DNA of 41,177 bases from Elusimicrobiota bacterium (GTDB lineage Bacteria; Elusimicrobiota; Elusimicrobia; UBA1565; UBA9628). The translations under genes were made by a program, and so were the position numbers. The notes under the pieces were generated by a model that was not told the DNA's origin, did no database searches, and was given only the letters and a program-made list of their open reading frames with translations. The stretch spans positions 161,932 through 203,108 of the forward strand of contig DAIDHS010000001.1 of NCBI GenBank assembly GCA_027451985.1. The letters run 5' to 3'. Positions 1-41,177 of this stretch are shown here, one piece after another (positions within the stretch are counted from its first letter, which is position 1; each line of letters opens with the position of its first letter).

Positions 1-348
1 GACGACGAGCCGGCCATTGCGGAGAACCTGCAGGCGATTCTAAGCGCCAAGGGCTACGAGACTTCGTGCGCTTTTGATGGGTCCGAAGCCGTCGCCAAGG
101 CGCGCCATGAGAAACCCGACCTCATCCTTCTTGACGTCATGCTGCCCAAGATGGATGGCTTCGATGTCTGCAGGCTCCTGAAATCCGATCCGCACGGCGC
201 CAAGCTGAAGATTCTCATGACCACGGGCTTAGATCGCATGGGCGACGTGGAGAAGGCCTTCCAGTGCGGCGCCTCGGATTACCTCATCAAGCCCTTCGGG
301 TCGGTCAAGCTCCTGCAAAAAGTGGAGAAGCTCCTCTCCGGCGCATGA
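1..348 (+). CDS. Response regulator receiver domain, 5' end cut off by window
   Basis: This is the C-terminal 115 residues of a CheY-like receiver domain; the reading frame is open from base 1, so the true start lies outside the window. Visible hallmarks are the acidic pair at the first residues (DDE), the phospho-acceptor Asp in LLDVMLPKMDG (visible residue 45), the Thr in LMTTG, and the Lys-Pro dipeptide in YLIKPFG. The protein ends right after the receiver fold, so any output domain must be N-terminal, or this is a stand-alone receiver. Its stop (TGA 346-348) overlaps the start of the next gene as ATGA, suggesting co-translation with the DNA glycosylase. The partner kinase is not in the window. 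Confidence 0.88.
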   Translation, partial: DDEPAIAENLQAILSAKGYETSCAFDGSEAVAKARHEKPDLILLDVMLPKMDGFDVCRLLKSDPHGAKLKILMTTGLDRMGDVEKAFQCGASDYLIKPFGSVKLLQKVEKLLSGA

Positions 349-1073
349 GCCGCGGCTTTGCTCCTATTTCTCCCGAGCGCGCCTACCGGCGGCTTTATTC
401 CCGGTACGGAGCGCAGGGCTGGTGGCCCACCACGCCGCGCGGCGCGAGGGCCCCTCGCTATTATCCCGGACGAAACGCCCGCGTCTCGGAAAGAGACCGC
501 GCGGAAATCTGCATGGGCGCGGTGCTGGCGCAGAATACTAATTGGTCCAACGCGGAAAAAGCGCTGGGCGCGTTGCATCGCGCCGGCGTCTGGGCAATGC
601 AGGATATCGAGCGGGCGGCGCAGAGAAATCTCGCGAGCCTCATCCGCTCCTCTGGCTATTTCCGCCAGAAGGCTAGGAAGCTTAAGACCTTCGCCCGTCA
701 CGCGGCCTCCCGCGGCAAGACGCTGGGGCGCTGGCTTTCCGGGCCGCTTCCTGAATTGCGGCGAGAGATCCTGGGCTTGTGGGGCGTGGGCCCCGAGACC
801 GCGGACTCGATTCTGCTCTACGCCGGCGGCCGGCCTGCTTTCGTCGTTGACGCATATACGCGGCGCCTAGCCGCGCGCTTAGGCTGGCTGCGCCGCCCCG
901 ACTACGCCCGGACGCAGGACTATCTGGTCCGCCGTCTGCCGAAGTCCGTCCGCCTTTACAAGGAATTTCACGCTCTTGTGGTGCGGTTGGCCAAGGAGCA
1001 TTGCCGCGCCAAACCCGTCTGCGGAGGCTGCCCTATTTTAGACGGCTGCCGTTACGGAGTCGCGCATGCCTGA
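345..1073 (+). CDS. Endonuclease III-like HhH-GPD DNA glycosylase (MagIII-like), Fe-S cluster
   Basis: This 242-residue protein belongs to the HhH-GPD base-excision repair superfamily. The helix-hairpin-helix reads LWGVGPETADSILLYAGG and is followed by the catalytic-type Asp in FVVDAYTRR. Four C-terminal cysteines (C-x5-C-x2-C-x5-C, in HCRAKPVCGGCPILDGC) form a likely 4Fe-4S cluster; E. coli endonuclease III has x6 in the first gap. The hairpin carries Glu where endonuclease III has its catalytic Lys, so it should be a monofunctional glycosylase. This matches the MagIII / 3-methyladenine subgroup known from Helicobacter pylori. I chose ATG 345 because it overlaps the previous stop as ATGA; an upstream in-frame ATG at 264 would lie inside the receiver domain. 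The substrate is inferred from the family. Confidence 0.85.
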   Translation: MSRGFAPISPERAYRRLYSRYGAQGWWPTTPRGARAPRYYPGRNARVSERDRAEICMGAVLAQNTNWSNAEKALGALHRAGVWAMQDIERAAQRNLASLIRSSGYFRQKARKLKTFARHAASRGKTLGRWLSGPLPELRREILGLWGVGPETADSILLYAGGRPAFVVDAYTRRLAARLGWLRRPDYARTQDYLVRRLPKSVRLYKEFHALVVRLAKEHCRAKPVCGGCPILDGCRYGVAHA

Positions 1074-2139
1074 GGGCGCGGCGCTGGAGCGGGCGTGGGA
1101 AGCTCTAGAGCGCGGGGAGCCCCGCAGGGCACTGGGTGCCCTCGCGGCGCGGATTCCCGCGGCTCTGGCCTGCGAGCGCGATTTTTTGACCGCGGAAGCC
1201 TGGCGCGCCATGGGTTATTTCGCAAAAGCCGAAGCGCTCTACAGGCGCGTGCTCTCCCGCGCGGACGCCGGTCGGGATTTGCGCGCGGACTCGGCCATGG
1301 CCTTGGCGGCCATCTGCCGGAGCTTGGGACGCGTCAGTCCGGCGCGGGCGTTTTTGCGCCAGGCCCGAAATATTTTGGGGAAGAATCCGGCGCGAGAAAA
1401 CCGGAAGCGGCTTGAGATCGAAGGAGCCCTCATCGACCGTGCGCAAGGTCTCTACCCTCAATCTCTGCGGCGATTTAAGGTTCTTTTGTCCGCTTTCGCC
1501 GCGGAAAAAGATTTCGCCTCCGCCGCCTTCATACTCTGGGCCATGGGCGGCGCCCGCCGCTTTTCCGGCGATCTGCGCGGCGCGCTCGCCGATTTTAAGG
1601 CATCCCTGGGTTTCGCCCGCAAGGCTGCGGACAAGACGGCCGAGGCTTACGCGTTTCTGGGCTTGGGAGGGGCCGCGCGGGTCGCTGGCCAGCCGGCCGA
1701 TTCCGAGATGTACTACGGACGCGCCGCGCGGCTTTTGTCCGGCACGCAAGATGTCTTCGGCCAAGCCTACGCGGAGTGCGGCTTGGCCAACGCCTTGCGG
1801 CAAAAAGGCGACTACGCGCGGGCCGGTCGGCGCTATGAGCGGGCGCATCGACTCTACGCTTCGCTCGGCGACGCGGTGGATCTGGCCTACGTGGACTGGG
1901 GGTTGGGTCAAGTCGCTTTCCACCTGGGAAATCCCGATGAGGCGCGCCGGCGCTTCGAGACGGCCTTGTCCGCGTTTGAAAAAGCGGGCGAGGCGCGCGG
2001 CGCCGTGATTTCTCTGACGGCTTTGGCCGCCGCGCTTCACTCCGTGGGCCGGACCGATGCCGCCGAAGCCTTGTTCCGCCGGGCGCTGCGCGAGAGCCGC
2101 CGGGCGAAAATCCATGCGCACCTGGAGGCGCTGACGTGA
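1066..2139 (+). CDS. TPR-repeat protein
   Basis: This 357-residue, Ala-rich all-helical protein has no signal peptide. Helix pairs with the TPR signature repeat along its whole length, for example AYAFLGLGGAARVAGQPADS, AYAECGLANALRQKGDYARA, AYVDWGLGQVAFHLGNPDEA and ALAAALHSVGRTDAAEALF, each with the small-residue/aromatic pattern at positions 8, 20 and 27. I count at least six consecutive repeats from about residue 60 to the end. It is probably a cytoplasmic scaffold or regulatory binding protein. The ATG lies 8 bases inside the preceding glycosylase gene, and its stop overlaps the GTG of the transglycosylase gene, so it is embedded in the same operon. No enzymatic domain is visible and the partner is unknown. 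Confidence 0.85.
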   Translation: MPEGAALERAWEALERGEPRRALGALAARIPAALACERDFLTAEAWRAMGYFAKAEALYRRVLSRADAGRDLRADSAMALAAICRSLGRVSPARAFLRQARNILGKNPARENRKRLEIEGALIDRAQGLYPQSLRRFKVLLSAFAAEKDFASAAFILWAMGGARRFSGDLRGALADFKASLGFARKAADKTAEAYAFLGLGGAARVAGQPADSEMYYGRAARLLSGTQDVFGQAYAECGLANALRQKGDYARAGRRYERAHRLYASLGDAVDLAYVDWGLGQVAFHLGNPDEARRRFETALSAFEKAGEARGAVISLTALAAALHSVGRTDAAEALFRRALRESRRAKIHAHLEALT

Positions 2140-3662
2140 ACCCGAAAACATTCCCGCGGCTTCTGCCGCTTTTCATCCTTCTTTGCGCCGCGCCGGCTGC
2201 GGCCTTGACGCAAGGCCAGTTGCCCGCCGTCTCTTCCTTCACTGCGGCAGCCGCTTTCGCTTCGACTGCGGCGCCGGTCGGGCTGGCCCAGCCCGCTCCG
2301 GACTTGGACGAGGAACTTAAGATGGCGGACCAGGACTACGAAGCGGGGCTGCAGGATTTTAAATCCACCCAGGTCGCGCAAGGTCGGGTCGAGATGGCCC
2401 GGGCCTTCGGCATCGTCGTTTCGAACTTGGGTGATCCGGATCTGGGCGACTCCTTGCGCTCCGATTTCGGAGCTATGCTCTATAAAATCCACAATTGGGA
2501 TGAGCTGGGCCAAGCCGGCGACGCCGCCCCGGATCTGGACGTCTCTCCCGAGGCCCTGGTGATCTCAACCGCGACGGCCGTCAAGATGCAGCCCATCCCT
2601 CTTGATCCGAGCAATCCCATCGTCCAGCGCTTCATCCAAATCTACACCCAGCGCCGCCCTCGATCCGTTGAGGAGGCGCTCTCGCGCTCAGGCCTTTACC
2701 GGGACATGATCTTGAAGGCGCTCAAGAAAAAGGGCCTGCCGCCGCAGCTCCTCTATTTGGTGATGACCGAGAGCGAGTTCAAGTACGACGCTCTTTCGCG
2801 TTCAGGCGCGGCCGGCCTCTGGCAGTTCATGCCGGGCACGGCGCGCAAGTACGGCATGAAGGTTACTTATTGGGACGACGAGCGCTATCTTCCAGAGAAA
2901 GAGACCCAGGCCGCTGTCAACTATCTCTACGACCTCTATCAGTGGTTCGGCGATTGGGATTTGGCCCTGGCGGCCTATAACCGCGGCGCGGGCGGCTTGG
3001 GCCAGGACATGCTGGCGAGCCGCTCCTTGAGCTTCAGCACTCTCTCCCACAGGGACGCCCTGCCCATGCAGACGCACTTCTACGTGCCCAAGTTCGAAGC
3101 CTGCGTGCTTATCGGAGAGAATCCGGCGAAATACGGCCTGCACCCGCATTACGAGACGCCGATGGCTTACGATACGGTGGCCCTGCCGCGCGCCCTGGAC
3201 CTGGACATCGCGGCGCGCTGCGCCGGGACGACCGTGGCGGTCATTCGGCGGCTTAATCCGGAGCTTCGCGCGTGGTGTACGCCTACGGATGATCCCAATT
3301 TCATACTGCGGATTCCCTGGGGGACCAAGGAGTCATTTCTGACGGCGCTGGCCAAGGTCAAAGACTGGAATCCCGGGCCCACGCTCATCCGTTACCGCGT
3401 GCGGCGGGGAGACTTCCTTGGGCGCATCGCGCGGCTCAACCACACGACCGTGCGCAGCATCATCGAGACCAATAAGATTCGCCACCCGCGGCTCATCCGG
3501 CCCGGCATGGTTCTTCTTATCCGGCCTGGGCGCGGCTATCGGCCTTCGGAGGACGACCCGCCGGCGCGCCGAACCAGGCGGACTCATTCGCGCCGTTTAA
3601 GAAGACGCCGCCTCGCGCGCCGCCGCTTGCAGCGGAGGCGGACGACACGGGCCGATCCCTAA
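2136..3662 (+). CDS. mltD: MltD-like lytic murein transglycosylase (SLT + LysM)
   Basis: This 508-residue exported peptidoglycan lytic transglycosylase starts at a GTG that overlaps the TPR stop (GTGA). A signal peptide spans about residues 1-23 (LPLFILLCAAPAAA). The SLT (goose-lysozyme-type) catalytic domain covers about residues 195-300, with catalytic Glu212 in VMTESEF, then AAGLWQFMPGTARKYGM and LALAAYNRG. A LysM domain follows at about residues 418-464 (RYRVRRGDFLGRIAR to RPGMVLLIRP), and a degenerate one may precede it at about 345-395. The last 35 residues are an Arg-rich tail, odd for this family and possibly peptidoglycan- or LPS-binding. The gene converges on lptB; the two stop codons overlap with no terminator between them. 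Confidence 0.92.
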   Translation: MNPKTFPRLLPLFILLCAAPAAALTQGQLPAVSSFTAAAAFASTAAPVGLAQPAPDLDEELKMADQDYEAGLQDFKSTQVAQGRVEMARAFGIVVSNLGDPDLGDSLRSDFGAMLYKIHNWDELGQAGDAAPDLDVSPEALVISTATAVKMQPIPLDPSNPIVQRFIQIYTQRRPRSVEEALSRSGLYRDMILKALKKKGLPPQLLYLVMTESEFKYDALSRSGAAGLWQFMPGTARKYGMKVTYWDDERYLPEKETQAAVNYLYDLYQWFGDWDLALAAYNRGAGGLGQDMLASRSLSFSTLSHRDALPMQTHFYVPKFEACVLIGENPAKYGLHPHYETPMAYDTVALPRALDLDIAARCAGTTVAVIRRLNPELRAWCTPTDDPNFILRIPWGTKESFLTALAKVKDWNPGPTLIRYRVRRGDFLGRIARLNHTTVRSIIETNKIRHPRLIRPGMVLLIRPGRGYRPSEDDPPARRTRRTHSRRLRRRRLARRRLQRRRTTRADP

Positions 3663-4378
3663 ATCTGGAAGTCCTGGCCGAGGTAAAGGCGGCGGGCGTC
3701 GGGATCCTCGAGGAGATCCTTCGAGCTCCCTTCGACGAGAATCTTACCATCGTAGATGAGGTAAGCGCGCTCGATGATGGGCAGAGTCTCGCGCACATTG
3801 TGGTCGGTGATGAGTACTCCGATGCCCTGATCGCGCAGCTTCGAGATCATTCCTTTTAAGTCGCTCACCGTGATCGGGTCGATGCCCACGAAAGGTTCGT
3901 CCAGGAGGATGATGCGGGGCTCGTTGATCATGGCCCGCGCAATTTCGAGTCGGCGTTTCTCGCCTCCGGAGAGGCTCCACGCCTTCTGGTGCCGCAGCTT
4001 CCAGAGCCCGAACTCCTCCAAAAGCGCCTTCACGCGCCGCATCTGCTCGAGCTTGCTCGTGATGCTGCGCTCCAAAATCGCGCGCAGGTTCTGCTCGACG
4101 GTCAGGCCCCTGAAAACCGTGGGCTCCTGGGCGAGATAGCCCAGCCCCTTCCTGGCCCGCTCGTACATCGGGAGCGTGGTGACGTCTTCGGAATCGATGA
4201 GGATGCGTCCTGACTCGGGGCGGACGAAGCCCGCCAGGCTGTAGAAGGTCGTGGTCTTGCCGGCGCCGTTGGGACCCAGAAGCCCCACGATTTCACCTGA
4301 ATTCACCTCGATGGAGATGCCCTTGACGACCTCGCGCTCGCCGTATTTCTTGCGCAGTTCCGATGCTAGGAGTTTCAT
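3659..4378 (-). CDS. lptB: LPS export ABC transporter ATPase LptB
   Basis: This 239-residue cytoplasmic ATPase powers LptFG-driven extraction of LPS from the inner membrane. It has a Walker A (GPNGAGKTTTF), the Q-loop region LAQEPTVFRGLTVEQN, an ABC signature LSGGEKRRLEIARA, a Walker B (IILLDEPFVGIDP) and the switch His in LITDHNVRE, all close to E. coli LptB. I chose ATG 4378, which overlaps the lptA stop, over a longer upstream reading because the family starts at MKLLASEL-like sequence. It is the last gene of the minus-strand envelope run. The permease genes lptF and lptG are not in the window. Confidence 0.96.
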   Translation of the reverse strand: MKLLASELRKKYGEREVVKGISIEVNSGEIVGLLGPNGAGKTTTFYSLAGFVRPESGRILIDSEDVTTLPMYERARKGLGYLAQEPTVFRGLTVEQNLRAILERSITSKLEQMRRVKALLEEFGLWKLRHQKAWSLSGGEKRRLEIARAMINEPRIILLDEPFVGIDPITVSDLKGMISKLRDQGIGVLITDHNVRETLPIIERAYLIYDGKILVEGSSKDLLEDPDARRLYLGQDFQI

Positions 4379-5076
4379 GGCGTCCGCCTTCGTTCGGATT
4401 TGCCGGGCAGTTCTATCCAGCCGACCACGGCGCCGTCCGCCGTCATGCGGCGGGGAGAGTCGAAGGTCTTGATTTCGTCCGCCTTGAGCGCGCCGGTCCA
4501 GTTCCCGAAGATCTTGCGGACGACCGGGCGTCCGCCGGAAAAAATCGCTTCTCGTCCGGCAGCGAGGTAGCGGGCCGTATCGGACCAGGTCTCCAGCCGC
4601 GGGCCGTAGGAATGGACGCCGCCGGAGAGTTCGGCTTCCTCTTTGCCTCGCCAATCGAGCCTTTCCGCGACGGCGTGATCCGGCGCCGCGCCGTCCGCGG
4701 GCCGCCGGGAGAGCAAGACGCCGTTTTCGCCGGTCAGCCACCCTTTTTGGGAGACGCCGTCATAAAACGCCTTGTCGCCCTCCGCCGTAATGATGTCGCC
4801 GGAATCGAGCGTGCGTCTAGCCTGCACGTGCCCCTTTAAATGCCAAAGCTTCCCGCCATGCTCGTAGAGGGCCCAATCTGCCTTCATCACGTTCGGTCCC
4901 GCATGGTAGCGGACGTCCCCCTTGAACTCCTCCGATTCGTGCGGTCCGCGGTGGACGATCCACTCGCGGCTTTGCACCACGCTGCCCGCGACCGGATCGG
5001 GGGCGGAGGCGAAGGCGCGCGGCGCGGAGGCCAGGAGGAGAAGGGCGGCGGCCGCGGCGGCGGGGAAGGGGCTCAT
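4375..5076 (-). CDS. lptA: LptA/OstA-like periplasmic LPS transport protein
   Basis: This 233-residue protein has a signal peptide (about residues 1-24, AAAAAALLLLASAPRAFA). The mature part is built of short beta-strand repeats typical of the OstA/LptA beta-jellyroll: EEFKGDVRYHAGPNVMKADW, LWHLKGHVQARRTLDSGDII, TAEGDKAFYD, AELSGGVHSYGPRLETWSDT. LptA bridges LptC in the inner membrane to LptD in the outer membrane. It is longer than E. coli LptA (about 185 residues). Position supports the call: it overlaps lptC (ATGA) upstream and lptB (ATGA) downstream. Sequence identity to well-studied LptA is clearly low, so the assignment leans on repeats plus synteny. Confidence 0.85.
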   Translation of the reverse strand: MSPFPAAAAAALLLLASAPRAFASAPDPVAGSVVQSREWIVHRGPHESEEFKGDVRYHAGPNVMKADWALYEHGGKLWHLKGHVQARRTLDSGDIITAEGDKAFYDGVSQKGWLTGENGVLLSRRPADGAAPDHAVAERLDWRGKEEAELSGGVHSYGPRLETWSDTARYLAAGREAIFSGGRPVVRKIFGNWTGALKADEIKTFDSPRRMTADGAVVGWIELPGKSERRRTP

Positions 5077-5594
5077 CGGATGACGGACCTCTGATGGAAA
5101 ATTCGGATGCGGGAGAAATCCGAGTCCGCCTCCATCCCGTCACCGCGGACCGTTCCCGAGGGGCGCGTGATGACGACTTTTTCGTGCGTGACGAATTTCC
5201 CGGCCTTGGCGAAATAGTCCAAGGCGCTGGTCTTCAAGACCGTCTTATCCGAGAGCGCGCGCGCCACGACGTGGCCCTCCAGATGCACGTTGCGGGTTTG
5301 GGTATGGAGGACGCCGGAGTCGGCCGTAAGCGTCGATGAGAGCCGGCCGTTCTTGTAGAAGTCCATCTTAGGGGAAGCCAAATCGGCGATGAGGCGGCCC
5401 TGATCGAAGGTCGCGGCCGGGGTCTCCAGGCTCCAGACTTTTTGCCCCAGGTGGGACTGGTTCAAGGAGAGGTTCTTGAAAGTTTGTTGCGGCTGCTCGG
5501 GCGCGGACGAAGAGCGGCGGTGGCAGGCGGAAGCGCAGAGAAGCAGGCCCGCGGCGGCCAGGGCGCCTAGAACCCCTCGCGGCGCCCGGATCAC
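5073..5594 (-). CDS. lptC: LptC-like inner-membrane LPS transport protein
   Basis: This 173-residue protein has an N-terminal hydrophobic anchor (GVLGALAAAGLLLCASAC, about residues 7-24) ending in a Cys that could be a lipobox. A periplasmic LptC/OstA-type beta domain follows (VWSLETPAATFDQGRLIADL, VHLEGHVVARALSDKTVLKT, LDYFAKAGKFVTHEKVVITR). I chose GTG 5594 because it overlaps the stop of the zinc-ribbon gene as GTGA. The frame is open far upstream, but that part lies inside kdsA and is not coding. It should pass LPS from LptB2FG to LptA. The order lptC-lptA-lptB is the usual one. Confidence 0.85.
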   Translation of the reverse strand: MIRAPRGVLGALAAAGLLLCASACHRRSSSAPEQPQQTFKNLSLNQSHLGQKVWSLETPAATFDQGRLIADLASPKMDFYKNGRLSSTLTADSGVLHTQTRNVHLEGHVVARALSDKTVLKTSALDYFAKAGKFVTHEKVVITRPSGTVRGDGMEADSDFSRIRIFHQRSVIR

Positions 5595-5905
5595 GGATTT
5601 CCGACCGGCGGGGGCCACGGCGGCGGTGGCTTTAATTGATCGTCGGGCAGGAACTTCCGGCCGTGCCGAAGCCACGGCGTCATCTCGATGGGGATGCTCC
5701 GGAGCTGGTAGGGAGGGGGCAGCTTGCGCAGCAGGAAAGTGACGCCGTAGTAAAAGACGATGGTGCAGGCGTAGATGACGGCCAAGACCCTGGCGTGCCA
5801 CTTCCAATCGGGAAACCAGGCCGGCGCGAGGGTAATATCCGAACCGCACTTTCGGCAGGCCTTGGCGGTATCCTTGTTTTCTTGCCCGCAGTTTAGGCAT
5901 CTCAT
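5591..5905 (-). CDS. Small zinc-ribbon membrane protein, function unknown
   Basis: This 104-residue protein has an N-terminal zinc ribbon with two CxxC knuckles (Cys3, Cys6, Cys17, Cys20) and one transmembrane helix (about residues 38-60, VLAVIYACTIVFYYGVTFLL). The Pro-rich C-terminal tail contains PPPPWPPP. It is coupled on both sides: its ATG overlaps the kdsA stop and its stop overlaps the lptC GTG. I do not recognise a named family beyond the generic zinc-ribbon fold. Its fixed place between Kdo synthesis and LPS transport genes suggests an envelope role, but that is inference. Confidence 0.8.
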   Translation of the reverse strand: MRCLNCGQENKDTAKACRKCGSDITLAPAWFPDWKWHARVLAVIYACTIVFYYGVTFLLRKLPPPYQLRSIPIEMTPWLRHGRKFLPDDQLKPPPPWPPPVGNP

Positions 5906-6735
5906 GATTTTTTCCCCTTGATGAAATCGTCGATGCGCTGGGTCGTCCGGATGAACCTGGCAGCGTCCTTGAGCGCGACCGAGTTGGGGCCGTCGGAAAG
6001 CGCCTTGTCCGGATTTGGGTGCGTCTCGAAGAAGATGCCGGCCACTCCCACGGCCGCGGCCGCGCGCGCCAAGGGCTCGGCGTACTTGCGTTCCCCCGCA
6101 GTCGCGTGGCCCAGGCCTCCGGGCAGCTGCACGGAATGCGTCGCATCATAGATCACGGGGTAGCCGAAGCCGCGCATGATTTCCAGGCCCCGCATGTCCA
6201 CGACCAAATTGGCGTAGCCGAAAGTGGTGCCGCGCTCGGTCACTAAAATCTGCCGGTTGCCCGTGGACTCAATTTTTTTGATCGCGTTGACGATATCCCA
6301 GGGCGAGAGGAACTGCCCCTTTTTGATGTTGACCGGCTTACCGGTCTCGCCGCAGGCCAGGAGCAGGTCGGTTTGCCGGCACAAAAAGGCCGGCACCTGG
6401 ATGATGTCCACGTAGCGGGCGGCGAGAGCCGCCTGCTCGGGAGAGTGCACGTCGGTCAAGACCGGCACGCCCAACTCGTAGCCCACTCGCTGGAGGATTT
6501 CAAGGCCCTTCTCCAGCCCCGGGCCGCGGTAGGAGGAAACCGAGGTGCGGTTGGCCTTATCGTAGGATGACTTGAGTACGAAGCCGGGGCCCAGTTTGGA
6601 AAATGTCGCTTTGAGCGCCCCTCCGACTTGGCGCAGAAGCTTCTCGGACTCAAGCGCGCAGGGCCCCGCGATGTAGGACACGGGCAAATCGTTGCCGAAG
6701 ACGACCTTGCCGGCTTTGACGCGGACGTTAGACAT
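5902..6735 (-). CDS. kdsA: 3-deoxy-8-phosphooctulonate synthase (Kdo-8-P synthase), metal-dependent type
   Basis: This 277-residue TIM-barrel enzyme condenses arabinose-5-phosphate with phosphoenolpyruvate to Kdo-8-phosphate. Conserved blocks include SYDKANRTS, SYRGPGLEKG, LTDVHSPEQ, IIQVPAFLCRQTDLL and DGPNSV. Cys26 in IAGPCALES, where E. coli KdsA has Asn, together with His in DATHSVQLPGG, Glu in FFETHPNPD and the later Asp, gives the metal-site set of the Aquifex-type (class II) enzyme. The start overlaps the end of pyrG by 8 bases. It works with kdsB and pyrG immediately upstream. Confidence 0.97.
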   Translation of the reverse strand: MSNVRVKAGKVVFGNDLPVSYIAGPCALESEKLLRQVGGALKATFSKLGPGFVLKSSYDKANRTSVSSYRGPGLEKGLEILQRVGYELGVPVLTDVHSPEQAALAARYVDIIQVPAFLCRQTDLLLACGETGKPVNIKKGQFLSPWDIVNAIKKIESTGNRQILVTERGTTFGYANLVVDMRGLEIMRGFGYPVIYDATHSVQLPGGLGHATAGERKYAEPLARAAAAVGVAGIFFETHPNPDKALSDGPNSVALKDAARFIRTTQRIDDFIKGKKS

Positions 6736-8368
6736 GGCTCGCCGCCTTGGTCCGGCCGTGGCCGGCCCGCGCCCCGTTGTGGCCCGCGCCGCGCAGAGCC
6801 GCGGCCACGAAGTCGCGGAACAAGGGATGCGGCGCCTCCGGGCGGCTCTTGAACTCGGGGTGGAATTGGGTCGCTAAAAACCAAGGGTGATCCGCAAGCT
6901 CGACGATTTCAACTAAATCCTTTTCGGGGTATATGCCGGTCGCTCTTAGGCCGGCTGCGGCCAAGTCCTTACGGAATTTGTTGTTGACCTCGTAGCGATG
7001 GCGGTGGCGCTCGGAGACGGAGGTTTGGCCGTAGGCCTTGTGCGCGAGGCTTCCTTTCTCTACGCGGCATTCGTAGGTGCCCAGACGCATCGTGGCGCCC
7101 TTGTCCTTGACGGCTTTCTGCTCGAGGAGCAGATCCACTACGGGATATTTGGTCTCCGGGGCGAACTCTGTCGAGTTGGCTCCAGAGAGGCCCAAAACGC
7201 CGCGCGCGAACTCGATAACCGCGATCTGCAGGCCCAGGCAGAGTCCGAAATAGGGTATTTTTTTGCGTCGGGCGAGGTTCGCTAAGAGGATTTTGCCTTC
7301 TATGCCGCGCTCGCCGAAGCCGCCGGGAATCAGGATGCCGTGCACGCCCGAGAGGCGCTTTTCCATGTCCGGAGCGGAGGTGTCGACATAGGCCAAGCGC
7401 ACGCGCGCGTTGTTGGCCGCGCCCGCATGCGCGAGCGCCTCGGTCACGGACTTGTAGGCGTCCTTGTATTCGGTGTACTTGCCGCCCAGGGCGATGACCA
7501 CCTCGCGCAAGGGCTTCTTGACGCGCGCGACTACCTTCTCCCAAGCGCCCAAATCAGGGGAGTGGGTGCGCAGCCGCAGGAGCATGACGATTTGCTCATC
7601 CAGGCCCTGGCGATGGAAATCGAGAGGGACCTCGTAGATGCTCTCGGAGTCGGGCGCCTCGACCACGGATTCCTTGTCGACCGAGCAGAACAGCGCCAGC
7701 TTGGACTTGATCTCGTGACTTAAGGGTTTTTCGCTGCGGCAGACGATGATGTCGGGCGTGATGCCGATTTCGCGGAGCTTGCCCACTGAGTGCTGGGCGG
7801 GCTTGGTCTTTAATTCGTCCGCGGCGCGGATGTAGGGCACCAGCGCCACGTGGATGTAAAGCGCGCCCTCGTCGCCGGCCTCCAGGCCCATCTGCCGAGC
7901 GGCTTCCATGAAAGGCAGGCTCTCGATATCGCCCACCGTGCCTCCGATTTCGATGACCGCCACCTGCGCGCCCTTGGCCGCGGCCCTAAAACGCGTCTTG
8001 ATTTCATCCGTGATGTGCGGGATGACCTGGACCGTGGTGCCCAGGAAGTCCCCGCGGCGCTCCTTGGCGATGACCGTCTCGTAAATCTGCCCCGCGGTCA
8101 CGTTGTTGATGCGGTGCATCTCCTTGTTCAGGAAACGCTCGTAGTGGCCCAGGTCCAAATCGGTCTCCGCGCCGTCCTCGGTGACGTAGACCTCGCCGTG
8201 TTGGAAGGGATTCATGGTGCCGGGATCGACGTTGATGTAGGGGTCGCACTTGAGCATGTTGACGGTGACGCCGCGAGCCTGCAGAAGTCGCGCGATGGAG
8301 GACGCGGTGATGCCCTTGCCCAAGGAACTGACCACGCCGCCCGTCACGAAGATGTACTTGCTGCTCAC
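6728..8368 (-). CDS. pyrG: CTP synthase
   Basis: This 546-residue amidoligase converts UTP to CTP with glutamine. The N-terminal synthase domain begins YIFVTGGVVSSLGKG and carries CDPYINVDPGTMNPFQHGEV and IEIGGTVGDIES. The C-terminal class I glutamine amidotransferase domain has the Cys nucleophile in FGLCLGLQIAVIE and the His-Glu pair in ATQFHPEFKSRP. The GTG start overlaps the kdsB stop (GTGA) and full length is normal. A short low-complexity Gly/Ala/Arg tail follows the last domain. Lying between kdsB and kdsA, it likely supplies CTP for CMP-Kdo as well as for nucleic acids. Confidence 0.98.
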   Translation of the reverse strand: MSSKYIFVTGGVVSSLGKGITASSIARLLQARGVTVNMLKCDPYINVDPGTMNPFQHGEVYVTEDGAETDLDLGHYERFLNKEMHRINNVTAGQIYETVIAKERRGDFLGTTVQVIPHITDEIKTRFRAAAKGAQVAVIEIGGTVGDIESLPFMEAARQMGLEAGDEGALYIHVALVPYIRAADELKTKPAQHSVGKLREIGITPDIIVCRSEKPLSHEIKSKLALFCSVDKESVVEAPDSESIYEVPLDFHRQGLDEQIVMLLRLRTHSPDLGAWEKVVARVKKPLREVVIALGGKYTEYKDAYKSVTEALAHAGAANNARVRLAYVDTSAPDMEKRLSGVHGILIPGGFGERGIEGKILLANLARRKKIPYFGLCLGLQIAVIEFARGVLGLSGANSTEFAPETKYPVVDLLLEQKAVKDKGATMRLGTYECRVEKGSLAHKAYGQTSVSERHRHRYEVNNKFRKDLAAAGLRATGIYPEKDLVEIVELADHPWFLATQFHPEFKSRPEAPHPLFRDFVAAALRGAGHNGARAGHGRTKAASHV

Positions 8369-9108
8369 CGTCTCGCTCCTTTTTTGCTTAGGAATTTCTC
8401 CGCTCGGCGCAAATCCTCGGGCGTGTCGATGGCGACCGGGACGTCCGCGACCGTGGCCGCGAAAATCGTCATGCCGTCCTCCAACGCACGCAGTTGCTCC
8501 AAGCTCTCCATTTTCTCAAGCGGAGAGGGTGGGAGCTGAACGAAGCGCTTTAAAGCCGCGCGGGTAAAACCGTAGATGCCCAGGTGCTCCCACTGCGCGG
8601 CGGGCGCCCCGTTGCGCGGGAAAGGGATGGGCGAGCGCGAAAAGTAGAGGCAGCGGCCGCCTGCGGCCAGCGCGGCTTTGACCACGTTGGGATTTTTCGC
8701 CCGCTTCTCATCTTCGAGGGGAATGACCGCGGTCGCGATGTCCGCGCCCTTGTTGGCGCGCAGAATTTTGGCCACGCGGCGCAGCGTCCCCGGCTTGATG
8801 AGGGGCTGGTCGGCCTGCAAATTGATGACGAAGGGTTCGCGGCTTTTTCTAGCCGCGAGGAAGACCCTGTCGGTGCCCGAGGCGCAGGTTTTGGGCGTCA
8901 GAATCGCCTCCGCTCCAAAGACGGCCGCAGCCTCGACGACGCGCTTGTCCTCGGTGGCGATGACCACCCGCCCCAAGCCTGCGGACTTGGCCGCGCGGTA
9001 GCCCCATTCCAAAACGCTTCTGCCGCCGAGTTTGGCCAGAACCTTGCCGGGAAAGCGGGTCGAACCGTGGCGCGCCGGCAGGACTACGAGCACGTCTTGG
9101 CGGCTCAT
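8365..9108 (-). CDS. kdsB: 3-deoxy-manno-octulosonate cytidylyltransferase (CMP-Kdo synthetase)
   Basis: This 247-residue nucleotidyltransferase activates Kdo with CTP to CMP-Kdo, the donor for WaaA. Family motifs are LPARHGSTRFPGKVL at the N terminus, IATEDKRV, the substrate loop CASGTDRV, the Asp-containing NLQADQPLI, YFSRSPIPFPRNG and VPVAIDTPEDL. Length is typical for the family. It overlaps the heptose-kinase gene by 4 bases upstream and pyrG by 4 bases downstream. Confidence 0.97.
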   Translation of the reverse strand: MSRQDVLVVLPARHGSTRFPGKVLAKLGGRSVLEWGYRAAKSAGLGRVVIATEDKRVVEAAAVFGAEAILTPKTCASGTDRVFLAARKSREPFVINLQADQPLIKPGTLRRVAKILRANKGADIATAVIPLEDEKRAKNPNVVKAALAAGGRCLYFSRSPIPFPRNGAPAAQWEHLGIYGFTRAALKRFVQLPPSPLEKMESLEQLRALEDGMTIFAATVADVPVAIDTPEDLRRAEKFLSKKGARR

Positions 9109-10097
9109 GCGATGGCCTCCTGTAATTCTTCCACGGTCGTGACCGCGGTGCCGAGCTTGCCGACTACGATGCCCGCGGCGTAGTTGGAAATTTCGGCCGC
9201 GCGCTTGATGGCGGCGCCGCAGGCCAGGGCTAAAGTGAGCGTGGCCACGACCGTGTCGCCCGCGCCGGTCACGTCGAAAACCTCGCGGGCCTTGGTGGGG
9301 ATGTGGGAAATTCGGCCGCTTTTCTCGAAAAGGCTCATGCCGTCGGCGCTGCGGGTGATGAGCACCGAATCGCTGCGCAGGGTCTTCAAGATGGCGCGGC
9401 CGAGTTTCTCGATTTCATCGTCTCCCGGCTTAGGGACCAGGCGCATGCCCGACCACGCCTCGTGAAGGTTGGGCGTGATGCAGGTCACGCCTTTGTAGCG
9501 CTTGAAGTGCTCGATTTTGGGGTCGACCGTGACCGGGATGCCGCGGCGCCGGGCCAGCTTGATGGCTGCGGCTAAAATCTTGGGGGAGATGACGCCCTTG
9601 CCGTAGTCGGAGAGGATGACCGCCCGCGCCTCGGCGATGGCCCGTGGCAGGCGCGAGAGAATTTCCCTCTCGGTCGAGGCGGAGAGGTGCCCGGAGCTTT
9701 CCAAGTCGTAGCGCACGACCTGCTGGCGCTCGGCCACTACGCGGCACTTCTGCGAGGTGACGCGGTCGCCGTCGGCGACCAGGTTTCCGGTCAGCACGCG
9801 GCGGGAGGAAAGCTCGGAGGCCAAGCTCGTGCCCGCGTCGTCCGAGCCCACCACCGCCATCAAATCGACCGTCGCGCCCAAGGACGCGAGGTTGGCGCAG
9901 ACGTTCCCGGCTCCGCCGGGGACCAGCGTTTGGTGGGTGACGCGCACCACGGGCACGGGGGCTTCGGGGGAGATGCGAGAGACGCTGCCGCGGATGTAGC
10001 GGTCAAGCATGACGTCGCCGACGACGAGGACCCGCCGGTTCTTGAAGTCGGCGGCAAGTTGCCGCAAGGCTTTGCGCTCGGCCGCGGGGAGGGCCAT
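9105..10097 (-). CDS. rfaE1: D-glycero-beta-D-manno-heptose-7-phosphate kinase (RfaE1-type, PfkB fold)
   Basis: This 330-residue PfkB-family sugar kinase matches the N-terminal half of HldE. Motifs are VLVVGDVMLDRYIRGSVSRI, PEAPVPVVR, LVPGGAGNVCANLASLG, the acidic ILSDYGKGV, TVDPKIEHF, and the anion-hole/catalytic VTGAGDTVVATL near the C terminus. The cytidylyltransferase half of HldE is absent, so a separate RfaE2 must be elsewhere. I chose ATG 10097; an in-frame GTG 10106 is possible and neither has a clear ribosome-binding site. It makes heptose-1,7-bisphosphate for ADP-heptose, the donor for the GT9 enzymes in the same run. Confidence 0.93.
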   Translation of the reverse strand: MALPAAERKALRQLAADFKNRRVLVVGDVMLDRYIRGSVSRISPEAPVPVVRVTHQTLVPGGAGNVCANLASLGATVDLMAVVGSDDAGTSLASELSSRRVLTGNLVADGDRVTSQKCRVVAERQQVVRYDLESSGHLSASTEREILSRLPRAIAEARAVILSDYGKGVISPKILAAAIKLARRRGIPVTVDPKIEHFKRYKGVTCITPNLHEAWSGMRLVPKPGDDEIEKLGRAILKTLRSDSVLITRSADGMSLFEKSGRISHIPTKAREVFDVTGAGDTVVATLTLALACGAAIKRAAEISNYAAGIVVGKLGTAVTTVEELQEAIA

Positions 10098-10108
10098 GTC
10101 TGGCACAA

Positions 10109-10963
10109 TTATAACACTTTCAGGGAGGCCTCGACATGCCCGAAAAAGAGCTGGACGCGCATCAGGACCGGGATCTTGCGCGCGTCGTCGGTGAGCCAAA
10201 TCTCGAGATTGCGGCCCTTCTGGATGAAGATGCCGTCGCGGCGGACGGCTGGCTTGACCAGGATGGTGTGGAATGTTCCCGCGGGGGTCTTCACGACGTA
10301 GCGGCCAAGCACGTGGACGACCAGCGGCCAGTTCTGCTTGGTGTTGACGTCCAGGATGATGTTCTCGCCGGGCGTCAGCTTCTGGCCGCGCACGTAGTAG
10401 AGGCTCGAGAGCACGTCCTGCACCGAGGTCGGCACGGTGCCGCCGTGCCAGGAGAAGCTGCCGTCGCGGTTGACGGTCTTGGAGAGAAAGCGGTGGCGCG
10501 CCTGATCGTAGAGCACCCACTCGTCGCGGTAGAAGTGTCCTTCGCGCAGCTTTTTGGCGTAGCCCAGGGACTCGAGCGTGCGCGCGTCGAGCCAGGCCTC
10601 GTTTAAGTCGCGGACCTTGTAGAAGGCGTCCGCGAAGCCGTTGGAGTCGGCGTGCGATACGATGTGGTAGGCGGGTTCGCCGTTGAAGGTGACCAGCTCC
10701 GGCACCGAGAGCGTGGCCTCGCCTACCGGGATGCCGGCCCAGGAAATTTCGTAGGTGAGCTTCTCCGGGAAGGAGGTCAGGGGCTTGTAGGATTTCTCCA
10801 TGGTCGCCGCGGGATCGATCAATTGGTGCGGGTCCGAAACCGTCGCGGAAGAAATGAGGACGGGAAATCGTGCGGCGCGTCGGCCCGCGCCCTTGGCCGC
10901 GCCGGCCCGCGCGAACGGAGCCAGGGCAAGAAGAAGCGCGGCCAGGAAAGCGTTCGGAGACAT
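10109..10963 (-). CDS. Secreted DUF3108 protein
   Basis: This 284-residue protein has a signal peptide (about residues 1-23, LAALLLALAPFARAGAAKG). The DUF3108 signature runs through the mature part: EKLTYEISWAGIPVGEATLS, YHIVSHADSNGFADAFYKVR, DLNEAWLDARTLESLGY and a C-terminal LTDDARKIPVLMRVQL. DUF3108 proteins are predicted beta-rich periplasmic or outer-membrane-associated proteins of unknown biochemical role. Wedged between lpxK (7-base gap) and the heptose kinase (11-base gap), it probably acts in envelope assembly. Confidence 0.88.
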   Translation of the reverse strand: MSPNAFLAALLLALAPFARAGAAKGAGRRAARFPVLISSATVSDPHQLIDPAATMEKSYKPLTSFPEKLTYEISWAGIPVGEATLSVPELVTFNGEPAYHIVSHADSNGFADAFYKVRDLNEAWLDARTLESLGYAKKLREGHFYRDEWVLYDQARHRFLSKTVNRDGSFSWHGGTVPTSVQDVLSSLYYVRGQKLTPGENIILDVNTKQNWPLVVHVLGRYVVKTPAGTFHTILVKPAVRRDGIFIQKGRNLEIWLTDDARKIPVLMRVQLFFGHVEASLKVL

Positions 10964-10970
10964 GCCGGCG

Positions 10971-12092
10971 CTAGCCGAGCTTCGCCAAGCGCGTGAGTTG
11001 GCTCACGGAAGCGAGCTTGTCGGCCCAGGCTTGGCGGCCTTTGACGATGTTGAGCCGGATGGCTAGCGCCAACACTTGCCCCGACATCGCGTCCTGCCAT
11101 CCCTCTGGGAGCCGCGTCATGTCCTTAAGCGTGGTCACAACGGGGTAGCCTTTGCGCAGGCTCTCCACCGCCTGAACTTCGGAGAGCGTGTAGGGGTGGT
11201 GGTCTGGGTAGCGCCAGCGCTGGGAAATGCGCGCTCCCAGGCCGGTCAGGGTTTCCTCGAACTGCTCCGGATCGGCGATGGCTGAGAGGGCCACCACGTG
11301 CTCGCCCTGGATGTGGCTAGGCTTGTATTTTTTCTGGGTCTTCAAGTCCAGGAAAAAATCAGCTTCGTGCACCGACTCGACGATGGGCGCCGAGGGGTTC
11401 AACGCCTCGACGCGTTCGCGCAGGGCCTTCAAGTCGTCCTTGTCCGCGCGGTCCACGTGGGTCAAAAGGACGAGGCCCGCGCGCGAAAGGCCGGAAGCCG
11501 GCTCGCGCAGGTTGCCCAGGGGCAGCATGTGCCCGCGGCCCGAGCGGCCATCGCCGAACGGGTCGGCGGCGTTGATGAGCACGACGTCGAGGTCGCGCTT
11601 GAGCTTCATGTGCTGGAAGCCGTCGTCTAGGATGAGGATCTTTGAGTGGTAGAAGTGCACCGCTTCGGCGCCGGACTTGAAGCGGTTCGCGCAGACCAGG
11701 ATGGGGATTTTGAGCCCTAAAAGCGTGTGGTGCATCATCCAGGGCTCGTCGCCGCAGGAGGTCCAGGGAGGCGGGTTGTCGTCTAGGAGCGTCAGGACCT
11801 CGTTGACCCGGCCCTTGCGTCCGTAGCCGCGGCTCAAAATCGAAACCGGAATGTCGCGATCGGCCAAGGTCTGCGCAGCCAAAAGCACTGTGGGAGTTTT
11901 CCCGGTTCCGCCGGTGGTGATGTTGCCGATGCAAATGACCTTGGCGGGCAGGCTCTTAGCGCGCAGGATGCCCGCGGCGTAGAGCCCGCGACGCAGAAGG
12001 ACCGCGGCGCCGTAGAACGCGGACAAAACCCAAAGCAGGGCGTAGCCCGCCCAAGATTTCTTCAGCTTTAGGCGGCGGCGTTCCCAGATCAT
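10971..12092 (-). CDS. lpxK: Tetraacyldisaccharide 4'-kinase LpxK
   Basis: This 373-residue membrane-associated kinase phosphorylates the 4' position of the lipid A disaccharide to give lipid IVA. It has an N-terminal membrane helix (about residues 14-33, AGYALLWVLSAFYGAAVLL), the Walker A-like ICIGNITTGGTGKTP, LSRGYGRKG, GDEPWMMH, LILDDGFQHMKLKRDLDVV and RYPDHHPYT. All are LpxK hallmarks. I chose ATG 12092, which overlaps the preceding GT9 stop (ATGA); the longer open frame upstream lies inside that gene. Other Raetz-pathway genes (lpxA, C, D, B) are not in the window. Confidence 0.97.
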   Translation of the reverse strand: MIWERRRLKLKKSWAGYALLWVLSAFYGAAVLLRRGLYAAGILRAKSLPAKVICIGNITTGGTGKTPTVLLAAQTLADRDIPVSILSRGYGRKGRVNEVLTLLDDNPPPWTSCGDEPWMMHHTLLGLKIPILVCANRFKSGAEAVHFYHSKILILDDGFQHMKLKRDLDVVLINAADPFGDGRSGRGHMLPLGNLREPASGLSRAGLVLLTHVDRADKDDLKALRERVEALNPSAPIVESVHEADFFLDLKTQKKYKPSHIQGEHVVALSAIADPEQFEETLTGLGARISQRWRYPDHHPYTLSEVQAVESLRKGYPVVTTLKDMTRLPEGWQDAMSGQVLALAIRLNIVKGRQAWADKLASVSQLTRLAKLG

Positions 12093-13135
12093 TTCGCGGC
12101 TCCATGCGTCTTGGCGGCCAGAATCTCGGAAAAAAAGGGCGCGACTTGCCGTTTGACCTCGTCCAGGGAGACGTCGTCCAAGCAGCGCAAATCCGGACAG
12201 GAGTGTTTGCGCGCCCCATCGCCGCGGCAGAGGCAATCCTTCTGGATGAAGCGGTGGCGGCTTGGTTCCGGAGGCGTCCAGGAGACCGGGCTGTGCGGGC
12301 CGAAAATGGTGAAGGTCGGAGCGCCTGCGGCCGCGGCGACGTGTTTGACGCCATTGTCGTTGCCGATATGCAGATCGGCGCGGGCGGCGAGCGCCGCCAG
12401 GTCCATGAGCGAGCGGGTCTCCGGGCCCAAAAGCGGCGATCCGCCGGCCTGTTCAACGACGCTTTGCGCCTGCGCTCGCTCGCCCGGACCCCAAAGCACC
12501 ACAGTCCTGGCCTTGAATCGTTCCGAGAGCCACGTGCAAAGTCCGGCGTAACGGTCCAGGAACCAGCGGTTGAAGTGCCGGCGCGAAACGGGAGAAATCG
12601 TCACGACCGTGTCTCCGGGTGAGATGCCTGACTTGGCGTAGAACTCCGCGGCGAAATCAGAGTAGGCCTGCGAGATGCCCAGGCGAGGAAATATGTCCTT
12701 GACGGGCTTGACGCCGAGCGTTTCAAGCATCAGCATTTTTTCCAGGCCGACGTAGCAGGGCTTCAACGGCTGCTTGAGCCGCCGATTGTAGGCCCAGCGG
12801 TGGAAGACTCGCTCCGAGCCCGCGCGCACCGGCGCGCCGCTCAACGCCGTCAGGACCGCGGTGCGCGGCGTGCCCAGGAAATCGATGACCCAATCGTAGC
12901 CGCGGCGGCGGACGTCCCGAATCATGCCTGCGGGCCGCATCCGGTCATAGAAGACGGCTTCGTCAATGTCAGGATGGTCCTGCAGGATTTGCAGGGCGGG
13001 ATTCTCGCATAGAAAATCCACGCGCGCCTGGGGAAAGGCGGCCTTCAGAGCTCTGGCCGCAGGCGTGGTCAAGAGCGCGTCGCCGATGCGGTAGAGCTGA
13101 ACGAGAAGAATTTTGCGGGGCGTCTCCGCGCTCAT
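12089..13135 (-). CDS. Glycosyltransferase family 9, heptosyltransferase-like
   Basis: This 348-residue GT-B enzyme of family 9 (WaaC/WaaF-type) transfers heptose to the lipid A-Kdo core. The N-terminal acceptor domain starts ILLVQLYRIGDALLTTPAAR. The C-terminal donor domain has the ISPVSRRHFNRWFLDRYA strand-loop, LHIGNDNGVKHVAAAAGAPT and FGPHSPVSW. The usual cysteine-rich patch is present near the C terminus (DCLCRGDG to DLRCLDDV). It is of normal length for the family, unlike the other GT9 gene at 16914-18524. Exact acceptor unknown. Confidence 0.92.
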   Translation of the reverse strand: MSAETPRKILLVQLYRIGDALLTTPAARALKAAFPQARVDFLCENPALQILQDHPDIDEAVFYDRMRPAGMIRDVRRRGYDWVIDFLGTPRTAVLTALSGAPVRAGSERVFHRWAYNRRLKQPLKPCYVGLEKMLMLETLGVKPVKDIFPRLGISQAYSDFAAEFYAKSGISPGDTVVTISPVSRRHFNRWFLDRYAGLCTWLSERFKARTVVLWGPGERAQAQSVVEQAGGSPLLGPETRSLMDLAALAARADLHIGNDNGVKHVAAAAGAPTFTIFGPHSPVSWTPPEPSRHRFIQKDCLCRGDGARKHSCPDLRCLDDVSLDEVKRQVAPFFSEILAAKTHGAAK

Positions 13136-13143
13136 GGCGCCGC

Positions 13144-13962
13144 TTAGAACCGCGCCTTGCCGCGCGTCAGGTTGAGGTGAAAGTCGAACATGAAATCGTC
13201 GCCGCGGATGAGCAGGCGCTTCAAGGGTCCCGACTCAGCCTTCCATGGCCAGGGCGAAATGCCTTGCTTGATGCCGAAGTCGTAGCGGTATCCCGCCGCG
13301 CGCGCGAGTTCCCGCACGGCCGGCACGTAGGCGCCCGCGCCGTAAGGGTAAGCGAAACCCACCATCGGCCGGCCGAGCTTCTCCTCCAGGCGCTTCTTGC
13401 TCTCGGATATCTCCCAGCGGGCCTCGTCCGGCGCAATCTCCGGCAGCACGCGGTGGCGCATGGTGTGCGAGCCGAACTCCATCACGCCCGAGCGCGCCAT
13501 CTCCTCGATTTCGCTCCAGCGCAGCATGCGGATCCAGGGCTCGGTCTTGGGATTATGCCAGGAGTTGTGGCTCTCAATCGTCTCGTAGACCAGGAAGATG
13601 TTGCCCTTCAAGCCCAGATCCTTCAAGATGGGATAGGCCAGTTCATAGTTGTTGGCGTAGCCGTCGTCGAAGGTGACCAGAACGGGCTTTGCGGGGCAAG
13701 GCATTTTGCCGTCCTCGATGTCGGCCAAATCTTGGAAGCGTAGCGTGGTGTAGCCGTGCGATTTCAAGTAGTCCATCTGCCGGCGGAAGTCCTCGGCCGT
13801 GACCCAAAGCTTTTGGAGCTGGGAGCCTTTGGGATAATTCCCGATTTTGTGGTACATCAAAGTCGGGATGCCGTTCTTGACGGTCGGCCGCCACCAATTC
13901 CAGCGCGCGCTGGCTCCGATGCCGGCCGCGGCGCCGACTCCCAAAGCGGTTGCGATGATCAT
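13144..13962 (-). CDS. Polysaccharide deacetylase (NodB-type, CE4)
   Basis: This 272-residue protein has an N-terminal hydrophobic stretch (IIATALGVGAAAGIGA) that may be a membrane anchor. The CE4 fold shows GIPTLMYHKIG, motif 1 VLVTFDDGYANN with the metal/catalytic Asp pair, motif 2 FGSHTMRHRVLP with two metal-binding His, and GFAYPYGAG. It would remove N-acetyl groups from a sugar polymer or from a lipid-linked/core sugar. I chose ATG 13962 because it overlaps the GT2 stop as ATGA. Lying among core glycosyltransferases, it may trim a hexosamine on the core; the substrate is inferred. Confidence 0.9.
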   Translation of the reverse strand: MIIATALGVGAAAGIGASARWNWWRPTVKNGIPTLMYHKIGNYPKGSQLQKLWVTAEDFRRQMDYLKSHGYTTLRFQDLADIEDGKMPCPAKPVLVTFDDGYANNYELAYPILKDLGLKGNIFLVYETIESHNSWHNPKTEPWIRMLRWSEIEEMARSGVMEFGSHTMRHRVLPEIAPDEARWEISESKKRLEEKLGRPMVGFAYPYGAGAYVPAVRELARAAGYRYDFGIKQGISPWPWKAESGPLKRLLIRGDDFMFDFHLNLTRGKARF

Positions 13963-14732
13963 GAGGGCCTCTGCGCGTTCTCCAGTTCGCCTAGTTTGAC
14001 ATATTTGAGCCAGTGGTGGAACGCGGAGAGGCCGGCCCACACCATCCCGGCGCGGCCATCTAAGAAGCCCAGCTTCAAAACCGCGCGGGAGAAAAACTCC
14101 CAGGGCAAAATCGCGTGGTGCCAGATGTGGAAGCGCCCGCCGCGCGCAAAGCGCTTCTTGGCCGCGAGGCCGGTGTAAACATCCATTTTCGCGACATACT
14201 CGGAGATGTCCCGGTAAGGGATATGGTCCATCGCGCCGGAAAGCCGTCCAACGGGGCCGCCCAGTTCGATGCCCTCGTGGACTTGCCCGCCTGTAAAGCG
14301 CCCTTGGGCGCGCTTGAAGAGCCGCAGGTGCTTCTCCGAGCCCAGGCCGCCGAAGCGCAGGCGCTTGCCCAGGAAAAAGACGCGGAAGGGAATCTCGAAG
14401 CCGGCGCATTCTCCGGGCGCTTTAACGGCGCGCTTGATGTCTCGCGCGAGTTCGGGGCTCACGCGTTCGTCGCAGTCGATGGACAAGACCCATTCGCCCG
14501 CCGCCAAGTCGAGCGCGGCCTGCTTTTGCCCGGCGTAGCCGTCGAAGGCGCGCACCGCGGTTTTGGCGCCCGCAGCGCGCGCGATGGCGAGCGTCTTGTC
14601 CGCGCTTTCGGCGCCCACCACGATCGCGATCTCGTCGCAGAGCCCGCGCAGGCTTTCGAGGCAGCCGGGCAGATCATGCTCCTCGTCCTTCGCGATGATG
14701 ACGGCGGAAAGCTTGGGCGTCGTCTTATCCAT
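13959..14732 (-). CDS. Glycosyltransferase family 2, WaaE/KdtX-like
   Basis: This 257-residue GT-A glycosyltransferase resembles the core beta-glucosyltransferases WaaE/KdtX/LgtF. It starts LSAVIIAKDEEHDLPGCLES, has the nucleotide-binding IVVGAESADKT, the DxD motif in WVLSIDCDERVSPEL, and the downstream RLFKRAQGRFTGGQVHE typical of this subgroup. No membrane helix is evident beyond a moderately hydrophobic C-terminal region. It overlaps the GT4 gene upstream by 8 bases and the deacetylase downstream by 4 bases. It probably adds a hexose to the inner core. Confidence 0.92.
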   Translation of the reverse strand: MDKTTPKLSAVIIAKDEEHDLPGCLESLRGLCDEIAIVVGAESADKTLAIARAAGAKTAVRAFDGYAGQKQAALDLAAGEWVLSIDCDERVSPELARDIKRAVKAPGECAGFEIPFRVFFLGKRLRFGGLGSEKHLRLFKRAQGRFTGGQVHEGIELGGPVGRLSGAMDHIPYRDISEYVAKMDVYTGLAAKKRFARGGRFHIWHHAILPWEFFSRAVLKLGFLDGRAGMVWAGLSAFHHWLKYVKLGELENAQRPS

Positions 14733-15861
14733 GGAGTTCCTCGTAAATTTTTTCGGTGCGCGCGGCCATGGCCGCCAGGCCGAAGTCGGGCAGGCGGCGC
14801 CGGGCCGCGGCGGACAAGTCCTTGCGCAACTCCTCGTCCTTCATGAGCCGCAGAATGTTCTTGGCCAGGGCCTCGGGATTGCGCGGCTGGCACAAGAGGC
14901 CCGTCTTGCCGTCCTGCACGATTTCCGAGATGCCGCCGGCCGTTGTCGCGGCAATCGGCGCGCCGCAGGCCGCGGCTTCCAGGAGCACGCTGCCCATGCC
15001 CTCGCCCCAGGAAGAAAGCGCGAAGGCGTCCATGCTCTTTAGGAAGCGCGCAGGGTCGGCTACCTGCCCCAACAGGAAAACTTTCCCGGCCAAGCCCATG
15101 CGGCGCACTTGATCCCAAAGGTGGACTTCCAGCGGTCCTTCGCCGCCGATTAAAAAGCGGGCGTCGGGCCGCTCGGCCAGGACTAGGAAGGCCGCGGCCA
15201 CGAGCGTGTCGTGGTCCTTGTGCGGCACCAAAGCGGCCAGGTTGCCGATCCAAAAAGCGTCGGGATCGAGCTTGTATTCGTCGGCGAGCGCTCGGCGCAG
15301 GGCCTTTCTCTCGGGCGGCGCCGCGGGCGGCAAAAAGCGCTCGGGTGGAACCGCGGCCCAGGCGGCCTCCTCGGCCGTGGCCGGGACGGCGTCTGGCACG
15401 ACCGCGATTTTCTCCGCCGGAAGTCCGCCTCGGACCAAGATGTCCTTGATGGCGCAAGACACCGCCACCACGCGCGCGGCGCGGCCGTACTTGAGCGCGC
15501 GGCTGAGTCCCGACTTCACGGGAAAGTCCACCCGGCGGTGGAGCACCGCGGGCGGCCCGCCGAAGGCCTGCGCGAGCACCGCGAAAGACGCGGAGTGCGC
15601 CGTGTGCGCGTGCACGACGGGCCGCTTGGCGCGGGCCGCGGCGCGGCGCAGGGCCAGGGCCGGCAGGGGGTCGAACTCGAAAGCGAAATCGAGCTCCAGG
15701 GTTTCTAAACCCAGCTCCTTGGCCCGGCGGGCGAGATCCGAGCGCTTCTGCGCCGCGACCACGTTGCGGTGTCCGCGCTCTCTGAGCGCGCAGGCCAGGT
15801 AGAGGAGCTGCCTCTCGCCGCCGCGCAGGCCGGCTTGGCCGTCAACGTGGAAAATGTCCAA
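14725..15861 (-). CDS. Glycosyltransferase family 4 (GT-B)
   Basis: This 378-residue retaining GT-B glycosyltransferase has the Gly-rich N-terminal GQAGLRGGERQLLYLA, an acceptor-side VHAHTAHSASFAVLA, the donor-site strand WIGNLAALVPHKDHDTLVAA, FLIGGEGPLE, and the E-x7-E block WGEGMGSVLLEAAACGAP. No ATG or GTG exists near the N terminus. TTG 15861 is preferred because GAGG lies about six bases upstream; a TTG at 15897 lacks any such site and would overlap the upstream gene by 56 bases. With TTG 15861 the overlap is 20 bases. It likely extends the LPS core. Confidence 0.9.
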   Translation of the reverse strand: MDIFHVDGQAGLRGGERQLLYLACALRERGHRNVVAAQKRSDLARRAKELGLETLELDFAFEFDPLPALALRRAAARAKRPVVHAHTAHSASFAVLAQAFGGPPAVLHRRVDFPVKSGLSRALKYGRAARVVAVSCAIKDILVRGGLPAEKIAVVPDAVPATAEEAAWAAVPPERFLPPAAPPERKALRRALADEYKLDPDAFWIGNLAALVPHKDHDTLVAAAFLVLAERPDARFLIGGEGPLEVHLWDQVRRMGLAGKVFLLGQVADPARFLKSMDAFALSSWGEGMGSVLLEAAACGAPIAATTAGGISEIVQDGKTGLLCQPRNPEALAKNILRLMKDEELRKDLSAAARRRLPDFGLAAMAARTEKIYEELHG

Positions 15862-16897
15862 GGGCGTCCTCGTAGGCTTCCTGGGTGGTTGCGGCAAAGG
15901 CGTCGAGAGCGAAGTGCAGCAAAAATCGCTCGCGTCCGCTTTGCCCGGCTTTGCGCGCGAAAGCCGGGTCGGCGATGAGGCCGGAGACGGCCTTGGCCAT
16001 GAGCTGCGGATTGCGCGGGGGGATCAAAAGCCCTGTTTCTCCGTGGGCGACCAGGTCCGGCAGTCCGCCCACGCGCGTGGCGACCACGGGCCGTCCGCGG
16101 GCCATCCACTCCAGGGCCGCGCGCGAAACCGCCTCAGATCCGCGCGAGGCGATAAGGCCGATGGAGCAGCCGTCGATGAATTGGGCCGCGTCCGGCACGC
16201 GGCCCAAAAACTCGATGTTCCGGCCAAGGCCCAGGACGTCCGCCTGCCAGCGAAGCTTCGAGAGCCGCTCGTCGCGCCCATCGCCCGCGGCCAGGAAAAC
16301 CGCCTTGGGGTATCGCTTGCAGACAATCGCCGCGGCGTCGAGAACGTCATCGTGTCCCTTGACCGGATCGAGGCGTCCTAAGATGCCGACGACGGGCTCG
16401 GCCGGCGGGGCCTTGAGATCGGCCGGAAAATCGGCGATGCCGGGCAGGACCCGGCGCGCGCGCACGAAGGGAAAGGCCGCGGCCAGCGCCGCGGTGACGG
16501 GAGAGTTGGCGCCGATGAACAGGGCGGTGCGCCGGGCCAAAAAACGGCGCCCGAAGCTCGCGGCGGGAAGCCGCGCGTCCGCCCAGGTGCGCACGACCGC
16601 GATCGCGCGGCCGAAGGCCAAAGCCGCGGCCAGGGAGTGCGCCGACCCCGTGTGCGCGTCAATGATTTCGACGCCCGCGGACTTGACGGCCCGGCGCAGG
16701 CCCGGCAACGCGGCCCAGGGGCCTCCAAGTTCGCGCACTAGCAACCCCGCCGCGCGCGCCGCTTTCGCGGCGAAGGAGCCGCGCTTGGTCCAAAAATAAA
16801 CGTCGTGCCCGTGGTTCTGCTGGGCCTGGGCCAAGAAGAGCGCATAGTGGGCCAGGCCCGAGTCCCAGATTTCGTCGTGCAAGTGGAGAATTCTCAT
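15842..16897 (-). CDS. Glycosyltransferase family 4 (GT-B)
   Basis: This 351-residue GT-B glycosyltransferase begins MRILHLHDEIWDSGLAHYA and has IIDAHTGSAHSLAAALAFG on the acceptor side, then VVGILGRLDPVKGHDDVLDA, FLAAGDGRDERLS and the donor-binding block SRGSEAVSRAALEWMARGRP followed by GLPDLVAHGETGLLIPP. It shares the short Gly-x-His loop and gene context with the next GT4, so the two may be ancient duplicates acting in sequence on the core. Start ATG 16897 lies 16 bases after the GT9 stop. Confidence 0.92.
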   Translation of the reverse strand: MRILHLHDEIWDSGLAHYALFLAQAQQNHGHDVYFWTKRGSFAAKAARAAGLLVRELGGPWAALPGLRRAVKSAGVEIIDAHTGSAHSLAAALAFGRAIAVVRTWADARLPAASFGRRFLARRTALFIGANSPVTAALAAAFPFVRARRVLPGIADFPADLKAPPAEPVVGILGRLDPVKGHDDVLDAAAIVCKRYPKAVFLAAGDGRDERLSKLRWQADVLGLGRNIEFLGRVPDAAQFIDGCSIGLIASRGSEAVSRAALEWMARGRPVVATRVGGLPDLVAHGETGLLIPPRNPQLMAKAVSGLIADPAFARKAGQSGRERFLLHFALDAFAATTQEAYEDALGHFPR

Positions 16898-16913
16898 GCG
16901 GAGTTCAGCAGGC

Positions 16914-18524
16914 TCACATCATGCCCTTGATGCCGCCCGGAACCTCTCGGGAGCCGGCCTTGGCCGCGGCGGCCGCGGGATTTTGCACGAGCATCTCAAG
17001 GGCGTTCTGCAGCACTTCATCCGTCATGATGAGGCGCATGCACAGGAAGTGGCCATGCGGGCAGGCCTTCCCGCCGTGCAGCCGACAGGGGCGGCAGGGC
17101 AGATCTTCTTCGATGACGCGGTGGCAGGGGCCGTAGGGAAAAAATCCCAGTTCGCGCGTAGTGGGGCCGAAAACGGCCAGGGTCGGCACGCCCAGGCCCG
17201 CAGCCATGTGCATGGGCCCGGAATCGTTGGTGATAAAGAGCGAGAAAAAGGACAGGAGGGCTTTGAGTTCTTTCAAATCGGTCTTGCCGCAGAAATCCCG
17301 CGCGCCGCTTTTCGCCGCGACGCGGGCGCAGAGTTCGGCGTCCTGCGATCCGCCGACTAGGATAGGCGCAAAGCCGCGCTCGGCCAGGCCGCGGCACAGG
17401 GCCGCGAAGCGCTCCTCGGGCCAGCGCTTGGTGGGCCAGGCCGAGCCGGGATGCACGCCGACGCACGTTTTGCCAGGGCCGATTCCGGCCGTCTCCAAGG
17501 CGCGCGCCATCTTTTCTTTTTCCGCCGGATCCGACCGGAGGTAGACCGATTCCGGCGCCGCCCCTGCGGCGCCCGCTTTTGCGTCGCGCCCGCCGCCGAG
17601 CGGCTTTAAGAGCGCCAAGTTTCTTTCGGCGTCCGGCATGAGCCAAGTCCAGGGAACCGCGTCCGTCAGAAGAAAACCGCCGGCGCTTGAGGAAAATCCG
17701 ACGCGGCGCGGGATGCCGGAGAGGCGGGCCAAAAGCGCGCTGCGAAACGAGCGGTGCGGGATAATCGCGGCGTCAAAGCCCTTCTGCCGCAAGCGCCGGG
17801 CCAGGCGCCGCAGGCCGCTAAAGCCGCGGTTTTGTCCGCGCTTATCGTCGATGAGGACTTCGTCGATGGACGGGTGCGCGCGGAAGACGTCGGCGGTCTT
17901 CTCCAGCGTCAGGACCGCGAGCCGCGCGCGGGGAAAGCGGCGCTTGAACTCGTCGGCCAGAGGCAAAGTCAGGAGCGCGTCGCCTAGGAAAGCGCTTTGG
18001 ACGATGAGGAAAGACTTGGCGTCCCTTGAGCCCGCGGCGCCGCCCGAGGAGTAATCGCCCAGGGTCACGCCGGTATTTTGCGGCGCGATGCCCCAGCGGC
18101 CCAGCGCCTCCAGGTAGCGCTCCAGCACGTGCTTTTCCAGCCGCGGCGAGCGCCGGCCAAGGAAGACGAAGAGGCGCCTGGCCCAGGCGTCCTTGCGGTA
18201 GACCGAGACTTCGGGGACGGCCGCGAAGCGCCGCAGAAGCGCGGAGCGCAGGTTGGCGTGAAGGTCCAGGAGGTGCGTAAAGCCCGACGCGCGGATTTTG
18301 GCCAGCGCCGGGAAAAAGCCGTCGAAGGGGATGACCTCGTCCGCGAAAGGGCTGCCCTCCAAGGCGGCGGCGTAGCGGCGCTTGACCAGCACGGAAATCC
18401 GGCACCCGGGCCAGGCGGCTTTTAAGTTGCGCAGGACCGGGGCGACCAGCAGGACATCGCCCAGGGACGAGAGGCGCACCACCAGGATGTTCCGGCGCGC
18501 ATTTGCCGTCGACGATATGCCCAT
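16914..18524 (-). CDS. Heptosyltransferase-like GT9 with an extra N-terminal GT9 half (536 aa)
   Basis: This protein contains one and a half GT9 units. Residues about 10-150 form an acceptor-type Rossmann domain (NILVVRLSSLGDVLLVAPVL, LLDLHANLRSALLRRF) that stops without a donor domain. A complete GT9 enzyme then starts at about residue 170 (FLIVQSAFLGDALLTLPLA, IIPHRSFRSALLARLSGI) and includes the donor domain HPGSAWPTKRWPEERFAALC, LFITNDSGPMHMAAGLGVP and a C-terminal cysteine cluster at about 477-495. Normal GT9 length is near 350. I prefer ATG 18524 over TTG 18539, because a perfect TATAAT sits six bases before this ATG. It is the first gene of the envelope run. Probably a heptosyltransferase; the role of the added half is unknown. 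Confidence 0.9.
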   Translation of the reverse strand: MGISSTANARRNILVVRLSSLGDVLLVAPVLRNLKAAWPGCRISVLVKRRYAAALEGSPFADEVIPFDGFFPALAKIRASGFTHLLDLHANLRSALLRRFAAVPEVSVYRKDAWARRLFVFLGRRSPRLEKHVLERYLEALGRWGIAPQNTGVTLGDYSSGGAAGSRDAKSFLIVQSAFLGDALLTLPLADEFKRRFPRARLAVLTLEKTADVFRAHPSIDEVLIDDKRGQNRGFSGLRRLARRLRQKGFDAAIIPHRSFRSALLARLSGIPRRVGFSSSAGGFLLTDAVPWTWLMPDAERNLALLKPLGGGRDAKAGAAGAAPESVYLRSDPAEKEKMARALETAGIGPGKTCVGVHPGSAWPTKRWPEERFAALCRGLAERGFAPILVGGSQDAELCARVAAKSGARDFCGKTDLKELKALLSFFSLFITNDSGPMHMAAGLGVPTLAVFGPTTRELGFFPYGPCHRVIEEDLPCRPCRLHGGKACPHGHFLCMRLIMTDEVLQNALEMLVQNPAAAAAKAGSREVPGGIKGMM

Positions 18525-18530
18525 CGGGGG

Positions 18531-18536
18531 ATTATA
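18531..18536 (-). promoter_or_regulatory. -10 element (TATAAT) placed for leaderless start of the GT9/LPS run
   Basis: A consensus TATAAT on the minus strand is followed by exactly six bases (CCCCCG) and then the ATG at 18524, so transcription would begin at or next to the A of the start codon. No convincing -35 hexamer lies at 16-18 bases upstream, and there is no ribosome-binding site. It is the best candidate promoter for the 16-gene envelope run. Confidence 0.5.
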
Positions 18537-18578
18537 CAAAAGCTGATCTGCTCCAACATGGTTGAACGGGAAAATCCC

Positions 18579-18608
18579 TTGTAACTTTTTTGTTATGGCT
18601 AGTTACAA
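18579..18608. repeat. Inverted repeat, 8-bp arms TTGTAACT / AGTTACAA
   Basis: Perfect arms at 18579-18586 and 18601-18608 are separated by 14 bases, with further GTTA half-site-like bases inside the spacer. The spacing is larger than a typical terminator loop, and the element lies in the AT-rich divergent promoter region, so it looks like an operator or activator site for the cellulose operon, the LPS run, or both. Confidence 0.5.
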
Positions 18609-18625
18609 CACTAACGATAGCGATT

Positions 18626-18646
18626 TGAAATTTAAGTGTAATTTCA
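18626..18646. repeat. Inverted repeat, 7-bp arms TGAAATT / AATTTCA
   Basis: Perfect arms at 18626-18632 and 18640-18646 flank a 7-base spacer, giving a 21-base dyad typical in size of a dimeric regulator site. It sits about 58 bases upstream of the -35 of the cellulose-synthase promoter candidate. No U-tract follows, which argues against a terminator. Confidence 0.5.
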
Positions 18647-18703
18647 GCTCTTTTTAAGCGGCCAGTTGGGCGCGTCTGATATGAATGCTTTAAGCTCGTA
18701 TGT

Positions 18704-18732
18704 TTGACATTTCATAAATTACCGACAATACT
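18704..18732 (+). promoter_or_regulatory. Sigma-70-type promoter for the bcsA-like operon
   Basis: A consensus -35 TTGACA at 18704-18709 is followed by a 17-base spacer and a -10-like AATACT at 18727-18732 (four of six consensus bases). The predicted start is near 18739, giving a leader of about 19 bases to ATG 18758. That leader has no clear Shine-Dalgarno sequence. Confidence 0.6.
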
Positions 18733-18757
18733 AGACTCGCGAATAAAAGACAATTGA

Positions 18758-21700
18758 ATGGCCCGCTATCTTGTCTGGCTTAACGGCAAAGTTTTCGGGC
18801 CGTTCATTCCTAATGCGTTGCCGTCCATGTACGGCTTTGGCCCGGCGACCATGGTCTGCCCGGACAGTCGTTCGAGCGTCTCCGCCGACGATTGGAAGCA
18901 GGCCGGAGAACTCGAGGAAATCATCGAGAGCATCCAGGCCGAAAGCGCGGCGGGAAATACCAGACGTTTTTCAAGCGCCGAGCGTGCCGGCGGCCTTTCA
19001 AGCGCGGCGGCCGCGGTCAGGGTCCTTAAGGCGGATATGGCCCAAAAAACCTCGTCCAAGGGCACGGCTAAAGCGCTGGCGGAAAGCGAAGGAAAAATTC
19101 GAACGCTGCTTGTGCGTCTGCGCGGCGATGATGAGCATGCCCAGGCAGAGCTTTGCGCGCCCAAGAACTCTTTAAGGCGCAGACAGGCCGCCGCCGCCAT
19201 GAGCGCGGATTTGAAGCTCCAAATCAAAACGTTGGAAGAAATGCTGGAGCGGCTATCGGGACTAAAAAAAGGGCTCGCTTCGGCCGCGGCGCCGGGCCCG
19301 GCCAGGATCCAAGGCCGCCGATTCCTGGCCTGGCTTAACAGCGGTGTCTTCGGGCCTTTCAACCTCGATGAGCTCATCGCTCTGCGCGGCTTCGGACTTA
19401 AGACATTGGTCTGTCCCGAAGGCTATCCGGGAACCGCCCCGGGTGACTGGCGGCCTGCGGGACAGATCAACGACATCTTTGAGTCGATGGGGCGGGCTTT
19501 GGAATCGGATAAGAGCGGAGCCTTGGCTACCGCTCTGCGGCGCGACGAGGAAAGCTCGGAGGCCGGCCGGGCTGTCGGGGAACTGCAGGAAGTTTTCGAA
19601 CGGGAAGACGGCGCGAAGAACTCGCTTGAGAGCATCGCGCGCAATCAAGCCCAAGCCGAAGCTCTGCTTGTGCGTCTGCGCCGCTACGAGTGCGATCTCC
19701 AAGGCGTCGGCGGGCAGCCAGGAAGGCCCGCGCGTCTCATCCAGGCCGCCGCGGCCGCCCGCATGGACGCACGGCTCCAAATCGAAGCCGTCGGTCACTT
19801 CATCGATCGGCTGCGCCGCTTCGAGACCGAGATTCGCGTCCGCGAAAAAGCGCACGCGGAAAAGCGCGCAGGCGCGGAACCCACGGCGGCCGTCCAGGCC
19901 GCCGCGGAGCCAGCGCAATATACTTTCTTGGGACGTCTAGCGGCCATTACGGGGAAATGGGTTTTGATCGCCGTCAGCGCGTTCTTTAGTCTGCGCTACC
20001 TTTTGTGGCGCGGCTTTTACACACTTAATTACGCCAGCAATCTTCACCTTCTCATCAGCGTCCTTCTTTTCTCCGCCGAAATCTACGGCTTCGTCTCGGT
20101 CATGCTGTTCTTCATGCAGGTGCTGGCGCCCAAGGCCGTCAAGTCCGTCCCTTTGGAAGGCGAGCTCCCGGGCGTCGACTTGTTCGTCACCATCTACAAC
20201 GAGCCCTTGGAAATCCTGGAGCAGACGCTCATCGCGTGCAAGGCGCTCGACTATCCGGCGGCCAAGCTGCGCGTACATGTGCTTGACGACGGTCCGCGCG
20301 AGGAAGTGGGGAAATTGGCCGCGAGCTTCGGCTTCAACCATCTGACGCGAGAGAACCGCAGGCACGCCAAGGCCGGCAACTTGAACGCGGGGTTAACGCG
20401 CACAGAGAGCGAGTTCATCATGATCTTGGACGTCGATCACGTCCCCGTGCGCAGCTATCTGCGCGAGACCCTGGGCTTCTTCAAGGATCCGAAGGTCGCT
20501 TTCGTGCAGACTCCGCACCACTTCTACAATCCCGACTGCTACCAGAAAAACCTGCTGCTGGAGGGGCAAGTCGTCAATGAGCAGGATCTTTTTTTCCAGA
20601 TCATCCAGCCGGGAAAAAACGGCGCCAACGCCGCGATTTTCGCGGGAAGTTCGGCGGTCTTCCGTCGCAAGGCGCTGGAGGATATCGGCGGCTTTAAGAC
20701 CGACTGCGCCATCGAGGATTTGCACACCGGCATGGAGCTTCACGCCCGCGGCTGGCGGAGCGTCTACTACAACCGTATTTTATCCGCCGCGCTTTCTCCC
20801 GAGAATTTCGCCGGCTATCTGACCCAGCGCAAGAGGTGGGCCAAGGGCGGCGTGCAGCTCTTTTTCCTGGACAACCCGCTTTGGAAAAAAGGGCTTTCAC
20901 TGCGCCAGCGGCTCTACTATTTTTCCTCCCTGCTTTATTTCTTCCACGGCTGGATGCGGCTCATCTACCTCCTGGCGCCGTTGTCCTTCCTGCTGGCCAG
21001 CTATAACCCCATCGTCGCGTCCATTCCCATGCTGATGTGGTACTTCATCCCGCATTATCTGGCCTCGCACCTGGTCTTCTCACTGCTCACGCGCGAGTAC
21101 CGCAATCCCTTCTGGTCCGATGTCTACGAGTCCGCGTCCAGTTTTGCCCTGTCCTGGACCGCGTTCGAGACGCTCTTTCGTCCGGATTTCCTGGTCTTTA
21201 ACGTCACGCCCAAAGGCTTGAATGCGGCCAAGGAAAAGCTCAAATGGCGCTTGGTGCTGCCGCACATCATCCTGTGCGGCCTCTTGATTGCCGGACTCGT
21301 TGAGGCCACGTACCACTTCATGAACGGCGGCATGCGCTTCGACGCTTTTGGGGTGTCCTGCGTCTGGGCGGCCTTCAACCTCATCCTGCTGGTGAGCTCC
21401 ATCGAGGTCGCCCGCGAGCGTCCGCTCAACCGCCGAGCCATCCGCATCAAGCGCTCGTTTCCGGTCACGCTGTACGTCGGAGACAGAGAGCTTGTCGGAC
21501 GCACCACGGACGTCAGCCTCAGCGGGGCTATGATGGAACTGCGCGAGCGCACGGATCTGCCCCGCCTAGGCCTCATTCATATCGTCGGCGACGGCGATAC
21601 CTTCTTGGCCGAGTGCGAAATCAGGCACAACCGCTGGATGAATAAGACGAAAACGGCGCGTGTCGGGGTCTTTTTTCATAAGATATCGACCGTGCAATCC

Positions 21701-22171
21701 CATCAGCTGGTGCGGCTGCTCTTCTCCGCTCCCGAGAGCTGGATGAACGTCGAGCGGCCGCTGCGCGATTCCGCGCGCTCCTTTAAGGACATCGTGATTT
21801 CAAGCGTGCGCGCGGCTCCCAAAAAAATAGCCGCGGCGGCTTCGGGCGGAGAGGGGCAGTTGGCCTTCTTGATTTTTCAGGGCGCGCGGATCCGCGTGCG
21901 CCTGGACGAATTGGACGGCAATCAGGCGGTCGTTCGGTGGCCGCGCGGCTTCACGCCTCCGGAGGGGCGCCTGTTCCTGTGGATCCCGTCCAAGAGCGGC
22001 AAGGAACGGCTTTTTGCGGTCCGTCCCGGGCAATTCCTCGGCGGCATAGGGGGGGAATGGAACTTCGCGCTGTCTTTGCTGGAATCCAAGGAAAAGCCGG
22101 TTGAGCCCATGGGCCCGTCGGAGGACGCCTTGCAGAATTTTCCACAAAGCGTTCCTGAGATCGCGCAATGA
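18758..22171 (+). CDS. bcsA: BcsA-type cellulose synthase with N-terminal GYF_2-like repeats and PilZ domain
   Basis: This 1137-residue inner-membrane beta-glucan synthase has two GYF_2-like modules at about residues 3-56 and 187-242 (both with WLNx2VFGPF, an internal V/LVCP and a DW-x-x-AG end). Each is followed by a helical, coiled-coil-like stretch. Membrane helices flank the GT2 catalytic domain. Catalytic motifs are LDDG (510-511), DVD (558-560), the IED equivalent of TED (Glu653-Asp654), QRKRW (690-694) and the gating loop FNVTPK (814-819), which is diagnostic for BcsA. A PilZ domain follows with RRAIR (892-896) and DVSLSG (918-923), the c-di-GMP binding motifs. An extra beta-rich tail occupies about 1030-1112. 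The BcsA FFCGS motif reads FAGS here. It is coupled to bcsG by ATGA. No bcsB is nearby. Confidence 0.93.
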   Translation: MARYLVWLNGKVFGPFIPNALPSMYGFGPATMVCPDSRSSVSADDWKQAGELEEIIESIQAESAAGNTRRFSSAERAGGLSSAAAAVRVLKADMAQKTSSKGTAKALAESEGKIRTLLVRLRGDDEHAQAELCAPKNSLRRRQAAAAMSADLKLQIKTLEEMLERLSGLKKGLASAAAPGPARIQGRRFLAWLNSGVFGPFNLDELIALRGFGLKTLVCPEGYPGTAPGDWRPAGQINDIFESMGRALESDKSGALATALRRDEESSEAGRAVGELQEVFEREDGAKNSLESIARNQAQAEALLVRLRRYECDLQGVGGQPGRPARLIQAAAAARMDARLQIEAVGHFIDRLRRFETEIRVREKAHAEKRAGAEPTAAVQAAAEPAQYTFLGRLAAITGKWVLIAVSAFFSLRYLLWRGFYTLNYASNLHLLISVLLFSAEIYGFVSVMLFFMQVLAPKAVKSVPLEGELPGVDLFVTIYNEPLEILEQTLIACKALDYPAAKLRVHVLDDGPREEVGKLAASFGFNHLTRENRRHAKAGNLNAGLTRTESEFIMILDVDHVPVRSYLRETLGFFKDPKVAFVQTPHHFYNPDCYQKNLLLEGQVVNEQDLFFQIIQPGKNGANAAIFAGSSAVFRRKALEDIGGFKTDCAIEDLHTGMELHARGWRSVYYNRILSAALSPENFAGYLTQRKRWAKGGVQLFFLDNPLWKKGLSLRQRLYYFSSLLYFFHGWMRLIYLLAPLSFLLASYNPIVASIPMLMWYFIPHYLASHLVFSLLTREYRNPFWSDVYESASSFALSWTAFETLFRPDFLVFNVTPKGLNAAKEKLKWRLVLPHIILCGLLIAGLVEATYHFMNGGMRFDAFGVSCVWAAFNLILLVSSIEVARERPLNRRAIRIKRSFPVTLYVGDRELVGRTTDVSLSGAMMELRERTDLPRLGLIHIVGDGDTFLAECEIRHNRWMNKTKTARVGVFFHKISTVQSHQLVRLLFSAPESWMNVERPLRDSARSFKDIVISSVRAAPKKIAAAASGGEGQLAFLIFQGARIRVRLDELDGNQAVVRWPRGFTPPEGRLFLWIPSKSGKERLFAVRPGQFLGGIGGEWNFALSLLESKEKPVEPMGPSEDALQNFPQSVPEIAQ

Positions 22172-23724
22172 TCGCCTGGCTCTGGGCGGCCTATTTCGCC
22201 GTCAAGCTGTGGCTCAACTTTAAAGGCGTCATCGCCATCCATTTTTGGCCCAACTTGGCGCTGCTGGCCTTGGCCATGCCCTATGCTCCCAGCCGCGATC
22301 GGGAAGGCGTGAAAAAATCCATGATCGTGCGCCAATGCCTAGCGGTGCCGCTGGGCGCGGCTCTGTTCTGGTACGACTCCTACCTGCCGCCGTTCATTTA
22401 TTCGATGAAGTTCCTCCTGGCGAACAGAAGCCTGGTGTTCAACGGATTTTCCGGCGAGTTCCTCGCTGGGTTTGCCGCGAAAGAAACGTCCTTCATAGCG
22501 CTCGCCGCCCTTTTGGCCCTTTTCCTTTTCGCGGCGAAGAAAAAGCTTCACCCGACGCCCATCGTCTTTCTAGCGCTCATGCTGGTCTTTGTGGAATCCC
22601 TGCGCGGCGGAGGCCGCGGCGTTCCCGCGGATCTGCAGCGCTTTTATGCCCAGCAGGCCAAAGAGCGGGTGCCGTTCCCATCCGGGACGGTTTCGAGCCC
22701 GCCCTTCGACATCGTTTTTATCCACATTTGTTCCCTGGCCTGGGACGATTTGAAAGTCATTCACGAGACAAACCCGCAGTTTTTAGACGACGCCAACATC
22801 GTCTTCACGGATTTCAATTCGGCCACTTCCTACAGCGCTCCGGCGGCGCTGAGGCTCTCCCGCGCGCCCTGCGGCCAAGTTGCTCATGACGCGCTTTATC
22901 GGCCCTGGCCGCCGCAGTGCGATTTGTGGACCCAGCTGCGGGGCGCGGGCTACCGCACCTACGCGCAGCTCAACACCGCTCCCGCCTACTACGGGATGGC
23001 CGCCGAACTTAAAAAGTACGCGGGCCTCGATTGGCCTGGCAAAGTCGACGGCTTGCCGGTGCAGATGCTCAGTTTCGACGGCCAGCCGGTCTACGCCAAC
23101 AAGCCGGTGCTCGATCGGTGGCTCGCCAAGCGCCAACAAGACGGCGAGCCCAGGGCCGCGCTGTTCTACAACACCATCACGCTGCACACCGGCGGGCACA
23201 AGGACGTTCCCGACTGGTGGAAGGAGCCTGCGCTCGACGAATACTCCCAGGCCTTCTCCTCGCTCGATCGTGACCTCGTCGCTTTCGAGGACGAGCTCGC
23301 CCGTGACGGGCGTAGCACGGTCGTCGTCATCGTTCCGGAGCACGGCGCCGCGTTGCGCGGCACACGGATTCAAGCCGCGCAGCTGCGCGACATCCCGCTT
23401 CCGCGCATCACGGAGGTGCCCGTCGCCGTGCGGCTCATCGGCCCGCTGTTCAAGAATGTGCCGGCCAAAATCGCCGTGCCGGCGCCGTCGAGCTACCTGG
23501 CTTTGGCCAAGCTCCTTTCGGACCTTATTTCCGATCCGGGCCTGGCCTCGCGGCCGGGGGCGCTGGCCGCGGAGGCCGGCTCCTTGCCGGCGACTGGATA
23601 CTTGGCCGAAACCCAAAACTGGAAAGTATTCATGGACAAGGGTCAATATTATCTTTTGAGCAAGGACGGCGATTGGCGGACTTTGCCCCGCGAGGATGTC
23701 CCCATTAGGGGGGAAATGCCATGA
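22168..23724 (+). CDS. bcsG: BcsG-type cellulose phosphoethanolamine transferase
   Basis: This 518-residue protein has about five N-terminal membrane helices (to about residue 145) and a periplasmic alkaline-phosphatase-fold domain. In E. coli, BcsG transfers phosphoethanolamine from phosphatidylethanolamine to cellulose. The active-site set is present: Cys188 in HICSLAWDD, nucleophile Ser223 in NSATSYSAPAALRL, His340 in TITLHTGGH, and Glu391-His392 in VIVPEHGAALRG. The blocks SRAPCGQVAH and LRDIPLPRITEVPV also match BcsG. It overlaps the synthase stop by ATGA and the next gene by ATGA. BcsE and BcsF, its E. coli partners, are absent from the window. Confidence 0.93.
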   Translation: MIAWLWAAYFAVKLWLNFKGVIAIHFWPNLALLALAMPYAPSRDREGVKKSMIVRQCLAVPLGAALFWYDSYLPPFIYSMKFLLANRSLVFNGFSGEFLAGFAAKETSFIALAALLALFLFAAKKKLHPTPIVFLALMLVFVESLRGGGRGVPADLQRFYAQQAKERVPFPSGTVSSPPFDIVFIHICSLAWDDLKVIHETNPQFLDDANIVFTDFNSATSYSAPAALRLSRAPCGQVAHDALYRPWPPQCDLWTQLRGAGYRTYAQLNTAPAYYGMAAELKKYAGLDWPGKVDGLPVQMLSFDGQPVYANKPVLDRWLAKRQQDGEPRAALFYNTITLHTGGHKDVPDWWKEPALDEYSQAFSSLDRDLVAFEDELARDGRSTVVVIVPEHGAALRGTRIQAAQLRDIPLPRITEVPVAVRLIGPLFKNVPAKIAVPAPSSYLALAKLLSDLISDPGLASRPGALAAEAGSLPATGYLAETQNWKVFMDKGQYYLLSKDGDWRTLPREDVPIRGEMP

Positions 23725-24494
23725 GGCGCGCGGCTGCGGTTCTGGCCCTTTTATTGAGCGCTGCCAGCGCGCGCGCCTGGCAGCCGCTGGCGTACCCGTT
23801 CACCGATTGGAACGAGTTCTCCAGCGACTTTAACAAGGTCCAAGGAGACGCCTCCATGGGCTGGGTCCAGCAGGGCGTCGACTGGCTCAAGCTTCCCGGC
23901 GGCGCCGTTTTCGACACTTTCGGCGGCTATTATTGGATGGCCCGTTCGGACAACCAGACTTACTTCAACCAGAACGGGCCTTACGCCGGTGCGATGATCT
24001 CGCGCGGAGCCTTCAACGTCGGCGCACAATACTACTGGGAAACCTTTCCCGTGTTGCGCCAATACGCCCGGGATCCGCAGCTCTTCGGAACCTGGTATAA
24101 AACCGTGGATTTGGGGCTGCCCGCCGCGCTTTCGGGCAAGGCCCTGGGAGCGCCCTTTTCCACATGGGGGCGCGTCCAATACGACGCCAATTCCATCGAA
24201 GGATTGGGAACCATGGGATGGTTCCAACAGGGCGTAGACTGGTTCAAGCTTCCCGGCGGCGTGATTTTTGACACTTACGGCGCATTCCGCTGGTTCGAGC
24301 GCAGCCGCAACGAGAAGTATTACGACGAGCTCGGCCCGGCCGTCGGCGTGGAATTCACCCGCGGCCCCCTCAATCTTTACGTGGAGTATGATTGGCAGCG
24401 CTACCCGGACATCCCGCAATCCGTCGACGGCCCGCAAGTCTTCCTGACTTTCTATTTCAGTCAGGATTTGGCCCGGCTCAAAGCCAGTCTTTGA
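23721..24494 (+). CDS. Secreted protein of two tandem homologous domains, function unknown
   Basis: This 257-residue protein has a signal peptide (about residues 1-19, VLALLLSAASARA). The mature part is a tandem duplication: residues 46-128 and 165-247 share GWxQQGVDWxKLPGGxxFDT, an aromatic strand, N-x-x-YxxxxGP, TRGxxN or SRGxxN, and a final YYWETFP or YDWQRYP. Alternating aromatic and small residues suggest beta-strands, so a small outer-membrane barrel or a periplasmic glucan-binding protein is possible. I do not recognise a named family. It is coupled to bcsG by ATGA, so it is probably part of polymer secretion or anchoring. Its last 17 bases overlap the convergent waaA end. Confidence 0.88.
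   Translation: MRRAAAVLALLLSAASARAWQPLAYPFTDWNEFSSDFNKVQGDASMGWVQQGVDWLKLPGGAVFDTFGGYYWMARSDNQTYFNQNGPYAGAMISRGAFNVGAQYYWETFPVLRQYARDPQLFGTWYKTVDLGLPAALSGKALGAPFSTWGRVQYDANSIEGLGTMGWFQQGVDWFKLPGGVIFDTYGAFRWFERSRNEKYYDELGPAVGVEFTRGPLNLYVEYDWQRYPDIPQSVDGPQVFLTFYFSQDLARLKASL
23856..24461 (+). repeat. Internal gene duplication within the secreted cellulose-locus protein
   Basis: Two copies of about 249 bases, 23856-24104 and 24213-24461, encode the tandem domains. Identity persists at DNA level around the conserved core: TCAAGCTTCCCGGCGGCG occurs in both copies. This points to duplication within the gene. Confidence 0.8.
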
Positions 24495-25770
24495 GGTCGT
24501 CGAGCGTCCGCTCGACCGCGCCTTGCAGGCTCGTGGCGGCGCCTTTGGCGGCTTTGGCCGCGGCGCGGGCTTTCTCCGGCAGGGCGGCCAGGCTTTGCAG
24601 CTTCATGGCCAGCTCCCCGGCGTCTTGGACCTTGAAGCCGCCGCCGGCCTCCTCCAGCGCGCGCGCGACGTCCTCCACGTGGGCCGTGTAGGGGCCGAAG
24701 GCGACCGGGCTGCCCGCGAGCGCGGGCTCCAAAATGTTGTGCCCGCCGATGGGCACGAGCGTGCCGCCCACGAAGGACAAAAGCGCGCGGCCGTAGAAGG
24801 CGGGCAAAATCCCCATGGCGTCAAGCAGCAGTACTGAGGAATTCGCCGGGCGCTCGGGCTTGGACCACGCGCAGTACGCGAGGCGGCGGCGCTCGAGGTT
24901 CCGGGCGGCCTCGTGCGCGCGTTCCACGTGGCGCGGGGCCAATACGAGCTTCAAGGCCGGAACGCGCTCTTGCGCGGCCGCGTAGGCGTTGAGGACGACG
25001 TCTTCCTCGGCGGGGTGCGTGCTGCCCGCCACGAAGAGCGGGGCGCCCTCCCAGCCGAGGTCCGCAACGGCTTTGGCCGCGGCCTCCACGGGCCCCGCGG
25101 CGGGCGTCACGTCGTACTTGAGGTTTCCCAGCGCGCGCACGCGTTCTGCCGGAGCGCCCAGGGCTTCAAAGCGTGCGGCGTGCTCCTCGCTTTGCGCCGC
25201 CACCCGTCCCACGCGCGCCAAGAAGGGGCGGGTCAGAAAGGCGAAGGGCTTGGTGCGCGCGAAGCTGCGCTTCGAGATGCGCCCGTTGACCACCGCGATT
25301 TTGACGCCGCGCCGGGAGCAAAGCGCGATCATGTGCGGCCAGAGCTCGGTCTCCGCGACGAGGAGAATCTTGGGCTTTATTTGCAGCAAAAAGCGGGAGA
25401 CTGCGGAGTAGATGTCGAGCGGAGCCAAGAGCGCCGCGTCCACGGCGGAGAGGCTCCTGGCCCGCTCGCGCCCGGCCGCGGTCGAGCAGGTCATCACCAC
25501 GGCGGGGGGATTTTTGGCGCGGCTCTTCAAGCGCCGGACGAACTCCGAGACCGCGGAGACCTCGCCGGCCGAGGCCGCGTGGACCCAGACGACTTCGCGG
25601 CCCTTCAAGGCGGCGAGCGCGGGCATCGGGACGAACCCCAAGCGCTCGGGAAGCTCGGCCGAAAGTCCGCGCAGCAGGGCGCGGCGGCGCGAGAGCGCGA
25701 ACTTCAAGACGACGGCCAGGCCGACCAGCGGGAAAAAGAGATTCTCGGCGGCAAGGACCAGGAAAATCAT
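24478..25770 (-). CDS. waaA: 3-deoxy-D-manno-octulosonic acid transferase (Kdo transferase) WaaA
   Basis: This 430-residue inner-membrane GT30 enzyme transfers Kdo from CMP-Kdo to lipid IVA. It has an N-terminal anchor (FLVLAAENLFFPLVGLAVVL), VVWVHAASAGEVSAVSEFVR with the catalytic Glu, VMTCSTAAGRERA, LVAETELWPHM, the donor-domain AGSTHPAEEDVVL, LAPRHVERA and FVGGTLVPIGGHNILEPA. All match WaaA. Its ATG overlaps the DUF374 stop. The gene stops inside the end of the convergent secreted-protein gene. Whether it adds one or more Kdo residues cannot be read from the sequence. Confidence 0.96.
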   Translation of the reverse strand: MIFLVLAAENLFFPLVGLAVVLKFALSRRRALLRGLSAELPERLGFVPMPALAALKGREVVWVHAASAGEVSAVSEFVRRLKSRAKNPPAVVMTCSTAAGRERARSLSAVDAALLAPLDIYSAVSRFLLQIKPKILLVAETELWPHMIALCSRRGVKIAVVNGRISKRSFARTKPFAFLTRPFLARVGRVAAQSEEHAARFEALGAPAERVRALGNLKYDVTPAAGPVEAAAKAVADLGWEGAPLFVAGSTHPAEEDVVLNAYAAAQERVPALKLVLAPRHVERAHEAARNLERRRLAYCAWSKPERPANSSVLLLDAMGILPAFYGRALLSFVGGTLVPIGGHNILEPALAGSPVAFGPYTAHVEDVARALEEAGGGFKVQDAGELAMKLQSLAALPEKARAAAKAAKGAATSLQGAVERTLDDLKDWL

Positions 25771-26462
25771 GCGGCGAGCGAGCTCTCGGCCTCCTCGGTG
25801 ATTCGGTCAAGCGCGGCTTTGACCTCCGAGGCTTTCTTTTCCAAGTCGTCGTTCGGGCCTATCTCGATGGGCGTTCCGTATCGGATGACCGCGCGGCCGA
25901 AGGGCAGCGGCGCCTGGAAACGGTCCCAGCTCTTCTTAAACTCGATTTTGAGCGACAAGGCGTTGGTGATGGGCAGAATCACGGCCCCGTTTTTCTGCGC
26001 CAAATAGAGCGCGCCGGGTTTAATATGCCGCGCCGGCCCCTTGGGCCCGTCGGGCGTGAAGCCCGGCTCAAGGCCGGAATTGAGCGCGTCCTCTAACTCC
26101 CGCAGGCCCGCCACCGCGCCGCGCGACGACGAGCCCCGCGCGGCTTTGATGGAGAACAGAGCCATGGTCTTGGCGATCATCTCGCCGTCCCTGCTGCGGC
26201 TGACCAGGATTGAGACCGGTTCGCCGCGGTGGCTCCAGACGAAGAACACCTGGCGCTGGTGCCAGAAGACGTAGATGAAGCGCTTCTTGGCGCGGCGCAG
26301 GGCGTCGCGGTACTCCTGGCCCTCGACTTTAAGGCGCGTGGTGAGCCCGACGAGCAATAGGTAGGCCGCGGCGACGTAAGGGACGACGCTGCGCCAGGAG
26401 AAGCGGTTTTTCAAGAAGCGGCTTATTTGCCGCGGCTCTTGGCCGTGGATTTGGCCAGCCAT
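25767..26462 (-). CDS. DUF374 lysophospholipid/lipid A acyltransferase-like protein
   Basis: This 231-residue protein of the DUF374 / lysophospholipid-acyltransferase-like group has an N-terminal membrane helix (VVPYVAAAYLLLVGLTTRL), the DUF374 block FIYVFWHQRQVFFVW with the catalytic-type His, LVSRSRDGEMIAKTMALF and FTPDGPKGPARHIKPGALYL. DUF374 members often sit beside waaA in diderms and may be acyltransferases of lipid A or phospholipid. Its ATG starts 40 bases before the previous gene ends, an unusually long overlap; another start may be used. Confidence 0.88.
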   Translation of the reverse strand: MAGQIHGQEPRQISRFLKNRFSWRSVVPYVAAAYLLLVGLTTRLKVEGQEYRDALRRAKKRFIYVFWHQRQVFFVWSHRGEPVSILVSRSRDGEMIAKTMALFSIKAARGSSSRGAVAGLRELEDALNSGLEPGFTPDGPKGPARHIKPGALYLAQKNGAVILPITNALSLKIEFKKSWDRFQAPLPFGRAVIRYGTPIEIGPNDDLEKKASEVKAALDRITEEAESSLAA

Positions 26463-26995
26463 GACAAGCTTGCGGCCGAGGAAGGCGCGGGGGAGAATCC
26501 GCCGTCGGTCCGGGTCACGCCGATTTTACCCGAGTCGATTTTGGCCAGAGCCTTGCGCAGCACGGCGGGGTCCGAGAACTTGGAGAGCGGGGAGATTGTG
26601 CAGGACTCCTTGGCCGCCTCATCCGTGATGAGCGCGGAGGCGAAGCGGAAAATCTCGTCCAGGGCGATCTCCTCGATCAGGGTCCACCAAGCGGTCTGCT
26701 CTGGCGTCTCCTGCCGGGCTTTGGCGAGGGCGGCTTCGAAGCCGGTGCCCAGGGTCGCCAGGATGAGGCTGTAGGCCAGTCCCGGCATGGAGGAAAGCTC
26801 CGCGGAATCCGGATCGGTGGGGGGAAAGGTCTCGAAGAGCACGGCCGGGCTGGCGGCCTTGACCGCGTCCGTGGCGAGCAGTTCCACGCGGCCGGCGTCC
26901 AGGCCCGCGTCCTCGGGTTTCAACCCCGCCTTCTTGGCCCGGCGCAGAATTTCGTGGGCGCGGATATCAATGCGAAAGCCGATGATTTTCCTCAT
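26423..26995 (-). CDS. Protein resembling the MetH activation (SAM-binding) domain
   Basis: This 190-residue soluble protein has no signal peptide. The middle (LAYSLILATLGTGFEAALA, then ALDEIFRFASALITDEA) and the C-terminal PLSKFSDPAVLRKALAKID, IGVTRTDGGFSPAPSSAASL recall the layout of the vitamin B12-dependent methionine synthase activation domain: the LGT block, a Ser/Asp-rich loop, and an IGVTLTES-PxxS end. The RYxGYK-type motif of that domain is absent and the resemblance is remote. If right, it could be a stand-alone activation-domain protein for a split MetH. It sits four bases after secF. The alternative is simply a hypothetical protein. Confidence 0.6.
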   Translation of the reverse strand: MRKIIGFRIDIRAHEILRRAKKAGLKPEDAGLDAGRVELLATDAVKAASPAVLFETFPPTDPDSAELSSMPGLAYSLILATLGTGFEAALAKARQETPEQTAWWTLIEEIALDEIFRFASALITDEAAKESCTISPLSKFSDPAVLRKALAKIDSGKIGVTRTDGGFSPAPSSAASLSWLAKSTAKSRGK

Positions 26996-26998
26996 GGC

Positions 26999-27988
26999 CT
27001 AGCGCCCCTTCTTGTTGCCGGCGGGCTTGGGCTTGGCCACGGGTTTGATGGACGCCTTGGCCGCGCCGCCGATCGCGGCCGGGGCTTGCGGGCGCTTCTT
27101 GGAGCTGTGCACGTGCCACTCGTAGACCAGAGGCGCGGCCACGGCGATGGAAGAGTAGGTTCCGACCATGGTCCCGAAGACCAGCGCCAGCGCGAAATCG
27201 TGGATGACCTGCCCGCCGAAGAAGAAGAGCACCAGCACCACGGCCAGCACGATGCCGCTGGTGATGATGGTGCGGGAAAGCGTCTCGTTCATGCTCTCGT
27301 TGATGACCTGGTCCAAGGGCAGGTTGCGGATGACGCCCATCTTCTCGCGCATGCGGTCGAAGATGACGATGGTGTCATGGATGGAGTAGCCGCCGATGGT
27401 CAAGAGGGCCGAGATGATGAGGAGGTCCACCTCCCGTCCGGCGATGGAGAACAGGCCGTAGGTCGCCAGCACGTCGTGGAGGAGCGCGATAATGCCCGCG
27501 ATGCCCCAGATTGGATTGGAGAAGCGGAAGGCCAGGTAGATGATGATGCCAAGGAGCGAGAAGACGATCGCCAGGACGGCTTTTTTGAAGAGGTCCTGGC
27601 TCACGGCCGGGCCGATGTAGGACTTGGAGTCGATGGTCAGCGGATTGTCCGGGACGGCGGTCTTCAAGGCGTTCAACTGGTCCTCGGAGCTCTGCGCCGA
27701 CTCGCCCTTCTGCGGCTGGATGCGGATGGAATAGGTGTTGGTTCCGGAGTAGTGCTGGATGGCGGGGTCGGGGAAGCCGCTCTTCTCGATGGCCGAGCGC
27801 ACCGTGCCGATGTCCACGGGATTCTTGAAGGTGACCTGCATGACGGTGCCGCCGGTGAAGTCGATGCCGTACTTGGCGCCCTTGGTCGCGAGCGAAATGA
27901 TGCTGCCGCCCAGCAGGATGCCGGAGATGGTGAAGAACTTCCAACGCCAGCCGATGAAGTCGAAGTGGGTTTTGGGGAATATTTGCAT
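26999..27988 (-). CDS. secF: Protein translocase subunit SecF
   Basis: This 329-residue inner-membrane RND-like protein works with SecD in proton-driven late protein export. It has the N-terminal membrane helix, TKGAKYGIDFTGGTVMQVTF, a periplasmic P1 region, and the helix-4 motif ALLTIGGYSIHDTIVIFDRM followed by REKMG and NETLSRTIITSG. About six membrane helices are visible. The Lys/Ala-rich cytoplasmic tail is extra. It follows secD by nine bases. Confidence 0.97.
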   Translation of the reverse strand: MQIFPKTHFDFIGWRWKFFTISGILLGGSIISLATKGAKYGIDFTGGTVMQVTFKNPVDIGTVRSAIEKSGFPDPAIQHYSGTNTYSIRIQPQKGESAQSSEDQLNALKTAVPDNPLTIDSKSYIGPAVSQDLFKKAVLAIVFSLLGIIIYLAFRFSNPIWGIAGIIALLHDVLATYGLFSIAGREVDLLIISALLTIGGYSIHDTIVIFDRMREKMGVIRNLPLDQVINESMNETLSRTIITSGIVLAVVLVLFFFGGQVIHDFALALVFGTMVGTYSSIAVAAPLVYEWHVHSSKKRPQAPAAIGGAAKASIKPVAKPKPAGNKKGR

Positions 27989-27997
27989 GCGGGGCCT

Positions 27998-29416
27998 CTA
28001 GACGCTCAGTGTGGTGACGTCGCGGTTGGACAGATAGGTCTGGAAGATCAGGCGCGTGAGCCAGAACGCCGTGAAGATCGAGATGACCAGACCCAAGGCC
28101 AGCGTGACCGCGAAGCCCTTGATGGGTCCGCTGCCGAACTGGAACAGGAACAGGGATGAAATCAGCGTGGTGATGTTGGAGTCGATAATCGCGGTCCAGG
28201 CGCGGTCGAAGCCCATGTCCATGGCGACGCGGATGGGCTTGCCCAGCGCCAGCTCCTCGCGCATGCGCTCGAAGACCAGCACGTTGTAGTCCACGGCCAT
28301 GGCCACCGAGAGCACGATGCCCGCGATGCCGGGTAGGCTCAGGGTTGCGCCGAAATAGGACATGCAGGCCAGCAGGAAGACGAGGTTCAGGATGAGGCCG
28401 ATGTCGGCGATGAGGCCCGCGCCGTTGTAGTAGAGCGGCATGAAGATGAGGATGAAAACTCCACCGATAGCCGCGGCCAGGAGGCCCTTGTGGATGGAGT
28501 CCTCGCCCACGGTCGGGCCGATGGTCTGCTCCTCGATGATGTTGACCGGGGCCGGCAGGGCGCCCGAGCGCAGCACGATGGCCAAGTCCTTGGCCTCGTC
28601 GATAGTGAAGTTGCCCTCGATGACGCCGTGGCCGCCGGGGATGCGTCCCTTGATGACCGGGGCCGTCTGCACCACGCCGTCAAGCACGATGGCCAGGTCC
28701 TTGCCCACGTTGGCGGCGGTCAGGTTCGAAAACTTCTGCGCGGCGTCGGGCTTGAAGGTGAAGGCCACCTCCGGCATGCCGTAATCGCCGCCGGTGTCCA
28801 CGCGCGCGTTGTCGAGATTGGCGCCGGTTAGGGGCACGTCGTTGGAAAGCAGGTAGAGCGAGCCGTCCTTTCCCGCGACCAAGTCGTCGCCCTTGGGCAC
28901 GAGCTTCTCCGCGGCCGGGGACACCTTGCCGTCCTTGACGGCGTTGGTGATCTCGGAAATCTTGCTCAGGGCCTTCTGCGCCGCGTCCGAGGCGTCGACG
29001 ATTTGGAATTGCAGGAGCGCGGTTTTGCCGATGAGGTTCTTGGCCTGCGCGGTGTCGGTGATGCCGGGGAGCTCGACCACGATCCAGCGGTCGCCCTGGC
29101 GCGCAATCAGGGGCTCGGTCACGCCGAACTGGTCCACGCGGTTGCGGATAATCTCGATGGCGCGCTGCACGGCGTCCTTCAAGTCCGCGCCGGGGGGGAG
29201 CTTGGAGACGTCAAGCTCCATCAAAAGCGAGGTGCCGCCCTTCAAGTCCAGGCCCAGGTTTAAGAGCCAGTGCGGGCGCATGTGGTAGGCGTCCATCTGC
29301 TGGCGTTCCGCCTTGGGGGTGGTGTACCAGTTGATGGTGGGGTATAGCAGGAACACGGCCAAAACGGAGACCAATCCCACGGCGCCCCACTTCATCTGCA
29401 GTTTTTTGTCGTGCAT
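27998..29416 (-). CDS. secD: Protein translocase subunit SecD
   Basis: This 472-residue SecD has an N-terminal helix, LNLGLDLKGGTSLLMELDVS, the P1 domain (VDQFGVTEPLIARQGDRWIV, ELPGITDTAQAKNLIG) and a C-terminal membrane half with LPAPVNIIEEQTIGPTVGED, LPGIAGIVLSVAMAVDYNVL and FERMREELALGK. It forms SecDF with the next gene and YajC. It is shorter than E. coli SecD (615) but typical of many other bacteria. It starts 15 bases after yajC stops. Confidence 0.97.
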   Translation of the reverse strand: MHDKKLQMKWGAVGLVSVLAVFLLYPTINWYTTPKAERQQMDAYHMRPHWLLNLGLDLKGGTSLLMELDVSKLPPGADLKDAVQRAIEIIRNRVDQFGVTEPLIARQGDRWIVVELPGITDTAQAKNLIGKTALLQFQIVDASDAAQKALSKISEITNAVKDGKVSPAAEKLVPKGDDLVAGKDGSLYLLSNDVPLTGANLDNARVDTGGDYGMPEVAFTFKPDAAQKFSNLTAANVGKDLAIVLDGVVQTAPVIKGRIPGGHGVIEGNFTIDEAKDLAIVLRSGALPAPVNIIEEQTIGPTVGEDSIHKGLLAAAIGGVFILIFMPLYYNGAGLIADIGLILNLVFLLACMSYFGATLSLPGIAGIVLSVAMAVDYNVLVFERMREELALGKPIRVAMDMGFDRAWTAIIDSNITTLISSLFLFQFGSGPIKGFAVTLALGLVISIFTAFWLTRLIFQTYLSNRDVTTLSV

Positions 29417-29431
29417 GGCGCGCGCGGCCGC

Positions 29432-29758
29432 TTAGGCGGCCGTCTCCTCCTTGGTCGGGGCGCTGGGCGCCGGGGTTCCCGCCGCCGGGGGCTGCACGAG
29501 CTTGGCCACGGCGGAGCGGGCGACCGTGAGCTTCACTGTCTCGGAAAACTTGACCTCGAGGTCATTGCCCTTAATGCCGGTGATGACGCCGTAGAGGCCC
29601 CCCGTGGTCATGATCTTGTCGCCCTTTTTGAGGTTGGCGAGCATGTTATCGTGCTCTTTTTGCTGCTTGTGCTGCGGGCGGATGAGGAGGACGTAGAAGA
29701 TGACGAAGATGGCGACGATGGGAATGAGGCTTACGAACGGGCTGGGGGAAGACTGCAT
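29432..29758 (-). CDS. yajC: Preprotein translocase subunit YajC
   Basis: This 108-residue protein has a single N-terminal membrane helix (about residues 9-27, LIPIVAIFVIFYVLLIRP), then the family signature QHKQQKEHDNMLANLKKGDK, IMTTGGLYGVITGIKGN, and a small cytoplasmic domain. The C-terminal Pro/Ala tail is low complexity. It is the first gene of the yajC-secD-secF operon, with an AAGGAG site five bases before its ATG. Confidence 0.95.
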   Translation of the reverse strand: MQSSPSPFVSLIPIVAIFVIFYVLLIRPQHKQQKEHDNMLANLKKGDKIMTTGGLYGVITGIKGNDLEVKFSETVKLTVARSAVAKLVQPPAAGTPAPSAPTKEETAA

Positions 29759-29786
29759 GAGATCTCCTTTTAAAACGGCCTCGCTG

Positions 29787-29795
29787 ATTCTAGCA
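29787..29795 (-). promoter_or_regulatory. Extended -10 promoter for yajC-secD-secF
   Basis: TGCTAGAAT on the minus strand fits the extended -10 pattern TG-n-TANNNT (five of six with TATAAT). The predicted start is near 29780, giving a leader of about 22 bases that contains the AAGGAG ribosome site. No good -35 is seen. Confidence 0.45.
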
Positions 29796-29799
29796 ACTT

Positions 29800-29823
29800 C
29801 CCGCCCTCATAAGGAAGGGCGGG
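29800..29823. other. GC-rich hairpin between hppA and yajC
   Basis: Perfect 8-bp arms CCCGCCCT (29800-29807) and AGGGCGGG (29816-29823) with an 8-base loop. No T-run follows on either strand. It lies just upstream of the yajC promoter and about 50 bases after the hppA stop, so it may stabilise or protect the 3' end of the hppA message. Confidence 0.4.
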
Positions 29824-29870
29824 ACGCGACTAAAAGCGCCGTCCGAACGAAAAAACGTCCCGGCTGCGGC

Positions 29871-32270
<2,400 letters not shown>

Positions 32271-32278
32271 GGTGGCTG

Positions 32279-32307
32279 ATTTTAGCGAACTCGCTCGCCG
32301 GAGTCAA
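32279..32307 (-). promoter_or_regulatory. Strong sigma-70 promoter giving leaderless hppA mRNA
   Basis: On the minus strand TTGACT (32307-32302), a 17-base spacer and TAAAAT (32284-32279) precede ATG 32270 by only eight bases. Transcription should start at about 32272, leaving at most two untranslated bases. No Shine-Dalgarno exists in between. Confidence 0.65.
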
Positions 32308-32371
32308 GATCGCGCGCGTTTCGCGGCGGATTTTTTTGATCAGCGCCAGCCGGCGACGATGGCCAGGGTGA

Positions 32372-32656
32372 TCAAAAGCGCATGGACTGGTGAAACGCCA
32401 CGATGAGGCTGGGTTTTTTGGGCTTCAAGTTCACGGCGTTGAAAAGCAGGAATCCCATTGCGATCTGGGCCACGGCGAGATAGAAGGCCGCGGGATAAAG
32501 CGGCATGAGCCAGCCCAGCGTCGCCACCACGCGGTGCGCCGCCTCGGGATCTCCCTGGATCGTCAGCACCAGGATGTTGCGCGTGTAGGGCCAGCGCGTG
32601 CCGATGCCGAGCAGCGCGGTCAGGACGATGAGCGCCCGCCCGCGCGCGGCGCCCAA
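32372..32656 (-). CDS. Small hydrophobic membrane protein, possibly frameshifted at the end
   Basis: This 94-residue protein is predicted to have two to three membrane helices (ALIVLTALLGIG, LGWLMPLYPAAFYLAVAQIA, MGFLLFNAV). The only start after an in-frame stop upstream is TTG 32656, without a ribosome site. It ends HQSMRF at 32372. A -1 shift at the TTTTG there would add LITLAIVAGWR and stop 33 bases later, so the gene may have lost one T. I do not recognise the family. It lies between hppA and the ankyrin gene. It may not be expressed. Confidence 0.45.
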   Translation of the reverse strand: MGAARGRALIVLTALLGIGTRWPYTRNILVLTIQGDPEAAHRVVATLGWLMPLYPAAFYLAVAQIAMGFLLFNAVNLKPKKPSLIVAFHQSMRF

Positions 32657-32775
32657 GCCGCCCGAGTCATATGGTTGTTACCGGTAGTTTACGCTGCAGC
32701 CATGGGAATCTTGGCCGGAGGCTTGGTATTCTGCGGAAGACGGAAAAATCGGAGCCGTATCTAAGGATATAGACG

Positions 32776-33462
32776 ATGACCAAAAAGACATTTTGCCGGG
32801 AATCAAGCACGTCCGTCTGGCCGCAGATTCTAGCGGCGCTCTTGCTCGCGGCAGCGGCGGGAGTTGCGCCGGCCAAAGCCGCCGGCATCGGCGGCAGCGA
32901 CGCCATGTTTGCGGAGCAGCTTCATTCGCTCTCTGCAGCCGTCGCCGCGCGCAGCCTTGAAAGCGCGCGGAATGGGAGCGGCGTCGGCGCGGATCTTCTT
33001 GACGCGGTTAGCAGCGGCGACTTAAACAAGGCCCAGGCTCTGCTCGACCGCGGAGCGAACGTCAACTTCAAGGGCGCCAACCCCAGGCTCCTGCACTATA
33101 AAACCACGGCGCTCATCCTGGCCGTGGAAGACCGCAACGAAAGAATGGTCCGGCTTTTGCTGTCCCGGCACGCGGACGTCAGCGAAGTCGCCGATGGCAG
33201 CGACGCCCTTTCACGCGCCGTGGCCGAGGAGTCGCTTCCAATCACCGAGCTGCTTTTGAAGCGCTACGCCGGCCCCAAGGCGGAGCTTTCCTCGCTTCTT
33301 AACGATTTCGGCTATCCCGGCGGCGACGCCATGGTTGAGCTGCTGGAAAAATATGGCGCTGCCGCGCCTTCGACTCATTCGGGTCGCAACTCGCTTGGCG
33401 GTCCCTCCGACGGGCCCTGCGATAAAGGCAAATGGGTGGGCTACCCGGGCTGCGAAGGCTGA
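32776..33462 (+). CDS. Secreted ankyrin-repeat protein
   Basis: This 228-residue protein has a long N-region followed by a signal sequence (ILAALLLAAAAGVAPAKA, about residues 18-35). Ankyrin repeats start at about residue 73: LLDAVSSGDLNKAQALLDRG, ANVNFKG, TTALILAVEDRNERMVRLLL, SRHADVSEVADGSDALSRAV, about three to four units. The C-terminal tail has two Cys (GPCDKGKWVGYPGCEG) that may form a disulfide. An AAGG site lies nine bases before ATG. It is a single-gene unit closed by a strong terminator. Exported ankyrin proteins usually bind other proteins; the partner is unknown. Confidence 0.82.
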   Translation: MTKKTFCRESSTSVWPQILAALLLAAAAGVAPAKAAGIGGSDAMFAEQLHSLSAAVAARSLESARNGSGVGADLLDAVSSGDLNKAQALLDRGANVNFKGANPRLLHYKTTALILAVEDRNERMVRLLLSRHADVSEVADGSDALSRAVAEESLPITELLLKRYAGPKAELSSLLNDFGYPGGDAMVELLEKYGAAAPSTHSGRNSLGGPSDGPCDKGKWVGYPGCEG

Positions 33463-33480
33463 GCCGCAGGATCTGCCCAA

Positions 33481-33504
33481 GGCCCCGGAAACCGGGGCCT
33501 TTTT
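33481..33504 (+). terminator. Intrinsic terminator after the ankyrin gene
   Basis: Perfect 8-bp stem GGCCCCGG / CCGGGGCC with an AAA loop, followed at once by five T and more T-rich sequence. It begins 19 bases after the ankyrin stop codon. It is the clearest terminator in the window. Confidence 0.93.
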
Positions 33505-33562
33505 ATTTGCGCCCGCGCCCGCCGCGCCGTCCATGCCGCCATGCGACCGCGCGCGAAGAATT

Positions 33563-33574
33563 TGCTAGGATAAT
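33563..33574 (+). promoter_or_regulatory. Possible -10 region for the carboxypeptidase gene
   Basis: TGCTAGGATAAT offers either an extended -10 (TG-C-TAGGAT) or GATAAT (five of six with TATAAT). It resembles the TGCTAGAAT before yajC. It lies just after the terminator and about 30 bases before the start codon; no clear -35 is present. Confidence 0.4.
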
Positions 33575-33602
33575 GCCCGCCATTTTAATTAAGGAGAACA
33601 TG

Positions 33603-35225
33603 ATGAAGAAAGTCTTCGCCCTCGCCTCCGTCTTCGCGCTCACGGCCGCCACAATTTCTCCCGCCTTCGCCGCGGACAAGGCGAAAAAACCCAAGTCTGA
33701 CGCGGATAAGACGCCTACCTACAGCTTTTTCAAGCCCACCGAGAAGATCACGAACGGGTCCGTGACCGTCGAAGGCCATCGCATCGACTACGAGGCCGTG
33801 GCGGGAACCTTGGTCGTCCACGCCAAAGGCTGGGACGACGTGACGCCGGTGCCGGGCTCGGAGGCCGCCAAGAACGAGCTCAAGACCCCTCCGGCCGAAG
33901 CTTCCATGTTCTACGTGGCGTACTTCAAGAAAGGCGCCGATCCGTCCAAACGGCCCGTCACCTTCCTTTATAATGGCGGCCCCGGCTCATCGAGCGTCTG
34001 GCTGCACATGGGCGCCTTCGGGCCCCGCCGCGTGGTCACCCTCGACAACACGCACACCCCGGCCGCGCCTTATAAGGTCGTCAACAACGACTGGAGCCTT
34101 TTGGACGCCACCGACCTGGTCTTCATCGACGCCCCGGGCACGGGCTTCTCCCGCATCGCGGGCAAGGACGCCCAGAAGAATTTCTACGGCATGGACCAGG
34201 ACGCGCACGCCTTCGCGCAGTTCATCTTGAAGTTCCTCTCCAAGTACGGCCGTTGGAACTCGCCCAAGTACCTTTTCGGCGAGAGCTACGGCACCACCCG
34301 CTCGGCCATCCTGGTCGACCGCCTGGAGACCGACGATGACGTGGACTTCAACGGCGTCATTTTGCTCTCGCAGATTTTGAACTACGATCTGAGCGTCGAC
34401 GGCCCGGAGACCAACCCGGCCATCGATTTGCCCTACGTGCTGGCCCTGCCGACCTACGCGGCCACGGCGTGGTACCACCATAAGCTGCCCGGCAAGCCGC
34501 AGAAGTTGGACGCCCTCTTGGCCGAGGTGAAGGCGTTCTCCACGGGCGAGTACGCCCAGGCCTTGAACGCGGGCTTGGGTCTCTCGCCCAAGACCAGGCA
34601 GGACGTCGCGGAGAAGCTCCACGACTACACGGGCCTGCCGGTCTCCTACATCTTGAAAGCCAACCTGCGCATCGACGGCGGCGAGTTCGAGAAGACTTTG
34701 GAGAGCGACGAGGACGACACCGTGGGCCGTCTGGATACCCGCTTCTCTGGCCCGACGCTCGATCCGCTGAGCAAGGAGGCCAACTACGACCCGCAGGGCT
34801 CGGCCATCAGCTCGGCCTACGTCTCCGCCTTCAACAACTACGTGCGCAAGGATCTCCACTACGGCATGGGCGAGATTTACCTGCCCGAAATCGACAGCAT
34901 CGAGCACTGGAACTTCACGGTCATCCAGCCGCCCTACGGCAACGAGAGCACCACGCCCAACGTGATGCCGGACTTGGCGGACGCCATGAAGCAGAACCCG
35001 GACCTGAAGGTGCTTTTGAACATGGGTTACTTCGACCTGGCCACGCCCTTTTCGGAAGGCCTCTACGAGATGAGCCACTTGCCCATCCCTGAGAAGCTCT
35101 TCAAGAACATCTCCTACCACTTCTACCGCTCGGGGCACATGGTCTACGCGCACCAGCCCGCGCTGGTGCATTTGCACGATAACGTTGCGGCCTTCATCCG
35201 CGCGACGGAAAACACGGGCAAGTAG
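33603..35225 (+). CDS. Secreted S10-family serine carboxypeptidase
   Basis: This 540-residue serine peptidase of family S10 (carboxypeptidase Y type) has a signal peptide at about residues 1-24 (FALASVFALTAATISPAFA). The oxyanion block is YNGGPGSSSVWLHMGAFGP. The catalytic triad is Ser228 in FGESYGTTRS, Asp478 in NMGYFDLATPF and His512 in YRSGHMVYAH. It should remove C-terminal residues from peptides in the periplasm or outside. The second of two adjacent ATGs (33603) is chosen because AAGGAG lies six bases ahead of it; ATG 33600 would leave only three. It stands alone and converges on tgt. Confidence 0.95.
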   Translation: MKKVFALASVFALTAATISPAFAADKAKKPKSDADKTPTYSFFKPTEKITNGSVTVEGHRIDYEAVAGTLVVHAKGWDDVTPVPGSEAAKNELKTPPAEASMFYVAYFKKGADPSKRPVTFLYNGGPGSSSVWLHMGAFGPRRVVTLDNTHTPAAPYKVVNNDWSLLDATDLVFIDAPGTGFSRIAGKDAQKNFYGMDQDAHAFAQFILKFLSKYGRWNSPKYLFGESYGTTRSAILVDRLETDDDVDFNGVILLSQILNYDLSVDGPETNPAIDLPYVLALPTYAATAWYHHKLPGKPQKLDALLAEVKAFSTGEYAQALNAGLGLSPKTRQDVAEKLHDYTGLPVSYILKANLRIDGGEFEKTLESDEDDTVGRLDTRFSGPTLDPLSKEANYDPQGSAISSAYVSAFNNYVRKDLHYGMGEIYLPEIDSIEHWNFTVIQPPYGNESTTPNVMPDLADAMKQNPDLKVLLNMGYFDLATPFSEGLYEMSHLPIPEKLFKNISYHFYRSGHMVYAHQPALVHLHDNVAAFIRATENTGK

Positions 35226-35237
35226 TTAAAGTGCCCG

Positions 35238-35259
35238 CCGCGCGCCTTAGCCCGCGCGG
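35238..35259. terminator. Possible bidirectional terminator between the carboxypeptidase gene and tgt
   Basis: Arms CCGCGCG (35238-35244) and CGCGCGG (35253-35259) enclose an 8-base loop between two convergent genes. The second arm lies inside the last codons of tgt. There is no clear T-run, so termination would be weak or factor-assisted. Confidence 0.3.
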
Positions 35260-36427
35260 AAGGCGGAGAAGAAGCGCGCGCGCTCTTGGGCGAAGCGCCC
35301 CTCGACGATGGAGCGGCGAATCATGGCCGCGACGTCGGCCATGAGCTGGAGGTTGTGGTAGGTCAAAAGCCGCAGGACCGCGAGCTCCTTGGCCCGGAAG
35401 AGATGGCTTAAGTAGGCGCGGGTGTAGCCCTTGCACACGAAGCAGCCGCACTCCGGATCGAGGGGGGAAAAGTCCCTCCGCATCGGGCTGTTGCCGATGT
35501 TGAACTGGCCTTTGCGGCTCATCACGCCGCCGTTTCTGGCCACGCGCGTCGGGTAGACGCAGTCCATCATGTCCACGCCGCAAGCGACCGCGTCCCACAG
35601 GTCCTTCGGCGTGCCCACGCCCATCAAGTAGCGCGGCTTTTCGGGCGGCAGAAAGTCCACGGTGCGGTTGAGGATATCCCAGGTCACGTCCTTGGGCTCG
35701 CCCACGGAGAATCCGCCCAAGGACACGCCGTCGGCCGGGATTTCGCCCATGTGCTCGGCCGCGCGGCGGCGCAGATCCGGATAAAACGAGCCTTGCGCGA
35801 TGGGGAAAAACAGGCACTGTTTGCCGGCGTCTCTTTGGCGCTGCAGGGCCGGCAGAGAGCGCTCGGTCCAGTCGAGCGTGCGCGCAAGAGCCTTTTCCGC
35901 CTCGGCCTCGGTCGCGGGATACGGCGGGCAGTGGTCGAGCGTGGTCCAGCAGTCAGAGCCCAAGGACGCCTGGATGTCGATGACTTTCTCGGGCGTCAGG
36001 CGGTGCGCGCTGCCGTCTAGGTGCGAGCGGAAGCTCACCCCGTCGTCGTCGATGTCGCGCAGGCCCGCCAGGCTCAGGACCTGGAAGCCGCCCGAGTCGG
36101 TCAAAATCATGCCGTCGTAGCGCATGAATTTGTGCAGGCCGCCCGCGGCTGAAACGGTCTCCAGCCCCGGGCGCAGGTAGAGGTGGTAGCTGTTGGCCAG
36201 AATCGCGCGCACGCCCAAGAGCTCCAAGTCTTCTTGCGAGACGGCCTTGACCGAGGCCTGGGTCGCCACCGGCATGAACACGGGGGTTTCCACCAGCGTC
36301 CCGCGCTTGGTGCGCAGCACGCCCGCGCGCGCTTTAGAGGCGGAATCCCCGGCGAGGACGGAGAAGACGGCAGCGGAAGCCGTCTCCTTCCGTTCCTCTC
36401 CTTTCCCTTCCGTTCCTTTCTTTTCCG

Positions 36428-36431
<4 letters not shown>
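35247..36431 (-). CDS. tgt: Queuine tRNA-ribosyltransferase
   Basis: This 394-residue enzyme swaps guanine 34 of GUN-anticodon tRNAs for the preQ1 base. Motifs are LANSYHLYLRPGLE, LTDSGGFQVLSL with the catalytic-type Asp, TTLDHCPPYPATEAEAEKAL (where many enzymes have FDEC), LGGFSVGEPK, and the zinc site CGCFVCKGYTRAYLSHL plus a later His. It begins with about 20 extra Lys/Glu/Gly residues (MTEKKGTEGKGEERKE) encoded by a purine-rich tract. The ATG overlaps the queA stop, and no later in-frame start is close. It follows queA, the next enzyme of the pathway. Confidence 0.96.
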
Positions 36432-37461
<1,030 letters not shown>

Positions 37462-37465
<4 letters not shown>

Positions 37466-38691
37466 TGCACCACCACCGCGAGGTAGGATCCTGGAAAATA
37501 GTATTTCAAAATACGTTCGTAGCTGCGGCCCAGCTCGGCCTGCTTGCGCGCGCCCCACTGGCTCAAGCCCACGCCGTGGCCGAGGCCGTGGCCTTTGAAC
37601 TCGACCTCGTCATTCCGGACCCGGACGCGGTAGATGCGGTCGCTCTTCAAGAGCGCCGCCCCGATGCGCCGCCGAAACGCGCTGGCCGCGATGCTGATGG
37701 GATCGCCGTCGATGTCCGCGACGAAGTTCTTCACGTAGCCATCCCAGTACTCGTGGCCGATGTGGAAGGACTTGAGCGGCCCGGCGATGAGGCTGCCGGG
37801 CTCGAGAGCCGCCAGGACCTGGGCCAGCGGCACGTAGGCCGTCCAGTCGTACTGGGGGCATCCGCGGCTGTAGGGATCGCGCACGCCGCGCAGGGGCGGC
37901 GGAGGCTCGGCCCCGCCCCAAATCTCGGATTCGTCCGCCGTGTGCCCGCCCGAGCAGGAGTGGTAGTAGGCATCGAGGATTTGCCCCCGGTAGCCCAGCA
38001 CCTGGCCCGCGGTCTCGTTGACCGCCTTGCGCACGCGCGCGGGGACCTGCGCCAGGCTGCCGAACATCTGCGATCGGGTGTCGGCGGTCAGGTCGTAGCC
38101 CTCGTCCTCGTACTTGTCGAGCTGGGTGTAGGCATAGGTACGCGCGACCACGGCCTGGGCCTTTAAAGCCTCCAGCGGCCAGGAGGGGTCCATCTCGTAG
38201 GGCAGCACGCCCATGAGGTAGTCCTCGACGTCGAGCACGTCGACCGCGGTGACCGCGCGGTCGTCGTCGTGCCGCAGGACGATTTCGCCGCGGTAGCAGC
38301 GGCCGTCTAGGAGAGCGCAGTCGGTCATGGCCTTGGTCCGGATGGTGGTGCGCGGCCCGATGATGAGGCCGCCCAGCTTCAGGTCCCGGTTCAGGGCCCG
38401 GACGATGTAGCGCTTGCCCGGGACCAGGTAGTAAAGCTTGCCCGCGGCGTCGTCGAAGGTGCAGCGGCCCTGGCAGGCTAAACGGATGGTGCGCGCGCGC
38501 AGGATGACGCCGACGCGGATTTTGCGCACCGAGGGCTGGGCCGCGGGCACGAAGTCGGAGCTCAAAATGCGCAGGCGCTTCTTCGCCAGGGCCGGGGACG
38601 CGGGAGCGAGCGCGGCCAGGACCATGAGGGCCGCGAAAAAGCTAGAAGAGTTCGCGCGGCTTCTGCGGCGGCGTGCGTTCAAGATGGGCAT
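37462..38691 (-). CDS. SpoIID/LytB-domain protein (exported)
   Basis: This 409-residue protein has an Arg-rich N terminus and signal sequence ([19 protein letters not shown]). The SpoIID/LytB domain occupies roughly residues 100-405: [56 protein letters not shown] and [17 protein letters not shown]. SpoIID is a peptidoglycan lytic transglycosylase in Bacillus engulfment, but non-sporulating diderms have it too, probably for wall remodelling. The catalytic Glu of SpoIID probably matches the Glu in LPYEMDPSW. It starts 50 bases inside ruvB, a long overlap. Confidence 0.92.
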
Positions 38692-39670
38692 AGGCTCGGG
38701 AGGTGGCCGTGCGTCCGCGCGGCGTCCGGGCGACGAAGCCGGACTGGATGAGGAAGGGCTCGATGACGTCGGTCAGGGTGTCGATTTCCTCGCTGACCGC
38801 GATGGCCAGGCTCTCGATGCCGACGGGTCCGCCGTCGAACTTGTCGATGAGCACCTCCAAAATCTTTCGGTCCATGGCGTCCAAGCCCAGGGCGTCGACT
38901 TCCAGGCGGTCCAGGGCGTAGCGCGCGACCTTGGCCGTGACCGCGCCCTCGCCCTTGACCTCGGCGAAGTCGCGCACGCGGCGCAGCAGGCGGTTGGCGA
39001 TGCGCGGGGTGCCGCGGCAGCGCCTGGAGATTTCCCCGGCGCCGTCCTCGTCGGCCTTGACGCCCAGGATGGCGGCGGAGCGCAGCACGATGGCGGTAAG
39101 CTCCTTCTCGCCGTAGAAATTGAGGTTGCCGATGATGCCGAAGCGGTCGCGCAAAGGCCCGGTCAAGAGGCCCGCGCGCGTGGTCGCGCCGATCAGGGTA
39201 AAGCGCGGCACCGCGAGCTTCAAGGTCTCCGCGGTCGGGCCTTTGCCGGTCGAGATGAAGAAGGTGTAGTCCTCCATCACGGGGTAGAGCGACTCCTCCA
39301 CCAGAGGGTTCAAACGATGGATCTCGTCGATGAAGAGCACGTCGCCGTCCGAGAGGTCGGTCAGGAGCGCGGCCAGGTCGCCCACGCGCTCCAGGACCGG
39401 GCCCGAGGAGGTGCGCAGGTTGACGCCCATCTCGCGCGCCAGGATGTTGGCCAGCGTGGTCTTGCCCAGGCCCGGGGGAGAATAGAGCAGGCAGTGATCG
39501 AGCGGCTCCTTGCGGTTCTTGGCGGCTTCCAAGAAAACCTTGAGGTTGTCCTTCAACTGGTTCTGGCCGACGAATTCGTCCAAGGTCTTGGGCCTCAGCG
39601 CCCGGTCCAAAGGTTCGTCCGCGGCCTGCTTCTCCGCGCCCAAGACGCCCTCCGCTTCGTGGTCGGCCAT
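38642..39670 (-). CDS. ruvB: Holliday junction DNA helicase subunit RuvB
   Basis: This 342-residue AAA+ branch-migration motor starts [20 protein letters not shown] after a short tail. Walker B is [13 protein letters not shown], sensor 1 region [20 protein letters not shown], and a C-terminal winged helix ends with [17 protein letters not shown]. Its Walker A reads [11 protein letters not shown], with Ser where RuvB usually has the first Gly. It overlaps ruvA by one base (TGATG) and works with RuvA and RuvC upstream. Confidence 0.97.
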
Positions 39671-40296
39671 CAGAGTTTCTTGAGCGCCAGCCGCACGATT
39701 TGCTCGACCGGCAGGGACTTAGCGCCCGCCTCGCTCGCGACCGCTTCCAGCGCCGCGCGCGCCTCGGAGGGGCGGTAGCCCAAAGCGGACAAGGCGCCCA
39801 GCGCTTGCGCGAGCGCGCCGCCCGCGAGCGACTCATCGGCCCGCGCCATGCGCGCCTGGCCGGGCACGCTGATGACTTCCATGGTGTCCTTGAGCGCGGC
39901 GATGAGCTTGTCCGCGGTCTTTTTTGTGAAGCCGAAGACGGCGCAGAGCATCTTGGAGTCCTTGTCCAAGACCGCGCGGCGGAAATCCGGCAGGGACTTG
40001 GAGGCGCGCTCCAAGTATTCGAGCGCCTTCTTGGCGCCGGTGGAAGGCACGTGATCCCTGAAAGTGGCGAACATGGCCTTTTCCACGGGCGTCAAAAATC
40101 CGTAGAGCGTCTGCCCGCCGCCGTACATGCCGAAGGACTCCTCGATGAGGAGCACGACCTCGGGGCCCTGGCCGGGCTCGGGCAGGCGCGCCAAATCGGA
40201 AGAAGTCAGGGACACCTCGTAGCCCACGCCGCCCACGTCCAAGACGGCGCCGGTCTTGGTCTTGGCGAAGACCGTGCCGCGCAAGGACGCGATCAT
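39670..40296 (-). CDS. ruvA: Holliday junction DNA helicase subunit RuvA
   Basis: This 208-residue protein forms the junction-binding tetramer. It begins [20 protein letters not shown], has the OB-fold end [20 protein letters not shown], a helix-hairpin-helix region ([16 protein letters not shown] and [19 protein letters not shown]) and the C-terminal RuvB-contact domain ([18 protein letters not shown]). The hairpins usually read GIGPKxA; here they are degenerate. ATG 40296 overlaps the ruvC stop (ATGA). Confidence 0.95.
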
Positions 40297-40811
40297 GCCC
40301 TTGCTCCGTGGCGCTCCAAGACGCGCAGGCGCGAGGAGCGCTCCGAGCGCAGGTGGCACAGGGCGATGGCGGCCGCGTCCGAGACGTCGTCCGGGCGCAA
40401 AATGTCTTGCAGGCCCAGCGCGCGCTTGACCGCGCTCTGGATTTGCGGCTTCTTGGCCTGCCCGCTGCCGGTCAGGGACAGCTTGACGGTTCGCGGGTTG
40501 TACTCCCGGGCGGGCAGCCCGCGCTGGGCCGCGGCCAGGATGAGTACGCCGCGGGCCTGCAGGGTTTTGCGGATGGTGTGCGCGGCTTTTAGGAAAAACA
40601 TTTCCTCGATGGCCATGGCCGCGGGCTCGTGTTCCGAGATGATGGCCGCGAGCGAGCGGTGGAGAAAATTGAGGCGCTCCGGAAACTCGGTCTCCGGGTA
40701 GGTCTTGATGAGCCCGGAGGCCATGAGGCGCGGCGCGCCGTCTTGGGCCTCGAGGACCGCCCAGCCGGTTTCAGAGACCCCCGGGTCGACGCCCAGGACC
40801 GGGGCGCTCAT
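40293..40811 (-). CDS. ruvC: Crossover junction endodeoxyribonuclease RuvC
   Basis: This 172-residue Holliday-junction resolvase of RNase H fold has the catalytic Asp9 in VLGVDPGVSETGWAVL, Glu in AMAIEEMFFLKAAHTIRKTL, the block VLILAAAQRGLPAREYNPRT, and the C-terminal Asp pair in LRPDDVSDAAAIALCHL. Length is normal. It overlaps yebC by four bases upstream. Confidence 0.97.
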   Translation of the reverse strand: MSAPVLGVDPGVSETGWAVLEAQDGAPRLMASGLIKTYPETEFPERLNFLHRSLAAIISEHEPAAMAIEEMFFLKAAHTIRKTLQARGVLILAAAQRGLPAREYNPRTVKLSLTGSGQAKKPQIQSAVKRALGLQDILRPDDVSDAAAIALCHLRSERSSRLRVLERHGARA

Positions 40812-41177
40812 CCGAGCTTGGCCATCACCTCGTCGGGGATGTCGAAGTTGGCGTGGACCTTCATCACGTCGTCGTGCTCCTCCAAGGCTTCGATGAGCGC
40901 CAAAACCTTCTGCGCGTCCGTTTCGCCCAGGGGCACGCGGGTGGAGGGCTTCATCACGATTTCGGCCGACGCCGCCGTCACGCCCGCCGCGGCCAGGCCG
41001 TCCTTGACCTTGTCCAGGTCCTTGGGGTCGGTGTAAATCTCGTAATTGTCCTTGTCTTCGGCGGAAAAGTCCTCCGCGCCCAGGTCCAAGGCCTTGGACA
41101 TCACCGTGTCCTCGTCCGGCGCGCCGCTCTTGGCCACGGTGATGAGGCCCTGGGACTTGAACATCCAGCCCACGCAG
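40808..41177 (-). CDS. yebC: YebC/PmpR-family regulator (TACO1 homologue), 5' end cut off by window
   Basis: The C-terminal 122 residues of a YebC-family protein run off the window edge. Visible blocks are CVGWMFKSQGLITV, LGAEDFSAEDKDNYEIYTDP, IVMKPSTRVPLGETDAQKVL and DDVMKVHANFDIPDEVMAKL. YebC proteins act as DNA-binding regulators or as translation factors for poly-Pro stretches. Placement before ruvC is the usual bacterial arrangement. The start lies beyond base 41177. Confidence 0.95.
   Translation of the reverse strand, partial: CVGWMFKSQGLITVAKSGAPDEDTVMSKALDLGAEDFSAEDKDNYEIYTDPKDLDKVKDGLAAAGVTAASAEIVMKPSTRVPLGETDAQKVLALIEALEEHDDVMKVHANFDIPDEVMAKLG

Follow-up and report, generated by a model that had tools for sequence, protein, structure and literature searches.

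A probable glucan locus of Elusimicrobiota with a reduced BcsG-containing gene set, a BcsA-like synthase, no detectable BcsB, and a predicted outer-membrane beta-barrel as proposed export pore

The window, that is, the whole stretch of 41,177 nucleotides analyzed here, belongs to a genome of the little-studied phylum Elusimicrobiota (2.41 Mb, 107 contigs, 95.4% complete) and contains three open reading frames of the + strand at positions 18758-24494. In detail, these are the gene of a BcsA-like GT2 synthase with a PilZ domain (18758..22171, 1137 aa), the gene of the phosphoethanolamine transferase BcsG (22168..23724, 518 aa), and the gene of a protein designated P0003 (23721..24494, 257 aa), with a signal peptide and a predicted 12-stranded outer-membrane beta-barrel, for which a function as export pore is proposed. 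The coupling through ATGA overlaps put forward in the preliminary description of this DNA was confirmed, with 4 bases shared at both junctions (22168..22171 and 23721..23724, + strand). The same 4-base overlap of synthase and BcsG genes is found in the related loci L037 and L038.

The synthase gene is preceded by an AT-rich gap of 218 bases (18540-18757, 38% GC), which includes a sigma-70-like promoter candidate, TTGACA-17-AATACT (18704..18732, + strand), 25 bases 5′ of the first ATG; this is a lead only, as two such candidates occur in the region against 1.1 expected by chance. Upstream of the operon lies a divergent cluster of GT9-, GT4-, and GT2-like glycosyltransferase genes with a polysaccharide deacetylase (13144-18539, − strand), probably an envelope glycan locus adjoining the operon. 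Downstream, a convergent KDO transferase gene (24478-25770, − strand) overlaps the end of the P0003 gene tail-to-tail by 17 bases. With divergent neighbors on the one side and a convergent neighbor on the other, the operon consists of three genes and no more. A Pfam scan of the neighboring genes showed none for BcsE, BcsF, BcsR, or BcsQ.

The synthase is matched by the CelA model TIGR03030 with 570.6 bits over residues about 395-1020, which is below the trusted cut-off of this NCBIfam equivalog (699.1), and the next, non-cellulose models follow at a distance (PgaC 82 and NodC 33 bits). Its best PDB matches are the E. coli BcsA structures. The GT2 catalytic core (residues 471-764; 20168..21049, + strand) retains the DDG, DxD, ED, and QxxRW motifs intact (D510-D511, D558/D560, E653-D654, and Q690-R693-W694). 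It is followed by the gating-loop motif FNVTPKG (residues 814-820; 21197..21217, + strand) and by a PilZ domain (residues 891-989; 21428..21724, + strand; 42 bits) with RxxxR and DxSxxG. Thus, the synthase motifs described earlier as intact are so in the catalytic, gating-loop, and PilZ parts. The FFCGS motif of BcsA is replaced by FAGS (residues 628-631; 20639..20650, + strand), a Cys to Ala change common to the BcsB-less clade described below, and IED stands where TED is expected. Five GGDEF matches were found in the genome, which makes a control by c-di-GMP plausible.

The N-terminal 390 residues of the synthase (18758..19927, + strand) form an extension with two GYF_2-like repeats, at about residues 1-60 and 188-245. 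The Pfam match is below the family cut-off (17.7 bits), and the two copies are visibly alike. This extension was not seen in the related synthases and is private to the window synthase, with paralogous GYF_2-like repeats in two other proteins of the same genome. In E. coli, the N-terminal domain of BcsA recruits three BcsG (PMC11379886). Since the window extension is of another kind and is absent from the relatives, this mode of recruitment is not evidently available here. The structure prediction of the synthase had a pLDDT of 55.6, too low for use.

In the phylogenetic tree, the window synthase is placed in a clade with 99/97 support, which unites ten BcsB-less synthases of the two phyla Elusimicrobiota and Nitrospirota with the synthase of L105 (Nitrospirota). 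This clade is sister to, and not inside, the BcsA clade (100/100 support), in which every BcsB-accompanied synthase is found together with the BcsA of E. coli and Methylobacterium; the node joining both clades has a support of 83/79 only. All ten BcsB-less members share F/Y-AG(S/T), with FAGT as the variant of L029. L105 has YTGS, and the BcsB-accompanied synthases have FCGS. The synthases of three Nitrospirota loci without BcsB (L115, L117, and L118) fall outside the 99/97 clade, and in these FFCGS is replaced by FVGS. The grouping with non-cellulose GT2 enzymes, which the preliminary description had named as evidence that would speak against it, did not occur with the chitin-oligosaccharide, mixed-linkage-like, and HlyD-type glucan synthases included as tree references.

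BcsG was identified with 376.4 bits by PF11658 (gathering cut-off 24.8), without any competing Pfam family. The sole NCBIfam model matched was TIGR03368, with 368.7 bits, a score lower than its equivalog cut-off of 410.2, and the sole PDB match is the solved E. coli BcsG. The earlier concern that the protein might score below other phosphoethanolamine transferases was not borne out. The protein consists of an N-terminal membrane part and a periplasmic domain of the alkaline-phosphatase fold (residues 154-504). Its C188, S223, H340, E391, and H392 align with C243, S278, H396, E442, and H443 of the E. coli enzyme, which are catalytic or zinc residues, so that the full active-site set ascribed to it from the sequence holds and is extended by His340. 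In a phylogeny of BcsG, the protein of the window groups with those of L037, L038, and L039. A Thr is found at the expected Ser278 position in the BcsG of L115.

The subunits that are missing were sought by profile searches of assembled genomes, and the absences are to be read within this scope, the window genome being 95.4% complete. There is no match of BcsB (PF03170) in the window genome, nor in the cassette genomes G151, G167, G238, G233, G570, G530, G460, G346, and G305; of the cassette-type genomes, those from Nitrospirota, five in number, all lack it. Within Elusimicrobiota, only 3 of the 14 genomes with BcsG contain BcsB, which is readily detected in related loci (336-384 bits). The BcsC barrel domain (BcsC_C, PF05420) is absent from all 14 Elusimicrobiota BcsG genomes searched, and BcsZ (GH8, PF01270) from all ten cassette genomes checked, the window genome being included in both sets. 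GH10 is found in two of the ten cassette genomes.

The third gene had been described as encoding a secreted protein of no known family, and this was upheld: P0003 carries a signal peptide and gave no Pfam match and no PDB sequence match, whether searched as the protein or as its alignment. An alignment of 11-13 relatives revealed two repeats of about 115 residues (23781..24137 and 24138..24491, + strand). In the AlphaFold2 model (pLDDT 87.7) there are 12 strands, six per repeat. The fold search of the PDB with this model returned 33 matches at E≤0.001, with 12-stranded autotransporter barrels first, followed by OmpG, FapF (5o68), PgaA (4y25), and porins, and also invasin and LpxR; the E-values are convincing and the TM-scores moderate, only about 0.4. 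The strands are two-faced, with a hydropathy alternation that was as strong in only 2 of 5000 shuffles. Signal peptide, an even number of two-faced strands, and a predicted barrel fold are thus combined in one protein, and, on the strength of the model, P0003 is most likely a 12-stranded outer-membrane beta-barrel built from two six-strand repeats. It was also considered as a distant BcsC barrel and rejected, because profile similarity is lacking (hhalign probability 0.9%, no PF05420 match). A role as substitute of BcsB was likewise rejected, because the family is also present in the BcsB-positive loci L027, L028, L030, L046, L106, L108, and L116. A plasmid search for P0003 relatives returned none.

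Among 295 Elusimicrobiota genomes, BcsG is present in 14 and the P0003 family in 14, and 11 have both, against 0.66 expected (hypergeometric P = 4e-15, a guide value which ignores the relatedness of the genomes). BcsG alone is present in three genomes, and the P0003 family alone in three. A scan of named genomes showed 12 loci of the P0003 family in Elusimicrobiota and one in Nitrospirota, the latter with a single-repeat form of the barrel directly after a BcsA. In Nitrospirota, the family was found, with one repeat or two, in 20 of the 296 genomes drawn. The synteny expected across related genomes was recovered, as the order BcsA-BcsG-P0003 without BcsB recurs, beyond the window, in L037 and L038 of Elusimicrobiota and in L102, L103, and L104 of Nitrospirota. 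In L037 and L038, other genes precede the synthase.

In two Nitrospirota loci, the barrel occurs together with BcsB and BcsZ (GH8). L106 has BcsA, BcsB, GH8, BcsG, and the barrel together. L108 shows the order BcsA-BcsB-GH8-[TPR-barrel fusion, 1062 aa]-BcsG, in which the barrel, as the C-terminal part of the fusion, occupies the exact slot of BcsC and the fusion of TPR and P0003 barrel reproduces the BcsC architecture. The family resembles BcsC in its operon position and TPR fusion in L108, in its co-location with BcsB and GH8 in L106, and in being a predicted outer-membrane barrel; it differs from BcsC in having 12 strands from two repeats and in standing apart from TPR in most genomes. For instance, the gene just 5′ of the synthase gene in L038 (L038:12698-15619) encodes a TPR protein that carries a signal peptide, and TPR and barrel are here on separate proteins. 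In alginate secretion, TPR and barrel are also on separate proteins, AlgK and AlgE, and a split of this kind is seen in L037/L038 and L032. P0003 homologues are also found beside synthases without an adjacent BcsG (L054, L055, L105, and L111-L113), which indicates that the barrel tracks the synthase more than BcsG. In the Nitrospirota loci L105, L111, L112, and L113, a single-repeat six-strand barrel is positioned directly 3′ of the synthase, with no BcsG adjacent, and the barrel protein of L113 has TPR repeats at its own N-terminus.

Several types of Bcs systems are recognized (PMC11470070). Compared with the type II system of E. coli (bcsRQABZC / bcsEFG), the window locus is alike in having a PilZ-controlled GT2 and a BcsG with all catalytic residues. 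It differs in that BcsB, the BcsC barrel, and BcsZ are not detectable in its genome, the synthase belongs to a sister clade with FAGS, and the BcsG-recruiting N-terminal domain is not recognized. Furthermore, BcsC consists of a TPR solenoid and a 16-stranded barrel (PMC11379886), in place of which a 12-strand barrel is predicted here. Glucan synthases of the GT2 type with PilZ and no BcsB are known in cyanobacteria and clostridia (PMC12430437, PMC7710045), so that independence of BcsB is not without precedent, although the partners in those systems are different ones and BcsG is not among them. The cyanobacterial XcsA and the clostridial CcsZABHI share with the window a GT2 with PilZ and no BcsB homologue; in contrast to the window, the partner is an HlyD-like protein or CcsB, an acetylation module is present in clostridia, and neither system has been described with BcsG or a P0003-type barrel. 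PgaA and FapF, which are barrel exporters of a synthase-made polymer or of amyloid, are fold matches of P0003, and no sequence relation to them was found.

The three genes probably form an envelope-spanning system for a phosphoethanolamine-modified beta-glucan, with P0003 as the export pore. In the scheme that we infer for product, transfer, and export, the PilZ synthase would polymerize UDP-glucose without a BcsB subunit, c-di-GMP would open its gate, and the chain would cross the inner membrane via the transmembrane channel of the synthase itself. BcsG, anchored beside the synthase, would take phosphoethanolamine from phospholipid and attach it, on the periplasmic side, to the chain as it emerges, and P0003, with its predicted barrel fold, would let the chain out through the outer membrane; it is most likely an export pore in the role of the barrel half of BcsC. 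This three-gene reading is supported by the active-site residues of BcsG, the motifs and the CelA score of the synthase, the GGDEF matches, the predicted fold of P0003, the co-occurrence, the recurrent gene order, the BcsC slot in L108, the absent subunits, and the 99/97 clade. The points against it are that, according to the literature on the systems studied so far, BcsA needs BcsB for its activity (PMC11379886), that the organism is known from an assembled genome alone, that the window has no neighboring TPR gene to account for a bridging of the periplasm, that the E. coli mode of BcsG recruitment is not evident here, and that BcsG and P0003 each occur without the other in three genomes. For the pore role, further points against are the lack of a sequence link to the BcsC barrel, the TM-scores of only about 0.4, and the width, since a pore of 12 strands is narrower than that of BcsC with its 16. 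The minimal, differently built system for a modified beta-glucan, as proposed in the preliminary description, is upheld as regards BcsG, the cellulose-synthase-like GT2, and the reduced gene set, whose members stay together in further genomes, including some of another phylum; the product may be cellulose and would carry the modification.

The position of the synthases outside the clade that holds the E. coli and Methylobacterium BcsA, the Cys to Ala change of FFCGS in nearly all clade members, and the hydrolases by related loci, GH10 or GH26 and not the GH8 of BcsZ, would suit another beta-glucan, with a different linkage or a lower chain length, as the product of a sister-clade synthase whose acceptor site is altered, with BcsG still decorating it. 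This is unlikely, given that the other motifs of catalysis and gating resemble those of cellulose synthases, with CelA as the best model by far; to our knowledge, BcsG is known only on cellulose. Somewhat less likely still is that P0003 is a lipid- or polymer-modifying or anchoring outer-membrane barrel which accompanies BcsG, export being served by an unrelated pore encoded elsewhere. Barrels of similar size do include enzymes and adhesin anchors, with invasin and LpxR among the fold matches, and single-repeat forms exist in Nitrospirota. Nevertheless, the homologues beside synthases lacking an adjacent BcsG, the TPR fusion in the BcsC slot, and the absence of the BcsC barrel from the Elusimicrobiota genomes argue for the export role.

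After the profile searches for BcsB, BcsC_C, and GH8, a canonical type II system of which some genes are located elsewhere was rejected as the likely reading. That the system is an ordinary one, with BcsB, BcsC, and BcsZ hidden in gaps of the assembly or too divergent to be recognized, is held to be highly improbable: an assembly of 107 contigs, 95% complete, leaves gaps, and profile searches can miss extreme divergence, but BcsB is absent in ten cassette-type genomes of two phyla, yet easily found in related loci, the divergent and convergent flanks indicate a complete operon, and the synthases form a clade of their own. The data support a glucan system of few genes that includes BcsG and a previously undescribed barrel, and that is not a canonical type II Bcs.

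More tentatively, and with somewhat less than even confidence, these loci may represent a type of their own among the synthase-dependent systems of polysaccharide secretion, found at least in the phyla Elusimicrobiota and Nitrospirota. Its synthase would be gated by c-di-GMP and independent of BcsB, its barrel would be modular, with a six-strand unit that is either duplicated or fused to TPR, and these two parts together with BcsG would be enough for the synthesis, decoration, and export of a zwitterionic glucan, possibly not cellulose. A search of openly accessible literature returned no report of the cassette in Elusimicrobiota or of BcsG in Nitrospirota. BcsB is regarded as necessary for the activity of BcsA, and BcsC as the pore of exit. 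With a conserved cassette that has BcsG and lacks both, three genes allow a direct test of the minimal machinery for phosphoethanolamine-glucan, and the occurrence of BcsG is seen to extend beyond type II loci. The family of the barrel, which has no Pfam entry, gains a proposed function; in its single six-strand, duplicated 12-strand, and TPR-fused forms, it would represent naturally modular polysaccharide export pores. For materials research, the cassette may also be of use as a small gene set that yields modified glucan.

Variation in gene content was observed in other loci of the two families. In L031 (= L050), BcsG is present as two copies in tandem, with the barrel gene 3′ of them (L031:435-3238); BcsG begins near the contig start, and the contig portion examined contains no synthase. 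BcsG in L035, L036, and L039 is without a nearby synthase or barrel. A gene of a PMT-like membrane glycosyltransferase is located between synthase and barrel in L115 (L115:5437-11071), and L117 and L118 have a gap of similar size there. A shorter, PilZ-less GT2 synthase is found with a GH26 protein and the barrel in L032:8928-16005, in which a TPR protein is also present, and in L034:6018-11457, L054:6987-10771, and L123:2480-5755; these four are a further kind of glucan locus with the same barrel family.
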